Positions 1 through 51,610 of a stretch of DNA of 51,610 bases are shown here, one piece after another. The notes beneath the pieces are model-generated. The model saw only the letters and a list, made by a program, of their open reading frames with translations. It did no database searches and was not told where the DNA came from. The position numbers and the translations under genes are program-made. Origin of the DNA: a virus. Each line of letters starts with the position of its first letter. Positions within the stretch are counted from its first letter, which is position 1. The stretch is from positions 1-51,610 of IMG/VR virus record IMGVR_UViG_3300023181_000037. One strand, given 5' to 3'.

Positions 1-85
1 TGCTGACCTGCACCCGCCCATCGTGGCAAGAGTACTGTAAATAGACTGTTGTACGCTTCAGGTAGAAGGAAAGAGAAGTGGCCAT
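1..85 (-). CDS. int: Partial copy of integrase N-terminus (cut by window edge)
   Basis: On the minus strand this encodes the first 28 residues of the tyrosine integrase found whole at 50362-51561, then runs off the window start. It is identical to the other copy and belongs to the same gene in a circularised genome. It is not an independent gene. Confidence 0.85.
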   Translation of the reverse strand, partial: MATSLSFYLKRTTVYLQYSCHDGRVQVS

Positions 86-126
86 ATTGGTAGTAAGCCC
101 AAGGTAGTAAAAATGGTAGGCAGTTT
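1..126. repeat. Left copy of 126-bp terminal direct repeat
   Basis: These 126 bases recur exactly at 51477-51602. The repeat holds the first codons of the integrase and about 40 bp upstream of it. No host DNA lies outside it, so it is best explained as the overlap left when a circular phage genome was assembled as a line. A prophage att duplication is less likely, because the tRNA-derived att candidate lies outside the repeat, at 224-270. Confidence 0.9.
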
Positions 127-172
127 CTCGGAATGCCTCGGATTTTACCTTAGCATGCGCGGAAATGCGCGG

Positions 173-214
173 AAATAAAAAGCGGGCGAACATGCTTGAA
201 ACATGCTGCCCGCT
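173..214 (-). terminator. Leftward intrinsic terminator between att region and int
   Basis: AGCGGGC at 181-187 pairs with GCCCGCT at 208-214, with an inner CATG/CATG pair. Read on the minus strand the hairpin is followed by a T-rich run (173-181). It would stop leftward transcription before int, which starts at position 85. Confidence 0.75.
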
Positions 215-223
215 TGTAAACAG

Positions 224-270
224 TGGTCGCGCTAGGAATCGAACCTAGATCTAGAGTTTAGGAAACTCCT
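224..270 (-). other. attP: tRNA-Arg(CCU) 3' half; probable attP core
   Basis: The minus strand shows a CGCGACC acceptor strand plus A, a perfect T-arm (CTAGG, TTCGATT, CCTAG), a 4-nt variable region, and an anticodon arm with loop TTCCTAA, giving anticodon CCU. The 5' half is not conserved: the D-arm degenerates after AGGGGATA and no matching 5' acceptor strand is found. A tRNA 3' half beside int is the usual form of attP in phages that integrate into a tRNA gene. The expected host target is therefore tRNA-Arg(CCU). No complete tRNA is claimed. Confidence 0.75.
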
Positions 271-333
271 ATAATTTATCCCCTGTGTTGTGGGCTGGGC
301 GCGGGGGCAAATGGTTGGTAGTAAAAATGTCCG

Positions 334-588
334 TCAACCCATCAATTTAAACAGGTGTTTCCGGTCGAATGCCTTACCCTTGCCCCAGCGGTAAGTCTTG
401 ATGCCCGCAGCCTGTATCCGCTTTGTCAGCGTGTCGTCCGAGCACCCCAGCGCCGCCCGGGCGTCAGCAAATGTAATGTGTTTTGTTTCTTCGGTCTGGT
501 TCTTGTATTCCATGCCCAATTCCTTAGCTACCATTTTCGCCAAGGTAGTAAGTAGGGATCTTTCTTCAATGGTTGCTGTATCACTCAT
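334..588 (-). CDS. Small HTH protein, candidate excisionase
   Basis: This 84-residue protein has a C-terminal half (about 38-84) reading as a MerR/excisionase-like winged helix: ITFADARAALGCSDDTL followed by KRIQAAGIKTYRWGKG and a basic end. It is the first gene on one side of the attP core, with int on the other, and is flanked by leftward terminators on both sides (613-636 and 173-214), so it may be a separate unit. Position and size suit a recombination directionality factor. Family assignment is inferred; it could instead be a local regulator. Confidence 0.6.
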   Translation of the reverse strand: MSDTATIEERSLLTTLAKMVAKELGMEYKNQTEETKHITFADARAALGCSDDTLTKRIQAAGIKTYRWGKGKAFDRKHLFKLMG

Positions 589-612
589 TTGGATTTATTT
601 TTTCAAGTAAGC

Positions 613-636
613 AAAAAAGCACCTCGATTGAGGCGC
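613..636 (-). terminator. Leftward intrinsic terminator of the early operon
   Basis: GCACCTC (619-625) pairs with GAGGCGC (630-636). On the minus strand this is a 7-bp stem with one G-T pair and a 4-nt loop followed by six T (613-618). It ends the leftward operon just after the 659-853 gene. Confidence 0.8.
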
Positions 637-658
637 TGTGTATTATCGGGGTGGGCAA

Positions 659-853
659 TTAGAGGTGTTTCTTAAACGCTAAGGCGAACAGGATAGCCCA
701 CGACCCCCATTCAAAAGCCAGTCCTCCGCCTTTTATGTTGTCAGATTCGTACCATGAGTAAGTAAGGACAGGTGTAATATGGAATTCTCGGCATTCAAAA
801 TCCTGTATGGGTTCGATAGCTAACCGAGTGCGAGCAGTTATTTTTAGGATCAT
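659..853 (-). CDS. Hypothetical protein, 64 aa
   Basis: Last gene of the long leftward operon before the terminator at 613-636. Its ATG overlaps the stop of the preceding gene (ATGA at 850-853), which indicates translational coupling and supports the start. The C-terminal 20 residues are hydrophobic (GSWAILFALAFKKHL), possibly a short membrane-associated helix. No family recognised. Confidence 0.6.
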   Translation of the reverse strand: MILKITARTRLAIEPIQDFECREFHITPVLTYSWYESDNIKGGGLAFEWGSWAILFALAFKKHL

Positions 854-1245
854 ATCTCATTAAGTTTTAAAACCACCGTAAGCTTAAACTCCATCCCCAA
901 AGATTGGATAAGGGAATGAAGGGATTCTGTGGCGTGATCGTGGACTATATGAAAGCCTTTAGGGATAAATACCTCTTCGTTTTTGGGGTACCCTTTGTAG
1001 CCGTGCATATACGGTTCCATTATCGTTGATAGCTTATGCTCATTCAATTCATCTGCCTTTCCTAATAATAGCCAGTCGCCGGGAGGAAGCAAAAGAAGTT
1101 TAGGTCTGCAACTAATATCGAAATGAAGGCTGGGAAGGTAACCAGAATCTTCATGCGAAGAACCTTCACTAAATGTTATGTCCTTCGCTCCTTCCGGCAC
1201 TTGAACGAACCCGTAGGTAGTTCCTTGTATCTTCTTAGTGGTCAT
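850..1245 (-). CDS. Hypothetical protein, 131 aa
   Basis: Soluble-looking protein with no recognised domain. It contains the segment LLLPPGDWLLLGKADEL around residues 50-67 and no signal peptide. The start overlaps the upstream gene by 11 nt and its stop overlaps the downstream start as ATGA, so it is part of a tightly packed early operon. Confidence 0.65.
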   Translation of the reverse strand: MTTKKIQGTTYGFVQVPEGAKDITFSEGSSHEDSGYLPSLHFDISCRPKLLLLPPGDWLLLGKADELNEHKLSTIMEPYMHGYKGYPKNEEVFIPKGFHIVHDHATESLHSLIQSLGMEFKLTVVLKLNEI

Positions 1246-1540
1246 TCTTCAGGTATTTGATTGCCAAGTCTCGCCCTTCAGCAGTGAATTGCAGGATTTT
1301 AGTGAGGTTAAATTCGTCGGCCCCTTCCTGCATTAGAGCATTCGCCCGTATCTTCTCTATCAATATTGACAGCTTCTTGTATTCTTCAAGGGGGACCGAC
1401 TGCCGCATCTGATCCTGCGACCAAATGATCTCGCCCTGACCATCTATGACTTCCCAGTGACTATGCTCTCCGTTGTCCGCAAATACTTCTGTAACGTATG
1501 GCGGGTTTGATTTATTCAGTATAAATGCTTTCTGTTCCAT
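1235..1540 (-). CDS. Hypothetical protein, 101 aa
   Basis: Unrecognised early protein. The middle is charged and probably helical (EEYKKLSILIEKIRANALM, about 51-69). It overlaps the next gene by 11 nt and is separated from the gene behind it by 58 nt. Confidence 0.6.
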   Translation of the reverse strand: MEQKAFILNKSNPPYVTEVFADNGEHSHWEVIDGQGEIIWSQDQMRQSVPLEEYKKLSILIEKIRANALMQEGADEFNLTKILQFTAEGRDLAIKYLKNDH

Positions 1541-1598
1541 AACTATCTGTTACCAGCTACATGGTAGCCTGGATTTGTTTAAAGGGTGGAGGTTAAGA

Positions 1599-1871
1599 TT
1601 AGCTATTTAGGGAAGGGTTGGTCTCAAAGAATGCTTTCCTGGCAGCTTCAATTTTATATAGATGCTGGGGGAATTGCTCGTAAACAGCGGCAAAAAGTGT
1701 TCGTAACCCATTCTCGTGTTTTTGGATGTAATGCTTTCCTAACTTCTCCTTGAATACGTCCAGAAAGGCATCTGTTCCATACGCAACAATGTCATGGAAA
1801 GCCCTCGCCTCATCCTCTGACATTTCAAATACAAGCGTTGCACTTACCGATGATTTCAGTCTTGTTTTCAT
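1599..1871 (-). CDS. Hypothetical protein, 90 aa
   Basis: Small mixed alpha/beta-looking protein rich in Phe and Lys, starting with a basic segment (MKTRLKSS). Five nt separate it from the upstream gene 1877-2368, so the two are probably co-transcribed. No family recognised. Confidence 0.6.
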   Translation of the reverse strand: MKTRLKSSVSATLVFEMSEDEARAFHDIVAYGTDAFLDVFKEKLGKHYIQKHENGLRTLFAAVYEQFPQHLYKIEAARKAFFETNPSLNS

Positions 1872-1876
1872 AATTT

Positions 1877-2368
1877 CTAAAGAGATTTTAAGTAGAGTGT
1901 GTAGAGATGGGTAACTGTTGAAGTCCCAACAAAGAACTTCTTATAAAGAATCTCTTTGTTGGTATTTTCAGCACCAACTCCCCATGCTACCCATTCATTT
2001 TTATGCAGCCATTCCGCGAAGCCTTCTGCATGTTCCTTAGCCTTTAAGGTGGCGTAGGATTGGGATATGGATGCAATTCTTTTTGCTACATCCTTTTCTA
2101 ATGTATCGCCCGAAAAGACCGCAAGACACCCCCTATAAACAGGATCGGTGCCAACAACCAATCCGGATTCTTCAATAACTTTTTGAATCTGCTGCGCCAA
2201 ATCCCCTTCGGGCTTGGTTGCTTCCTTTGCGGCTAATTCCAAGGCTTTTTTAAATCCGATTATGTACGATTCCTGTCCAAATTCTTCAAATTCAGAATCA
2301 TATTTTTCTGCATAGGAGCGGGCCAACTCCTGTCCTATCGCTATCATTTCTTTATCCTGTAAGTTCAT
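1877..2368 (-). CDS. Hypothetical protein, 163 aa
   Basis: Predicted mostly helical, acidic protein. Residues 88-163 include a Trp-rich stretch (FAEWLHKNEWVAWGVGAEN). Modular early proteins with a helical N-terminus and a short Trp-containing tail occur in phage accessory regions, but no specific family can be named. Nine nt separate it from 2378-2929. Confidence 0.6.
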   Translation of the reverse strand: MNLQDKEMIAIGQELARSYAEKYDSEFEEFGQESYIIGFKKALELAAKEATKPEGDLAQQIQKVIEESGLVVGTDPVYRGCLAVFSGDTLEKDVAKRIASISQSYATLKAKEHAEGFAEWLHKNEWVAWGVGAENTNKEILYKKFFVGTSTVTHLYTLYLKSL

Positions 2369-2377
2369 GGTTGCTTT

Positions 2378-2929
2378 TTAAATGTTATTCAGTGCTTTTG
2401 ATAGCATGATATTTGCCTGGCCGATCACCAGTTTTGCGTCTAACAAGCATTCTGTAGGCATATTGAATAGGTGGTCTGCCGCTTCCTGCATTGCCTCTTT
2501 CAGCCGTTTATTTTCGGCCTCTAAGGGGGATAGATAGGTTTGGGCTACTTCCACACAAGCCCTTGCAGCTTCGTTTTGTTCATCCAAACCTCGGTCTTCA
2601 CCATAGTCATCATAGCCCCGATTGAGATGACTTACTATCGCTGCTTCCATCGCTTTCACCATATCCTCTTTAGGTGCTGGCCGATCTTCCGCGTTGACAA
2701 TCTGAGTAGGATGTGCAGATTCAAAGGTGCAGTGTCCACACTTGCAATGCAGCGGTCGGGCTATCCATATTCTTTTGCAGTTTACGCAAATGGAACACTC
2801 CTCTTTGGGTAGGGATTCTCTGCCTGCTATGAAGCCCTCAATCCGCCCATACCAGCGCCCCTCGCTATAGTCATCATTAGGCTCGATTTGGCGCGCATAT
2901 TCAGCGGCCAGTGTTTTTATATCGCTCAT
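2378..2929 (-). CDS. Zinc-ribbon and coiled-coil early protein, 183 aa
   Basis: Residues 45-68 hold the Cys pairs of a zinc ribbon: CSIC.NC followed by CKCGHC. The segment DEQNEAARACVEVAQTYL precedes a coiled coil (LEAENKRLKEAMQEAADHL, about 137-155). The layout suggests a small metal-binding scaffold or nucleic-acid-binding protein; function unknown. It belongs to the leftward early operon. Confidence 0.65.
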   Translation of the reverse strand: MSDIKTLAAEYARQIEPNDDYSEGRWYGRIEGFIAGRESLPKEECSICVNCKRIWIARPLHCKCGHCTFESAHPTQIVNAEDRPAPKEDMVKAMEAAIVSHLNRGYDDYGEDRGLDEQNEAARACVEVAQTYLSPLEAENKRLKEAMQEAADHLFNMPTECLLDAKLVIGQANIMLSKALNNI

Positions 2930-2949
2930 TTTCTTAAAATATTTTTAGT

Positions 2950-3234
2950 TTAAATGTCGTAGAGGTTAAATCGAACGCATATCGCATGTATCGCCGGAAT
3001 GGCGCGGAAGGTGTAGGTTATTCCGTCCTGCTCATTGAACTGATACACATAAGGTTGCCCCTTGAATACCTTCCCTTTGGTGGCCTTAGCTACGGCAATG
3101 GCTCTCCATTCAGAAAATGACAGTTGCCCCGTGCGGCGAAAATCATCGTAACATTCCGAAAGAAATTCCCAGGCATCACAAGAATATTCATTACGTGATT
3201 TTCTTATCTGTTTTTGATGAATTACTTTTATCAT
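2950..3234 (-). CDS. Hypothetical basic protein, 94 aa
   Basis: Begins with a basic segment (MIKVIHQKQIRKSRN). No recognised motif, signal peptide or membrane span. It lies between small genes of the same strand with 12-20 nt gaps. Confidence 0.55.
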   Translation of the reverse strand: MIKVIHQKQIRKSRNEYSCDAWEFLSECYDDFRRTGQLSFSEWRAIAVAKATKGKVFKGQPYVYQFNEQDGITYTFRAIPAIHAICVRFNLYDI

Positions 3235-3246
3235 AATATTTTTAGT

Positions 3247-3441
3247 TTAGGATGTTACCGCTAACTCCGAATGGGTTAGGGTTCGGTAGATTTCAAGTAC
3301 ATTATCCACTTCTTTGCCGAAGTCGGATTTATTGTAATCCGGATCTTCAAGGTCGATGTATAGATACTTCTCCATCTTTCCCAATGCTGATAACAGATGA
3401 TTCAGCTGCTGCTTCGTTGTATCTTCTGAGCTTGTATCCAT
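3247..3441 (-). CDS. Hypothetical acidic protein, 64 aa
   Basis: Short acidic, helical-looking protein. It shares 95 nt with the reading frame 3347-3541 on the same strand, so one of the pair may be spurious. Its composition (regular helix, charged surface) makes it the better candidate. It starts with ATG and has a 12-nt gap to the next gene. Confidence 0.5.
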   Translation of the reverse strand: MDTSSEDTTKQQLNHLLSALGKMEKYLYIDLEDPDYNKSDFGKEVDNVLEIYRTLTHSELAVTS

Positions 3442-3541
3442 AGTAAATCATTTTGATTATTTCGCCCTTAGGTGCGGGCTGGTGGTAAAAGTCTTTCCAT
3501 TCTTGTCGCCACTTGGAGAAGTATTGATCTATAAAAGGCAT
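3347..3541 (-). CDS. Hypothetical protein, 64 aa (overlaps next gene)
   Basis: The ATG at 3541 gives 64 residues; a longer form would need a TTG. The N-terminal 30 residues are rich in Trp, Phe and Tyr (FIDQYFSKWRQEWKDFYHQP). The C-terminal half lies over the start of 3247-3441 in another frame. It overlaps the 3529-3747 stop by 13 nt, which suits a compact operon. A truncated or mis-called gene is possible. Confidence 0.4.
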   Translation of the reverse strand: MPFIDQYFSKWRQEWKDFYHQPAPKGEIIKMIYYGYKLRRYNEAAAESSVISIGKDGEVSIHRP

Positions 3542-3747
3542 GAGAACAGAAGGCAATTAAAGCGTGAAATTTCAAACACATGCGTCCCGCCGCCTTCCAG
3601 TGGAATTTCGATATCGGCGTAGTAGTCACCCATGTGCCTGTCGGTTTTTATCACCGTGTAGGGAATGCCACATTTTATTAATTGCTGGGGTATATCCTCG
3701 CAGCAATAAACCATGTCGCCTTTTTGAAGATCTTTCGGGTTTAGCAT
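3529..3747 (-). CDS. Hypothetical protein, 72 aa
   Basis: Reads like a small beta-rich protein (LNPKDLQKGDMVYCCEDIP near the start, an SH3-like opening) with a hydrophobic Cys-containing tail. Overlaps the upstream gene by 7 nt. No function recognised. Confidence 0.55.
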   Translation of the reverse strand: MLNPKDLQKGDMVYCCEDIPQQLIKCGIPYTVIKTDRHMGDYYADIEIPLEGGGTHVFEISRFNCLLFSCLL

Positions 3748-3926
3748 AATTCAAGTTTTTTGGTGCCCCAATTAGTGGCCTTTTTGTTAGTGGTAAATGA
3801 TTTGCAGGCTAAGAATGTATGACCACCATCCTTTTCATTCTGCTGGTATGAAGCGGTATATCCATTGTATTCATTGTAAGTGATGATTACTGACTTGGAA
3901 CCGTTGTTGTTTGAAAGTGTAGTCAT
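3741..3926 (-). CDS. Hypothetical protein, 61 aa
   Basis: First leftward gene after the divergent control region 3966-4035, so it probably heads a transcript reaching down to about 660. The protein is Asn/Thr/Lys-rich with no recognised domain. A TACCTTTA box on the minus strand (3968-3975) lies about 42 nt upstream of the start. Confidence 0.55.
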   Translation of the reverse strand: MTTLSNNNGSKSVIITYNEYNGYTASYQQNEKDGGHTFLACKSFTTNKKATNWGTKKLELC

Positions 3927-3965
3927 AGTAGGCTGCTTTTCATCTCTGCTTCATCGCTTCGATAT

Positions 3966-4035
3966 TGTAAAGGTAAGCATTTTACTTACTCTACCAAATT
4001 ATTTGTAAGTTTTTTACTTACTTTATTTATCTTCG
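3966..4035 (+). promoter_or_regulatory. Divergent promoter/operator with GTAAG-type dyads
   Basis: TATCTTCG at 4028-4035 resembles the Bacteroidetes -7 box TAnnTTTG and ends four nt before the ATG at 4040, so the transcript may be leaderless. Two dyads precede it: GTAAG (3973-3977) with CTTAC (3985-3989), and GTAAGT (4005-4010) with ACTTAC (4016-4021). The 11-mer TGTAAAGGTAA (3966-3976) also occurs at 18914-18924 and includes a TACCTTTA box for leftward transcription. Autoregulation by the 4040 product is inferred. Confidence 0.55.
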
Positions 4036-4039
4036 TTTT

Positions 4040-4216
4040 ATGCCTGACAAAGAAGATCCAAAAAAGAAAGTAGGAAGCTGGAAACTTGCACCTGATGTGC
4101 TGGCTATGCTAAAGGCTATTGCAGACCATGACGGGGAATCGCAGGCTACGGTGTTGCGCCAATTAATTAGAAAAGAAGCAAAGCGTTTAAAGATTGATAT
4201 CCCTCAGCCTGAATAG
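4040..4216 (+). CDS. Ribbon-helix-helix-like small DNA-binding protein, 58 aa
   Basis: Lone plus-strand gene inside the leftward region. After a basic start (MPDKEDPKKKVGSWKL) comes a short strand, then APDVLAMLKAIADHDGESQ and ATVLRQLIRKEAKRL, the strand-helix-helix pattern of CopG/Arc-type repressors. It sits next to two GTAAG dyads and a promoter box that ends four nt before its ATG. Probably an autoregulated repressor of the leftward operon below it. The call is from pattern and context, not a profile match. Confidence 0.6.
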   Translation: MPDKEDPKKKVGSWKLAPDVLAMLKAIADHDGESQATVLRQLIRKEAKRLKIDIPQPE

Positions 4217-4224
4217 TCAAGCCT

Positions 4225-4554
4225 TCAAATGCTTTCCACGATCACAGAAAAGTATTCCTGGCCTTTGGCAACCTTTACTTTCCTTACGGTGGCTTCGTGA
4301 ATGTCCTTGTCATTGAACTTGTACTTCTTTTGAAGGATGTCCTGCAGTGGCTTGACCGGATTATCCCAATCTGATAGGGGATTGCTCATACCGAATTCGT
4401 AGTAAAAGCGGTAGGGTGCGGCTGGCATAGTAAGCGGCGGTAGGGTGTAGAGTAGCTTGGTTTCGTAAGCCTTGTATTCCGGGGTCTTGAACCGTTTGCC
4501 TTGCCAGCATTTATTGACAGAAAGCGGCGCGACCGACTGATGGATCTTGGTCAT
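4225..4554 (-). CDS. rusA: RusA-like Holliday junction resolvase
   Basis: 109 residues, about RusA length (RusA is about 120). The central motif SDWDNPVKPLQDILQK followed by YKFNDKDI carries the conserved D..N..K..D pattern of the RusA family, whose dimers cut four-way DNA junctions with Mg2+. The ATG overlaps the stop of the ASCH gene (ATGA, 4551-4554). Expected role: resolving branched DNA from RecT recombination or replication before packaging. Confidence 0.85.
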   Translation of the reverse strand: MTKIHQSVAPLSVNKCWQGKRFKTPEYKAYETKLLYTLPPLTMPAAPYRFYYEFGMSNPLSDWDNPVKPLQDILQKKYKFNDKDIHEATVRKVKVAKGQEYFSVIVESI

Positions 4555-4895
4555 GATCCTATTCTATTATTCACTTCTGAAACAATATCCCCTAAGCTGA
4601 TTACGAACTGCAAATCAGATCCACCCCAAGCGGGATTGCCGGGGCCAATTGATATGCCTTTGCACTCAATGTCGAACGATGGTGCGTTCTTACCGTAGCC
4701 ATTAGTAAAGCGGATTATGTCAAAGTGCTTGAATTCAGTGTAATTCTTGAACGCCGAAAAGCAGTTGCGTTCAACAATATCAAAGTGCTGGAGCCGATTC
4801 TGCCAATAGTCTTTCAACTCCCGGTATTCCTCTTTCTTTTCGCCGCTGGCAATCATGTCGAACCACTTCTTTTTGAGGGTCAAATGCAGTATCAT
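4551..4895 (-). CDS. ASCH domain protein, 114 aa
   Basis: The opening MILHLTLKKKWFDMIASGEK followed by KKEEYRELKDYW is the ASCH/PUA-like N-terminus, with the conserved Lys-x-x-E-x-R pattern. A central RFTNGYGKNAPSFDIECKGI strand pair follows. ASCH domains are thought to bind RNA or modified bases; the family includes N4-acetylcytidine hydrolases. It is coupled to RusA. The exact substrate cannot be told from sequence. Confidence 0.8.
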   Translation of the reverse strand: MILHLTLKKKWFDMIASGEKKEEYRELKDYWQNRLQHFDIVERNCFSAFKNYTEFKHFDIIRFTNGYGKNAPSFDIECKGISIGPGNPAWGGSDLQFVISLGDIVSEVNNRIGS

Positions 4896-4918
4896 ATTTT
4901 AATATTTTGTGGGATTGT

Positions 4919-5083
4919 TTACAAGTCTATTTCGATCCGACATTTTACGACCTTGCTATCAGTCCATTTCTCAGCCTCTTTAACGGCGATCGCTTTGTAC
5001 CAGAAAATCGGCAACTGCCCATTTATCGATATCGGATTGCCGCGCTTTGAGACAATTATCCAGTAGTGAGTTTTCTGTATCAT
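4919..5083 (-). CDS. Hypothetical protein, 54 aa
   Basis: Small ORF filling the space between two larger genes, ATG at 5083 and TAA at 4919. The sequence (MIQKTHYWIIVSKRGNPISI then WYKAIAVKEAEKW) has regular strand-helix character typical of real small phage proteins. The gap to the ASCH gene is 23 nt. No family recognised. Confidence 0.55.
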   Translation of the reverse strand: MIQKTHYWIIVSKRGNPISINGQLPIFWYKAIAVKEAEKWTDSKVVKCRIEIDL

Positions 5084-5104
5084 AATGTTTTGTGGGTTAA
5101 TAAC

Positions 5105-5362
5105 CTAGATAAGGGGGATGACTTTTGTACGATCGGCATTCAGGATAAACCTGTCCTCGTCATCAATCGTAAAGCAAGCGGGGCAGTAGTGGTTACCTTC
5201 TACGCTACCTTCTGCATCCCCGCCTATGTGCCAACCGCTATTCCCCATCGCTTCTATGATGTCGCAGCTATCCGGCATGGCAGTAAAGCCGCTATGGCGG
5301 TCCTCAAATGTTTCATCGCAGTTATCGCAAGAACCGCTGTGCATTGTTACTTCGTAAGTCAT
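5105..5362 (-). CDS. Small zinc-finger-like protein, 85 aa
   Basis: Two Cys pairs, CDNC at 12-15 and CPAC at about 60-63, plus His residues, suggest a zinc-binding fold. The rest is acidic. Function unknown. Confidence 0.6.
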   Translation of the reverse strand: MTYEVTMHSGSCDNCDETFEDRHSGFTAMPDSCDIIEAMGNSGWHIGGDAEGSVEGNHYCPACFTIDDEDRFILNADRTKVIPLI

Positions 5363-5436
5363 AAGTTATTTTTTAAGCTGTTTTACCGAATACCCGGTAG
5401 TATCTGTTTATGGTTTCTTCGTTGGTTTCACCCGGG

Positions 5437-5916
5437 CTACATATTTACAAGCATGTGGATGATATCCTGACTGTGTTTGTACCGGCTGGCCGCTTCCCCG
5501 TATGAATGCTGTAATTTGAACTTCATGATGTCAAATTTGTTCAGCATATTGAACCCGTGGACGTAGTGGTAATCTGGCTCAAATGATACTTCATGACCTT
5601 CTTCCGGTGTGAATACATCAACCTTTATATCCCCCAGGGTGTAGCCTCGGCGCTCCCAGTTCTCATCATCATATTCGCCGTTGTCGCCGTATTCTTTGGA
5701 TTGCTGCATGCCATCAGTAGGTACAAAGTCTACACCGTAAGGCAGGAAAATATCAATGTCTTTCGGGCGGCGGCGCACTTGGATGTCTTGCAAATGCAAG
5801 GCGAGGCTACCGGAAAGCATCATCATTGGGTTAGCTGAATAGATGAGCTTTGCGGCCTCAATTAATTCATGCACTTTATTTTTAAGGTGTTCGTGTACGA
5901 ATGTGTCCGTAATCAT
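5437..5916 (-). CDS. Nucleotidyltransferase-fold protein (AbiEii/MNT-like)
   Basis: 159 residues from the ATG at 5916, chosen because it overlaps the upstream stop as ATGA. Residues 36-55 show the nucleotidyltransferase signature: GS (LSGSLALHL) then, after a basic stretch, the metal-binding D-x-D (RPKDIDIF). A third acidic position is plausible at KVDVF. Such folds occur in AbiEii toxins, MNT antitoxins and tRNA-modifying enzymes. No AbiEi antitoxin gene lies beside it; the upstream partner is an HTH protein. Its substrate is unknown. Confidence 0.65.
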   Translation of the reverse strand: MITDTFVHEHLKNKVHELIEAAKLIYSANPMMMLSGSLALHLQDIQVRRRPKDIDIFLPYGVDFVPTDGMQQSKEYGDNGEYDDENWERRGYTLGDIKVDVFTPEEGHEVSFEPDYHYVHGFNMLNKFDIMKFKLQHSYGEAASRYKHSQDIIHMLVNM

Positions 5917-6362
5917 TGGATAGCTTTTAAAACCCAAGTCTTTGAACCTCTCGATTCATAACGGTGGGTGGTGAAATCAATAGGTTTTATCTTCATCGCT
6001 TTAGGATTGGCTGTGTAGTCTATCGCGCCACGTGATCGTTTTACGTTCTTTGGCGCCTCACGTGCGATTTGGCGGGCTATCCCGGCAGCCGCTGTACGTT
6101 TCCTTTCGGCGCGTACTTTGGCGGCCAATTCGGGGTTTCTTTTCGCGAGACGGCTCAAATCTTTTGTTCTCGGGTTTTCCCGGTCATAAGTCATGGCTAT
6201 ATCGTGACCCTTGCCCCGTAGCCTGGATGCGGTTCTTACAAGTCGCTTTTTATCCATCTTCAGGTAGTCCGCCACCTCCTGGGAAGTCATTGTTCTTTGA
6301 TAATTGGCCACTAGATAGGCGACTTCATCCCTGGTGAGTATTCTTGGGTTTTTGCAATTCAT
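5913..6362 (-). CDS. HTH DNA-binding protein, 149 aa
   Basis: Start at 6362 overlaps the DnaA-like gene stop as ATGA. Residues about 9-50 read as a helix-turn-helix (LTRDEVAYLVANY, TSQEVADYLKMDKKRLVRTASRLR). The remainder is strongly basic, rich in Arg, Lys and Ala, typical of nucleic-acid binding tails. It sits between a DnaA-domain protein and a nucleotidyltransferase in one coupled set. Possible replication or regulatory role. Confidence 0.65.
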   Translation of the reverse strand: MNCKNPRILTRDEVAYLVANYQRTMTSQEVADYLKMDKKRLVRTASRLRGKGHDIAMTYDRENPRTKDLSRLAKRNPELAAKVRAERKRTAAAGIARQIAREAPKNVKRSRGAIDYTANPKAMKIKPIDFTTHRYESRGSKTWVLKAIQ

Positions 6363-6724
6363 TTTCTTACGATAGTTGGGTAGGGTGAAACTGATTGTAG
6401 CCACAGAACATAGTCCGGATCTGTCTCCATTCTGTCGGATACGGTTTTAAGTGCATGCATGACGGTGGTGTGATCCTGGCCGAATATGTCTGCTATTTCA
6501 CTTAGCGACATATCTGTGAGTTTCCTCAGGTAGTAGGCCAGTGCCTGCCGGTATTTGACGATCCGCCATTGTCTTCGTTTCTGAATGAGCCAATCAAGCT
6601 CAATATCATTTGCCTTACAGAATAACTCAACCACATTGTCGGATCTTCTGACATGCCCTTTCACGGCACTGATCGATATGGACGGTATCGCCATATAGCT
6701 GATTTGCTTTTGCGGTATGTTCAT
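6359..6724 (-). CDS. DnaA domain IV-like DNA-binding protein, 121 aa
   Basis: Start ATG at 6724 overlaps the stop of the 52-aa gene (ATGA). The C-terminal half matches the DnaA DNA-binding domain: RQALAYYLRKLTDMSLSEIADIFG followed by the signature DHTTVMHALKTV. No AAA+ ATPase domain is present, so it cannot act as a full initiator. It may bind DnaA-box-like sites to recruit or block the host initiator, or act as a regulator. It lies directly downstream of the replication genes. Confidence 0.85.
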   Translation of the reverse strand: MNIPQKQISYMAIPSISISAVKGHVRRSDNVVELFCKANDIELDWLIQKRRQWRIVKYRQALAYYLRKLTDMSLSEIADIFGQDHTTVMHALKTVSDRMETDPDYVLWLQSVSPYPTIVRK

Positions 6725-6879
6725 TGGTTTTTGATTTTGGCCTGCTTTTTCAACCGGATCTTTCGTAGCGCTACCGCATATTCCTTTCTTGCTTCCTGCT
6801 CTTTGGTTAAAACCAGGTAGTTCTTCTTGCCGGCATACCAAGCCATTTCTTTATCGACATCGAAAATCTGTGTGTTCAT
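6721..6879 (-). CDS. Hypothetical basic protein, 52 aa
   Basis: Short ORF with ATGA overlaps at both ends: its start overlaps the stop of 6876-7682 and its stop overlaps the start of the DnaA-like gene. The product (MNTQIFDVDKEMAWYAGKKN then a Lys/Arg-rich helix to the end) is basic and helical. The double coupling strongly supports it as a gene. Function unknown. Confidence 0.7.
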   Translation of the reverse strand: MNTQIFDVDKEMAWYAGKKNYLVLTKEQEARKEYAVALRKIRLKKQAKIKNQ

Positions 6880-7682
6880 GGGTCCCATATTTTAGTGATC
6901 TCTTCAACCCGCCTATCAACTTCCGATCGGTTTGCATTATAGAATTTCACATCATCCGGCGTCAAATCGGTAGGGTCTTTAAACATCTTTTCGGCAACGT
7001 CCTTGATGCAGCGCTGGCGCATCTTTTCATGCTGATATGGCACTTCCTGTTTAGGCTGCTTTCGTGCGGATTGGGTCATTTGCTCGAAGACCCGCAAGGC
7101 TTCGGCTACATCTTCTGGGGACACGTAAGGTGTGATTTGCTTTTGCTCTGTTTGAGGCTTTGACCCCTCTCCGTAAACAAAGGCCCGGGCGGCATTGCTT
7201 TCCTCTGCGTATTCAGAAATCCACATCAGCAATAAACCGGGCGTTAAAGCCCCGTAAATCTTCCCATCGTAGGATTCTGTCGTGAGCTCCCCCGTTAGCT
7301 TGTTCTTGCGGCTAACAGACCGCTTTACGTTGTATATTCCTTTCTTCGCCCTAGCCACGAAGTGCTTTATCTCGGCAAGATGCAGATAGTGGTAATCCTG
7401 GTGCATCAGATCTGCAGTCTCCTCGATTTCACTACTGCTCCATTTTGCCCGGTAGAATTCCAGTATGTGCATGATCGCCACCTCGAAAACTTCAAGGCCG
7501 TTAATTCTGCTGCCCGTTCCAGCATTGAGGGCCGAAATTGATTGCGATCCAAGGGATAGCACTTCGGCCGGCAGCTGTTCAGCCCGTACCACTATTCTGG
7601 AGACGGCGCTCGGCCATTCGGGCAAGGTGGTCGGCGTTATAGCCACCTGCTGGTTGTTCGCTAGTTGAATTTTGTTGTCCAT
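6876..7682 (-). CDS. Replication-associated hypothetical protein, 268 aa
   Basis: Unrecognised protein lying between the replication-organiser gene and the DnaA-like gene. Residues 60-130 look helical (GLEVFEVAIMHILEFYRAKW, ADLMHQDYHYLHLAEIKHFV), a tract GKIYGALTPGLLLMWISEYAEE follows near 138-160, and the C-terminus is charged. It overlaps the upstream gene by 104 nt; no internal ATG is close enough to remove this. Likely part of a phage primosome by context. Confidence 0.7.
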   Translation of the reverse strand: MDNKIQLANNQQVAITPTTLPEWPSAVSRIVVRAEQLPAEVLSLGSQSISALNAGTGSRINGLEVFEVAIMHILEFYRAKWSSSEIEETADLMHQDYHYLHLAEIKHFVARAKKGIYNVKRSVSRKNKLTGELTTESYDGKIYGALTPGLLLMWISEYAEESNAARAFVYGEGSKPQTEQKQITPYVSPEDVAEALRVFEQMTQSARKQPKQEVPYQHEKMRQRCIKDVAEKMFKDPTDLTPDDVKFYNANRSEVDRRVEEITKIWDP

Positions 7683-8412
7683 TGAATTCGTGTTTAGGTT
7701 TTACAAATCCCTTCCAACCGTTCGCTATCGTGTGGTGAAGAATTCGGATTGCGTAAGCTTCGATGCCATTTGACATCCTGGATAGTTCGATCAATGCGAG
7801 TTGCTCGCTATGAAGCCCTTTGTACTGGAATTTGAATTGTTGCATTTTGTATTCCTTCCAGTGCGTCCACGCCTCATTAAAAGATTCGGTTTCCCAAGGC
7901 ATTGTAATCATCCTCGGCGCCTGCGGTTTTGGCGTTGGGGGGGGCGGCGCAACGGGGGGCTTTTCTTCAGGGATTTGGTAAGGATGAATGAACGGCTCGC
8001 TTTGCGCGTCAGCGCTATTATTCCTTTCCTGTTCTCCATTCCCTTTCTCCATTCCCTTTCCTGTGATGCTTGTACCATCTAAGCACGGTGCTGGTATGGT
8101 GCTTGGCTTCTCTTTGATATTCGGCTGTTGATGCTTAGTGAAATTGCATATCTGAATTATGGGGACGCTATAAGAATTGTGTGTATATCTTAAAATGAAC
8201 CCCATTTTCTTTAACACTTGCAATCCACCTTCTAAATCGTACTCCTCGTAAGGGAATATTTCGGCCTTCAATCTCTTTGGCCGGTCCTCAATTCTGCCTT
8301 CTCTATCTGCCTGTGTCCATAGGCCAATAAATAGCAATCGGACCATTGCCGGCAGTTCAGCGAGATCTTCATGCTTGAAGAATTCCGGCTTAATCGTTCT
8401 TATCCTGGCCAT
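7579..8412 (-). CDS. Phage replication organiser (DnaD-like N-terminal domain)
   Basis: 277 residues from the ATG at 8412. The opening MARIRTIKPEFFKHEDLAEL followed by RLLFIGLWTQADREGR is the winged-helix start common to phage replication initiators related to DnaD-type proteins. A longer form from 8475 would overlap the upstream gene. A Pro-rich linker (PEEKPPVAPPPPTPKPQAP) at about 150-170 separates it from a C-terminal helical domain (WKEYKMQQFKFQYKG). Probably binds the phage origin and loads the host helicase. Confidence 0.7.
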   Translation of the reverse strand: MARIRTIKPEFFKHEDLAELPAMVRLLFIGLWTQADREGRIEDRPKRLKAEIFPYEEYDLEGGLQVLKKMGFILRYTHNSYSVPIIQICNFTKHQQPNIKEKPSTIPAPCLDGTSITGKGMEKGNGEQERNNSADAQSEPFIHPYQIPEEKPPVAPPPPTPKPQAPRMITMPWETESFNEAWTHWKEYKMQQFKFQYKGLHSEQLALIELSRMSNGIEAYAIRILHHTIANGWKGFVKPKHEFNGQQNSTSEQPAGGYNADHLARMAERRLQNSGTG

Positions 8413-8446
8413 TTTTAAATAGGTTGTGTGTTTATAAAATCCGCTC

Positions 8447-8890
8447 TTATTTCGCGCTGGGGGTGCAGAGTTCATTCACCTGGTCCGGCATCATTTCGGC
8501 GTACATCTTGCCCTCAAACAGGCCGTTTATAATCTGTTCGGCGTAGTCCTGCCCCTGTGCATTCAGCTGTAAGAAGATGGTTATAATGGCGTCAATACGG
8601 AATTCATCCTGGCGCAAATCCTTCATAATGGTTTCCATGTTCCGGCGCTGCTCTTCGGCGTCTTTGCCTTTAATATTCTCCAGCACGCGCTGCTCTATCA
8701 TCCAGCACCTTTCGGCGAGATTTCCAAGGAATACCTTTTGGTCAAACTTGGCCTTTGATTCTGTGGCTGATAGGTCAAACTGAGCCTTTGCGGATCTGAC
8801 ATAGTGAAGGGCTTTGGATAATTCCTTCATGCCTGGCTTCATGATCTTACGCGTATTGGCGTTGTTTTCGGTTGGTGGTTGGGTGCTCAT
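8447..8890 (-). CDS. Hypothetical helical protein, 147 aa
   Basis: Mostly helical, charged protein. Start overlaps the methyltransferase stop (ATGA). It lies directly upstream of the replication organiser. No domain recognised. Confidence 0.65.
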   Translation of the reverse strand: MSTQPPTENNANTRKIMKPGMKELSKALHYVRSAKAQFDLSATESKAKFDQKVFLGNLAERCWMIEQRVLENIKGKDAEEQRRNMETIMKDLRQDEFRIDAIITIFLQLNAQGQDYAEQIINGLFEGKMYAEMMPDQVNELCTPSAK

Positions 8891-9585
8891 TTCAGAATAG
8901 TTTCGTATGATTCGATTGCTTTGAAGATTTGTAAGGGTATAGCCGGGATTAAGGAGTTACCAAGTGATCTATGTCTGTCCACCCTTCGGGGTACCCCATT
9001 AGCCACTCCATAAATTCTATCCTCGGAATCCCGCCAAGCTGTGTGCTGAGGCTTGTCCCACCCTGTGAAAATTTGCCTTTCCTGTAGCCGGTCTCCGACG
9101 CAAGTGGGGTAGAGTATAATGTAAGCTCTTCGTCTACGTTGTGCGAGGCCAAATTGGTTGCCTTGTAGACGTTGCCATTCCGCATCATACCCGATATCGG
9201 AATAGGCGTTGAGGATTGTTGCAAGTCCTCTTTTGTTAATAACGGAAGAGTTTTCGATAATAGCGTATTTCGGTCGGATCTCATCGACTGCCCGCAGCTG
9301 TTCCCGCCATAGCCCACTTTTTGATCCGTCAACGCCTTTCGCGGTTCGGGATGCAATGGAGACGTCTTGGCAGGGAGAGCCGCCTGTGAGGATGTCGATA
9401 ATACCTCTATAAATAGAGAAATCTGTTGCGCGTATGTCGGCATGTTCTTTAGCTTTAGGGAATCTCAATCTTAGCAATTGTTGGCAAAATGGATCAATCT
9501 CGCACCATGCAACCGTATCCCAGCCCATCCATTTAGCCGCCAGGGAGAACCCGCCGATGCCTTCAAATAATCCCAGGTGTTTCAT
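8887..9585 (-). CDS. DNA (cytosine-C5) methyltransferase, short form
   Basis: 232 residues. Motif I is GLFEGIGGFS (5-14), motif IV GGSPCQDVS with catalytic Cys72, motif VI is ENS rather than the usual ENV (111-113), motif VIII QRRRRAYII (149-157) and motif X SLGNSLIPAIPLQI near the end. It transfers methyl from SAM to C5 of cytosine. The target recognition region is very short compared with typical 300-400-aa enzymes. Having no restriction partner nearby, it probably protects phage DNA. Confidence 0.88.
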   Translation of the reverse strand: MKHLGLFEGIGGFSLAAKWMGWDTVAWCEIDPFCQQLLRLRFPKAKEHADIRATDFSIYRGIIDILTGGSPCQDVSIASRTAKGVDGSKSGLWREQLRAVDEIRPKYAIIENSSVINKRGLATILNAYSDIGYDAEWQRLQGNQFGLAQRRRRAYIILYPTCVGDRLQERQIFTGWDKPQHTAWRDSEDRIYGVANGVPRRVDRHRSLGNSLIPAIPLQIFKAIESYETILK

Positions 9586-10277
9586 AGTTCTGTTTTAGAT
9601 AGTCTACTGGAGCTTAACCCCAGGGCTTGGGGTGTTCTGTTTTGGCGAATAATCAATGGGTCGATGTGAGCAGGGATGGTTTTGTAGGTTTTCCCGGTTT
9701 CATCCACAAAACCGATGCTTGAGCTTTTGGTAGTCCTTTTGCCAACGTTATACCATGCTACGGAGCCCCAATGATTTGGAGTGCAGGTACTATCGCCAAA
9801 CTCTTTGTCAGTTTTCTTTATGGTTGTTCCTTCCCGAACAAGACGCCAGCCTTCTGGAATGGTAGTTGACCAAGCCAAACGAGATAATTCTAAGCTGTGA
9901 TCTTGATATTTATTTTTTCTACTTGGTGTTGTTCGGTCAAACCATTCATCCCGCATCTCTTGCAGGAGGTATAATAACTGCCGCCTCGTATGTTGATTGG
10001 ATATGTCGATGCCGCTGCTAATCGAAGTATCGTCTGCCATTTCTTCAACTACAGCGAGCTTATATAGGGCGCGCCCGTATGCAGGGTTACCATACCATAA
10101 TACCCGACTCTTAGCCAACTTGCTATTCTTGGAGAGGTAAGACAGGTTGTATTGGTTATAGGCATAGCCTAATGCATGATCTTGCGACAGATGCCGCGAT
10201 ACCATCACTCTGATTAATTGCATGGAGCTTTTCGGCGCCCATCTAATTGCTATGTAGGTGCACTTCCAGGTTTTCAT
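9582..10277 (-). CDS. Hypothetical protein coupled to methyltransferase, 231 aa
   Basis: The stop overlaps the methyltransferase start as ATGA. The protein is basic, rich in Ser, Thr, Tyr and Trp, with no motif I can assign and no signal peptide. Context suggests joint expression with the methyltransferase. Function unknown. Confidence 0.65.
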   Translation of the reverse strand: MKTWKCTYIAIRWAPKSSMQLIRVMVSRHLSQDHALGYAYNQYNLSYLSKNSKLAKSRVLWYGNPAYGRALYKLAVVEEMADDTSISSGIDISNQHTRRQLLYLLQEMRDEWFDRTTPSRKNKYQDHSLELSRLAWSTTIPEGWRLVREGTTIKKTDKEFGDSTCTPNHWGSVAWYNVGKRTTKSSSIGFVDETGKTYKTIPAHIDPLIIRQNRTPQALGLSSSRLSKTEL

Positions 10278-10278
10278 T

Positions 10279-10656
10279 TCAGCTAAATTTTAGTCCTCGT
10301 TCTTTGGCTTCCTCAGCCGATAATTTGTCGTGAAGGTGTTGGTGGCATGGCTCACAGATTGGCACCCAGCTCTCAACATCGAGATAATGGGAACTTCTAT
10401 TGCAGCCCGACCACGGATGATGTACATGCGCCGTCTTACCCGTGCACCCCGGCAGCTTCACTTCGCAAACCGGATGCTCCATTTTGAATATGATGCACTT
10501 ACCAGCGTACACTCTATCAGCTGCAGCCTGCTTTACACTCTTTCTATTGGGTGCTGCTAATTGCTTACCGGACTTGTTTAATATTCTCAGGTGATAGTGA
10601 CAAAGCAATTCCCCTTCAACTGTTGCTGCGGGTCTCTTGCAGGATGGGCAGTTCAT
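10279..10656 (-). CDS. HNH-like zinc protein, 125 aa
   Basis: The N-terminus has CPSCKRPA with a later CHYH, a zinc-finger arrangement. Residues 64-112 (CEVKLPGCTGK, then AHVHHPWSGCNRSSHYLDVE, then PICEPCHQHLHD) match the pattern of phage HNH nucleases: paired Cys with an HH and a terminal H. Such proteins act as junction or packaging-related nucleases. Stop and start overlaps link it to the PAPS-reductase-like gene. Confidence 0.65.
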   Translation of the reverse strand: MNCPSCKRPAATVEGELLCHYHLRILNKSGKQLAAPNRKSVKQAAADRVYAGKCIIFKMEHPVCEVKLPGCTGKTAHVHHPWSGCNRSSHYLDVESWVPICEPCHQHLHDKLSAEEAKERGLKFS

Positions 10657-11492
10657 GCAGCCTTATTTAGAAAGGTGAGTAGAGATAGTTTCCCGCTCAT
10701 AATGTCCTCAACCCGTGGGTCGTCGAGGTTATCGAATTTCTGCCCACACTGAATGCCACACTCCGGGATAATAATGCTCTGCTTTCTGCCTGCATTTGGA
10801 TCCAATTCGTCAAGGAATGTGCCGTTGATACAGCTATGCCCCGCAACCCGTTCGGCTTTTGCCATACGAGCATAATAATCGGGGAAGTCCACCCGAATCT
10901 TATTCCAATACCCCTGGGCGCCTTTCGTGCAGCCGATGCAATTATTGTTGTTGTACCCGAGCTGATACATAACTGGCAGTTCAATACCTGCATTGAGGAT
11001 CAGCCCGGCGCATTCCGCTTTATCTACTCTATTTTCAATAAGAGGGAAAGCTGACTGTATTGCGGGATTATCTTCAATGAACCGGATAGCCCTGTTTATT
11101 TGCTTTTTGTTGCATTCAAAGCCCCAAACCTGATAAGAGTGCTGGATTGTATCTTCAATGAACCGGCGTACCTCCTTTTTCAATTCATTCGTGCACCGCG
11201 CGCCGTCCGGCCCATTGACATACTTTGTCTTTTCAATCACCTCATACTGATCGGCAAAAAATCGGTTTTGGTATTGTTCAATCGGCTGGCCATACCATTT
11301 TTCACAATCCGCTTTGAAACGTAAGGAATCCGGGTGGTGGCTGTCAATGTGGATATAGCAAATCCTTACCTTCTTGAACATCTTCAAAGCCATCTTACAG
11401 GCCACAGCACTGGTGATACCGGCAGACCACCATGCAATAACAGGCTTATCGGTTATTATGCTTTCGTGCTTGTAATCGGGGAATAAGCTCAT
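10653..11492 (-). CDS. PAPS reductase-like (PP-loop) protein
   Basis: 279 residues from the ATG at 11492, which lies after the terminator at 11514-11540. A PP-loop-like motif WWSAGITSAVACKMAL opens the domain and the central NCIGCTKGAQGYWNKIR is typical of phage phosphoadenosine-phosphosulfate-reductase-family proteins. A late Cys pair (CGIQCG) may bind metal. Phage members are of uncertain role; proposals include sulfur metabolism and nucleic-acid thiolation related to DndC. Confidence 0.75.
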   Translation of the reverse strand: MSLFPDYKHESIITDKPVIAWWSAGITSAVACKMALKMFKKVRICYIHIDSHHPDSLRFKADCEKWYGQPIEQYQNRFFADQYEVIEKTKYVNGPDGARCTNELKKEVRRFIEDTIQHSYQVWGFECNKKQINRAIRFIEDNPAIQSAFPLIENRVDKAECAGLILNAGIELPVMYQLGYNNNNCIGCTKGAQGYWNKIRVDFPDYYARMAKAERVAGHSCINGTFLDELDPNAGRKQSIIIPECGIQCGQKFDNLDDPRVEDIMSGKLSLLTFLNKAA

Positions 11493-11513
11493 TATTTTGG
11501 ATTTAGGTGGGAG

Positions 11514-11540
11514 AATAAAAGGCAGCGTTACGGCGCTGCC
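11514..11540 (-). terminator. Leftward intrinsic terminator before PAPS-reductase-like gene
   Basis: GGCAGCG (11521-11527) pairs with CGCTGCC (11534-11540) around a 6-nt loop; the minus strand then reads TTTTATT (11514-11520). It divides the early region after the RecT/exonuclease block and may reduce downstream expression. Confidence 0.8.
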
Positions 11541-11560
11541 AGTGTTCAATTAGAAAATAT

Positions 11561-11848
11561 TCATGCGAGTTGTAGCCTGATCCAATCCATATGAGGATTG
11601 ATGCATTCCCATTCGCCTGCAGCTTTTCGGCGCTCAATCGTTTTTGAAACCCTTTCCATGATGTAGTGTCCACTCTGCGAAGCCATAAAGAACACTTCAT
11701 CCCCATCTTCGATCACCGTTTCTGGATGAATCTGCGCGTCAACGAATCGGGTCTTGCCCTCGCTAAACGGTCGCAGGAAGCATTCTAAAGGGTGTTTGCG
11801 TGCGATATTGTTGCCCTTTGCGCTGCCGCTTAAGTTGTGAGTTGTCAT
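11561..11848 (-). CDS. Hypothetical protein, 95 aa
   Basis: Follows the exonuclease with a 25-nt gap and precedes a strong terminator, so it probably ends a transcript with the recombination genes. Segments include EDGDEVFFMASQSGHYIMERV and a Trp-containing tail. No domain recognised. Confidence 0.6.
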   Translation of the reverse strand: MTTHNLSGSAKGNNIARKHPLECFLRPFSEGKTRFVDAQIHPETVIEDGDEVFFMASQSGHYIMERVSKTIERRKAAGEWECINPHMDWIRLQLA

Positions 11849-11873
11849 GATATTTGTGTTTTAAAGTGGGCTT

Positions 11874-12665
11874 TTACCCTTTAGAAATTATAGTAGCATT
11901 AATAGAAGGATCGTGTTCTGCGAGTAGGATTGAGGGTGATGGTAAACCCATGAGCCGCCTATTTCTAATGATCATTGATTGGTGATCACCCCACAATTCC
12001 CCGAGGTATGCTCTGGCGGCTGTAATACATGCCTTAAGCGTCTCTATTTTTTCGTCTGAATGTTCTACGTCCCAAACCTTAAAGCGTTCTTCCAGCGGCA
12101 TGTTATCGTAGTTGTGTGCCTTACGAAGCTCATTGCACAGGTCCAGGTAATCAGGATCTTCCATGCTTACGAAGTGGTGTTTATACCACAGCTTTCGCTC
12201 TTCGTCAATCAGCATGTGCTCCGGGGTATTGTTCAGGCAATAGAACAATCGGAATTGTTCGGCGCCGTCGAGCCACATATAACCCCGTCCCTGCCATTCG
12301 TAGTCCCAGGTTAAATCTGCCTTGCCGAACGTGAAGCGATCCCATGCGTTCTTGATGTCATACACAATCCCGTCCACCGCTGTGTCCTTTTCTCCGTGGA
12401 TCCAGCCGTTGCGCTTGCGCTCTTTATTTTTAAGCACCAATTTGCCCTGGTGAAGTGTCTTTTGAAGTAATGTGATACCGTCCTCCTCCTGGTAGATGCC
12501 TTTCTCAAAGTATTTGCTGGTAATGTCCTTCTGAATACCGTTGATGTGTCCAATGAACAGGTCCAACAGGTAGGTCTTGTTTGTATCCGTCAGCTTCCCG
12601 GACTTGCTTACGATTTTCCCGAGTGCGCTGCACCGGAATTCATGTTTTGAGAAGTCCATGATCAT
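11874..12665 (-). CDS. YqaJ/lambda-type exonuclease (PD-(D/E)XK)
   Basis: 263 residues. A PD-(D/E)XK core is visible: HGEKDTAVDGIVYDIKNAW gives the E/D...D-I-K catalytic pattern, followed by the helical segment YEWQGRGYMWLDGAEQFRL usual in phage recombination exonucleases. It would resect double-stranded ends to give single strands for RecT, whose gene is just upstream. The start overlaps the RecT stop as ATGA. Confidence 0.82.
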   Translation of the reverse strand: MIMDFSKHEFRCSALGKIVSKSGKLTDTNKTYLLDLFIGHINGIQKDITSKYFEKGIYQEEDGITLLQKTLHQGKLVLKNKERKRNGWIHGEKDTAVDGIVYDIKNAWDRFTFGKADLTWDYEWQGRGYMWLDGAEQFRLFYCLNNTPEHMLIDEERKLWYKHHFVSMEDPDYLDLCNELRKAHNYDNMPLEERFKVWDVEHSDEKIETLKACITAARAYLGELWGDHQSMIIRNRRLMGLPSPSILLAEHDPSINATIISKG

Positions 12666-13612
12666 GCTGCTTTAGATAATTGTTCCTTCCGGGCCAAAAA
12701 GTCATCCATCAAATCATCTGTTACGTGCTCATACACGCTGTCCAGCTGCTCAATCGTCGTGGCGCCGGCAATAAAGTCACGGATGCGGTCTGCTTCCTTT
12801 TGCGCTGCAATAGCTTCCGGTTTGATCACTTCAGCGTCCGCATCTACATATTCCACATCATTTGTATCAACATCTTTAATAACCGCCTGATCGCTTAGAA
12901 CCGCCCTTTGCATCTCAATAGATAGTGGAGCATTTTTGGAGAGGTTCAATTTGGTGACGGTCTTTAGTGCCATGCCTTCAAAGTCATCTTTCCAAAGGCC
13001 GTAGCCCTTTTTAAAGGTTTGGCTGTACTTCATGGCGTGGGCCGTTACTTCCGGCAGGTACATGAGGAAGGTCTGTTGAAAGCCATTGGCAAGCTTAAAG
13101 AAGGATACATAAGCGACGATCTTTGTTTTTGCCCGCGCTTCCTGGTCATCTATCCACTGAAATTCAATGTCACCGGAAAGCCGGTCATGCTTCTTTATTT
13201 CCCCTTCCCGTACGTCTGTGGCGTTGAGGCGCTGGAATTGACCCGAGCGTATTGCCAGCTGCTTAAAGCCCTTGTAGCCCATCTGAAACTGCGCTACGGT
13301 AGCCCAGCGGTCAGGTTGTCCGTCTGTGCCCTTAATCTTTGTCTTGTAGGGCACGATGTAGGCAAAGCCCAGGTTGTTATTAATCGGCAGGTCAAGCGTG
13401 GCGGCTGTTGCTGCAGCCTGGTACACGCTGGTGGGCTCCGCACTCTTAAGCATCTCATTGGATGCCACGACCTGGAGCACAGATGTCATAAATCCCTGGG
13501 CTTTCTTACCCAGCATTTCTTCAAACTTCTTGCGGACGTCGATGCGTTCGAAAAGTGTCTTGGTGGTTAGCTGTTTCTGTTGTGTCGCTAACTGCTGTCC
13601 TTGCTGTTCCAT
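12662..13612 (-). CDS. recT: RecT-family single-strand annealing protein
   Basis: 316 residues, near the usual RecT length. The characteristic core is present: LPINNNLGFAYIVPYKTK followed by QFQMGYKGFKQLAIRSGQ, then KHDRLSGDIEFQWIDD and FLMYLPEVTAHAMKYS. The C-terminus is acidic. It anneals complementary single strands made by the neighbouring exonuclease, serving recombination-dependent replication and repair of the phage genome. Confidence 0.92.
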   Translation of the reverse strand: MEQQGQQLATQQKQLTTKTLFERIDVRKKFEEMLGKKAQGFMTSVLQVVASNEMLKSAEPTSVYQAAATAATLDLPINNNLGFAYIVPYKTKIKGTDGQPDRWATVAQFQMGYKGFKQLAIRSGQFQRLNATDVREGEIKKHDRLSGDIEFQWIDDQEARAKTKIVAYVSFFKLANGFQQTFLMYLPEVTAHAMKYSQTFKKGYGLWKDDFEGMALKTVTKLNLSKNAPLSIEMQRAVLSDQAVIKDVDTNDVEYVDADAEVIKPEAIAAQKEADRIRDFIAGATTIEQLDSVYEHVTDDLMDDFLARKEQLSKAA

Positions 13613-13656
13613 TGTTTATTGAGTGTTGTTGTTTATAACTTGAGTGATAAAAGGGA

Positions 13657-13809
13657 TTAATCTTCAACCGGCATGTTCCGAAGCCAAATCCAGGTTCTTA
13701 CACAGTCTTTGGGTAGAAACTTCATGGCAATGGATATGATCTTTACGAACATTGCCAGCTTGATCTGACGCTTTAGATCCTGAAAGGCTGGGCTGAATTT
13801 TGTAGGCAT
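13657..13809 (-). CDS. Hypothetical basic protein, 50 aa
   Basis: Begins at the ATG at 13809, just after the hairpin terminator at 13821-13857. Basic and hydrophobic (LKRQIKLAMFVKIISIAMKF then VRTWIWLRNM). It could be a membrane-active peptide or a chance ORF. No family recognised. Confidence 0.4.
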   Translation of the reverse strand: MPTKFSPAFQDLKRQIKLAMFVKIISIAMKFLPKDCVRTWIWLRNMPVED

Positions 13810-13820
13810 ATGGATTGTTT

Positions 13821-13857
13821 TAAAAAGAAAATCCCCGATCGGGTTGAACGGGGATTT
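13821..13857 (-). terminator. Leftward intrinsic terminator after tRNA-like sequence
   Basis: AAATCCCCG (13829-13837) pairs perfectly with CGGGGATTT (13849-13857); the minus strand continues with TTCTTTTT. It lies 10 nt past the 3' end of the tRNA-like sequence, as expected for the terminator of a tRNA or small RNA gene. Confidence 0.85.
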
Positions 13858-13866
13858 AAAAAAGGG

Positions 13867-14001
13867 TGGTGAGGGCAAGGATTTGAACCTGCATGAGTAG
13901 TCTCGGTCACGTTGTACACCGCTTTGGCCTACCTTCTGTCACTGTTGCGCTACCGATATTTCTTTAAGGACAATCGCGTCTACCAGTTCCGCCACCTCAC
14001 C
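13867..14001 (-). tRNA. tRNA-Leu-like sequence with insertion (probably degenerate)
   Basis: Read on the minus strand the ends form a 7-bp acceptor stem (GGTGAGG with CCTCACC plus A). A class II D-arm (GCGGAACTGGTAGACGCG) follows the 5' end, and the T-loop TTCAAAT precedes the 3' end. Between them lie about 85 nt instead of about 45. A CTTAAAG stretch could be a UAA anticodon loop, and CGTGACCGAGACTACTCATG could be a long variable arm. The T-stem has one unpaired base. It may be an insertion-bearing tRNA-Leu(UAA), a tRNA mimic or a relic. Confidence 0.45.
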
Positions 14002-14040
14002 ATGTACCAGATACAATCCGTCTGGCGGCGGTAAGCGTCT

Positions 14041-14235
14041 TTATTCCTTTGGCCATTCGGGCTTTTGCATCCAGTGCGTGACTATTGGCATAGGCTTCCC
14101 AGTGTCGTAGCCGACGAAGAAAGTAGAATCCTTTTGACGCATTGCGAATTGCATGGATCTAACTCTATTTTCATCAATTGCGATCACTTTCTCTTCTGAC
14201 TCAGGCAGTTGGTCCTCTACTTTTATCCATTTCAT
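14041..14235 (-). CDS. DUF551 family protein, 64 aa
   Basis: The start MKWIKVEDQLPESEEKVIAI and the end IVTHWMQKPEWP match the well-known DUF551 pattern (W-I-x-V-x-D-x-L-P ... V-T-H-W-M). These small proteins are common in phage accessory regions; no biochemical function is established. Confidence 0.85.
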   Translation of the reverse strand: MKWIKVEDQLPESEEKVIAIDENRVRSMQFAMRQKDSTFFVGYDTGKPMPIVTHWMQKPEWPKE

Positions 14236-14281
14236 ATTCTTAGGTGGTTTTAGCTTTCGCTTTTAGTGAGAGAGGGGGGGA

Positions 14282-14662
14282 TTATGCTGCCAGACGTTCG
14301 TTTGCTTCATCTACGGTCAAATACTTGCCTTCAATGAGGCCAATCAACATATCAGCAATGAATGCCGGCTTATAGGTATCTGATATTTTAGCATCTGGGT
14401 TGCAGAGGTAGTCTGGCAAATCCTGGTCTTTATCCATATAGGCGGATAGCATGGCCCCAAGTTCTCCGACGGTGAACAGCGGGGTAGATTCCGATGCGTT
14501 GCCGTGCTTGCTATTCCATGCGAGGCCAACCTCTCGGAAGTAATCTTCGCCGTCCGAATCAAGGTATGAGTAGACAATGCACTCGTCATCTGGATGCTCA
14601 ATACCTAATGCTATCAACTTCTTTGCGTGTTCTAATGAGCACACTTGATCTTGCAATTTCAT
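14282..14662 (-). CDS. Hypothetical protein, 126 aa
   Basis: Acidic soluble protein with a repeated type of opening (CSLEHAKKLIALGI) and a middle LFTVGELGAMLSAYMDKDQDL. This resembles small hypothetical proteins frequent in Bacteroidetes prophages, but I cannot name a family with certainty. It is preceded by a 115-nt gap that holds a plus-strand hairpin. Confidence 0.65.
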   Translation of the reverse strand: MKLQDQVCSLEHAKKLIALGIEHPDDECIVYSYLDSDGEDYFREVGLAWNSKHGNASESTPLFTVGELGAMLSAYMDKDQDLPDYLCNPDAKISDTYKPAFIADMLIGLIEGKYLTVDEANERLAA

Positions 14663-14757
14663 ATAATATTCTTGTGTTTACCCGCTTCCTTAATTAACCA
14701 TAAAAGGAGTAAGAAGAAGCGGTGAGTGAAATAAAAGAGGGTAATATTCAATAGGTA

Positions 14758-14788
14758 GGGTAGCAGTTGGAGCATCGCTACCCTTTTT
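14758..14788 (+). terminator. Plus-strand hairpin/terminator overlapping a minus-strand gene end
   Basis: GGGTAGC (14758-14764) pairs with GCTACCC (14777-14783), followed by TTTTT on the plus strand. No plus-strand gene precedes it. A TATTCTTG box at 14667-14674 (one mismatch to TAnnTTTG) could start a transcript of about 105 nt ending here. Confidence 0.5.
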
Positions 14789-15167
14789 GAAATACCTGAA
14801 CGGGGTGAGCCTCGCAGGGGTAGTGTGGCCAGCACTTGTCTGCGGTATCGCGCACATACATCCGATTTGATGTAAGCCGGATTTTCGCTCCAACGTATAT
14901 AATACCGGCATTTTGGCTATTATAGACTACCCGGATAAAATGGCGGCCGTGCATATAGTCTACATCAATCCGAGACCCAAAGCCTCCAAATGTTGTAGGC
15001 TTGCTTTTCTCGCAACTGTATGAATCGATTCCATTCCGCTTGAAAAAGGCATTTGATTTAGCAGATGATGGGTAGTATTGATAGTGAGAAAAGCTACCAA
15101 AGGCTTCTAGTCGCGCCGCAATCAACTTGATATTTTGGGCCGTTAGTGTTATGTATGAGCGTGCCAT
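14778..15167 (-). CDS. Hypothetical protein, 129 aa
   Basis: Beta-rich, Tyr- and Ser-rich protein beginning MARSYITLTAQNIKLIAARL, with Cys residues near the C-terminus (KCWPHYPCEAHP). Three nt separate it from the upstream gene. No family recognised. Confidence 0.6.
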   Translation of the reverse strand: MARSYITLTAQNIKLIAARLEAFGSFSHYQYYPSSAKSNAFFKRNGIDSYSCEKSKPTTFGGFGSRIDVDYMHGRHFIRVVYNSQNAGIIYVGAKIRLTSNRMYVRDTADKCWPHYPCEAHPVQVFQKG

Positions 15168-15170
15168 AAC

Positions 15171-15503
15171 TTATTCAGGTTGTTCATGATTATAAAAAGG
15201 GGGTGGGATAACGATGTCGTGCAATAGCGGCTCCTTGCCCGAATATGGATGATCGGATATTCTGCACTGCCTATTATCTACTACGAAATAGATGGAGACC
15301 GAACTCTTTGAAGAATGATTTTCCCATCCGCCCAACTCCTTTATTTTTCGTCGCGCAATGGTGGAGAACAGGGGCCGGTAAGCATAGCGCGCAATAGCCT
15401 TATAATGACATTGCTTGCGTCTGAACGGGTAAAAAAGCCCGTCTGCTAATCTCAGATATGGTAGGTGAGGCTTGCCCCACTTTAATAGTTCTTCATTCGT
15501 CAT
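15171..15503 (-). CDS. Hypothetical basic protein, 110 aa
   Basis: Basic, aromatic-rich protein (FRRKQCHYKAIARYAYRPLF near 28-47) ending in a Pro-rich tail. Its ATG lies inside the end of the 37-aa membrane peptide gene (11-nt overlap), which points to coupled translation. Function unknown. Confidence 0.6.
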   Translation of the reverse strand: MTNEELLKWGKPHLPYLRLADGLFYPFRRKQCHYKAIARYAYRPLFSTIARRKIKELGGWENHSSKSSVSIYFVVDNRQCRISDHPYSGKEPLLHDIVIPPPFYNHEQPE

Positions 15504-15606
15504 GGCTTAATTCAGATTTAGGCACCGGCATCCGCCATACAAAAAGCATTGGAACCATGATAAGCGCCCATAGGATGCTTGAAGCAATGATCTTGATGGA
15601 ATACAT
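15493..15606 (-). CDS. Single-membrane-span micropeptide, 37 aa
   Basis: ATG at 15606 follows the 15609-15824 stop by two nt, and the TGA overlaps the next start by 11 nt. The product begins MYSIKIIASSILWALIMVPM and continues LFVW, a single hydrophobic helix of about 20 residues with a short polar tail. Position within a packed operon supports translation; function unknown. Confidence 0.5.
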   Translation of the reverse strand: MYSIKIIASSILWALIMVPMLFVWRMPVPKSELSHDE

Positions 15607-15608
15607 GG

Positions 15609-15824
15609 TCAGGCGGTTTGAGGTGTGAGTGATCCAATTTGCGAACGTCTGCGCTCTGCATCTTGCTTTAAGCCATCCAGGATCGGCCAGAACGCTGCCC
15701 CATACTCAATGTGAATAAAGAGACCATCCAGCAATATCTCGGCTATCTCTTCTTCTGTTTTAGCTTCCTTCATTTTTACCCGCAATGGGTGACCGGTAAG
15801 CCCGGGTGATAGTGTATGTGACAT
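15609..15824 (-). CDS. Hypothetical protein, 71 aa
   Basis: Helical middle (MKEAKTEEEIAEILLDGLF). Start overlaps the upstream stop by one nt (TAATG). No family recognised. Confidence 0.55.
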   Translation of the reverse strand: MSHTLSPGLTGHPLRVKMKEAKTEEEIAEILLDGLFIHIEYGAAFWPILDGLKQDAERRRSQIGSLTPQTA

Positions 15825-16183
15825 TAGGCTGCTTTTGATTGGTTAGGAATAGATTGTAAAGGGTCAAGGGCGGTAAGCTCTGTGGTGTTCAATCGGGACG
15901 GGGCAAAGTCTGTACGGGCTTCTCTTTGGTTGATGCACCGGCTTAATTCCCACCATAAAGCGGCAAGGCCTTCTCGTTCGATCCATTCCAACAGCGGCAT
16001 TTCATATTCGTTGCTGTCCGGATCATCGTCATTCACCGGGATAACACCGTCTTTACCGTTCATGAACCGCACCAACTCGTCAAATAATACCGTGCGCTGC
16101 ATGGTTTCATCGTCTCCCAAATAACAGTCGCATAGAAATGCACCGTTCTTTAATTCTGCATGGTCAACACTTAGCTTGTGCAT
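15824..16183 (-). CDS. Hypothetical acidic protein, 119 aa
   Basis: Start taken at the ATG at 16183, two nt after the YopX-like gene. Acidic with a GAFLCDCYLGDDETMQ segment and an LLEWIEREGLAALWWELS helix. Position suggests co-expression with YopX. Function unknown. Confidence 0.6.
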   Translation of the reverse strand: MHKLSVDHAELKNGAFLCDCYLGDDETMQRTVLFDELVRFMNGKDGVIPVNDDDPDSNEYEMPLLEWIEREGLAALWWELSRCINQREARTDFAPSRLNTTELTALDPLQSIPNQSKAA

Positions 16184-16185
16184 GG

Positions 16186-16641
16186 CTAATCGGTTGAAGG
16201 GGTGAGTAGATCGGGGTTCTCGTGGATATTCCCGATGACCTCCAAAACGCTTGCGTCGCTTGGCGCCAACCAAAAGTTGTCTTCGTCATTCTCGGGTATA
16301 TCTTTCAATATCCAACCAATACCCTCATATTCATCTAAGGACAACTCGCCGAAGTACACTTCATACTGCATTTCGCTATCCCGCACTATATCACCCTCGT
16401 AAATATCTTTGCCATTCTGATCTTTCAGGCCCGTAAACTGCATTAAACCCCATTTCAACGGATGGTCGAATGCCGGATTTGTAGCGGCAAAGGAATCCAA
16501 CCCGTAATAGTTTCTCTTTGAAACTCTGCCATCTAAGGCGATTTCGATAATCTCAGCAGAAGATCCGCTGCCAATAGCTACTACCGGTGGAGTTATCATT
16601 TCTTCGCCGGTCCATACCCGGAACTTAATTTCTGTGCTCAT
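16186..16641 (-). CDS. YopX family protein
   Basis: 151 residues with the family's landmarks: the opening EIKFRVWTGEEMI, the conserved core LMQFTGLKDQNGKDIYEGDI, and the end VLEVIGNIHENPDLL. YopX proteins are frequent in phages of Firmicutes and Bacteroidetes. Their role is not established. It is preceded by a 430-nt stretch with no protein gene. Confidence 0.9.
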   Translation of the reverse strand: MSTEIKFRVWTGEEMITPPVVAIGSGSSAEIIEIALDGRVSKRNYYGLDSFAATNPAFDHPLKWGLMQFTGLKDQNGKDIYEGDIVRDSEMQYEVYFGELSLDEYEGIGWILKDIPENDEDNFWLAPSDASVLEVIGNIHENPDLLTPSTD

Positions 16642-16783
16642 AATATTATTTTCAGTTAGGAAGCTTTCAGTTGATGTAATCGATCTCTGTCTTATGCTGA
16701 TTACCTGCGCATGACCGATATTGTTTGAGACGTTGTAGGTCTATTAATGCAACCGATCCATCCGGTAGCTTTACTTTTTGATG

Positions 16784-16791
16784 TATATTTG
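16784..16791 (+). promoter_or_regulatory. TATATTTG -7 promoter box, plus strand
   Basis: Exact match to TAnnTTTG in the 16642-17071 gene-free gap, on the strand opposite to the neighbouring genes. No clear -33 TTTG is seen at the usual distance. A hairpin terminator follows 62 nt downstream. Confidence 0.5.
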
Positions 16792-16797
16792 CGGTAG

Positions 16798-16883
16798 TCC
16801 CGCAGGAGTTGATGTTGTAACACATTTTCGATTTTTAGTGAGGATAGAAGATGCTATTGTTCGCGCAATAGCGTTTTTGTTTC
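16798..16883 (+). ncRNA. Candidate small RNA, about 85 nt
   Basis: Predicted to start about 7 nt after TATATTTG and to end at a terminator: GCTATTG (16853-16859), loop TCGCGT-type, CAATAGC (16866-16872), then TTTTTGTTT. The 5' part holds GCGG/CCGC, which may pair. An ORF over this region (16778-16972) has no convincing protein features. The rest of 16642-17071 shows nothing recognisable. Confidence 0.4.
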
Positions 16884-17071
16884 TATGGATTGCCTGTCTG
16901 TGTCAGGCGTTATCTTTAAGGTGGGGTAGTCGTCTTCATGTCAATTACGATTTGTTCTGTTTTTGTTTTTGATCCCAGGTTAAACTCCCAGGCTCATGGC
17001 GGGAGTGCTAAGCGCATGTTCGATTGTTATTTTACGGGGGTGAATTATTGTTTAGTTGGGCGTTGGCCTCA

Positions 17072-17479
17072 TTAAGGCTCTTCGGCAAAACCGCCTCTGA
17101 GTGGTTTTGATGGTCTAGCAACTTTACCTTCATCTACTCGTACCGGCTGGTGGTAGCAATCATAGCATAGTCCACTATAAAGGAATTCGAACTTTGTTTG
17201 GTTGCACTTTTTGCAATCTATTTTTATTGCCTCGCCATCATCTAAAGTGACAGGTGATTGCTTTGATAATGAGATGGTGTAGGCTGATTTGTGTATAGTG
17301 CCAAAACCCGTTCTCTTTTCAGGCACATGCAAGCCAGCTACGCCGTATTGAGTAACCTTATTGATTTTGGATTGACCGTTGAAAGTGACTCCATTTAATC
17401 CCTTTACAATTTGACGTATGAATTGATCGGCCAATTCGGGTGTCTCAAATACACCTAATAACATTGTTTTATAATCCAT
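17072..17479 (-). CDS. Hypothetical protein with C-terminal zinc finger, 135 aa
   Basis: N-terminal domain of about 85 residues (MLLGVFETPELADQFIRQIV) with no assignment. Residues 89-110 contain CKKC and CYDC pairs (DCKKCNQTKFEFLYSGLCYDC), a zinc ribbon. The tail is basic. Probably nucleic-acid binding. Confidence 0.65.
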   Translation of the reverse strand: MDYKTMLLGVFETPELADQFIRQIVKGLNGVTFNGQSKINKVTQYGVAGLHVPEKRTGFGTIHKSAYTISLSKQSPVTLDDGEAIKIDCKKCNQTKFEFLYSGLCYDCYHQPVRVDEGKVARPSKPLRGGFAEEP

Positions 17480-17581
17480 AGTATGTAACGTTTCGGTTTA
17501 GCTAACCCGGCAATATTGCCTTTCTTCAGTGCCGGAAGCATACCGGCAGACGTTTATCATGCTTGCTTATAATGGACGCTC

Positions 17582-17782
17582 CTAACGCCTGCATGCTGTT
17601 TCGGTTCTTACACCACCTGTCAGCCAGTACGGATTATACTTTTCTGCTATCCCTTGCGGGTCCGTGAAGCGCTGTAACCACCAGCCGTGTTCTGTGATAG
17701 CTTTGTGTTGGGCTATCAATCCCCTTTGTTCGTAGATATAAAGGCATTGCAGCCTGGAAAGAGGTTGTTCAATGAGGGGCAA
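17582..17782 (-). CDS. Possible small protein with TTG start, 66 aa
   Basis: No ATG is available; TTG at 17782 is the only start. The sequence is Trp/Tyr-rich (EHGWWLQRFTDPQGIAEKYN) and reads like a protein. It lies 27 nt after the antirepressor gene. It may be a real gene with a rare start or a chance frame. The 100-nt gap at 17480-17581 holds nothing else I can name. Confidence 0.35.
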   Translation of the reverse strand: MPLIEQPLSRLQCLYIYEQRGLIAQHKAITEHGWWLQRFTDPQGIAEKYNPYWLTGGVRTETACRR

Positions 17783-17809
17783 TGAACATTTACTATATCA
17801 GTTGAGGTT

Positions 17810-18604
17810 TCAGGCCGCAACAGATTGACTTGCAGACTTTAAAAACTTATTCAGGAAGTACACCTGGCCTTTGCCGGTTACTTTCGTAGTCGTGGACGCA
17901 ATGATTGTCTCGGGCTGGGTAATGGTGCTTTTCTTCACTTCAAATAGTCCCAGGTTCAGCGCCATTTGCGTAGGCAGGTTGTAGTAGCTTCCTTTCTTGC
18001 ACAGGTAGCCGTCTGCACGCAGTTTCTCAAACAACTTGTTCTGGCCTATGCGGTATCCACCCTGTGTCAGGTATGCCGCCAGCTCCTTCACGAGGATGCT
18101 GTGCTTTGAAGCGCCTACCGTTTCGGCAAACAACACTTTTGATTCCTGCTGCTGGATTGTTGTATTCGCAACCTGCAGTTGTTGTAGTGCCTGGTTCTTT
18201 TCTGCACGTTCCCGCTTGATGGCTTCCATGGCCCGGATCATGTTGTCCGGGGTGAGCAACGTTTCGGGGGTGGCATACATTCCGTGCTTACGGATGGATG
18301 GCAATACTTCGGACGTTACCCACTTTTTGAAAACCTTGGCGGTCTCAAGACGTGAACCAAAAATCAAAGCATAAAGACCGCCCTCATTTACCAGGTTCAC
18401 CTGAAGTTGCTTTGTAGGGCTTTGCGGGTGCGGTATGTAACCAGTAGTTACATCCTCTGTATCACATAAATCCTGAATAGCTTTTCTGCTGTTGGTGTGT
18501 TCAAGAACGTTACACACTTCCTTCACGATAAAGTATGGCTGATCATTCTGCATCACTATTGTGAGTTTCTGATCATTGAATACAAAAAGTTTAGTATCTG
18601 ACAT
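17810..18604 (-). CDS. Bro-N domain antirepressor
   Basis: 264 residues. The N-terminus (about 1-110) matches the Bro-N/antirepressor pattern: FVFNDQKLTIVMQNDQPYFI, VCNVLEHTNSRKAI, LVNEGGLYALIFGSRLETAK and FKKWVTSEVLPSIRKHGMY. The C-terminal part (about 165-235) has the ANT/KilA-C-like arrangement (KELAAYLTQGGYRIGQNKLF, LRADGYLCKKGSYYNLPTQ). Such proteins relieve repression during phage induction. It is the second gene of the leftward operon. Confidence 0.88.
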   Translation of the reverse strand: MSDTKLFVFNDQKLTIVMQNDQPYFIVKEVCNVLEHTNSRKAIQDLCDTEDVTTGYIPHPQSPTKQLQVNLVNEGGLYALIFGSRLETAKVFKKWVTSEVLPSIRKHGMYATPETLLTPDNMIRAMEAIKRERAEKNQALQQLQVANTTIQQQESKVLFAETVGASKHSILVKELAAYLTQGGYRIGQNKLFEKLRADGYLCKKGSYYNLPTQMALNLGLFEVKKSTITQPETIIASTTTKVTGKGQVYFLNKFLKSASQSVAA

Positions 18605-18649
18605 TTGGCACGATTTTGATTATTAGGATTTGCTGGTCTTTCTGTGGGA

Positions 18650-18838
18650 CTATGCCGTAGCCAGGTAGCTTACCAGCTTATCCGCTACATTTTTCCTGGC
18701 CGATCCGTTTCGCATGACCCGGTTAAGGGTATTGGGCGGCAACCCGGTTTCGTTTGATACTTTTTGAAGCGTGCCGTGCAGTTTTGTTTTTGCTTTCAGC
18801 TTCTTGATCCATGTTTCTTCAATTGGTACTACTTCCAT
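18650..18838 (-). CDS. Cro-like HTH regulator, 62 aa
   Basis: First gene of the leftward early operon, divergent from the XRE gene at 18995. Residues 19-55 form an HTH (HGTLQKVSNETGLPPNTLNR, then VMRNGSARKNVADKLVSYL). Size and divergent placement fit a Cro-type early regulator or operon repressor. Confidence 0.65.
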   Translation of the reverse strand: MEVVPIEETWIKKLKAKTKLHGTLQKVSNETGLPPNTLNRVMRNGSARKNVADKLVSYLATA

Positions 18839-18913
18839 GAGTTGCAGGTTTTGAATTAATGATTTACCTTGTTGCGTTTGTCGGAAACGTATGCGGTTCG
18901 TATTCGTTTCTGA

Positions 18914-18948
18914 TGTAAAGGTAACGTTACTTTGTTTACACTTCCAAA
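18914..18948 (-). promoter_or_regulatory. Operator/promoter of the leftward operon
   Basis: GTAACGTTAC (18921-18930) is a perfect 10-bp palindrome inside a wider dyad, TGTAAAG (18914-18920) and TTTACA further on. The minus strand reads TACCTTTA (18915-18922), one base off TAnnTTTG, with TTTG about 22 nt upstream (18945-18948). The palindrome overlaps the -7 box, so its occupation would block the leftward promoter. The 11-mer TGTAAAGGTAA is shared with 3966-3976. Confidence 0.6.
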
Positions 18949-18982
18949 TATTTTTGGTACTTTTTTTACATTTTCATGAAAA

Positions 18983-18990
18983 TAGTTTTG
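18983..18990 (+). promoter_or_regulatory. TAGTTTTG -7 box of the XRE regulator
   Basis: Exact TAnnTTTG, ending four nt before the ATG at 18995. This predicts a leaderless or nearly leaderless mRNA. The same spacing is seen at 4028-4035 and 49650-49657. Confidence 0.65.
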
Positions 18991-18994
18991 CTTA

Positions 18995-19639
18995 ATGTTT
19001 AGTGCAGATGATTTAAAGAAGATTAGGGAGGATAGAAACCTTACTCAGCAAGAGCTGGCTGATGCCTTGGGCGTATCGAGAGTGCTGTTAAACAAAATGG
19101 AAGGCGGTTCGAAGACTCTTAGCAGGGCTACCCAGATACTACTAAGAGACTACTTGGATGGGCGGCATGTAAACAAAGTACCAATGGAAACTAAAGAGAA
19201 CGCAGGACATGCGGGACGAAACAACGAAACCCCGCCACAGGGGCAGGGTTCAGAAGATGAAAGGAAGTATAGCAACAGCGCTTTAGACAAGTTGATTCAG
19301 GCCAATGCTTTGCTCTATGAGAAGGTGATAGCAGCAAAAGACGAAACAATTGCAGCACAGAAAACGAGTATGGAAGCCATAGCCAGGGCTGAACAGGCAC
19401 AAAGCCGAGCACTGGAGATAACGGCCGCTAATTTTGTTGGTCGTCAAGAATTTGACCGATTTGTAGCGGAGCGGGATCTGGTACAGAACTTTGCTCTTGA
19501 ACAAATTGCCAAGGTTTCTGCAAAGGGGAGCTCAAATCCCGAAAAGGAAGCTTTGGTGCTTCAAAAAGAACTGCACAAAAGAATTGGTGATTTTGTGGAA
19601 AATCGGAAGAATCGCAATTTCTCAGGCGCGAACAAGTAG
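18995..19639 (+). CDS. XRE-family regulator with coiled-coil tail, 214 aa
   Basis: Residues 5-56 form a Cro/CI-type HTH (LKKIREDRNLTQQELADALG, VSRVLLNKMEGGSKTLSRAT). A polar linker (about 60-90) leads to a long helical region (about 95-200) likely to form a coiled coil. It is transcribed divergently from the Cro-like gene. A lysogeny repressor is the simplest reading, though no S24 protease domain is present, so induction would use another route such as the Bro-N antirepressor. Confidence 0.75.
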   Translation: MFSADDLKKIREDRNLTQQELADALGVSRVLLNKMEGGSKTLSRATQILLRDYLDGRHVNKVPMETKENAGHAGRNNETPPQGQGSEDERKYSNSALDKLIQANALLYEKVIAAKDETIAAQKTSMEAIARAEQAQSRALEITAANFVGRQEFDRFVAERDLVQNFALEQIAKVSAKGSSNPEKEALVLQKELHKRIGDFVENRKNRNFSGANK

Positions 19640-19778
19640 GACAATTAGGCATTAGGCGGTTTTTAGAAAGGCAATATCAGATTGAAAGTTGCAACCTATC
19701 TGCAAGTATAGAACCTAAATATACTCAATCATGAATCCGTAGTATTATAATGTACTTTAATTAAAATCGATTAACAAT

Positions 19779-20426
19779 ATGAAAACAATACTATTCCTGC
19801 TATGCTCAGCGGTGCCAGTTATGGCCATTGCGCAAAGCTCAATAAAGGTTTCAGCTGGTCTTAACTATAATTCAATCCCAAAACTGGCAATGGAGTATGA
19901 TAAGCCGGGCGTAAATGCGGTCGGATCAATCAATTATAACTATACGATAAAAAACAAATGGGAATTGGGATTAGGCGTCCTTATTACAAAGCTTTCTGCC
20001 ACAAAAATACTGATAGGCTCGGCGAATGGTATATCTGGTGATGAATACAAGTTAAAGATGAATTTCGGCAATCCTGTTTTTGCGATTGGGTTACATGCCA
20101 ATAGATTGTTCGACATAAAGCATAGCACATTGTACGCAGGGCTATATGTCGGATATCTGTCTTTAACCCATAGTGACAATCAAAAAAAAGAGACCCTTGG
20201 CGGGCTGACATTGACTACTGAAAGCACCGACCCCAAGGGATCCGGGTTTAGTGCAGGCATTCAGGTCGGATATGATTATTCACTGGACAGGCATCTTTCG
20301 ATTGGTCTAGAGATTGCCCCAAGATATGCATCAATTACCCGGGATGGCTACTATCCATCAGCGGATAAAACAACCTATAGCCTTATCTACATCCCAACCC
20401 AAATAGGGCTCACTTACAAATTCTAA
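19779..20426 (+). CDS. Outer-membrane beta-barrel protein
   Basis: 215 residues with a clear signal peptide (MKTILFLLCSAVPVMAIAQS, cleavage after AIA or nearby) and alternating amphipathic strands throughout, ending in TQIGLTYKF. The terminal Phe is the usual outer-membrane assembly signal. About eight strands can be counted, like OmpX/OmpA-type small barrels. It lies behind the XRE gene and away from the virion genes, so it is a candidate lysogenic conversion or superinfection-exclusion factor. The 139-nt gap before it holds no clear promoter box. Confidence 0.8.
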   Translation: MKTILFLLCSAVPVMAIAQSSIKVSAGLNYNSIPKLAMEYDKPGVNAVGSINYNYTIKNKWELGLGVLITKLSATKILIGSANGISGDEYKLKMNFGNPVFAIGLHANRLFDIKHSTLYAGLYVGYLSLTHSDNQKKETLGGLTLTTESTDPKGSGFSAGIQVGYDYSLDRHLSIGLEIAPRYASITRDGYYPSADKTTYSLIYIPTQIGLTYKF

Positions 20427-20430
20427 TGCA

Positions 20431-20937
20431 ATGAAATTAATACTATTCATCCTGGCTTTTGTGCCAATAGTATCAAAGTCCCAAATAGCCTGCGATTCTG
20501 CAACAAAAGTCATCGTAGATAAATTCACCAAGAGGCGAGGCCTCGTGATAAATGAGTTGATGGTAGAATATACCGCCGATCAGAAAAGCGCTCTTGCGAT
20601 CGGTATCAAACAGGTTGAAGGTAAAGATGTTGACATGGAAGTGCATGTTATTGACAGGGCGTTTGGTTGCACAGACGAAACCGGCCGAGTGTATTTCATG
20701 TTCTCTGATAGTACAACTGTAGATGTTGTAAATCGTAAGGGCTTCAATTGTGATGGCGCATCATTGATTACGCTAAACGCTTATTATGCTCGAAAAATTA
20801 AAGAGAAGCTAATGGCCATGCCAGTGATTGCGGTGCGCGTGACAAGCAGGAAGGACAGCTACGAAACAGATCTAAGCCCCGACAATTCAAAAAAGCTGAT
20901 GCGAACAGTTCAATGTTTCTTCAAACCGATTGAATAG
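20431..20937 (+). CDS. Secreted hypothetical protein, 168 aa
   Basis: Starts four nt after the beta-barrel gene. A signal peptide (MKLILFILAFVPIVSKSQIA) precedes a soluble domain of about 150 residues with four Cys (IACDSATK, GCTDET, NCDGAS, VQCFF) that could pair in the periplasm. No lipobox. No family recognised. The coupling suggests it works with the barrel protein. Confidence 0.7.
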   Translation: MKLILFILAFVPIVSKSQIACDSATKVIVDKFTKRRGLVINELMVEYTADQKSALAIGIKQVEGKDVDMEVHVIDRAFGCTDETGRVYFMFSDSTTVDVVNRKGFNCDGASLITLNAYYARKIKEKLMAMPVIAVRVTSRKDSYETDLSPDNSKKLMRTVQCFFKPIE

Positions 20938-20989
20938 TAGGCATCGAGATCAAAACCCAAGATATTAGACAAGCAAAAGAACCAGACAG

Positions 20990-21292
20990 ATGACAGGTGA
21001 AGAATTAAAGAAGCGAGTGCTGCTCTTCCAGCCCAACCAATCCGAGCTTGCCCGGACCATGGGAATAACGCGCCAGGTATTGGATAGTAAGTTCCGGACC
21101 ATAAGCATATCGTTAGAGTTCGCATTGGACGTGGCAAACGCGGTAAAAGTACCTGTGTGGCAACTGCTCGGCATTCACTTCGACGGGGCCAAAAACAGGA
21201 TAGGAAGCCCTGAAACGGCCATACTGAGCGGGTTAAAGGACATAGAGCAGAAAGTAGCAGAAATGAAGAAGCTGCTTAGTAAGAAGAAGTGA
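20990..21292 (+). CDS. Small HTH regulator, 100 aa
   Basis: Residues 15-60 read as HTH (NQSELARTMGITRQVLDSKF and ISLEFALDVANAVKVPVWQL), close in style to Cro/XRE proteins of Bacteroidetes. The C-terminal 25 residues form a Lys/Glu-rich coiled coil (LKDIEQKVAEMKKLLSKKK). It closes the plus-strand immunity group, just before the hairpin at 21299-21326. Confidence 0.7.
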   Translation: MTGEELKKRVLLFQPNQSELARTMGITRQVLDSKFRTISISLEFALDVANAVKVPVWQLLGIHFDGAKNRIGSPETAILSGLKDIEQKVAEMKKLLSKKK

Positions 21293-21298
21293 GAAAAA

Positions 21299-21762
21299 GC
21301 CCCTTGCTGATGCAACAACAAGGGGCCAGGATGATATTCTTTCGGCTGAAAGCAGGCTCAAAGGTAGTATTATTTTCTATACAGGCAATACCCGGTTACA
21401 TCCCAGCATACCCTGTTGAGGTTTCTGAAATTTCCACTGATTAAATCATTGAAGAGTATAAATGACCTGCTCTCAGCTTCCGGCCCTTACTTTACAACCC
21501 ATCATCCAAAGGGCAACAGCGTTAATTTAAGAGGCTTTCGCCCTATGCTGGTCATGTGTTGTTCCGGGTGAAACATTGCACACTCTGTACACGCTGCCGA
21601 TATCTTCCAACTACCATTCCAGGTAGAGGCTTTAGTAAAAAAGAGCTAAACTTTCATTCTGACGTTGTTGCATCAACGACGCGGGATCAAACAGTTTTAA
21701 GACCGCATATAAAAGTAAACAGAAAGGCGAGCGAGAAACGGCAAAAGAAATGAACCAAGTGT
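21299..21762 (-). ncRNA. Candidate leftward structured RNA, about 460 nt
   Basis: No convincing protein frame lies between 21293 and 21852. The minus strand has an exact TAnnTTTG box (TAGGTTTG, 21769-21776) and ends in a strong hairpin, GCCCCTTG (21299-21306) with CAAGGGGC (21319-21326), followed on the minus strand by TTTTT. TGATGCAACAAC at 21308-21319 is the exact reverse complement of GTTGTTGCATCA at 21664-21675, so the RNA's ends could pair over 12 bp. A plus-strand frame at 21556-21753 looks like chance. Confidence 0.5.
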
Positions 21763-21768
21763 GGATAT

Positions 21769-21776
21769 CAAACCTA
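21769..21776 (-). promoter_or_regulatory. TAGGTTTG -7 box, minus strand
   Basis: Exact TAnnTTTG on the minus strand, placed to start the candidate leftward RNA at about 21762. The -33 region has only a weak TTTC match. Confidence 0.5.
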
Positions 21777-21802
21777 ATTATCGATCTCGTCTGAAATACT
21801 TA

Positions 21803-21835
21803 TGATGTAAAAGTAATAATCTATCTTTACAAAAT
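21803..21835 (+). promoter_or_regulatory. Likely control region of the late operon
   Basis: TGATGTAAAAGTAA (21803-21816) matches TGATGTAAAGGTAA at 18911-18924 in the immunity operator with one difference. TATCTTTA (about 21822-21829) resembles the -7 box. The same regulator may act here and at 18.9 kb. Confidence 0.4.
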
Positions 21836-21852
21836 AGCAATAGTCTTTACAA

Positions 21853-22302
21853 ATGGCTATTGGTTATTTACGTATGGCAGATGCGGGAAGGCCGACCAAA
21901 TACACAGAACAGATTGCTGATGAAATCGCAGACGATATATCCAAAGGCATAACGCTTGCGGAGATATGTCGTCGTGAGCACATGCCTTGTCGATCTACGG
22001 TATACGAGTGGATGAAGGAGAATGAGCAGTTTTCCGGACGAATCACGCGCGCGCGCGAGGCAGGATTTGACGCCATCGCCGAGGAGTGCTTACAAATAGC
22101 GGACTTTACGGGTGATGACACAATCCAGACAGAATTTGGCCCAGTTCCGGATAAGGAATGGATTATGCGCTCAAAACTGCGTGTTGAGACCAGGCTAAAA
22201 CTATTGAGCAAGTGGGATCCCAAGCGCTATGGGGATAAAGTTCAAACCGAGCTGTCCGGGGAGCTTAATGTGAAACAAATAACCGGCATGACTGTAAAGT
22301 GA
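21853..22302 (+). CDS. terS: Terminase small subunit
   Basis: 149 residues, or 142 if the ATG at 21874 is used (MADAGRPTKYTEQIADEIA, a more typical opening). An HTH lies at about 36-60 (ITLAEICRREHMPCRSTVYEWM), followed by a helical region with RITRAREAGFDAIAEECLQI, as in Sf6-type small terminases. It binds the phage packaging site and guides the large subunit. The stop overlaps the large subunit start (TGATG). Confidence 0.85.
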   Translation: MAIGYLRMADAGRPTKYTEQIADEIADDISKGITLAEICRREHMPCRSTVYEWMKENEQFSGRITRAREAGFDAIAEECLQIADFTGDDTIQTEFGPVPDKEWIMRSKLRVETRLKLLSKWDPKRYGDKVQTELSGELNVKQITGMTVK

Positions 22303-23657
22303 TGGAACTGGTTTTTGATACACACGGCAATGAGAAGCAAAAGGAAGTCTGCAAAATGTGGATTGACCCTTCTGTGACTGACATTGTTTATGGTGGATCG
22401 AAAGGCAGCGGGAAGTCCTTTCTTGGCTGTTCGCTCATATTCAGCGCCGCTTTAACGTATCCTGGTACGCATTGGTTTATTGCCAGGAAGAAGCTCAATG
22501 ACCTGCGGAAGTTCACCATCCCCTCTATCTATGAGGTGTTTGATGTTTGGGGTGTCACTAAAGGCTATTACAGCTACAATGGCCAGGATAACTACTTTAC
22601 GCTCTACAACGGCAGCAAGGTATTTCTCCTGGATGCTAAGTGGATGCCATCCGATCCGCTATACGCTCGTTTCGGGTCTATGCAGAATACCGGGGGCTGG
22701 ATAGAAGAGGCCGGGGAATTTGAAGTAGAAGCAAAGAATAACCTTGCAGCCTCTATCGGTCGATGGAAGAATGAAGAGTACAACCTACCCGCTAACTTGC
22801 TGCAGACCTGCAACCCTTCAAAGAACTATCTCTATTCTGATTATTACAAGCCCAACAAAGAGGGCACTTTAGATGCCTGGAAGCGTTTTGTACAAGCATT
22901 GCCACAGGATAATAAGATGCTGGATAAGGGTTACTTAGAGAATCTGGACCGGACACTGACGAAGAACGAGAAAGAGCGTCTGCTTAAGGGTAATTGGGAA
23001 TATGACGATGACCCGCAAAAGCTGTTCAATGATTATGATAAGATATTGGACATGTTCGCCAATAACATGCAGATTGCGGACTATTCAGGCGGCAAATACC
23101 TGTCTGCCGATATCGCCTATGAAGGCTCGGATATGTTCGTAATCGGCAGCTGGGAAGGGCTGGTGCTCACTAAAGTGACCGCAATCGATAAAATAGATGA
23201 TGTTGCAGTAGCCAGGACCATCAACGAGCAACGCTTAAAGACCGGAATTCCTATCGGGAACGTTGTCTATGATGCGGATGGCCTTAAAACATTCGTCCGG
23301 CAGTCTGGCAAAACAGGGCTACTGGCATCCGCAAAGGAATTCCACAATGGCGGCAAGGCGCTGCATGGTGAGAACTACTACAATTTAAAGGCGCAATGCT
23401 ACTTCAAGTTAGCAGAATACGTTAACGACAATAAAATATACATAACCGATCAGACCTACCGGAAGCAGATCATTGAAGAGTTGGAGCAGATTAAAAAAAT
23501 GATCCGCAATGATGACAAAGAACCGCTACGGGTAGAGCGTAAGATTGATTTGCGCGCCAGGCTGGGAAGATCCCCGGATTTCGTGGATATGATGGCCATG
23601 CGCATGGTATATGAACTCAAACCTAAAATAGCTTCGCGTCCAGGATGGGCGATATAA
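22302..23657 (+). CDS. terL: Terminase large subunit
   Basis: 451 residues from the ATG at 22302. The ATPase Walker A is GGSKGSGKS (31-39), Walker B is GGWIEEAGE (about 131-139), and coupling motif LLQTCNPSKNYLY follows. The RNase H-like nuclease domain starts with LSADIAYEGSD (about 266) and has VYDADGL (about 325) and DFVDMMAMRM near the end. It pumps and cuts DNA during head filling. A GTG at 22299 is an alternative start. Confidence 0.96.
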   Translation: MELVFDTHGNEKQKEVCKMWIDPSVTDIVYGGSKGSGKSFLGCSLIFSAALTYPGTHWFIARKKLNDLRKFTIPSIYEVFDVWGVTKGYYSYNGQDNYFTLYNGSKVFLLDAKWMPSDPLYARFGSMQNTGGWIEEAGEFEVEAKNNLAASIGRWKNEEYNLPANLLQTCNPSKNYLYSDYYKPNKEGTLDAWKRFVQALPQDNKMLDKGYLENLDRTLTKNEKERLLKGNWEYDDDPQKLFNDYDKILDMFANNMQIADYSGGKYLSADIAYEGSDMFVIGSWEGLVLTKVTAIDKIDDVAVARTINEQRLKTGIPIGNVVYDADGLKTFVRQSGKTGLLASAKEFHNGGKALHGENYYNLKAQCYFKLAEYVNDNKIYITDQTYRKQIIEELEQIKKMIRNDDKEPLRVERKIDLRARLGRSPDFVDMMAMRMVYELKPKIASRPGWAI

Positions 23658-23667
23658 ATAATAAATC

Positions 23668-25074
23668 ATGGATAAAGACCTTTTCCAATCATTGCTTAAT
23701 ACCCCGGATGCTTTATGCTGCTCTATACGAGCCCAATGGAAGCCATTTTACAACCGTGATGACTTTAAAAGTTATGATCCTAAGAATCATAAGATAAACT
23801 ATCGCCTCCCCCGGCTTGTGGCTAAGCCAACCGATAAAGTGAATCCAGAAACCGATGAGCCTGTATATGAGAAGGTGTGGGAGGAGCAAAATAAGCTTGC
23901 GTTCTCAGATCAAAAGATCATTGTGGATACTGCCGTAGCGTTTCTAACAAATGGGGATGTAACGCTAAAACCTGCAATCACAGATGATACCGGTGCTCAG
24001 CTTGCTACTTTGGTGCAAGCCACTTGGGATAAAAACAAATTGGATTACGAGAATAGCGACATGGCCGAAACCGTCAAAACGCAGCTTGAATGCGCTGAGA
24101 TATGGTATGGTGAGGTGGCCGAAAAGGATTCCGAAGGCAACACCACCAGGGCAGAAATGAAGGTACGCTTCTATAAGCCGTCTGATGGTTACGATTTAAT
24201 ACCCGTTTGGGACAATAACCGGGACCTTATAGCCTTTGCGCTCCAGTACCAGGACGCAAAGACAGCAAAAGCAAGGTATATGGATGTTTACACCGATACT
24301 TATATCAGGTACTACGTCCAAAATGGCCAAGGTTGGCAAGAAAGGCGGGCGGCAGCACCATTGCCATACGGCAAAATACCCGTTATACTATGGTGCCAGC
24401 CGCACTCGGACTATAGGGACGTCCAAAGCCTTATTGATAGAAAGGAAATGGTTATGAGCGGCTATGCTGATGATAACGACTATACTGCCAACCCTTTCAT
24501 GTTCATAAAAACCGATAAGTTAGTATCAATGCCTCAAAAGGGGCAAGCAGGCAAAGTGCTGCAAGGCGATGGGGCATCCGATGCCAAGTTCTTGGAAAGG
24601 CACAGCAAGCCGGAAGCAATTATTTACGAAATGGACACTTTGAACGATGCAATATACGGGTCCACACAAACCCCCCAGCTCGATTTTAAGTCTATGCAGG
24701 GGCTTGGGGATATTTCAGGGGCAGCATTAGATCGTTTACTTATATCTGCCCACATGAAGGCGATGAAAGCGCATCGTAGCTGGTACGGTAAGGGGATTCA
24801 ACGACGGATAAACTTTCTCGTAGCGGCTTTATCAGCCATCACTCCCGGGCTTGCAAGTGCAAAGGACTTGACAATTAAGCCGATTTTCGGGCTTTTCAAA
24901 CTAGATGCGGATTCCGACAGGGTAGATGTGGCAACAAAAGCCTACCAGGCGAATATCATGAGCCAGAAGGAAGCCATCGCATACGCTGGCATCGCTGATG
25001 ATCCCCAGGCAACACTTGAGGCTATTCAGGCAGAAAGTATTGCAAAACCACCAGCAGATAACCTCAATAAATAA
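23668..25074 (+). CDS. Portal protein (SPP1 gp6-like)
   Basis: 468 residues, of the usual size for SPP1-type portals. The N-terminal wing has KLAFSDQKIIVDTAVAFLTN, and the late segment DISGAALDRLLISAHMKAMK resembles the S-G-x-A-L-x-x-L helix of this family. It lies directly after terL in the normal order. It forms the dodecameric ring through which DNA enters the head. Confidence 0.9.
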   Translation: MDKDLFQSLLNTPDALCCSIRAQWKPFYNRDDFKSYDPKNHKINYRLPRLVAKPTDKVNPETDEPVYEKVWEEQNKLAFSDQKIIVDTAVAFLTNGDVTLKPAITDDTGAQLATLVQATWDKNKLDYENSDMAETVKTQLECAEIWYGEVAEKDSEGNTTRAEMKVRFYKPSDGYDLIPVWDNNRDLIAFALQYQDAKTAKARYMDVYTDTYIRYYVQNGQGWQERRAAAPLPYGKIPVILWCQPHSDYRDVQSLIDRKEMVMSGYADDNDYTANPFMFIKTDKLVSMPQKGQAGKVLQGDGASDAKFLERHSKPEAIIYEMDTLNDAIYGSTQTPQLDFKSMQGLGDISGAALDRLLISAHMKAMKAHRSWYGKGIQRRINFLVAALSAITPGLASAKDLTIKPIFGLFKLDADSDRVDVATKAYQANIMSQKEAIAYAGIADDPQATLEAIQAESIAKPPADNLNK

Positions 25075-25078
25075 TTAG

Positions 25079-25114
25079 TAGCAAATTTGCTATTGTGTAA
25101 ATAAATCTATTTAC
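25079..25114. promoter_or_regulatory. Two palindromes between portal and scaffold genes
   Basis: TAGCAAATTTGCTA (25079-25092) is a perfect 14-bp palindrome. GTAAATA (25097-25103) and TATTTAC (25108-25114) form a perfect 7-bp inverted repeat. Both fall in a 68-bp AT-rich gap and could be an operator or an mRNA processing site. No T-rich tail follows. Confidence 0.4.
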
Positions 25115-25142
25115 ATTTACAGCAACAAAACTTTACTATATA

Positions 25143-25796
25143 ATGGCCGTTCCAAAGGATAAGGTTGCTGCTGCGCTTGGGGTTAAATACAGGGGGAAAA
25201 GCATCTCAAAGACTTTAGTTAATGATCTAGCCACTGATTGGGCAGAAAAGATCGAAGATGAAGCGGGGATTGATGAGTACATCAACAACCACGACACGAT
25301 GATCAATGTCTTCATCAAAGAAGCAGACCGCAGAGCAACCACCGCAGCAGAAAAGGCCCGTAAGGAAGCTTCGGATGCAGCAGCAGGACGCCAGACAGAT
25401 GATCAGAACCAGGGCGAAGAAACAATACCGACCGATGCGCCGGATTGGTTCAAGCAGTTTGCAACAGCACAAGCACAGCAAACCAAGGTACTGACTGATA
25501 AGCTGGCAGCTTTTGAGGGGGCGACACAGGCTAAGACAATTCAGGAACGCTTCACCAAGGAAGCCAAGGCGAAAGGGGTACCGGATGCGTGGATTAAACG
25601 CTCCCTGCCAGGTACTGAAGCTGACTACGACACCGCGCTTAATGACATCGTAACCGATTACACACAGTTCGCAACAGAAAACAAACTGAAAATGATTGGC
25701 GGCGATGCTCCAGGAGGCAACGGATCGGGTGGAGGCAATAGTAGTGTTGTTACCGCGTCTAAAGAAGAGATCGCGGAAGTAATGAAACAACTTTAA
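25143..25796 (+). CDS. Scaffolding-like head protein, 217 aa
   Basis: Charged and helical (KEADRRATTAAEKARKEASD) with a long helical middle, a Gly/Ser-rich spacer and a short C-terminal helix (TASKEEIAEVMKQL). This composition, the size and the place between portal and capsid genes fit a scaffolding protein that guides capsid assembly. Confidence 0.7.
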   Translation: MAVPKDKVAAALGVKYRGKSISKTLVNDLATDWAEKIEDEAGIDEYINNHDTMINVFIKEADRRATTAAEKARKEASDAAAGRQTDDQNQGEETIPTDAPDWFKQFATAQAQQTKVLTDKLAAFEGATQAKTIQERFTKEAKAKGVPDAWIKRSLPGTEADYDTALNDIVTDYTQFATENKLKMIGGDAPGGNGSGGGNSSVVTASKEEIAEVMKQL

Positions 25797-25809
25797 AAAC
25801 AAGCAAACT

Positions 25810-26469
25810 ATGCAACTTCAAAATTTAGCAGATACCCCGGTACTGTTCGATGATGGTCTGGATTCGATTGTGATCCGGCACTGTTATATGACGGTCCCAG
25901 GTGGTCGCACACTGGACGTGACAGGCTTTGCGCCGACAACGATCCGAAAAGGGCATGTTATCATCAAAGCCAATGCGGCCGGTGGTGATTACAAGCCGAT
26001 GCCTGTTACGGGCGTCAACGCTATTGCCGCTCTTGGCGTAGCTAATGTAGGCTCCGGCTACGTGAACGCAGGTACTTACGCTGCTGTTGCCCTGACGGGC
26101 GGCACGGGCACAGGCGCTACTGCCGACATCAGCATTTATGCAGGTCGTGTAACCTCTGTTACCCTGGTAAACAAGGGTGCGGGCTATGCAGCAGGTGATG
26201 TACTGAGTGCCGCAGCTGCTAACATCGGTACTGGTGGTACAGGATTCTCTATTCCTGTTCTGTCTGTTCTTGAAGCAGCAGCCTATGCAGCACTGCCAGC
26301 GTCTCACTCTTATGTGGGCATTGCTCAGCATTCCATCCTGACAGCAAAGAAAAGCATCGGTATCATGACTGGTGGATCATTTAACCCGGTGGCAGCACCA
26401 TACGACTTTAGCACCATTGCTGGAGCATTCAAAACCGCTGTTCCCACAATCCTCGCGCAAGCTGATTAA
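25810..26469 (+). CDS. Head decoration protein with Gly-rich insert
   Basis: 219 residues, directly upstream of the capsid gene where lambda-like phages place their decoration protein. Residues 1-70 and 155-219 look like one beta-rich domain (YMTVPGGRTLDVTG; LPASHSYVGIAQHSI). Residues about 75-153 form a separate repeat-like insert (VGSGYVNAGTY, GGTGTGATADISIYAGRVTS, GAGYAAGDVLSAA) of a type seen in virion proteins of several phages. Probably displayed on the capsid surface. Confidence 0.65.
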   Translation: MQLQNLADTPVLFDDGLDSIVIRHCYMTVPGGRTLDVTGFAPTTIRKGHVIIKANAAGGDYKPMPVTGVNAIAALGVANVGSGYVNAGTYAAVALTGGTGTGATADISIYAGRVTSVTLVNKGAGYAAGDVLSAAAANIGTGGTGFSIPVLSVLEAAAYAALPASHSYVGIAQHSILTAKKSIGIMTGGSFNPVAAPYDFSTIAGAFKTAVPTILAQAD

Positions 26470-26471
26470 TT

Positions 26472-27569
26472 ATGAATCCGTCATTATTTATAGCGCTTTT
26501 ACAGCAGTACTTCCCTTCGCTCACAACTGCGATTGTTGAAAAGTACAACGGCGAATCCCGCCCACGTCCATACTTCTACCGCCAATTCAGCCGCCCGGAG
26601 TTCTCTGTGGATGGCAAATGGCAGTCCGTGACCGAGAACAACAGCCTTGTAGCTGCTGATATCGTTGCCATGGATTCTGAGATCCCATTGAAGAAGCGCT
26701 CTGCGCTGGCCCAGGCTACGGGCGACATCCCCAAGATGGGTATGAAGCTGGCACTAAATGAAAAGGAACTCACTGACCTGCAAACACTGATTGCCCGCGC
26801 ATCCCTGAACGGTGGCGCTACACAATCACAGATTGTGGCTAAGCTGTTCCGCGACGTTGACCGTGTTATCGGTGGCGGCTACGAACGTATTGAGCAGATG
26901 TTCCTGGAAGGTCTTTCTACCGGCGTTACCGTTGTCCCTGACAGTGAAAACGTTGGCTTGGGGGTTCGTGTTGATTTCGGCTACCTGGCTGCCAACTCGT
27001 TTACGAGCTCAACGCCATGGTCAAACCCTGCATCTACGCCATTCACAGACATGCAGCCAATGCTGGACCGTGCAGCGCTTCAAGGTGATGTTATCACTAA
27101 AATCCTGCTTGACCGCGCAACCATGAACCGCATTGCGGCAACAAATGAAGGCAAACAGCTATGGGCTGCCGCCAACGGCTTCAATGGCGCCAACATTCCG
27201 CGTCCTACGATTGATAATCTGAATGCAGCTGTGCAGGCAGAGTATGGCTTTACCTTCCAGATCATCGAGCGCTCTGTGACGTTTGAAAAGAACGGCGCAC
27301 AGACAGCCCGTAAGCCATGGAAAGCAGGCCAAGTGGTAGCAGTTACCACCGATGACCTTTGCACGCTGGCTTATGCCCGTTTGGCAGAACAAGATCATCC
27401 GGACGCAGCGTGCGAGTACCAACTTGCCGATCTGTTCATGCTGATCTCCAAGTACCGTGTAAGTGAGCCATCCCTGCGCGAAATGACCAAGATGCAAGCG
27501 CGTGTTGTTCCTGTCGTGAACAATCCGAATAGCATCTACACCCTGGATTCAAACATCACAGCTGGCTAA
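26472..27569 (+). CDS. Major capsid protein (lambda gpE-like)
   Basis: 365 residues. The early segment RPRPYFYRQFSRPEFSVDGK, the middle helix NEKELTDLQTLIARASLNGG and the segment TKILLDRATMNRIAATNEGK are typical of the HK97-fold E family. Position after portal, scaffold and decoration genes agrees. It forms the icosahedral shell. Confidence 0.88.
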   Translation: MNPSLFIALLQQYFPSLTTAIVEKYNGESRPRPYFYRQFSRPEFSVDGKWQSVTENNSLVAADIVAMDSEIPLKKRSALAQATGDIPKMGMKLALNEKELTDLQTLIARASLNGGATQSQIVAKLFRDVDRVIGGGYERIEQMFLEGLSTGVTVVPDSENVGLGVRVDFGYLAANSFTSSTPWSNPASTPFTDMQPMLDRAALQGDVITKILLDRATMNRIAATNEGKQLWAAANGFNGANIPRPTIDNLNAAVQAEYGFTFQIIERSVTFEKNGAQTARKPWKAGQVVAVTTDDLCTLAYARLAEQDHPDAACEYQLADLFMLISKYRVSEPSLREMTKMQARVVPVVNNPNSIYTLDSNITAG

Positions 27570-27570
27570 T

Positions 27571-27798
27571 ATGGCACGGAAAGCGAAAGTAAACGAAGAT
27601 GGTGCCGGCATTAGCAGTGTAGATAGCTACATCGTTCTTCAGCCATTCCAGGATGCCCGCGAACACGCAACATCATCCGTGCCTCAACAGTATGAGGCGG
27701 GCGATGATGTGAGTGATATGGATGCGGGCCGATTGGCTTCTTTGGTTAACCGTGGCATCGTAGGCCTCACTAAGGCAGAAGCAAGCACCGAAGCATAA
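27571..27798 (+). CDS. Small head protein, 75 aa
   Basis: One nt after the capsid gene. Resembles short head-completion proteins by size and place; contains YIVLQPFQDAREH and a final LASLVNRGIVGLTKAEAS. Its stop overlaps the next start (TAATG). Function inferred from context. Confidence 0.65.
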   Translation: MARKAKVNEDGAGISSVDSYIVLQPFQDAREHATSSVPQQYEAGDDVSDMDAGRLASLVNRGIVGLTKAEASTEA

Positions 27799-28430
27799 TG
27801 TACAACGAGCAGGCCATACAAACGCTTATTGACCGCATAGGATGGTCTATGCCGATCGAAATATCCGGGATTACTTTGACGGCTGAAAACCTGAGAAGTG
27901 ATTCCGGGCGTTTCTTTGATAGCTTCCATAAGCTGGTAACGGTGCATAACGTATATGATGTGGTGCCGATGGCGAACATGCCTAATGCGCCTTTTAACGT
28001 TCAGCTCTACAAGTATAAGCGCCAGGCTGTTCTATCTGTTCTAAATGCCATATTCGACGATAACCTGCGGGCGCACTACGATACGACGTCGTCTGGCTGC
28101 CGCATTGACCTTCGCGGCACAGATTACAGCGGCATGATCATCGGTAATGCCTCGGTTTTTGATCAATCTTTCGGTCGGCAAATGGTAGTTGATATCCTTC
28201 AGCTCGAACGAAGCTCTGCCAGAAGCAACAGCAATGAGCGGTTGATGAAAGAGTTCCAAAATATCGATCTTGAAATAGAAGGATATTATGATCGTCAGAC
28301 TGGCAAGCTTATAGCTAAAGGCGCACGTGCATTGCTTAAAGAAGCCATAGAAAAAGCCATTGCAATACTCTTCCCGGACGTGGCTGATAAGAATAAAAGC
28401 ACAATCAGAAACCGTTCTTATCTATGGTAG
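27798..28430 (+). CDS. Head-tail connector candidate, 210 aa
   Basis: Unrecognised sequence following the capsid block in the place of head-tail adaptor genes. Includes LLKEAIEKAIAILFPDVADK near the C-terminus. Overlaps the next gene by 7 nt. Confidence 0.65.
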   Translation: MYNEQAIQTLIDRIGWSMPIEISGITLTAENLRSDSGRFFDSFHKLVTVHNVYDVVPMANMPNAPFNVQLYKYKRQAVLSVLNAIFDDNLRAHYDTTSSGCRIDLRGTDYSGMIIGNASVFDQSFGRQMVVDILQLERSSARSNSNERLMKEFQNIDLEIEGYYDRQTGKLIAKGARALLKEAIEKAIAILFPDVADKNKSTIRNRSYLW

Positions 28431-28984
28431 CCCTTAAACTAAACCCCGTAGGCGTTGATGTGGTCATTCAAGACATGCAAGAGGCTATGTATGCGGAGTT
28501 AGTGAGCTTATGGGGCATAAAAAACGATACCGATTATGCTTGTTACGGTCGCGCCTATCGCCAGCAGGTGGCAGGCAAAGATCAATACATCCCTGAGGTG
28601 TTCGTGAGCGGTAACGATTACAAGGAAGTTTATCTGAATGACCGCGTAAAAGCCTTGTCTTACTTCCAGTATGAGCGAAACGACTTTAAACTGATGAATA
28701 CAGCGCCCGTAAGCCTGATATTCTGGGTTAATATCCAGCAGCTCAAACCGGCAATAGATCACCGCGCAGACGAAGAGGTGAGGGTAGATGTAGCCAACTT
28801 CATTGTGAAGTACCTGGCTGATAATAACCAAACCATATCAACGGTCACCGGGATAGATAAGGTCTTTGCTGAGTATGCTGGCTACCGATCCGCCGATAGT
28901 ATCAAGCACCGCGACATGCACCCGTTCCATTGCTTCCGTATCAACTTCACTTTGCCCCCTTACGACAGTACATCAAATTGTTAA
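28424..28984 (+). CDS. Tail completion / head-tail joining candidate, 186 aa
   Basis: No motif I can name. The segment SLIFWVNIQQLKPAIDHRAD and the late HRDMHPFHCFRINFTLPPYD are conserved-looking. Position just before the tail tube gene suggests a tail terminator or joining protein. Confidence 0.6.
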   Translation: MVALKLNPVGVDVVIQDMQEAMYAELVSLWGIKNDTDYACYGRAYRQQVAGKDQYIPEVFVSGNDYKEVYLNDRVKALSYFQYERNDFKLMNTAPVSLIFWVNIQQLKPAIDHRADEEVRVDVANFIVKYLADNNQTISTVTGIDKVFAEYAGYRSADSIKHRDMHPFHCFRINFTLPPYDSTSNC

Positions 28985-29006
28985 TCAACAAAAAAACTAA
29001 AACAAC

Positions 29007-30005
29007 ATGCCAAATAGTTTAAATGAAGTATCCTGCGGTACCAGCTCCGGAAATATCGGGACGACCCAATGTGGATACAAGCTTAAGAAGTCGCTAGGGC
29101 TTATTGCTCTGGCGCCCGGCCTATTCCCCCCGAACACCGCGCTTGCTTCACCAACAACCTTCAATGCCTGGTTCAAAGCAGCGCTGCAAGCTACTTCACG
29201 GGGTGCCCGCGCTTTCCTCATTGGCAAGTTCAAAGATGCTGTTTCCAACGGCCAGGATCCGCAGTTCTTTTCCTACCCGGACGGTTCGCGCGTATTGGTA
29301 CGTGATGCTGTCCGCGCTATCCGCTACGAGCTGGATTCCGATTTCTGCTATCACAGGCAGATTATGGGTGTGGACCTGAGCTCTTACACGTTCCTGGAAC
29401 TGTGGCAGACAACAGCAGGTGATGTTATAGCCATGGGCACGACGGCAACGGACCCCGCCACCAACTTAACATCCTTTGTAGGGGTAGCTAAGAGCCTGGT
29501 TTATGCTGAACCGCCAATCCCGCCAGCAAACAATGAGCCTGAACGCTACTACATGCAGGTTGAGGATCAGGATATCTATGATATCACCCTGAACCGTGCG
29601 GTTTTCAAGCTGAGCAAGACGTTCTTCAATGATCTGCAGCCATTTGCTGTTAAGGATGTTGTACTGGAGAACCGTACCCCATCCGGTGCTGCAGCTGGCG
29701 TGTTCACCATCCGTCCAAGCATCTCATGCGGTGGCAAGTCATTGTCCGGCCCCGATATGATCCCGGCTTTGGCATCCCCTACCTACATCCTGGTTACGAA
29801 TGCAGCAACTGGCGCAGTGATCACAGCTACGACAGTTGCAGTGGATACTACCGACCCGGATAATATTGTCGTTACGCTCGACACAACGGATACGGATTAC
29901 CCCGGCGCAGGCGGTTACATCAACATCAAGATCGCGGGCATGAGTGTAGTGCTTATCCCGATCGGCCCGTACGAAAGCAACATCCTATCCGTTCCACGCT
30001 CATAA
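29007..30005 (+). CDS. Putative major tail tube protein with Ig-like end
   Basis: 332 residues. Residues 1-220 would form the tube domain. From about 225, a beta-rich Ig-like region follows (AAGVFTIRPSISCGG, TDPDNIVVTLDTTDTDYPG, GYINIKIAGMSVVLIPIG), as often appended to tail tube proteins. It is the largest protein between the joining genes and the tape measure cluster. Assignment rests mainly on order. Confidence 0.65.
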   Translation: MPNSLNEVSCGTSSGNIGTTQCGYKLKKSLGLIALAPGLFPPNTALASPTTFNAWFKAALQATSRGARAFLIGKFKDAVSNGQDPQFFSYPDGSRVLVRDAVRAIRYELDSDFCYHRQIMGVDLSSYTFLELWQTTAGDVIAMGTTATDPATNLTSFVGVAKSLVYAEPPIPPANNEPERYYMQVEDQDIYDITLNRAVFKLSKTFFNDLQPFAVKDVVLENRTPSGAAAGVFTIRPSISCGGKSLSGPDMIPALASPTYILVTNAATGAVITATTVAVDTTDPDNIVVTLDTTDTDYPGAGGYINIKIAGMSVVLIPIGPYESNILSVPRS

Positions 30006-30017
30006 AAAACAACCATT

Positions 30018-30278
30018 ATGTCAGAAAAGAAAGCAATTAACCCGAAGACGGGTGAGGAATACGAAATCTTCAACGGTGTGCAATACCTGCCTTCCGTTGT
30101 GGCTAAGATGACTCCTGAAAAGTTCGCCGAACAGAACGCCCATTTATGGAAGGGTGATGGCAACCAGGCGGAACAACTGGCCGCATTCCATGCGGAAGCA
30201 ACCCGTGTGAACAAAGACAATACAAAGCCTGCCCCAACTACCCCGGCAAAGGATGATGGCGACAAAGGCAAAAAGTAG
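30018..30278 (+). CDS. Small tail-region protein, 86 aa
   Basis: Charged protein with a Lys/Pro/Asp-rich disordered tail (TKPAPTTPAKDDGDKGKK). Located between tail tube and terminator 30304-30330. Function unknown. Confidence 0.6.
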   Translation: MSEKKAINPKTGEEYEIFNGVQYLPSVVAKMTPEKFAEQNAHLWKGDGNQAEQLAAFHAEATRVNKDNTKPAPTTPAKDDGDKGKK

Positions 30279-30303
30279 GTTGGTTTTAATTGTGTGAATG
30301 AAG

Positions 30304-30330
30304 GGCGGCGGTATTCACTGCCGCCTTTTT
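30304..30330 (+). terminator. Intrinsic terminator inside the late operon
   Basis: GGCGGC (30304-30309) pairs with GCCGCC (30320-30325), followed by TTTTT. It would lower read-through from the abundant head and tail-tube genes into the tail assembly genes. Confidence 0.8.
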
Positions 30331-30342
30331 AAATCAATTCTT

Positions 30343-30774
30343 ATGGGTCTGATAGGTAAACTGGTAGAAGTGTTTAACAACCTTGATTTGGTGCAGGAAA
30401 CGGCCAAAGCGGCGAAGGATAATGAGGATAAGATGGTGGCATTGAACCGCGACCAGATGAATGAAGGTATTGCGTCTACCGGAGACTATATCAAACCCGA
30501 TTACACCCGATTGACCGTTGAACAGAAAAAGATTAAGGGACAGCGTTACGACGTTGTTACGCTTCGTGATACCGGCGCTTTCCAAGGCGAAATGTACCAG
30601 ATCATTTCGGGCGATAAATACGACTACTTCAGCCGGGACAGTAAGGCTGTTTCACTTCATAATAAGTATGCGCCTGAGATCTTCGGCTTAACCCCCGATA
30701 GCAGAGCCACTGCATGGCGGGAATTCCTGGCGCCTGCAGTAAGACAGCAGATAAATATTAAACTTCAATCTTGA
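30343..30774 (+). CDS. Tail assembly region protein, 143 aa
   Basis: Start at the ATG at 30343, after the terminator. Includes DKMVALNRDQMNEGIASTGD and IFGLTPDSRATAWREFLAPA. Unrecognised; by place it may be a tail assembly protein. Confidence 0.65.
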   Translation: MGLIGKLVEVFNNLDLVQETAKAAKDNEDKMVALNRDQMNEGIASTGDYIKPDYTRLTVEQKKIKGQRYDVVTLRDTGAFQGEMYQIISGDKYDYFSRDSKAVSLHNKYAPEIFGLTPDSRATAWREFLAPAVRQQINIKLQS

Positions 30775-30778
30775 CGCC

Positions 30779-31006
30779 ATGAGCCACTGCAAGGACTGCG
30801 AACAAACACTAACCAACGAACAAAAGATTGCCCTACATGAAAAGGAACTTATTGAATTGGCGAAACAGAGAGGCCGGACATGGGCAAAGCACAACACCTA
30901 CATCGGAAACCTCTACATCCACCGAACAAAGAACGGATTTGGATTTAAGCGCCTCGAAGAGCTCGACGGCCGGGAAGTCATCGATACTTATTACGTGTCT
31001 TTCTGA
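30779..31006 (+). CDS. Hypothetical protein with CxxC, 75 aa
   Basis: Begins MSHCKDCEQTLTNEQKIALH, giving a CxxC pair, then a strand-rich end (TYIGNLYIHRTKNGFGFKRL). Four nt after the previous gene. A longer frame starting at 30828 overlaps it, but its first 62 residues look like shadow sequence. Function unknown. Confidence 0.6.
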   Translation: MSHCKDCEQTLTNEQKIALHEKELIELAKQRGRTWAKHNTYIGNLYIHRTKNGFGFKRLEELDGREVIDTYYVSF

Positions 31007-31013
31007 CCTGTGG

Positions 31014-31565
31014 ATGGCTACATACGTTACTATTGTAACCAGTGGAGATTTGAAGCACCTGGGAGGCGATAATGACGCGGATAGGCGCGAAGCGTGGGCA
31101 AACATCCAGGATGAGTGGGAACGCGAAATGCTGGGCGCTAAAGCCGAAATAGAATTGGACCATCAAAAAGAGATCCGGAAACTCACTTTTGACATTGCCC
31201 GTATCGGAATGATCGTGGATTATGTGCAATCATTGGGGCTAACGGAAGAAATAAAGGCGGAGCTGGCTGAAGAAGGCTTTTACCTGGAATCGGCGGATGA
31301 AATACAGCAGGTGATCAACCAATCCAAGCAATTAAACATCCGGCTTGATACGCTGATCAAGAAAACGGAAGCCAACGCAATAGCGGATAACGATACCGCG
31401 GTAAATAAAGCCCTTTTTGTAAAGATGTGCCTGAACTTCACCATACAATTCAAGGTTCATGTAGTATTGGAGAACATAAAGGCACTGGATTTCTGCGTCT
31501 ACTACCGTAAATACTGTGATTACATAGAACAGGCAAGCAGAACCCCGGCGCCAGCAGAGTATTAA
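31014..31565 (+). CDS. Hypothetical helical tail-region protein, 183 aa
   Basis: Start at the ATG at 31014, eight nt after the preceding stop. Largely helical and charged (WANIQDEWEREMLGAKAEIE, IQQVINQSKQLNIRLDTLIK). It ends the rightward run before the leftward insert. Possible tail assembly chaperone, from position only. Confidence 0.6.
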   Translation: MATYVTIVTSGDLKHLGGDNDADRREAWANIQDEWEREMLGAKAEIELDHQKEIRKLTFDIARIGMIVDYVQSLGLTEEIKAELAEEGFYLESADEIQQVINQSKQLNIRLDTLIKKTEANAIADNDTAVNKALFVKMCLNFTIQFKVHVVLENIKALDFCVYYRKYCDYIEQASRTPAPAEY

Positions 31566-31945
31566 GGCTTGATGTTGCCGTATTCATGGGGGCGCACGGT
31601 TAATTCCATGCCTGGATTACGGGCGGCAAAGATGTTTTGCACCTGGTGCAGGTAGCGTATCTGAATGAGGGAATCATAATAGAAATTGCCTTTCATATCC
31701 ATACGCAAGTACATCTGATACTCTCCTTCCCGGTTGGATATGAACTTTTCGCGCTTGTTATGGGCCGATTGCTTGAACCCGCAAATGCGAAGCATCGGCT
31801 CAGTGAGATCAACAGGCTTATATCCTTCGATCCCGGGCTGATCGGTTATGATATTCTCTTCATCCAGGGCCACGACGGTAGCAAATTCACCTGTGGCAAT
31901 GTCTATCAGTACGTTGCCTAAACGTACGTCCTTTGGTGTGATCAT
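31562..31945 (-). CDS. Conserved Bacteroidetes-type hypothetical protein, 127 aa
   Basis: On the opposite strand inside the tail operon. Resembles a hypothetical protein family frequent in Bacteroidetes, marked by an early RLGNVLIDIATGE, then PVDLTEPMLRICGF, and near the end IRYLHQVQNIFAARNPGMEL. No function is established for it. Its end overlaps the end of the rightward 31014-31565 gene by four nt. Confidence 0.7.
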   Translation of the reverse strand: MITPKDVRLGNVLIDIATGEFATVVALDEENIITDQPGIEGYKPVDLTEPMLRICGFKQSAHNKREKFISNREGEYQMYLRMDMKGNFYYDSLIQIRYLHQVQNIFAARNPGMELTVRPHEYGNIKP

Positions 31946-31977
31946 AGGAAGGGGATGATTAATGTTTCATGCCATAA

Positions 31978-32433
31978 TTATACAAATTTAACTCCGCCAG
32001 GTCCATTGCCCGTGCTAACAGCAGTTAAAATTTCTGGGCCGCAGTAATCCTCATCCGCGCCGCCTTTCTCATAGTTGGGGATCGGTGTTGATGCAATGAC
32101 AGCCATTCGCGCTGCACCCGATGCACTTGCTAAAGCCGAAAGGGCGGTAGCTACGGCAAACATCTTCCTTGCGATTTGCTTCCTCTGCCTGATTATTCTG
32201 TGAGGCGTCCTTCGGTCGGGGAATGGCTTACGTTTCAATAGACCGCGAAATGGGATAGGTACGTTAAATGGAGCCGCTACCGCGATGGCTGCATCCGTGC
32301 AAGACCGCGAAAGCTCAACCGCTTTCTGCCTACGAAACCGATTCTTTAATTGTAAAGGAGTATCGCGTTGGTGTAAACTCGCCCTCAAGGTAAGCCCGCC
32401 TACCTCTTTGATCTTAAATTTTGGGTGTTTCAT
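31978..32433 (-). CDS. Hypothetical basic protein, 151 aa
   Basis: Middle gene of a leftward trio. Very basic (FRRQKAVELSRS, RTPHRIIRQRKQIARK) with a hydrophobic Ala-rich stretch around 90-112 (MFAVATALSALASASGAARM). No family recognised. Its coding status is less sure than its neighbours'. Confidence 0.45.
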   Translation of the reverse strand: MKHPKFKIKEVGGLTLRASLHQRDTPLQLKNRFRRQKAVELSRSCTDAAIAVAAPFNVPIPFRGLLKRKPFPDRRTPHRIIRQRKQIARKMFAVATALSALASASGAARMAVIASTPIPNYEKGGADEDYCGPEILTAVSTGNGPGGVKFV

Positions 32434-32445
32434 AATTATCTATTT

Positions 32446-32856
32446 TTAGAATGAGTAATCTCTTTCCTTGAATGTGTAATTGTTACGCTTGTTGACAAGT
32501 TTGGTGGCATAGCAATAAATCCTGTCCCTTAAGCGCTTGCTGTCTTTCTTTTTGTTCGCGGAATTGTTGAACCAATACAACATGTCCTCGTCCATATTGT
32601 CGAACTTCTTTGTTAGATAGAAGTAGATAAAGAAGTTGTACTGGGTCCGGATTTCCAACCAACTGCTGAATTGTTTGAGCGCTTTCCATGAGTTAATTGA
32701 AAGCATGAGCACGGATCCAAACAAGGCCAATAATGCGCCATGAACCACCCTAGTATCTAATGGCTCTCTGTCATCATAGTATTGCTGGTCAATTCTGCCA
32801 GCAATGAAAGCGTTGATGATAAAATAGGCGAACGCTAAATAGTGGTAAGTATTCAT
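32446..32856 (-). CDS. Membrane protein, 136 aa
   Basis: Start at the ATG at 32856; a longer form needs TTG at 32871. Two hydrophobic spans lie near residues 3-22 (YHYLAFAYFIINAFIAG) and 40-58 (HGALLALFGSVLMLSI). The rest is a basic cytoplasmic tail with many Lys, Arg and Tyr. It heads the leftward trio behind its own promoter. A superinfection-exclusion role is possible but not shown by sequence. Confidence 0.6.
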   Translation of the reverse strand: MNTYHYLAFAYFIINAFIAGRIDQQYYDDREPLDTRVVHGALLALFGSVLMLSINSWKALKQFSSWLEIRTQYNFFIYFYLTKKFDNMDEDMLYWFNNSANKKKDSKRLRDRIYCYATKLVNKRNNYTFKERDYSF

Positions 32857-32872
32857 AAGTTTAAATGACAAA

Positions 32873-32945
32873 GCCCCTCAAATAACACAGACGGTACGAG
32901 CGCCTGTAATATCCTCGGGGCAATTTCTTGTTGAGCGTCTCGTAC
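32873..32945 (-). other. Leader with pseudoknot-forming helices
   Basis: In the minus-strand leader of the membrane gene, GTACGAG (at 32945-32939) can pair with CTCGTAC (32900-32894). GCCCC (32921-32917), inside that loop, can pair with GGGGC (32877-32873) downstream. The order is that of an H-type pseudoknot ending 16 nt before the ATG. A control function is inferred. Confidence 0.4.
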
Positions 32946-32959
32946 ACGCTATAAAGTAG

Positions 32960-32967
32960 CAAATATA
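32960..32967 (-). promoter_or_regulatory. TATATTTG -7 box for the leftward insert
   Basis: Exact TAnnTTTG on the minus strand, giving a predicted start near 32953 and a leader of about 97 nt. It allows the insert to be expressed apart from the late genes, as expected for a moron. Confidence 0.55.
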
Positions 32968-33001
32968 CTATTTTGTAATCAAAGTTGCTTACTTTTATGG
33001 C

Positions 33002-33214
33002 ATGGCAAAGAAGGCAACAAGATCATATCAGAAAGTACGGGAGCTGTTTATCTATTGCCGGGATCGGTGCCGTAGCGCAAGCGGTCAAACATCTGCTTTC
33101 TGGCTTGAAAAGGCCAGGATATGCGGTGACTTGTTGCGCGCATTCGATGCCAATGCCCCTCGCATAGTCCATAACACCAACTATCCAAGCTATCTCGATG
33201 CCTACAATCATTAA
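33002..33214 (+). CDS. Hypothetical basic protein, 70 aa
   Basis: Resumes the rightward strand. Short basic protein (MAKKATRSYQKVRELFIYCR) with no domain recognised. Overlaps the next small gene by 17 nt. Confidence 0.55.
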   Translation: MAKKATRSYQKVRELFIYCRDRCRSASGQTSAFWLEKARICGDLLRAFDANAPRIVHNTNYPSYLDAYNH

Positions 33215-33374
33215 GCATATCATATCCGGGTACTGGAAGTTCGTCTATGAGCAGCGCCGCAGACGTGCCGAGTACATTGAGGCGAGGCTAGGGTCAACAC
33301 ACCCGCTATCCATAAAGTACATCCGCAAAGCAATTATGACCCTGCCTAAAATTCACGCACCCTTTTTAAAGTAA
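33198..33374 (+). CDS. Hypothetical basic protein, 58 aa
   Basis: ATG at 33198, TAA at 33372-33374, three nt before the tape measure start. Basic (FVYEQRRRRAEYIEARLG). Its fit between neighbours supports it as a gene. Function unknown, perhaps tail assembly. Confidence 0.55.
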   Translation: MPTIIKHIISGYWKFVYEQRRRRAEYIEARLGSTHPLSIKYIRKAIMTLPKIHAPFLK

Positions 33375-33377
33375 TCC

Positions 33378-36300
33378 ATGGCCGCAGATATAGAAGAAGT
33401 TATAGCCAGGACCGCTATCGAGGCTTTTAAAGAGGCCCGGGCGGAAACACAGGGACTTGCTGCTGACCTAGTACCAGCAATTAAGAACGCGCGCGATCTT
33501 TCCCAGGCGCTTATGGGTGTGAATAGTAGCGGGCAACTTGTAAAGGCTTACAATGAGGCTGCCGCAGCCCATAATAAGGTTGCTGATGGGTTAGATAAGA
33601 TCACCGCTGCCAATGAACGCGCAATTGCAGCAGAAAAAAAGGCGCAGCAAGCCCGAGAAAAAGCTGAAGCCGCATATTTAAAGCAGCAGGATGCAAGAGC
33701 CGTAGCGGACAGCAAAGCGGCGAACGAATATCAGCGCAGGAAAGATAAAGAAGCGGCCACAGCCGAAAAAGCAGCCTCACGTCAGGCGGCAGCTGCAGAG
33801 AAAGCGGCCCAGCAAGAGGCCAAGGCTACCGAGGTGCTATTGAATGACTACGCCCTGTTATCCAAGGCGTATAATGAGGCCGCGCTCCGGGCCAAGAACC
33901 TGCAGCTTCAGCAGGGCTCCGGTAATGCAACGGTAAAAGAAGCTATAGACTTCGCCAATCAGCTAGGCAATAAGCTGAAAGCCTTGGACGCCAGTGTGGG
34001 CCAGAACCAAAGGAATGTAGGTAATTACGCGAGTGGATTTAGCGGGCTGAGTAATTCCATTCAGCAGATATTGAGAGAGGCACCAAGTGCGGCTGTTTCG
34101 CTGAATACATTCTTTCTTGCCATATCCAATAACCTCCCGATATTCTTTGACGAGATTACAAAAATCAACAAAGCGCAGCAGGAAGCGAAGGTATTGGCCC
34201 AGGAACAAATATTATTAGCCAGGGAATCCGCAACAGCACAGGCATTACAGGCTGGAGCAACTGCTGAAATGGCTGCAGCACAAGGCGCGTTGGCAGCCGA
34301 AACTACTGCCGCGAACGCGGCTAGCAAGGCCCAACCAAGTGTTCTATCCCAAATTGGTAAATCAATACTATCTGTAAATACGCTACTTACTCTAGGGGTG
34401 CTAGCACTCACACTTTTCGGTGGTAAGGCAGTATCCGCTATTGAGGGCTTATTTGGTATTACGGAGCAATCCAAAAAGGCAGCTGCGGAGTTAAAGAAAT
34501 ACAATGATTCAATAGATCAGATATCCAAGACAGAACAAGCGGCGGCCGCCCGCGAAATAGCTCATTTGAATACTTTGCTTTCTGTAGCAAAGGATGTTGA
34601 ACAGTCATCTTATAACAGAAAGCAGGCCGCGCTGGAACTAGCTAAAACATACCCAGACAGGTTTGCCAATCTTACCCAAGAGGCTATACTAGAGGGAAGG
34701 GTTGGTAGCGCCGTAGAAGAAACTACTAAGGCGATATTGGCAAGGGCCAATGTGTCTGCCGCAGAAAAGAAAATAGGCGCTGCGGCTGAGAAGGTATTCG
34801 AACTTAATGAGCAACTAAAAGAAAACATCGCTCAGCAAAAAGAACTTAGCAAGCTTGATCTCAACAGCGATCCATTTACTGGCAGCAGATCGGGCTTCTC
34901 AAATTTCACTGACAAGAATAGACTTAGCGCCTTAAAATCAGAGGCTAAAGTACTTACGGATCAATTGTCGGCATTGAGGAAACAGCAGCAAGGGTATGCT
35001 GCAGACATTCAGGTGTCTTCGAAAGAGGCTGCCGATGCTATTTTTAAAGGTGGCAATGCGCCGGCAGGGTCAGTTTCCGCATTGCGTCAGCAGATAACAG
35101 AAACAAAGCAACTGCTCGAACTTAAAAAGGTCGGCAGTGCAGATCAAATAGCGCTTACCAAAAAGCTTGCTGAACAGGAAAAGCAACTTCGGATTATAGA
35201 AGGCGGATCAGATAAGCCACGGAAAAAGAAGGTCACGCGCGATAACACGAACGAGAATCTAAAGATATTGCAGGATCAGACAAAGGCGGAAGCCGATGAA
35301 GACGCAAAGCAACTCCAGTTAAAAGCAGAGAACGAACGCTTGATTATTGAAGATGAAGCCAAATCATTGCAAGTCAGGCTTGATGCAATACAAGCTTTCT
35401 ATGGATACACAAAGAAAGCATTAATTGCCAAAAATAAGGGAGAACAGGATGAAGTAAAGAAGGGACTGGAAGCCATAGCAAAACTGGAAGCGCGCGGTGG
35501 CAAGTTCACCCAGGAAGAGCAGGATCTGCTCAGCAAAAAGAAGTTGTTTAATCAGCAGCTAGTAAATATTAACCTCGATGGACAGATAGCAGAAAAGAAG
35601 AATGAACGCGCCCGGGCCAAAGAAAGATTGTCTGCGCTCAAGGATGCCAGCCAGGATGAAATAAAGCAAGGCGAGCTCAACGCAGCGCACTTGATTGAGC
35701 TGCGCAGTGAGCAGCTAAACACGGATAACGATAATCTGAAAGAAGCGCTTGATAATGGCAAAATTACCCGTAAGCAGTACAATCAATCTATACTTTCACT
35801 TCAACGTGGTTTTGCAAGTGACATTCTCCGGATCCAGATTGATGAGCTAGAAAAGACTATAGATACCGGACTGCTTACGAGGGATGACTACGATAAAACG
35901 ATTAAGAAAATTGAGGAACTGCAGACGCAGCTCAATAAAAAGCCTAAGTCTAGTGACTCAAAGAACCCCTTAGGGCTTTCAGATGAAGGGATCAAAACTC
36001 TTAATGAATACCTGGCGCTTACAGAAAAAGCCGGTGAGCTGATCAATGATGTGTTCAATATCCAAAAGGCTCAGTTCGATGCCAGAATGGCACAGTTAGA
36101 TGCGGAAGGGGCCAAAATTGACAAGAACCTCGATAAAAGGATATTCGGCATTAAAGCGGAGGGACTGACCGCAGAAGAAACACAAAAGAAAATAAGCCAG
36201 GCTGAAGCAGAAGCACAATCCCAGCGCGAACGCTTAGAATCCCAACAGGCAGATTTGAGAAGAAAGGCCGCTCGGGCAGAGCGCGCTCAAACGATTGTAA

Positions 36301-36830
36301 GCATTATAACGTCTACAGCGCTGGCCGTTGTGCGACAATTAACTGCCATACCCCCCGGCCCACAGAACTTAGCCTTAGCCGCAATAGTAGGGGCAATTGG
36401 TGCTGCACAGCTGGCAGCGGTTCTATCTACCTCTGTTCCTGCTTACGCAACAGGTGCCGGCATAGACGGGAAGCCTGCTCACAAAAGCGGATTAGCACGC
36501 GTAGGTGATGGAAAATTTAATGGTAAGCCGGAACGTGAATTAATAATGGAACCGGGCAAGGATCCTTACATGGTTGCGCACGATCATATTAGATTACTGG
36601 CCCCAGGTAGCCGGGTAATACCGGAACACAGGATAATGAACACCGCCTATGCCTCCCTAACCCCCCAAATGATTATTTCCCTTACGCAGCAAAAGAGTGA
36701 TAATCGGGATGTAGTACGTGAGATCAGGCAAAACAGCGCCAAGGAGCGAGAGATACTGATGCGCCTTATCCCTAAGCAGGTGCATAAAGAATCGGCTGCA
36801 TTTCAGATGTGGAGAAACAAGTGGGTATAA
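33378..36830 (+). CDS. Tape measure protein
   Basis: 1150 residues, the longest gene. Long coiled-coil stretches rich in Ala, Lys, Glu and Gln occupy about 20-170 and 620-860. Hydrophobic segments lie at about 330-350 (SVNTLLTLGVLALTLFGG) and 973-1018 (IVSIITSTALAVVRQL, LAAIVGAIGAAQLAAVL). It sets tail length and helps DNA entry. By the usual 0.15 nm per residue, the tail would be about 170 nm, which suggests a siphovirus. Confidence 0.92.
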   Translation: MAADIEEVIARTAIEAFKEARAETQGLAADLVPAIKNARDLSQALMGVNSSGQLVKAYNEAAAAHNKVADGLDKITAANERAIAAEKKAQQAREKAEAAYLKQQDARAVADSKAANEYQRRKDKEAATAEKAASRQAAAAEKAAQQEAKATEVLLNDYALLSKAYNEAALRAKNLQLQQGSGNATVKEAIDFANQLGNKLKALDASVGQNQRNVGNYASGFSGLSNSIQQILREAPSAAVSLNTFFLAISNNLPIFFDEITKINKAQQEAKVLAQEQILLARESATAQALQAGATAEMAAAQGALAAETTAANAASKAQPSVLSQIGKSILSVNTLLTLGVLALTLFGGKAVSAIEGLFGITEQSKKAAAELKKYNDSIDQISKTEQAAAAREIAHLNTLLSVAKDVEQSSYNRKQAALELAKTYPDRFANLTQEAILEGRVGSAVEETTKAILARANVSAAEKKIGAAAEKVFELNEQLKENIAQQKELSKLDLNSDPFTGSRSGFSNFTDKNRLSALKSEAKVLTDQLSALRKQQQGYAADIQVSSKEAADAIFKGGNAPAGSVSALRQQITETKQLLELKKVGSADQIALTKKLAEQEKQLRIIEGGSDKPRKKKVTRDNTNENLKILQDQTKAEADEDAKQLQLKAENERLIIEDEAKSLQVRLDAIQAFYGYTKKALIAKNKGEQDEVKKGLEAIAKLEARGGKFTQEEQDLLSKKKLFNQQLVNINLDGQIAEKKNERARAKERLSALKDASQDEIKQGELNAAHLIELRSEQLNTDNDNLKEALDNGKITRKQYNQSILSLQRGFASDILRIQIDELEKTIDTGLLTRDDYDKTIKKIEELQTQLNKKPKSSDSKNPLGLSDEGIKTLNEYLALTEKAGELINDVFNIQKAQFDARMAQLDAEGAKIDKNLDKRIFGIKAEGLTAEETQKKISQAEAEAQSQRERLESQQADLRRKAARAERAQTIVSIITSTALAVVRQLTAIPPGPQNLALAAIVGAIGAAQLAAVLSTSVPAYATGAGIDGKPAHKSGLARVGDGKFNGKPERELIMEPGKDPYMVAHDHIRLLAPGSRVIPEHRIMNTAYASLTPQMIISLTQQKSDNRDVVREIRQNSAKEREILMRLIPKQVHKESAAFQMWRNKWV

Positions 36831-36839
36831 CAATCATTC

Positions 36840-39023
36840 ATGCGGACAATAACAAATAATTTTCCAACCTTCGGCTTCCTGTTCCGTAAATCGGCTGCAG
36901 AGTATTACCGTGTGATAAACGGAGTGGTGCAGTTGCTGCCTGGACCGGCTTATCTAGGCTCAGAAAACGCTTTTTGGCTCGATGATCCTGATGGGTGGAA
37001 CGAGCTAGGCATAAGATGGGAACGGGATAAGAACTACGGCGGGATATTCCAAACCTATAGCCAAAGCCTCAAATTCCGGGGGGAGGCGGCACAGATCATC
37101 AACTATTTATACGGGCAATTTGGCGTAAGTGCGGAATTGGAGGTTTTGGTGCTAAAATGCAATTTTAATATTGATGCGACGCCCGGCGAAACGCTCGTTT
37201 ATAATGAGTATTTCGCCGCCAACATAGACTTTACCACTATTTCCCTGGCCTTTGATGCTATTACGTGTGCGCTCAGAGATACCGGTGCTGTCTCATTGTT
37301 AAAAGCTAACGACGGTATCGACTATACAATTGAAATGGAGGGCAACCCGGATGCGATAAGGGCATATATAGATGGCGTTACACTGAAAAATTCCACTATC
37401 TGGACCATATCAGACAATCCAGCCGGCGATAACGTCAATGTGTTCAATAAACCGCAGATGAATATTGCCTCTTCTGAAACACAGTACATCGATGATGCCA
37501 CTATTCAAGATTACAGTGAAAGCCTAGATACGAATCACTTCTTTGTCTCAAGTACCGAACAAGATGTAGTGCTGGATTATGATTTCTCGGTTCAGGCTTA
37601 CCCATTAAGCGGCGTCAACTATTCAACATCGGAGTTGGTAACCGGCTTCTACAAATTACTTGCGGATGGCGTTACAACAGTGCATTACTGGCTTGTGTAT
37701 GAGCCTAGTTATCTTATATTCCTGTATTACAACTACGTTCTAAAGGGGTCTGTAACAATCCCTATGCTGCCGGGGGAAAAGCTTTACTACTTCTCAAGCA
37801 TTTTCAATGCGCAGATCGAGTGGAAATACAATACAGATCCTAATCTGGTTGCGGGGACCATAAAGATAGGCTATGATACGACTATAACTGCTACAGAGCC
37901 TTACGGGCTTAGGATATTCGATGCCTTGAAACAAACCCTAGCCAAAGCCTCGAACGGCAAGATTGGGCTTATTAGCGACTATTTATCGGACCCGGACCTC
38001 ATAGATGTAGATGCATATCCTTATTGGGATTCGTATTTCTGTGGCGATGCATTGAGGGAAATCCCAAATGCTAAGATGAGTTTAAACGTGGCCGACATCA
38101 TTAAGGATCTAAGGAGCCGATATTGCCTTCGAGCGACAATGCAGGGCAATAGCCTTAGGGTTGAAAAAATGGGATTCTTCTATGATGAGGACAATGAAAT
38201 ATTTGATCTTGGTGAGGTATCGGACCTGGAACTAAAGTGCAGCCAGGATGACATTTACAATCAAATTCAGATAGGGTACAAGGATCAGACGTTCGACACG
38301 CTTAATGGCCGCGATGAGTATAATACGATGCACCAATACGAAATCGAGTTTGATGGCAAGGTAAAAGGGCAGCTAGACTTACTAAGTCCATACAATGCCA
38401 GCATGTATGCCATTACGGTAGCTTCGTATAATAGGGAAGGCAAGCCAACTACTGATAGTAAGGCTGACAGCGAAATATTCATTTTGAATCTTAACCCCAT
38501 ATTGGAATTAATTAATGATGAATATGTTAGAAGAGCATTTAGGCCAAACAATTACTACTACTCTATAGATCCTGACCGAGTGCAAAATGTGCTTTCGCCA
38601 CTCACCGACTTTAATATGCCAGCGTCACCAACGCGTAACTTGATAAGATCTGCAAGGTTCCTGGCAATTGGCACTGACAGGATGCAAAACGGGCAGAAGA
38701 TCAAGTTTACTTCGTCTACTAAGAACGATGCACTGATATCCAATATCGGATATGGAGAAATAGTGGAAAGCCAAAGCTTTGATTTGCCAATTGCCCGCCC
38801 ATACTATTTGCCTGACGTTATTGATTTCAGATGTCCAGTAGGTGACAACTTCGCCAACAGCGTAATGCAATACCCACATGGTTACATCTCAGCAACATGG
38901 TATGGCCTCCCGGTCAAGGGATATTTAAACAAGGGGGGGCAAGCGGACGCCGAAAATGGGGTTTTCGACTTTCAATTACAACTTCACACGGACACCGATA
39001 AAGGCAAAATTCAAAAATACTAA
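36840..39023 (+). CDS. Distal tail / tail-tip protein, 727 aa
   Basis: Follows the tape measure in the position of distal tail or tail-associated proteins. The start FGFLFRKSAAEYYRVINGVV and the later DIIKDLRSRYCLRATMQGNS suggest baseplate hub domains. The sequence is beta-rich throughout. No enzymatic motif seen. Assignment by order and size. Confidence 0.65.
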   Translation: MRTITNNFPTFGFLFRKSAAEYYRVINGVVQLLPGPAYLGSENAFWLDDPDGWNELGIRWERDKNYGGIFQTYSQSLKFRGEAAQIINYLYGQFGVSAELEVLVLKCNFNIDATPGETLVYNEYFAANIDFTTISLAFDAITCALRDTGAVSLLKANDGIDYTIEMEGNPDAIRAYIDGVTLKNSTIWTISDNPAGDNVNVFNKPQMNIASSETQYIDDATIQDYSESLDTNHFFVSSTEQDVVLDYDFSVQAYPLSGVNYSTSELVTGFYKLLADGVTTVHYWLVYEPSYLIFLYYNYVLKGSVTIPMLPGEKLYYFSSIFNAQIEWKYNTDPNLVAGTIKIGYDTTITATEPYGLRIFDALKQTLAKASNGKIGLISDYLSDPDLIDVDAYPYWDSYFCGDALREIPNAKMSLNVADIIKDLRSRYCLRATMQGNSLRVEKMGFFYDEDNEIFDLGEVSDLELKCSQDDIYNQIQIGYKDQTFDTLNGRDEYNTMHQYEIEFDGKVKGQLDLLSPYNASMYAITVASYNREGKPTTDSKADSEIFILNLNPILELINDEYVRRAFRPNNYYYSIDPDRVQNVLSPLTDFNMPASPTRNLIRSARFLAIGTDRMQNGQKIKFTSSTKNDALISNIGYGEIVESQSFDLPIARPYYLPDVIDFRCPVGDNFANSVMQYPHGYISATWYGLPVKGYLNKGGQADAENGVFDFQLQLHTDTDKGKIQKY

Positions 39024-39024
39024 C

Positions 39025-40827
39025 ATGGCTTCAGCCGATCAAAATTTATTAAAGCAATCCCTTGTGGTACCTGTGCGCGTGGTGCCAGTACTATCGGTGG
39101 ACCACGTTGGCGGATTCCCCTATACGTTGCCTTTCCGGCTGGACCTGCCCAGCATAACCTACCATAGTATTCCATTTGATCAGTCATTGCAAAACCTCAC
39201 CCGGTTAGACTGGCAAAAGGAAGGCAATTATACCCAAAAATGGCAATTGACTGATCCGATCCCGGGTATATACAGCATTCCGGTAGACAGCTATCTTACT
39301 GCAGCTATTTACGATTGCCATGGACAGAAAGTGGCGGATATTCCCGAAACCAGCATCACCGAATTTTCGGGAAATAACATCTATGGTATAAGGACCAAAA
39401 GTTATTTCTTTAGTTATAGTTATGAGGGCCTATTGCTAAATACAGGGAATTACATCTTTGTGCTGGCCCTTACGGCGCTGGAGCAAATCCACATATACCG
39501 GAGCGACACGCAGGAAGTAAAAAACAATCACTTCGGGACTAAATTAATTGAATACAATGATCGCAATAATAGGGTAGATTTCTATTCTATTGCCCCTGGT
39601 TACAATATCAGAGTGGAAGCGGAACTAAAGCTATCGGAATGGGAGTACGCTGACACGAACTTCCTGGGACAGAATGGCGAAAACAGCATTACCTATTCCA
39701 GGAACAACCGGAAATATGATTTCGTTGTCGGTGCCAAGAACAGAACCAGACAGGGCAACATAGGCGTAGCCAGGTGGATGATCGATAAGCTTGTAAACAT
39801 CATGGGTAGTGAAGAACTGTATGTTGACGCCGAATGTATGGTGAGAGCGACTGGCGTTAACCCTGAGATAGAGGACTATGGCCAAAGGATGGAATCAACT
39901 GCGACATTTAAGCTCTATGAGCAGAACATTGGCCAGAGACGCATATTTGGCACCGTTCTTGCGAGGTACGAATTCCCCATCAGTTATCCGTATGCTGTTG
40001 CATCTCTATACATGGATGGTACGCAGATATCATCGGGCGATATAATTTCAGACATATCTGACCTTGTAGCGCTAAAGGATCATGCAAACATGCTAGGCAG
40101 GAAGGGGACGTTTACGTTAGACGGCACAACGCTTATTTATACTAATGGGCGTTCTGAATTCGTTTCTTTGATCGAGGGCGTGGTGATTGGCAAGCGAGTA
40201 CGCTTTTCTGTTTATAGCCCCTCGGGGTCCGATTGGAACAGCTTCAGTTACCGTGGCGGGACTATTCTTATTGATTTCGGAGATGGCACCTACGATACCT
40301 TCGCTAATGCAGGCACAACCATATTCATCGCCCACACTTACGATTACACGGCATCGGATGCTTACGAAGTGACGGTGTGGCACCAGGATAACATTCAAGA
40401 AATTAGCTTTAACCCACCTAACCTCAATGACTTTGAACTGGACGTATTCAACACCAGCGACATACTTCCGTTAAGCCTTCAATCACTTGAGATCAATGGA
40501 CAACCAGATTTCTCAACAATGATCAAATCAATCCTTAACCCGGGCCTAACCAGCTTGACCATTACGGGCTGCGGTCTAAACACCCTCAGCAACCCTTTCT
40601 TCACCAGCCGTACCAACTTAAACAGGATAGACTTAAGAGGGAACAAACTGGATGACACTGATCTAAACGACTTCACATTTACACTTGTTGGTGCTGTTGA
40701 CAATGACAACCGGAACGGCAACATTAAGCTAGAAGGACAAACGCCACCGGCACCACCTAGCAGCGGCACTTTGGCAAATCTGAACGTACTGCGCAACTCC
40801 TTTGGCTGGACCTATTCAACTGATTAA
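39025..40827 (+). CDS. Tail-tip protein with PKD-like and LRR-like domains
   Basis: 600 residues from the ATG at 39025, one nt after the preceding stop. About 1-340 is a beta-rich virion region. A PKD-like module follows at about 411-450 (GTILIDFGDGTYDTF then HTYDYTASDAYEVTVW). Leucine-rich-repeat-like segments end it (about 475-560; LTSLTITGCGLNTLSN, LNRIDLRGNKLDD). Such C-terminal modules usually bind surface glycans or proteins. Confidence 0.7.
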   Translation: MASADQNLLKQSLVVPVRVVPVLSVDHVGGFPYTLPFRLDLPSITYHSIPFDQSLQNLTRLDWQKEGNYTQKWQLTDPIPGIYSIPVDSYLTAAIYDCHGQKVADIPETSITEFSGNNIYGIRTKSYFFSYSYEGLLLNTGNYIFVLALTALEQIHIYRSDTQEVKNNHFGTKLIEYNDRNNRVDFYSIAPGYNIRVEAELKLSEWEYADTNFLGQNGENSITYSRNNRKYDFVVGAKNRTRQGNIGVARWMIDKLVNIMGSEELYVDAECMVRATGVNPEIEDYGQRMESTATFKLYEQNIGQRRIFGTVLARYEFPISYPYAVASLYMDGTQISSGDIISDISDLVALKDHANMLGRKGTFTLDGTTLIYTNGRSEFVSLIEGVVIGKRVRFSVYSPSGSDWNSFSYRGGTILIDFGDGTYDTFANAGTTIFIAHTYDYTASDAYEVTVWHQDNIQEISFNPPNLNDFELDVFNTSDILPLSLQSLEINGQPDFSTMIKSILNPGLTSLTITGCGLNTLSNPFFTSRTNLNRIDLRGNKLDDTDLNDFTFTLVGAVDNDNRNGNIKLEGQTPPAPPSSGTLANLNVLRNSFGWTYSTD

Positions 40828-40829
40828 TT

Positions 40830-41477
40830 ATGAGCTATCAACTATTCCTGACCAATTGCGGATGCCTTTCGTCCTTTGATGCGGAACAGGTGAACCCGCA
40901 TGCAATCAACGTTATAGACGGCGATAAACTGCCAGAGTACGGATTGTACATAGTGGGCCTGACGCTTCAGCTATCTAATGGGAAGAAAGTGTTTTTAAAG
41001 ATCGATTCTTTATTTGCTGACAGGCTATCTTTTTTATCATATCTTAGTAGTAACTTTGCTACTATTGAGCAAATTTATGGACACTTTTACTATGAAGGTG
41101 GGCAACTAAAATACTCTAATCCTGAAAAATTCTTAAGCGCTGAAATAATGGCCATACTAGGTACAAGGTTATTGGTTTACAAGTTCGGCGCGGGTGGGCA
41201 ATCGCCCATAATCCCTTACCGAAGGGAGCTTGAGAATGGTACTATCGTACCCTCAGACCCAGCGCTCGCAAATATTCTACAGATCAGATGGGGCGATCAG
41301 CTTATTAATGAGAATATATCCCTGACCACAGATAGAGTGACCCAAGACCCTATCAACTACGGCTTAACGTTTACCGACACATATGAGGACGGCAATATGT
41401 GGATCCTCGTTTCGGATGTGGTGCCGGAAACCTCACTACCAACTTTTGATTACCTCGTTCCAATCCAACTATCCTGA
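40830..41477 (+). CDS. Tail-tip associated protein, 215 aa
   Basis: Two nt after the previous gene and overlapping the next by one nt (TGATG). No recognised domain; starts MSYQLFLTNCGCLSSFDAEQ. Beta-rich, probably part of the baseplate or fibre attachment. Confidence 0.6.
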   Translation: MSYQLFLTNCGCLSSFDAEQVNPHAINVIDGDKLPEYGLYIVGLTLQLSNGKKVFLKIDSLFADRLSFLSYLSSNFATIEQIYGHFYYEGGQLKYSNPEKFLSAEIMAILGTRLLVYKFGAGGQSPIIPYRRELENGTIVPSDPALANILQIRWGDQLINENISLTTDRVTQDPINYGLTFTDTYEDGNMWILVSDVVPETSLPTFDYLVPIQLS

Positions 41478-42175
41478 TGATCGTATTATTAGACATACAA
41501 ACCAAGTCTACACTGCAGCGGTGGTTTGCCACGGAGGCGAATCAGATCGTTGCCAAGACTGATGAATTGGGTGTTGCGGCTGGCGCCGGTGTTGCGGAGT
41601 TGAATATCCCTTTCAAGTACCCCGGCGATTACCTTTCTCTCGATGGTTCTGCTGAAAATGCGATGGTCACGACCCTGAATGCAATAATTGACTACATCAA
41701 TAATTCAGGCCTCTTGCCAGTAGTAATACCCACAAAAACAGTAGGCAGCAGCTTTACAGCCGATGAATTCAACCGCCTTGTCGCCAAGATCAATGAAACC
41801 GCCACATGGATTAACGACCATACATCTGTTTCGCTATTGGCTCAATGGGGATGGTCGGCAACAGACCCCTTCACTGATTTAGCCGCAGGTATTGACAATA
41901 TTACCTACCAAGGTAATCAGGTTTTAGCCAACAATTCTGATAACATAGTGGCGGATTTCCATTCGATGCCCGACTATTATTACACGGTAACAAAAGTCCC
42001 AAGTTCGGTAAGCCTGAAGACCACTATTACCGATTCTGCCGCACCATACAACATCGGCACAATCCCAGACAATACGAACCGCGAGGCATTTACTGTTGCA
42101 GGATCCCGATACTATGTCGCCAGAGTGCCAACGGTATATGACAAAAGCCCATCATCACGCGTAACATACTCATAA
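41477..42175 (+). CDS. Tail/fibre-associated protein, 232 aa
   Basis: Includes SSFTADEFNRLVAKINETAT, a motif frequent in fibre-attached proteins, and a beta-rich C-terminal half. Directly upstream of the spike gene. Function by context. Confidence 0.6.
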   Translation: MIVLLDIQTKSTLQRWFATEANQIVAKTDELGVAAGAGVAELNIPFKYPGDYLSLDGSAENAMVTTLNAIIDYINNSGLLPVVIPTKTVGSSFTADEFNRLVAKINETATWINDHTSVSLLAQWGWSATDPFTDLAAGIDNITYQGNQVLANNSDNIVADFHSMPDYYYTVTKVPSSVSLKTTITDSAAPYNIGTIPDNTNREAFTVAGSRYYVARVPTVYDKSPSSRVTYS

Positions 42176-42181
42176 ACAATC

Positions 42182-45007
42182 ATGAAAAAAGGAATACTGA
42201 TTATCCTGCTGGCATTGGCCGCAAACTTTGGACAGGCCCAGATGTATAGCCCTTCGGATCACAGCCTTGCCTCAAAGGCAATGGGCTTTAGCCAAGCTTC
42301 ACCAAGCGATGGCCGTTCAATGTACCTCGACAAGGTGAACTTTAAGTACCGGGACTTCCAGAGCACTACCGAGGCGCTGTCTTACCTCAGCCTCGCAACA
42401 AACCGATTTGGTCACTTCCCGATATTCGTCCATAGCGGCGGCACGCTTACGAATGGCACTTGGACGGGCGGCACCATGACCGCATATTGGTTTAAGGACG
42501 GCGTGAGCAATAGCGACTTAGTCGTTATGAATACTGGCGGTGGCGGCACCCCAACGGGCTTCGGTCTTACCTCTTATGGAGTGGACAGTACAATCATCCA
42601 AACAAAATCCGGCTACACGAACGCCAATTACTATTCTACCACCGCATCAAGCGGGCAGACGGTGTTCACTCCTGGCTTCAATATCCCATCACCTGCTGCA
42701 TCTTACCAGCTGTTTGTAAACGGGGTTAAGATATCAACAGGCTTCACCAATAACACAACCAATATCACATTTGCTTCCGGCAAAACAGCCGGGGATAAGG
42801 TAGAGATACAGTTGTTGGGTTATGGCACCGGCAGTACCGTTTCCGGCGTGTCCTCTATCAATGGTTCCACTGGTGCTGTTACCTTAAAAACCGTCAATGG
42901 CAATTCATTAACCGGCAGTGGGGATATCCCGGACAGGATGGGTACGAAAGTATTCTACCTGTCCAAAATGGGCATCCCTGACGACGCCATTCTTACGGCA
43001 GGCTCTACTACATTCGGTACCGATGCAACGGCTGCCATACAAGCTATTTTAGATCAGGGCGGCACCAGTCACTTGATTGTGCATTGGGATGTGCCATGTT
43101 CGGGAACAGGCTGGCGTATTAAATCCAATACAACGATCATAGTCAGTCCGGGCTGCGGTGCAATATTGCGTAACAATTCCAATCGGCCACTTATTCAGAA
43201 CTATAACAAGTCGTTTGGTACCAGGATCGATCATGATATAACCATCGATGGTGGCATATGGAACGGTAACGCTTACAACATAGATTTTATACACGCCCAA
43301 ACGAAAGGCACTACCCAATGGGGGAGTACGAGCGTGTTCGCCATGTACGGGGTGGAAAATCTGACCATAAAGAACTGGACTATTTTGTGGAACCGTGCAT
43401 ACATGATCCACGGCATCAACATTAAGAATGGTCTGTATGAGAATGGGGTTGGCGATTCGGGGCCGGAAACGCATTACGGGAATGCAGATGGTTGCCACTT
43501 TGACGGGAACTCCGTTGACTGTCGCGGCCGCAATCTCAACATCAAGTCCGGCGATGATGCAATTTGTTGCACGGCAGATGACGCGTACGAAGACACCGGC
43601 GTTCTTTATTTTGAAGGTACCACCAACGGTTACTATGTTGGCGCTCAGGGGCCAATCAAAAATGTTAGCTGGGAAAACATACACTTCAATGATGCCGTTA
43701 CAGGATTCAGAGCACTTTCTGCTGGAAGTTCGATAGATGATATTCATTGTTCCAATTTTACAGGAACAACAAAAGGCCTGTGGTGCATCATGAACCCCTA
43801 CACTGGTGTCGTAGCATCGGGCCCGGGCAATCTTGGTACGATCACTTTTGAGAACATCAATGTCAATCATGGTGATCGTACCGTGTTCGCCGATGGCGGG
43901 GCTTGGATACAAAGTAATGCAAAGCGTATTGTGTTCCGCAATCTCGTTCGGGACAACTTTGTAAAATCGAACATTCCTACAATTTTGTTGGATGGCGGCG
44001 TACAGATTCAGGAGTTGGTGCTTGATGGCTATTATAGCAACGACGCGTCTACCTACGTTACGAATCACATATTGATGGGCAATGCCTCTATCAAAAGGCT
44101 GATAACGCCAAATATCTCGATCAACAGGTCAACCGGATTGAACCTTTCAAACTTTATCAGAATGGACAATAACCTGTCCAAGATAGAGACATGGGTATTT
44201 GGCAGCATCATTGGGGACGGCATTTCCAACATATTGGATAACAACCACGGCGGTTCGGTGAAATTCATTTCCGGGGGATCGTTAATGCATCTGAACACAG
44301 ACCAGCCATCGTTTGTTACTTCGGCCTCGGTCAAATCTATCAATATAGAGGGTGCCGTAGCTAAAACGCTTACATCGGGCACATTCAATTTAAAGACCGG
44401 TACAGCATTCAATACAGGTGGCTATAACGATAGCAATTCTACCGCAGCAGTCCCAGTAAATCCGTACATGACCGGGTTTAGCGCTATACCATTCCCGACA
44501 ACTACGAACGCTGCACAAACAGTATCGGGATCGGCGATATGGCAGGCTAACAATGGTGTATCCGGACAGGGTCATTATGGACTTTCTAATTTGAAATTGG
44601 CGGCTGGGCAAGATGGCGCAATAGGTTTTTACGTAGGAGGTGCGGATGCCTATGATGCCATCATCACGTTTAACGCTGCTAACTCACAAATACCATTCAC
44701 ATCCTTTAATGCGGGTGCGTCAGTTACCAATAGCGGCGGGGCATTGAAGCTTGTTTACTTCGATGCGGCCCATACATCTTCAAATCCAGACTTAGTCCCT
44801 GGCGGTTCAACGATACCTGCAGCTACATGGGTAGTAGTAAGGCGGACAGGATCAACGCTAAAAATGCAAACTACTACGGATGGGGTAACATTTACGGACG
44901 TTTATACATACTACTATAGTTCTACTGCAGAGCTGCATGTTCAGTTTGATGTAGCTGGCAATCCCTCTAAACTCTACTATCCACAAGGCATAAACTTAAC
45001 CCCATAA
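42182..45007 (+). CDS. Beta-helix tail spike with signal peptide
   Basis: 941 residues. It opens with a Sec-type signal peptide (MKKGILIILLALAANFGQAQ), unusual for a virion protein. Around 220-250 the fibre motif VSSINGSTGAVTLKTVNGNS followed by LTGSGDI appears. From about 270 to 650 a right-handed beta-helix of the pectate-lyase/GH28 type is likely (GGIWNGNAYNIDFIHAQT, DGCHFDGNSVDCRGRNLNIK then SGDDAICC). Probably binds or cuts a surface polysaccharide. The last 200 residues look like a lectin-type domain. Confidence 0.75.
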   Translation: MKKGILIILLALAANFGQAQMYSPSDHSLASKAMGFSQASPSDGRSMYLDKVNFKYRDFQSTTEALSYLSLATNRFGHFPIFVHSGGTLTNGTWTGGTMTAYWFKDGVSNSDLVVMNTGGGGTPTGFGLTSYGVDSTIIQTKSGYTNANYYSTTASSGQTVFTPGFNIPSPAASYQLFVNGVKISTGFTNNTTNITFASGKTAGDKVEIQLLGYGTGSTVSGVSSINGSTGAVTLKTVNGNSLTGSGDIPDRMGTKVFYLSKMGIPDDAILTAGSTTFGTDATAAIQAILDQGGTSHLIVHWDVPCSGTGWRIKSNTTIIVSPGCGAILRNNSNRPLIQNYNKSFGTRIDHDITIDGGIWNGNAYNIDFIHAQTKGTTQWGSTSVFAMYGVENLTIKNWTILWNRAYMIHGINIKNGLYENGVGDSGPETHYGNADGCHFDGNSVDCRGRNLNIKSGDDAICCTADDAYEDTGVLYFEGTTNGYYVGAQGPIKNVSWENIHFNDAVTGFRALSAGSSIDDIHCSNFTGTTKGLWCIMNPYTGVVASGPGNLGTITFENINVNHGDRTVFADGGAWIQSNAKRIVFRNLVRDNFVKSNIPTILLDGGVQIQELVLDGYYSNDASTYVTNHILMGNASIKRLITPNISINRSTGLNLSNFIRMDNNLSKIETWVFGSIIGDGISNILDNNHGGSVKFISGGSLMHLNTDQPSFVTSASVKSINIEGAVAKTLTSGTFNLKTGTAFNTGGYNDSNSTAAVPVNPYMTGFSAIPFPTTTNAAQTVSGSAIWQANNGVSGQGHYGLSNLKLAAGQDGAIGFYVGGADAYDAIITFNAANSQIPFTSFNAGASVTNSGGALKLVYFDAAHTSSNPDLVPGGSTIPAATWVVVRRTGSTLKMQTTTDGVTFTDVYTYYYSSTAELHVQFDVAGNPSKLYYPQGINLTP

Positions 45008-45017
45008 TAGAAGATCC

Positions 45018-45968
45018 ATGAAATATCTAATTGCCATATTCTGCTTACTGATATCATCCTTTGCTTCTGCGCAGATCACCCTTCTTAGCAATGACGGCTC
45101 ATTAGTACCGCAGGATTCAGTCACAAAGCAGGCTATTGTTATAGCCGATTCCCTCAAAGCTATTGTTGCCCAAAAAGCAGATGCAGATTCATTGAGGCGG
45201 TACCAGACGGTAGCGGCAAGCAATACAGCCAATGGCATAATGAACAGCGCGATTAATCTGAGAGCAAGGAATACATCACTGGACAGCATGCGGAACGCAA
45301 TACGGGCTATAAATGCGCGGATTGATAGTATAGAACTCACGCCGGGGCCAGCGGGTAAGGATGGGGCAGATGGGCAAAGTATCACCGGGCCTATGGGGCC
45401 GCAAGGTGTAGCCGGGCCAACTGGTAGCACCGGGGCGAAAGGCGATAAGGGCGACACTGGCCCGCAAGGCGTTCAGGGTGTAGTAGGGCCACAGGGGGCG
45501 AAGGGTGATATTGGGTTAACAGGGGCAACAGGCGCACAGGGGATACAAGGAATAACCGGCGCAACCGGGCCGCAGGGTATCCAAGGTGCAAAGGGAGATG
45601 CAGGAGCAACTGGAGCACAAGGGCCGACCGGTTTAACGGGTGCAACCGGAGCAGCAGGAACGAACGGAACCAATGGGACCAACGGGACAAATGCACTGGT
45701 AACTCTTACCACATCTGGCACCAGCGGTGTGACAACCTACAACGCAGCCACCGGGGCTTTGAACATCCCCAATTACAGCAGCAATTATGCAATCAGCGCC
45801 ACAACGGTAGGATTGAGCAAAGCCACACTGAATGCTACTTACCCGACATCACCGGTAGGATTTGAGGTGTATTGCCCAAGCATTGCCTTAGGTGGCGCCA
45901 TCTACAAGAGAATTACAACAGGAGCTTCAGGAACATGGCAAGCCATTTCGGCACCGCCAGCACTTTAA
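45018..45968 (+). CDS. Collagen-like fibre protein with signal peptide
   Basis: 316 residues. The signal peptide (MKYLIAIFCLLISSFASAQI) is followed by a helical segment, then a Gly-x-y collagen-like run of about 35 triplets (about 113-225; GPMGPQGVAGPTGSTGAKGD, GLTGATGAAGTNGTNGTNGT). The C-terminal domain (TSGVTTYNAATGALNIPNY) is common in phage fibres. Trimeric fibre likely. Ten nt after the spike gene. Confidence 0.8.
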   Translation: MKYLIAIFCLLISSFASAQITLLSNDGSLVPQDSVTKQAIVIADSLKAIVAQKADADSLRRYQTVAASNTANGIMNSAINLRARNTSLDSMRNAIRAINARIDSIELTPGPAGKDGADGQSITGPMGPQGVAGPTGSTGAKGDKGDTGPQGVQGVVGPQGAKGDIGLTGATGAQGIQGITGATGPQGIQGAKGDAGATGAQGPTGLTGATGAAGTNGTNGTNGTNALVTLTTSGTSGVTTYNAATGALNIPNYSSNYAISATTVGLSKATLNATYPTSPVGFEVYCPSIALGGAIYKRITTGASGTWQAISAPPAL

Positions 45969-45994
45969 AACATTGATCATAAACACAAAGCAAA

Positions 45995-46279
45995 ATGTAC
46001 ACAAACGTAGTAGCAACAGATTTGGGCGAAGTGCTGGACCCGGTAACAGGTGATTTGATCTTTGGTATCAAGTCCGTAACCGCTGACGAGATTATCACTC
46101 AAACGGATGCGGAAGCCTATTTTGAAAAGGTAGAAAGTGGTGACGAACTGGTTGACGGTGTTCCTACCGGCCTGCAATTTGAATGTGTGATCATCGCAGG
46201 TACCGGACCACTTATCCTTTACATTCTCTATGGTCCATACATCAAAGCGATCATGATGATGATCCGCATGATGCACTAA
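45995..46279 (+). CDS. Hypothetical protein with hydrophobic C-terminus, 94 aa
   Basis: Acidic N-terminal half, then a hydrophobic, Met-rich end (GTGPLILYILYGPYIKAIMM) that could insert in a membrane. Located between fibre and lysis genes. Function unknown. Confidence 0.6.
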   Translation: MYTNVVATDLGEVLDPVTGDLIFGIKSVTADEIITQTDAEAYFEKVESGDELVDGVPTGLQFECVIIAGTGPLILYILYGPYIKAIMMMIRMMH

Positions 46280-46319
46280 TATTTAAACTACGGGGGCGAC
46301 CCCTGGCAAATTATCAATC

Positions 46320-46535
46320 ATGAGCAACAAAGCAAAGCTGGGTGTATTAGTCCACAATGTTGAGAACAAGAGCCGGGATTTCGGCGAGGTAAATAAATGG
46401 GCTGCCGCTGTGATCATCAAAATCGATGGTAAGCCCCAAACAATATTTTTCACTGAAGCATCGCTGGCCGCTCACCTTAAACAGAGTGCAGAGAACCCGG
46501 AAGATGCTTTACAACTTAAAAAATGCTTTTTATGA
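46320..46535 (+). CDS. Hypothetical protein, 71 aa
   Basis: Soluble protein of mixed structure. The stop overlaps the holin candidate start (ATGA). No family recognised. Confidence 0.6.
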   Translation: MSNKAKLGVLVHNVENKSRDFGEVNKWAAAVIIKIDGKPQTIFFTEASLAAHLKQSAENPEDALQLKKCFL

Positions 46536-46783
46536 GCAATCCATTTTCGCAAACATCAACAACGTCTATCATAGCCGTAATGCTAATAGGTGGGTCATTC
46601 TTCCTACTCGGCTACCTGGGTATGGAGTATGGTGACGATGCTACCACACGGACACAGCTGATTACCGGCCTGTTGACTTCGTTAGGTGCCGTTACCGGGT
46701 ATTACTTCGGGGCCGCAAAGAACCGGGCTGGACAGGTCAATACAGACAGTGGGGATATTAACGTCAACCCACCTAACCCATAA
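46532..46783 (+). CDS. Holin candidate, 83 aa
   Basis: Start at 46532 (ATGA overlap). Two membrane spans, about 11-29 (SIIAVMLIGGSFFLLGYLG) and 42-60 (QLITGLLTSLGAVTGYYFGA), with a polar tail. Size and place before spanin-like and endolysin genes fit a class II holin. Family not identified. Confidence 0.6.
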   Translation: MSNPFSQTSTTSIIAVMLIGGSFFLLGYLGMEYGDDATTRTQLITGLLTSLGAVTGYYFGAAKNRAGQVNTDSGDINVNPPNP

Positions 46784-46837
46784 ATGCACTTTTAGAGCCC
46801 GGCCCTTAGACCAATATTTAAAGGGTACTAACAATGA

Positions 46838-47113
46838 ATGGAAAAGACAATCGCAGCGTTCACCAATGCTATCAAAGCCATCAAGTCATTCCCGTGGCCG
46901 AGCATAGTCGTGCTATTAATAGCGTCCAACGTTTACACGCTTCGCTGGTTAAGGGGGCAAATAGACAAGGAGTTGCAAGACAAGGACAAGATAATCGAAC
47001 TCAAGGAGAAGATCATCCAGGTTCAGGACCAGCGGAATGCAGAGAAAGACAGGACACTGCAGATATTATACAACCGTCCAAAACAACAAAGCTTACCAAA
47101 CGAGGATCAGTAA
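46838..47113 (+). CDS. Inner-membrane spanin-like protein, 91 aa
   Basis: One membrane span near 20-38 (PWPSIVVLLIASNVYTLRW) and a periplasmic coiled coil (QIDKELQDKDKIIELKEKII), the Rz layout. The stop overlaps the next start (TAATG). A longer alternative frame (46834-47319) has no protein character until 47113. Confidence 0.6.
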   Translation: MEKTIAAFTNAIKAIKSFPWPSIVVLLIASNVYTLRWLRGQIDKELQDKDKIIELKEKIIQVQDQRNAEKDRTLQILYNRPKQQSLPNEDQ

Positions 47114-47319
47114 TGAGCACTATAACCTTGATACTCATATTGTGGTCAACATCCAGTAGCCTTCCGGCGCAAAGGCGCAGCGAAAATAACGCTCAGCCCA
47201 AGTGCAGCAATTATGATCAGATTATCCATGACAAAGATGTTCAAGCTGCGGTCTCAGATAGTCAAATTGCGTATAAGCTGAGACAGGACAGTATTAAATC
47301 TACAGTACCCAAAAACTAA
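47113..47319 (+). CDS. Exported small protein, 68 aa
   Basis: Signal-peptide-like start (MSTITLILILWSTSSSLPAQ) with no clear lipobox; a single Cys follows at about 31. Coupled to the spanin-like gene by TAATG. Could be a lysis accessory or a divergent Rz1. Confidence 0.5.
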   Translation: MSTITLILILWSTSSSLPAQRRSENNAQPKCSNYDQIIHDKDVQAAVSDSQIAYKLRQDSIKSTVPKN

Positions 47320-47322
47320 GCC

Positions 47323-47901
47323 ATGAAAGACAATTACAACGATGATGATATCAACATCAATAATGAGACGTTCACCAAGATACTGTGTGCGGTCTTATTG
47401 CTGATCGCTATACTCGCTCTACTGATCGGTACTTCCGGCTGCACGTCTGAGCGCTGGGCGGTAAGAAAGATAGGGAAGGTGGTAGCGTATCAGCCGGCAG
47501 TATTTGCCAGGGAAGCAGCCAACAGAATACCGGCTAGGATCATTGACAGCACCCGTGTAGAATACCGGGAAGGCAAAGCGGTGTATCATGTAGATACCGT
47601 GACGGTGGATTGCGATAGCATCCTGCATCAATTTGCTGGTGTCGGCAATATGATCACCAAGACAGTTCGCGTCCCATGTCCACCATCCTACATCCGAACA
47701 GATACCTTCTATGTGAACCATTACCGGGTAACAGTAGATCAAGGGGCCTTAAACGCCGCTACTCTAGAAAGGGATAAAGCCATAGCCAATGAGAAAGAAG
47801 CTAAGGACGGCATGCAGAAATGGCGTAGCTGGGCATTGTGGACGTGGATACTTATTGCCGCTGCAGTCGGTGTCATTCTCTTAATCAAGAAAGTATTTTA
47901 G
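47323..47901 (+). CDS. Candidate unimolecular spanin (lipoprotein with C-terminal TM)
   Basis: 192 residues. An N-terminal hydrophobic segment ends in LLIGTSGC, a plausible lipobox. The middle is periplasmic and beta-rich (ARIIDSTRVEYREGKAVYHV). The C-terminus is a membrane span (ALWTWILIAAAVGVILLIKK). An outer-membrane lipid anchor plus an inner-membrane span in one chain is the u-spanin layout. It lies next to the endolysin gene. Confidence 0.55.
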   Translation: MKDNYNDDDININNETFTKILCAVLLLIAILALLIGTSGCTSERWAVRKIGKVVAYQPAVFAREAANRIPARIIDSTRVEYREGKAVYHVDTVTVDCDSILHQFAGVGNMITKTVRVPCPPSYIRTDTFYVNHYRVTVDQGALNAATLERDKAIANEKEAKDGMQKWRSWALWTWILIAAAVGVILLIKKVF

Positions 47902-47902
47902 C

Positions 47903-48562
47903 ATGAAGATCACAGCCCCGCAACTTCAGCAGATAGTACCAATGCCATTCGCCCAATCAGAAACACTCTGTGCGGCGATCAATGGTGCCGCACCGCTTTA
48001 TGACATCAATACGCCGCTCAGAATGGCCGCATTCTTATCACAGGCGGCACACGAAAGCCAGAACTTCCAAAAGAAGACGGAGAATCTTAACTATACGCCG
48101 GCTAATCTAATCCTTACGTTCAAATACTACGCCCGTAATCCACGCTTAGCGGCTCGTCATGGGCGTATTACAGGTAAGCAAGCCGCAGATCAACAGGCCA
48201 TAGCCAACACCGTGTATGCGGATAAGAACCGCGATGCTGACCGTAAGCTGGGCAATAAAGAAGATGGGGATGGATGGTTATACCGGGGCTTTGGTCATTT
48301 GCAGGCCACTGGAAAGGATATCGCCATAGCATACGCAAAGTTTAAGGGAATGGATGTGCGGGAATTGGTTAGCCTATGCCGGACATCTGAAGCTTACGCC
48401 GTGGATTCGGCTATGTGGGTCTTTGCCAAGTACAAGAGCCTGAATGATGAAGCGGACAAGGGCCAGATCATAACCATATCCAAGCGCATAGCAGGTTCAG
48501 AAATGGGCTTAAAAGAGCGTGAGGCATTGTATAGTAAGGCTAAGAAAGCGCTGATAGGCTGA
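47903..48562 (+). CDS. GH19-family endolysin
   Basis: 219 residues. The GH19 catalytic region shows AFLSQAAHESQNFQKKTENL with Glu51 and Glu60, then LNYTPANLILTF, and later WLYRGFGHLQATGK. No signal peptide, so it needs the holin to reach the cell wall. It cuts peptidoglycan glycan strands at the end of infection. Confidence 0.92.
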   Translation: MKITAPQLQQIVPMPFAQSETLCAAINGAAPLYDINTPLRMAAFLSQAAHESQNFQKKTENLNYTPANLILTFKYYARNPRLAARHGRITGKQAADQQAIANTVYADKNRDADRKLGNKEDGDGWLYRGFGHLQATGKDIAIAYAKFKGMDVRELVSLCRTSEAYAVDSAMWVFAKYKSLNDEADKGQIITISKRIAGSEMGLKEREALYSKAKKALIG

Positions 48563-48586
48563 CGGTAAAGTTATTACAGTTAGGTG

Positions 48587-49222
48587 TTAGGAGCCCTCAC
48601 TTTTGAGGTCTCCTTTTTTTCTAGCAATAAGATGATGAATCTTAGACATCGCTCGAGAAATAATCGCTAAAGATTGATGAACATCAGCTATTTCATTGTA
48701 AACGGTATTAATGAGGGTAGTGAAGTCTTCTTCATCATTTACAGGAACCTTGACTGATGCATTAAAAGGTAAGTAGCCATCCCCGTTTTCGAGCCAATCT
48801 TTATTCACATCTAATGCTGTATGCAATTCTAATCTTGCGCGTGCCGAAAGGCTTAGGAGGCCATTTTCATACTTTGATACTGTGGCCTTATCAACAGGTT
48901 TGCCTTCACCGCCAAGAACTTTCCCAAAATCATCTTGGCTCATCCCGAGTAACTCTCTTACGTGCTTTAATCTAGCGCCTTGCAAAATAAGATCCTGCGG
49001 AACAGTATTGGCAATCATTTCACCTCTGCCGCTCTGCAGCCAGCTTTCACTTACCTGCGGGTATATAGATCGGATCTTAACAATAGTGTCCATTTTAATA
49101 ACACTATTTCTTCCTATCGCCTTCGCTATGGTACTTGGGCCAACATTAATACTGCGCTCAAATGTGCTTACAGGGATATTGAGATAATTGATAAGATCGG
49201 TCAAAATTGAAGCCTTCGCCAT
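48587..49222 (-). CDS. Tandem-HTH regulator, 211 aa
   Basis: Two DNA-binding domains: an N-terminal one (about 1-70, VGPSTIAKAIGRNSVIKMDT to SESWLQSGRGEM) and an XRE domain (about 78-145, LKHVRELLGMSQDDFGKVLG). The C-terminus is helical and basic. Converges on the late operon. Close to int, it may be a lysogeny or int regulator. The N-terminal domain is paralogous to the broken gene just upstream. Confidence 0.75.
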   Translation of the reverse strand: MAKASILTDLINYLNIPVSTFERSINVGPSTIAKAIGRNSVIKMDTIVKIRSIYPQVSESWLQSGRGEMIANTVPQDLILQGARLKHVRELLGMSQDDFGKVLGGEGKPVDKATVSKYENGLLSLSARARLELHTALDVNKDWLENGDGYLPFNASVKVPVNDEEDFTTLINTVYNEIADVHQSLAIISRAMSKIHHLIARKKGDLKSEGS

Positions 49223-49224
49223 AT

Positions 49225-49572
49225 TTATTTATTTAATGCTGTTACGATATTGAATGCGGCAGCTTCATTGCAGGCAGTAGCGTAGTGGAAGCCTTCGCAA
49301 GTTACAACAGCCAATTTATTACGCTTACCTTGCCGGAATGGATAACCTATAGGCTTACAAGATTTCATTTCCCCCAAACCGGTACGCAGCCAAGAAATGT
49401 TTATGTCAGGGAATATGCTGTTAATGATCTCCGCTGTTTTGAAAGATATTGCGGTGTCACGGCTTATTGCTCGGTAGATTGACGCATAGTCTAATCCGCA
49501 TAATCGAGCCAATTAGCCAGCATTGATATTCTTATCTTCTAAGAGCATTTTGTAAATTCCAGCAGCCTTCAT
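49225..49572 (-). pseudogene. HTH regulator interrupted by a TAA codon
   Basis: Starting at ATG 49572 the frame reads MKAAGIYKMLLEDKNINAG, then TAA (49515-49513), then LARLCGLDYASIYRAISRDT and on to 49225. The stop splits an HTH whose second half resembles the neighbour's N-terminal domain (both have an ISWLRTGLGEM / SESWLQSGRGEM end). CAA to TAA would restore Gln. A TTG right after the stop could allow a restarted 95-aa product. Confidence 0.65.
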
Positions 49573-49649
49573 AGTTTTGTTTGTGTTGCAAATATCTATA
49601 CAAAAACCCAAAGTGCAAAATAAATTCTACTTTATTTCTACACGCTTAT

Positions 49650-49657
49650 TATCTTTG
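49650..49657 (+). promoter_or_regulatory. TATCTTTG -7 box of the 49662 gene
   Basis: Exact TAnnTTTG ending four nt before the ATG at 49662, the same spacing as at 18983-18990. Predicts a leaderless or nearly leaderless mRNA. Confidence 0.65.
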
Positions 49658-49661
49658 ATCC

Positions 49662-49835
49662 ATGGCCAGACCCCGTAAATCAGAAGAAGATAAAACAGAA
49701 CCATTGAACCTGCGCGCTGAAAAGGAGCTGAAAGATCTTTTGCTAAAGATAGGTGCGACCCGTGGGGTTAAGTCATTCATCGGGGTTATTCGATTACTGG
49801 CTACGGAAGAGGGGAAGAGGCTTGAAATTAAATAG
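49662..49835 (+). CDS. Small basic DNA-binding-like protein, 57 aa
   Basis: ATG at 49662 to TAG at 49835. Basic start (MARPRKSEEDKTEPLNLRAE) and two predicted helices (KELKDLLLKIGATRGVKSFI, GVIRLLATEEGKRLE), a ribbon-helix-helix-like arrangement. Divergent from the broken HTH gene and followed at once by the promoter box at 49836. Probably a regulator of this control region. Confidence 0.55.
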   Translation: MARPRKSEEDKTEPLNLRAEKELKDLLLKIGATRGVKSFIGVIRLLATEEGKRLEIK

Positions 49836-49843
49836 TATTTTTG
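49836..49843 (+). promoter_or_regulatory. TATTTTTG -7 box, first RNA unit
   Basis: Exact TAnnTTTG beginning directly after the stop of the 49662 gene. Predicted start near 49850, within AAATAAAAAGCCC. Confidence 0.5.
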
Positions 49844-49849
49844 CATAAA

Positions 49850-49977
49850 TAAAAAGCCCTCACCGGTTGCGCCCGATGAGACCTGTGGCTCTCTTCATAA
49901 GAAGAGGCTGATTGTGATTAAGCGCACCGCCTAATCTACAGTAAACGAAAGCCCTGAGAGATCGGGGCTTTTTATTT
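49850..49977 (+). ncRNA. Candidate structured small RNA, unit 1
   Basis: AAATAAAAAGCCC (49847-49859) and GGGCTTTTTATTT (49965-49977) are a perfect 13-bp inverted repeat, so the RNA's ends can pair. Inside are CTCTTC/GAAGAG (49891-49896, 49901-49906) and GGTTGCGC/GCGCACC (49865-49872, 49922-49928, one bulge). The 3' end is a terminator, AGCCCTG (49950-49956) with CGGGGCT (49963-49969) and TTTTT. Pairing of the ends competes with the terminator. Confidence 0.5.
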
Positions 49978-49984
49978 AAATTTG
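49977..49984 (+). promoter_or_regulatory. TAAATTTG -7 box, second RNA unit
   Basis: Exact TAnnTTTG that begins at the last base of the T-rich tail of unit 1. Predicted start near 49991. Confidence 0.45.
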
Positions 49985-49990
49985 TATTAT

Positions 49991-50071
49991 GGACGGAGAC
50001 GCTTAAATTTACATCAATAGAACCTGCCACGCTTCCCGATGAACAGCGCACCCGGGCGGGTCTTTTTATTT
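49991..50071 (+). ncRNA. Candidate small RNA, unit 2
   Basis: About 80 nt from the predicted start to a weak hairpin, ACCC (50050-50053) with GGGT (50058-50061), followed by CTTTTTATTT (50062-50071). The same 10-base tail ends units 1 and 3. No protein frame. Confidence 0.35.
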
Positions 50072-50081
50072 CTAATCCCCC

Positions 50082-50158
50082 TCTAACTTCATAAGTGGTC
50101 GAATCTGACCGCTTATCTCGCGCCAGTAGCGGTAAATCTAACTTCATGGGAACTTCAT
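50082..50158 (+). repeat. Hairpin flanked by AACTTCAT direct repeats
   Basis: ATAAGTGGTC (50091-50100) pairs over 10 bp with GACCGCTTAT (50107-50116), one G-T pair. TCTAACTTCAT occurs at 50082-50092 and 50137-50147, and AACTTCAT again at 50151-50158. Could be a protein-binding array or an RNA element. Confidence 0.45.
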
Positions 50159-50202
50159 TTAGGAGCACTGAAAATTGAGCGCGCCTATTTTAGCAAAAAC
50201 TG

Positions 50203-50288
50203 TATCTTTAATATTCCACAATCCAAGTCAATTATAGAACTTGTCATGTTGCCGCCCCGATGCTCTAACATCGGGGCTTTTTATTTGC
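50203..50288 (+). ncRNA. Candidate small RNA, unit 3
   Basis: TATCTTTA (50203-50210, one mismatch) could start a transcript near 50217. It ends at a perfect 9-bp hairpin, GCCCCGATG (50254-50262) with CATCGGGGC (50269-50277), and CTTTTTATTT (50277-50286). No protein frame. Confidence 0.4.
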
Positions 50289-50306
50289 CTGAACCTCAAT
50301 AGTTTA

Positions 50307-50336
50307 GAGAGCGCAAAATTGCGCTCTCCTCTTTTG
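50307..50336 (+). terminator. Perfect hairpin before the int 3' end
   Basis: GAGAGCGC (50307-50314) pairs with GCGCTCTC (50321-50328), then CTCTTTT on the plus strand. It would stop rightward transcription 26 nt before the convergent int gene. The minus strand lacks a T-rich tail. Confidence 0.65.
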
Positions 50337-50361
50337 TAAGAATAAGCATGTTTGAATGTGC

Positions 50362-51561
50362 TTATTTAAAATGGTCATGCTTCAAAAGCAATTCGGCATG
50401 CTCTTCATCCGTCAGGCGTATGTACTTCATGAAGTTCGCAGTAGATTTGTGTCCAGTCACTTTCATTATAGAAATCATTGGTACACCCGCCTTAAAGGCA
50501 TTGGTGGCGAAGGATCTGCGCATTGTGTGTGTCCCAAGTAAAGAATGCTTCGGCACCCATCTTTCGACCTTTGCACCGCCTTCGGTTCGTGTGAAAAGCA
50601 CCTGCTTAGTCAGCTTCGCATCTTCGCCCAGGGTCTTTGCAAATTCCATAAATGGCGTGAGCTGAGGGATGGTAAACACCCCGGCATGCCGATCCCATAT
50701 CTCTTTAGCTACGGCATCCAGCGGCACCCATACGGCGGTAGTTGTCTTGGTGGTGTTGATGTTCACTACGTCCCCGTTCCTGTGTGCCGGGGTGAGCCGG
50801 TAAAGGTCACTGTGCCGCATGCCCAACCTGCAGCCCAGGATAAAGGCATCCCGCCACAACGCCTCTTTGCCCTCGTATTTGTGATCCAGGATCTTTTGCT
50901 GTTCCTCATGGGTCAGATAAACGGCATGGTCAATATCTTCCCGTTTGGCCGAAAATGCTTTTGTTTCCAGGATGGCCCCCTTGTGCCAGCCCAACCTCCG
51001 GCTACCATTATATACGGAAAGAATGGAATCCATGTAGCTAGCCACACTGTTCTTTGCCAATCCGGATTTTGTCTGCTCAGCTACGAAGGCCTTCATGTGA
51101 TCTTCCGTTAGAGTGGCCGGGTTCTCATTGGCAAGTGGTGACTTCTGAAGGCGGTTCTTTACCACATTCGCCACTTTGATAAAGGATGCGCTGTACTTCT
51201 TCCCGTCATTCAGGATCTGCCCGGCTTCTACCTCTTTGATGTATCGCTCAAATAGTTGGAAGAATGTTAGGGATGCAATTACCGGCTTTGCACGGGGCTT
51301 TTGGTTTGTTTCTTCCAGCACCAGCGCTTTTACATCCTCGGATCGGGTAGGCCTTCCGGCCTGTCTCATATCGACCTCGTAGTTATCAACGAGTGTTCCT
51401 AGCCGGCGAATTACAGCGGCTTGATCCTTGGGAAGTTTATTCTTTTGAAACAGGTCAACGTTCACCCGGAGCCCGGTGCTGACCTGCACCCGCCCATCGT
51501 GGCAAGAGTACTGTAAATAGACTGTTGTACGCTTCAGGTAGAAGGAAAGAGAAGTGGCCAT
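50362..51561 (-). CDS. int: Tyrosine integrase
   Basis: 399 residues. The catalytic set is complete: Arg249 (LGCRLGMRHSDL), Lys272 (TTKTTT), His345 and Arg348 (HTMRRS), His371 (TGHKST) and the nucleophile Tyr380 (FMKYIRL). A SAM-like core-binding domain lies at about 98-190 and an N-terminal arm-binding part before it, as in Bacteroidetes-type integrases. It recombines attP with a host attB, presumably tRNA-Arg(CCU). The 5' end lies in the terminal repeat. Confidence 0.95.
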   Translation of the reverse strand: MATSLSFYLKRTTVYLQYSCHDGRVQVSTGLRVNVDLFQKNKLPKDQAAVIRRLGTLVDNYEVDMRQAGRPTRSEDVKALVLEETNQKPRAKPVIASLTFFQLFERYIKEVEAGQILNDGKKYSASFIKVANVVKNRLQKSPLANENPATLTEDHMKAFVAEQTKSGLAKNSVASYMDSILSVYNGSRRLGWHKGAILETKAFSAKREDIDHAVYLTHEEQQKILDHKYEGKEALWRDAFILGCRLGMRHSDLYRLTPAHRNGDVVNINTTKTTTAVWVPLDAVAKEIWDRHAGVFTIPQLTPFMEFAKTLGEDAKLTKQVLFTRTEGGAKVERWVPKHSLLGTHTMRRSFATNAFKAGVPMISIMKVTGHKSTANFMKYIRLTDEEHAELLLKHDHFK

Positions 51562-51602
51562 ATTGGTAGTAAGCCCAAGGTAGTAAAAATGGTAGGCAGT
51601 TT
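51477..51602. repeat. Right copy of 126-bp terminal direct repeat
   Basis: Identical to 1-126. The eight bases after it (51603-51610) differ from 127-134. TTTACAGTACT at 51600-51610 is the reverse complement of 31-41, which looks like a fold-back artefact at a contig end. Confidence 0.9.
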
Positions 51603-51610
51603 ACAGTACT

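Follow-up and report, generated by a model that had tools for sequence, protein, structure and literature searches.

AbiF, a ribonuclease toxin of the HEPN type, belongs to a family related to the ancestor of Cas13. Its activity is blocked by the abiF RNA, and in C. difficile the RNA RCd22 binds the toxin in trans (PMC12373285). One RNA is bound per monomer by PbAbiF (PMC12737573; PDB 8vz6). An RNA antitoxin can also be copied by a phage, as in PhiTE, where a pseudo-ToxI defeats ToxIN (PMC3475682). The locus described here, which carries an RNA of the abiF type, lies beside the integrase gene in the DNA of a Bacteroidota phage; the window denotes the whole stretch that was analysed, 51,610 nucleotides long.

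Organization of the convergent gap

The locus occupies a gap of 526 bp on which a short open reading frame and the integrase gene converge. The features of the gap and of its two neighbours are as follows.

49662 to 49835, plus strand: 57-aa ORF upstream of the RNA gene, function not assigned
49847 to 49881, minus strand: intrinsic terminator for leftward (int) transcription, hairpin of -15.2 kcal/mol followed by CTTTTTATTT
49947 to 49977, plus strand: intrinsic terminator, probably that of the 57-aa ORF, hairpin of -11.5 kcal/mol with a T tail
49982 to 49984, plus strand: TTG, -33 element of the predicted RNA promoter (layout TTG-N19-TAnnTTTR)
50004 to 50011, plus strand: -7 box TAAATTTA, fitting TAnnTTTG, with 11 nt between it and the abiF motif
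50012 to 50022, plus strand: 5′ leader CATCAATAGAA; similar AATAGAA/AACAATA leaders occur in loci L223, L283, and L289
50023 to 50061, plus strand: abiF-family RNA motif, with outer stem CCTGCC/GGCGGG, bulged A, inner stem CGC/GCG, and linker CACCCG
50062 to 50071, plus strand: U-tract CTTTTTATTT; a T-tract also lies 3′ of most bacterial copies of the motif and of many phage ones
50254 to 50286, plus strand: strong intrinsic terminator, hairpin of -17.0 kcal/mol with a T tail
50307 to 50328, no strand assigned: perfect palindrome GAGAGCGCAA/TTGCGCTCTC with a weak T tail, lying past the 3′ end of int
50362 to 51561, minus strand: tyrosine integrase, int (PF00589, E 1e-9; phrog_1), convergent with the RNA gene

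The earlier note had read this stretch as a tandem plus-strand array in which three -7-like boxes are each followed by a hairpin and an identical tail, with a fourth hairpin at 50307. The tail itself is exact: CTTTTTATTT occurs on the plus strand at 49968, 50062, and 50277, and four of its five exact copies in the 51.6-kb window fall inside 440 bp. The hairpin cluster is real as well, yet its units are not equivalent. Strong hairpins precede the tails before 49969 and 50278 (-11.5 and -17.0 kcal/mol), whereas the hairpin preceding 50062 scores poorly in ordinary folding on account of its bulged, abiF-type shape; the fourth is a palindrome whose T tail is weak. Moreover, a minus-strand copy of the tail at 49847-49856, part of the leftward terminator, had been overlooked; with it, the cluster is convergent and not simply tandem. 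Given the strong hairpins and the converging ORF and int, the array consists mostly of terminators between convergent genes: the hairpins of the gap other than 50023-50061 are ordinary terminators, that at 50254-50286 being probably an insulator against antisense transcription of int.

From the same layout the earlier note had proposed two to four distinct small RNAs made in series and acting on early or late phage mRNAs. Folding better than shuffled sequences at 49850-49978 (z -4.7) and 50210-50286 (z -4.2) would fit this proposal, but both values derive largely from terminator hairpins, the minus-strand one included. The unit 49991-50071, which does match an RNA family, scores z +0.5 against shuffles in ordinary folding. 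Nor do the boxes hold up as promoters. The one at 49836 is not preceded by a TTG at suitable spacing, that at 50203 (TATCTTTA) lacks a -33 partner, so that a -33/-7 pair is absent at both, and that at 49977 (TAAATTTG) is actually a -33 TTTG element whose true -7 box is TAAATTTA at 50004-50011. The unit at 50254-50286 has neither a promoter with a -33 element nor an abiF match, and the Rfam scan returned no second RNA family above chance. A series of mRNA-directed RNAs is thus very unlikely; mRNA targets find no support, and the likely target of the one RNA retained is a host toxin protein. The suggestion that a short RNA, perhaps a decoy, is made here stands for that single unit (about 50016-50071) and falls for the others.

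Several further elements were recorded in and around the gap. Between the RNA and int lie a 10-bp inverted repeat (ATAAGTGGTC/GACCGCTTAT, 50094-50119) and three direct repeats of AACTTCAT (50085, 50140, and 50152), both possible protein-binding sites. The 57-aa ORF has no match in Pfam, PHROG, or PADLOC, and a minus-strand ORF at 49860-50168 has no significant family match. An attP site within 49836-50340 was considered and is less likely, because a better candidate is present on the far side of int: a sequence resembling a tRNA 3′-half (GGTTCGATTCCTAGCGCGACCA, about 223-281, minus strand), 5′ of int and with a strong terminator at 181, is the probable attP core. Upstream of the repressor, a small regulator gene (49225-49572, minus strand) contains an in-frame stop, TAA, at codon 20 (49513-49515), near the putative DNA-binding region; the remaining frame is open, and the gene is either broken or starts later. 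A near-terminal direct repeat of 126 bp (1-126 and 51477-51602) contains the int start. Its copies diverge beyond 126 bp (CTCGGAAT versus ACAGTACT), and AGTACTGTAAA within the repeat recurs as its reverse complement, TTTACAGTACT, where the window ends; these properties make circularity likely and the join uncertain. With regard to conservation, int, repressor, and endolysin have no close relatives among viral contigs, int has none among genome contigs and at most 30-40% identity to homologues in Chitinophagales and Sphingobacteriales, and a nucleotide search of phages with the window returned nothing.

Assignment to the abiF RNA family

A permissive Rfam scan of 803 bp against 4227 families matched RF03085, abiF, over its full length at 50023-50061 with 26.0 bits and every pair standard. 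The score falls below the gathering cut-off of the family (37 bits), and with so many families scanned the match (E 0.03) is by itself merely suggestive. Independent evidence came from a covariance model, R1: based on 46 RNAs of bacteria and phages, drawn from matches in Chitinophagales genomes and IMG/VR with the window excluded, it finds 50023-50061 as its sole match in the 51.6-kb window, with 39.1 bits and E 8e-8, and its alignment, like that of Rfam, leaves all pairs standard. The consensus structure is present in full, with an outer stem of 6 bp, the bulged A, an inner stem of 3 bp, and a 3′ linker of 6 nt. The shortfall against the Rfam cut-off is not telling, since that cut-off is too strict for the subtype to which the window belongs: Rfam at E up to 0.5 omits the RNAs of loci L289, L290, and L292, all of which lie beside true Abi_2 genes, and gives virus contig L223 27 bits.

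Covariation among the 46 aligned sequences agrees with this structure. In the alignment 99.5% of cells are paired and five pairs have changed on both sides; pair 8-36 is seen as C-G, A-U, U-A, and G-C with zero exceptions. The 3′ linker tends to vary with the same pair, C-G going mostly with CACC, U-A mostly with CACU, and A-U and G-C mostly with CAAA. The window has the C-G/CACC form, consistent with the covariation of the family. Taken together, the inner closing pair and the linker (columns 8, 36, and 37-42) resemble a code by which RNAs would be specific for toxin clades.

Sequence, structure, and covariation thus provide strong evidence that 50023-50061 belongs to the abiF RNA family, the antitoxin of AbiF/AbiD (Abi_2) toxins. 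Where the earlier note knew of no described phage element with such a layout, the middle unit represents a described one (RF03085). A second abiF motif near 50023-50061 was sought using R1 with filters off, and none was found; one had been considered in the third unit on account of a repeat (50017-50036/50234-50253) and is unsupported. Spot_42, rimP, sX12, and the other Rfam matches in the region are probably due to chance, the matched part being mainly terminator hairpins.

The RNA gene and its closest copies

TAnnTTTG is the -7 consensus of Bacteroidota. In the window, TTG (49982-49984), a spacer of 19 nt, TAAATTTA (50004-50011), a further 11 nt, and the motif follow one another. The full TTG-N19-TAnnTTTR arrangement occurs four times in the window when both strands are counted, and on the plus strand only at 49550 and 49982. 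TAnnTTTG boxes show no enrichment (28 found, 40 expected). The same arrangement recurs at bacterial abiF loci: TAnnTTTR lies 10-13 nt upstream of the motif in 19 of 25 (about 0.012 expected per locus from shuffles), and a TTG lies a further 18-20 nt upstream in 12 of 25 (about 0.0008 expected per locus). A -7 box upstream of the motif is also found in phages L223 and L194. In the former the order is TTG-N19-TAACTTTG-N11-motif-U-tract, between apparent terminase and portal genes, identified as such by their sequence and by belonging to the terminase context. As judged from promoter spacing, transcription would start at about 50015-50018, and the U-tract at 50062-50071 together with the abiF stem is probably the RNA's own terminator. 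The stretch 50016-50071 can accordingly be read as one convincing promoter-RNA-terminator unit, predicted to yield a small RNA about 55 nt long.

The closest copies of this RNA lie in bacterial toxin loci and in a virus contig. The RNA of locus L289 is identical to window positions 50015-50071 at 52 of 57 bases, leader and U-tract included. Together with those of L290 and L292, likewise obtained by searching 395 Bacteroidia genomes with the model, it shares the TTCCC...GAACAGCGCACCCGGG subtype of the window, and all three lie directly upstream of Abi_2/AbiD genes, the toxin gene of L289 being classified by PADLOC as AbiD (7e-79). In L152, stems and linker are identical to those of the window and the RNA adjoins an Abi_2 gene (E 2e-56). 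Among viruses, contig L197 carries CCCGCCACGCTTCCCGATGATCAGCGCACCCGGGCGGGT, which matches the window by BLAST at 36 of 37 positions.

These comparisons bear on a simpler reading, in which the whole stretch, middle unit included, is a cluster of plain terminators and the abiF match a coincidence. The stretch does hold three terminators, two strong ones on the plus strand and one on the minus strand, and the initial Rfam match reached only E 0.03 over all families. Against this stand the R1 E value, the near-identity to the cognate antitoxin RNA of L289, a promoter whose spacing from the motif is the conserved one, and the conservation of unpaired bases for which a terminator has no use. For 50016-50071 the reading is largely refuted by these sequence data and comes close to being excluded.

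An RNA without its toxin gene

In bacteria the abiF RNA usually accompanies its toxin gene, which is adjacent in 20 of 25 loci (8 of the 12 matches from 398 Chitinophagales genomes searched, and 12 of 13 in Bacteroidia). The order of the two can differ: in L144 the RNA (1501-1536) is downstream, not upstream, of the Abi_2 gene (510-1406). Solitary abiF RNAs with Abi_2 absent nearby also occur in Chitinophagales (L146, L147, L149, and L151); that of L151 adjoins a gene for a HipA N-terminal domain and that of L147 lies near an EAD11 gene.

The window contains neither an Abi_2 gene nor a remnant of one by tblastn and by HMM search over short frames, so that the RNA is not classed as a toxin-antitoxin system; a degenerate abiF gene was likewise considered and none was found. 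The same holds for most viruses that carry the RNA. A degenerate pattern retrieved from IMG/VR at least 104 contigs with fully paired motifs, a few of them possibly due to chance, representing at least 61 distinct sequences. Abi_2 is absent from 48 of 50 sampled virus records with the RNA, the exceptions being contigs L207 and L208, and it is also absent from such records of 120-187 kb. The difference in Abi_2 presence between virus records (2 of 50) and bacterial loci (20 of 25) gives a Fisher p of about 1e-11, a value that is merely indicative because the pattern is biased towards canonical stems, many of the virus contigs are fragmentary, and near-duplicates were kept among the 50. Four annotated phages, T7-like and T4-like ones among them, also have an abiF RNA confirmed by the model and lack Abi_2.

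Aeromonas phage PZL-Ah8: RNA placed between the genes for connector and capsid assembly, Abi_2 absent
Salicola phage CGphi29: abiF RNA present, Abi_2 absent
Rhizobium phage Pasto: RNA between spanin and capsid genes, Abi_2 absent
Synechococcus phage S-SZBM1 (L280): RNA at 3005-3041 in a tRNA cluster, Abi_2 absent

Proximity to phage tRNA genes is shared by S-SZBM1 and virus contig L197, where the RNA lies at about 2080-2115. No abiF RNA was found in 35 records of terminase relatives of the phage, many of them fragmentary, in a search run without a positive control. A DNA region of lactococcal phage sk1 is cited as protecting phage 712 from AbiF, according to the title of a reference in PMC12737573; abiF RNA was considered for both phages, and the R1 search found none, sk1 giving no match.

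An orphan RNA could be a relic: a complete abiF module would once have been lysogeny cargo, its toxin gene would have been lost, and the RNA would persist as a leftover or as a guard against residual toxin. The RNA adjoins int in the lysogeny region, a common site of cargo; L207 and L208 retain RNA and Abi_2 gene together; AbiF modules are known in prophages (PMC12373285); and a recently lost module would look alike. However, tblastn and HMM searches show no trace of Abi_2 in the window, and its RNA is intact from the promoter through the two stems, the bulge, and the linker to the U-tract. In the T7-like and T4-like phages, moreover, the orphans lie among structural or tRNA genes, where former lysogeny cargo is improbable. 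On balance, such a relic seems unlikely.

Proposed role of the phage RNA

That many phages carry the RNA and no toxin suggests that it is a decoy disarming AbiF defence. We therefore favour, at a probability of roughly two in three, the view that 50016-50071 is an autonomous abiF-family RNA gene, a phage-borne mimic that would neutralise the AbiF of the host or of a competing element; the counter-defence function is proposed by analogy. The RNA would be made during infection or lysogeny and would bind in trans any AbiF/AbiD HEPN ribonuclease that the host, or a mobile element competing with the phage, encodes. AbiF bound in this way would stay inactive, and abortive infection would fail. Alternatively, the RNA might serve as an antidote to host addiction, allowing a lysogen or competing element to tolerate the loss of a resident abiF module rather than acting against defence in the lytic cycle. 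The location in the lysogeny region and the solitary chromosomal abiF RNAs of Chitinophagales are compatible with such a role, but the orphans of lytic-type phages point to a function during infection. The molecular action would be the same as that of a mimic, and only its timing would differ. We regard this alternative as quite improbable, somewhat more so than the relic.

Beyond this one locus, we think it probable, with a little less assurance than for the window, that orphan abiF RNAs serve as autonomous, dedicated antidotes to AbiF in both lytic and temperate phages of many lineages, that this constitutes a widespread natural form of counter-defence by RNA mimicry, and that the stem-linker subtypes track toxin clades. 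Among the open-access journal papers searched, no description of orphan abiF RNAs as anti-AbiF decoys was found. If they are antidotes, they would represent a common natural version of the RNA mimicry of PhiTE, aimed at a family at the root of Cas13, and the presence of abiF RNAs in phages without abiF would be explained. The inner pair and linker would then provide a sequence rule predicting which AbiF a phage might disarm.

Comparison with known systems

Like the RNAs of RF03085, exemplified by AbiFr of PbAbiF and RCd22 of C. difficile AbiF, the window RNA is a bulged two-stem hairpin of 37-39 nt with the conserved bulged A, the CA linker, a promoter and U-tract terminator of its own, and standard pairs throughout. 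Several differences exist nevertheless. Unlike at RF03085 loci, no abiF gene follows the RNA; unlike RCd22, which has two motifs, it has a single one; and unlike canonical members it belongs to a subtype with a longer apical loop, which Rfam scores under the cut-off. Set against the AbiF/AbiD systems (Abi_2, PF07751; L289, L290, L292, and L152; PDB 8vz6), the RNA is nearly identical and the toxin half is missing in the phage. An abiF RNA in a phage has a precedent in the abiF sRNA of cyanophage S-CREM1, which the accessible part of PMC9964418 reports as an Rfam match and interprets neither as a decoy nor as an orphan; S-SZBM1, which infects the same host, matches the same RNA and lacks Abi_2. 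The closest functional parallel is the pseudo-ToxI of PhiTE (PMC3475682), likewise a phage-encoded non-coding copy of an antitoxin without its toxin, as which the window RNA is proposed to neutralise an abortive-infection RNase. Toxin and RNA are unrelated in the two cases, and protection by the window RNA is a prediction. Furthermore, whereas PhiTE relies on short repeats expanded in escape mutants, the abiF orphan is a complete motif carried by many natural viruses.
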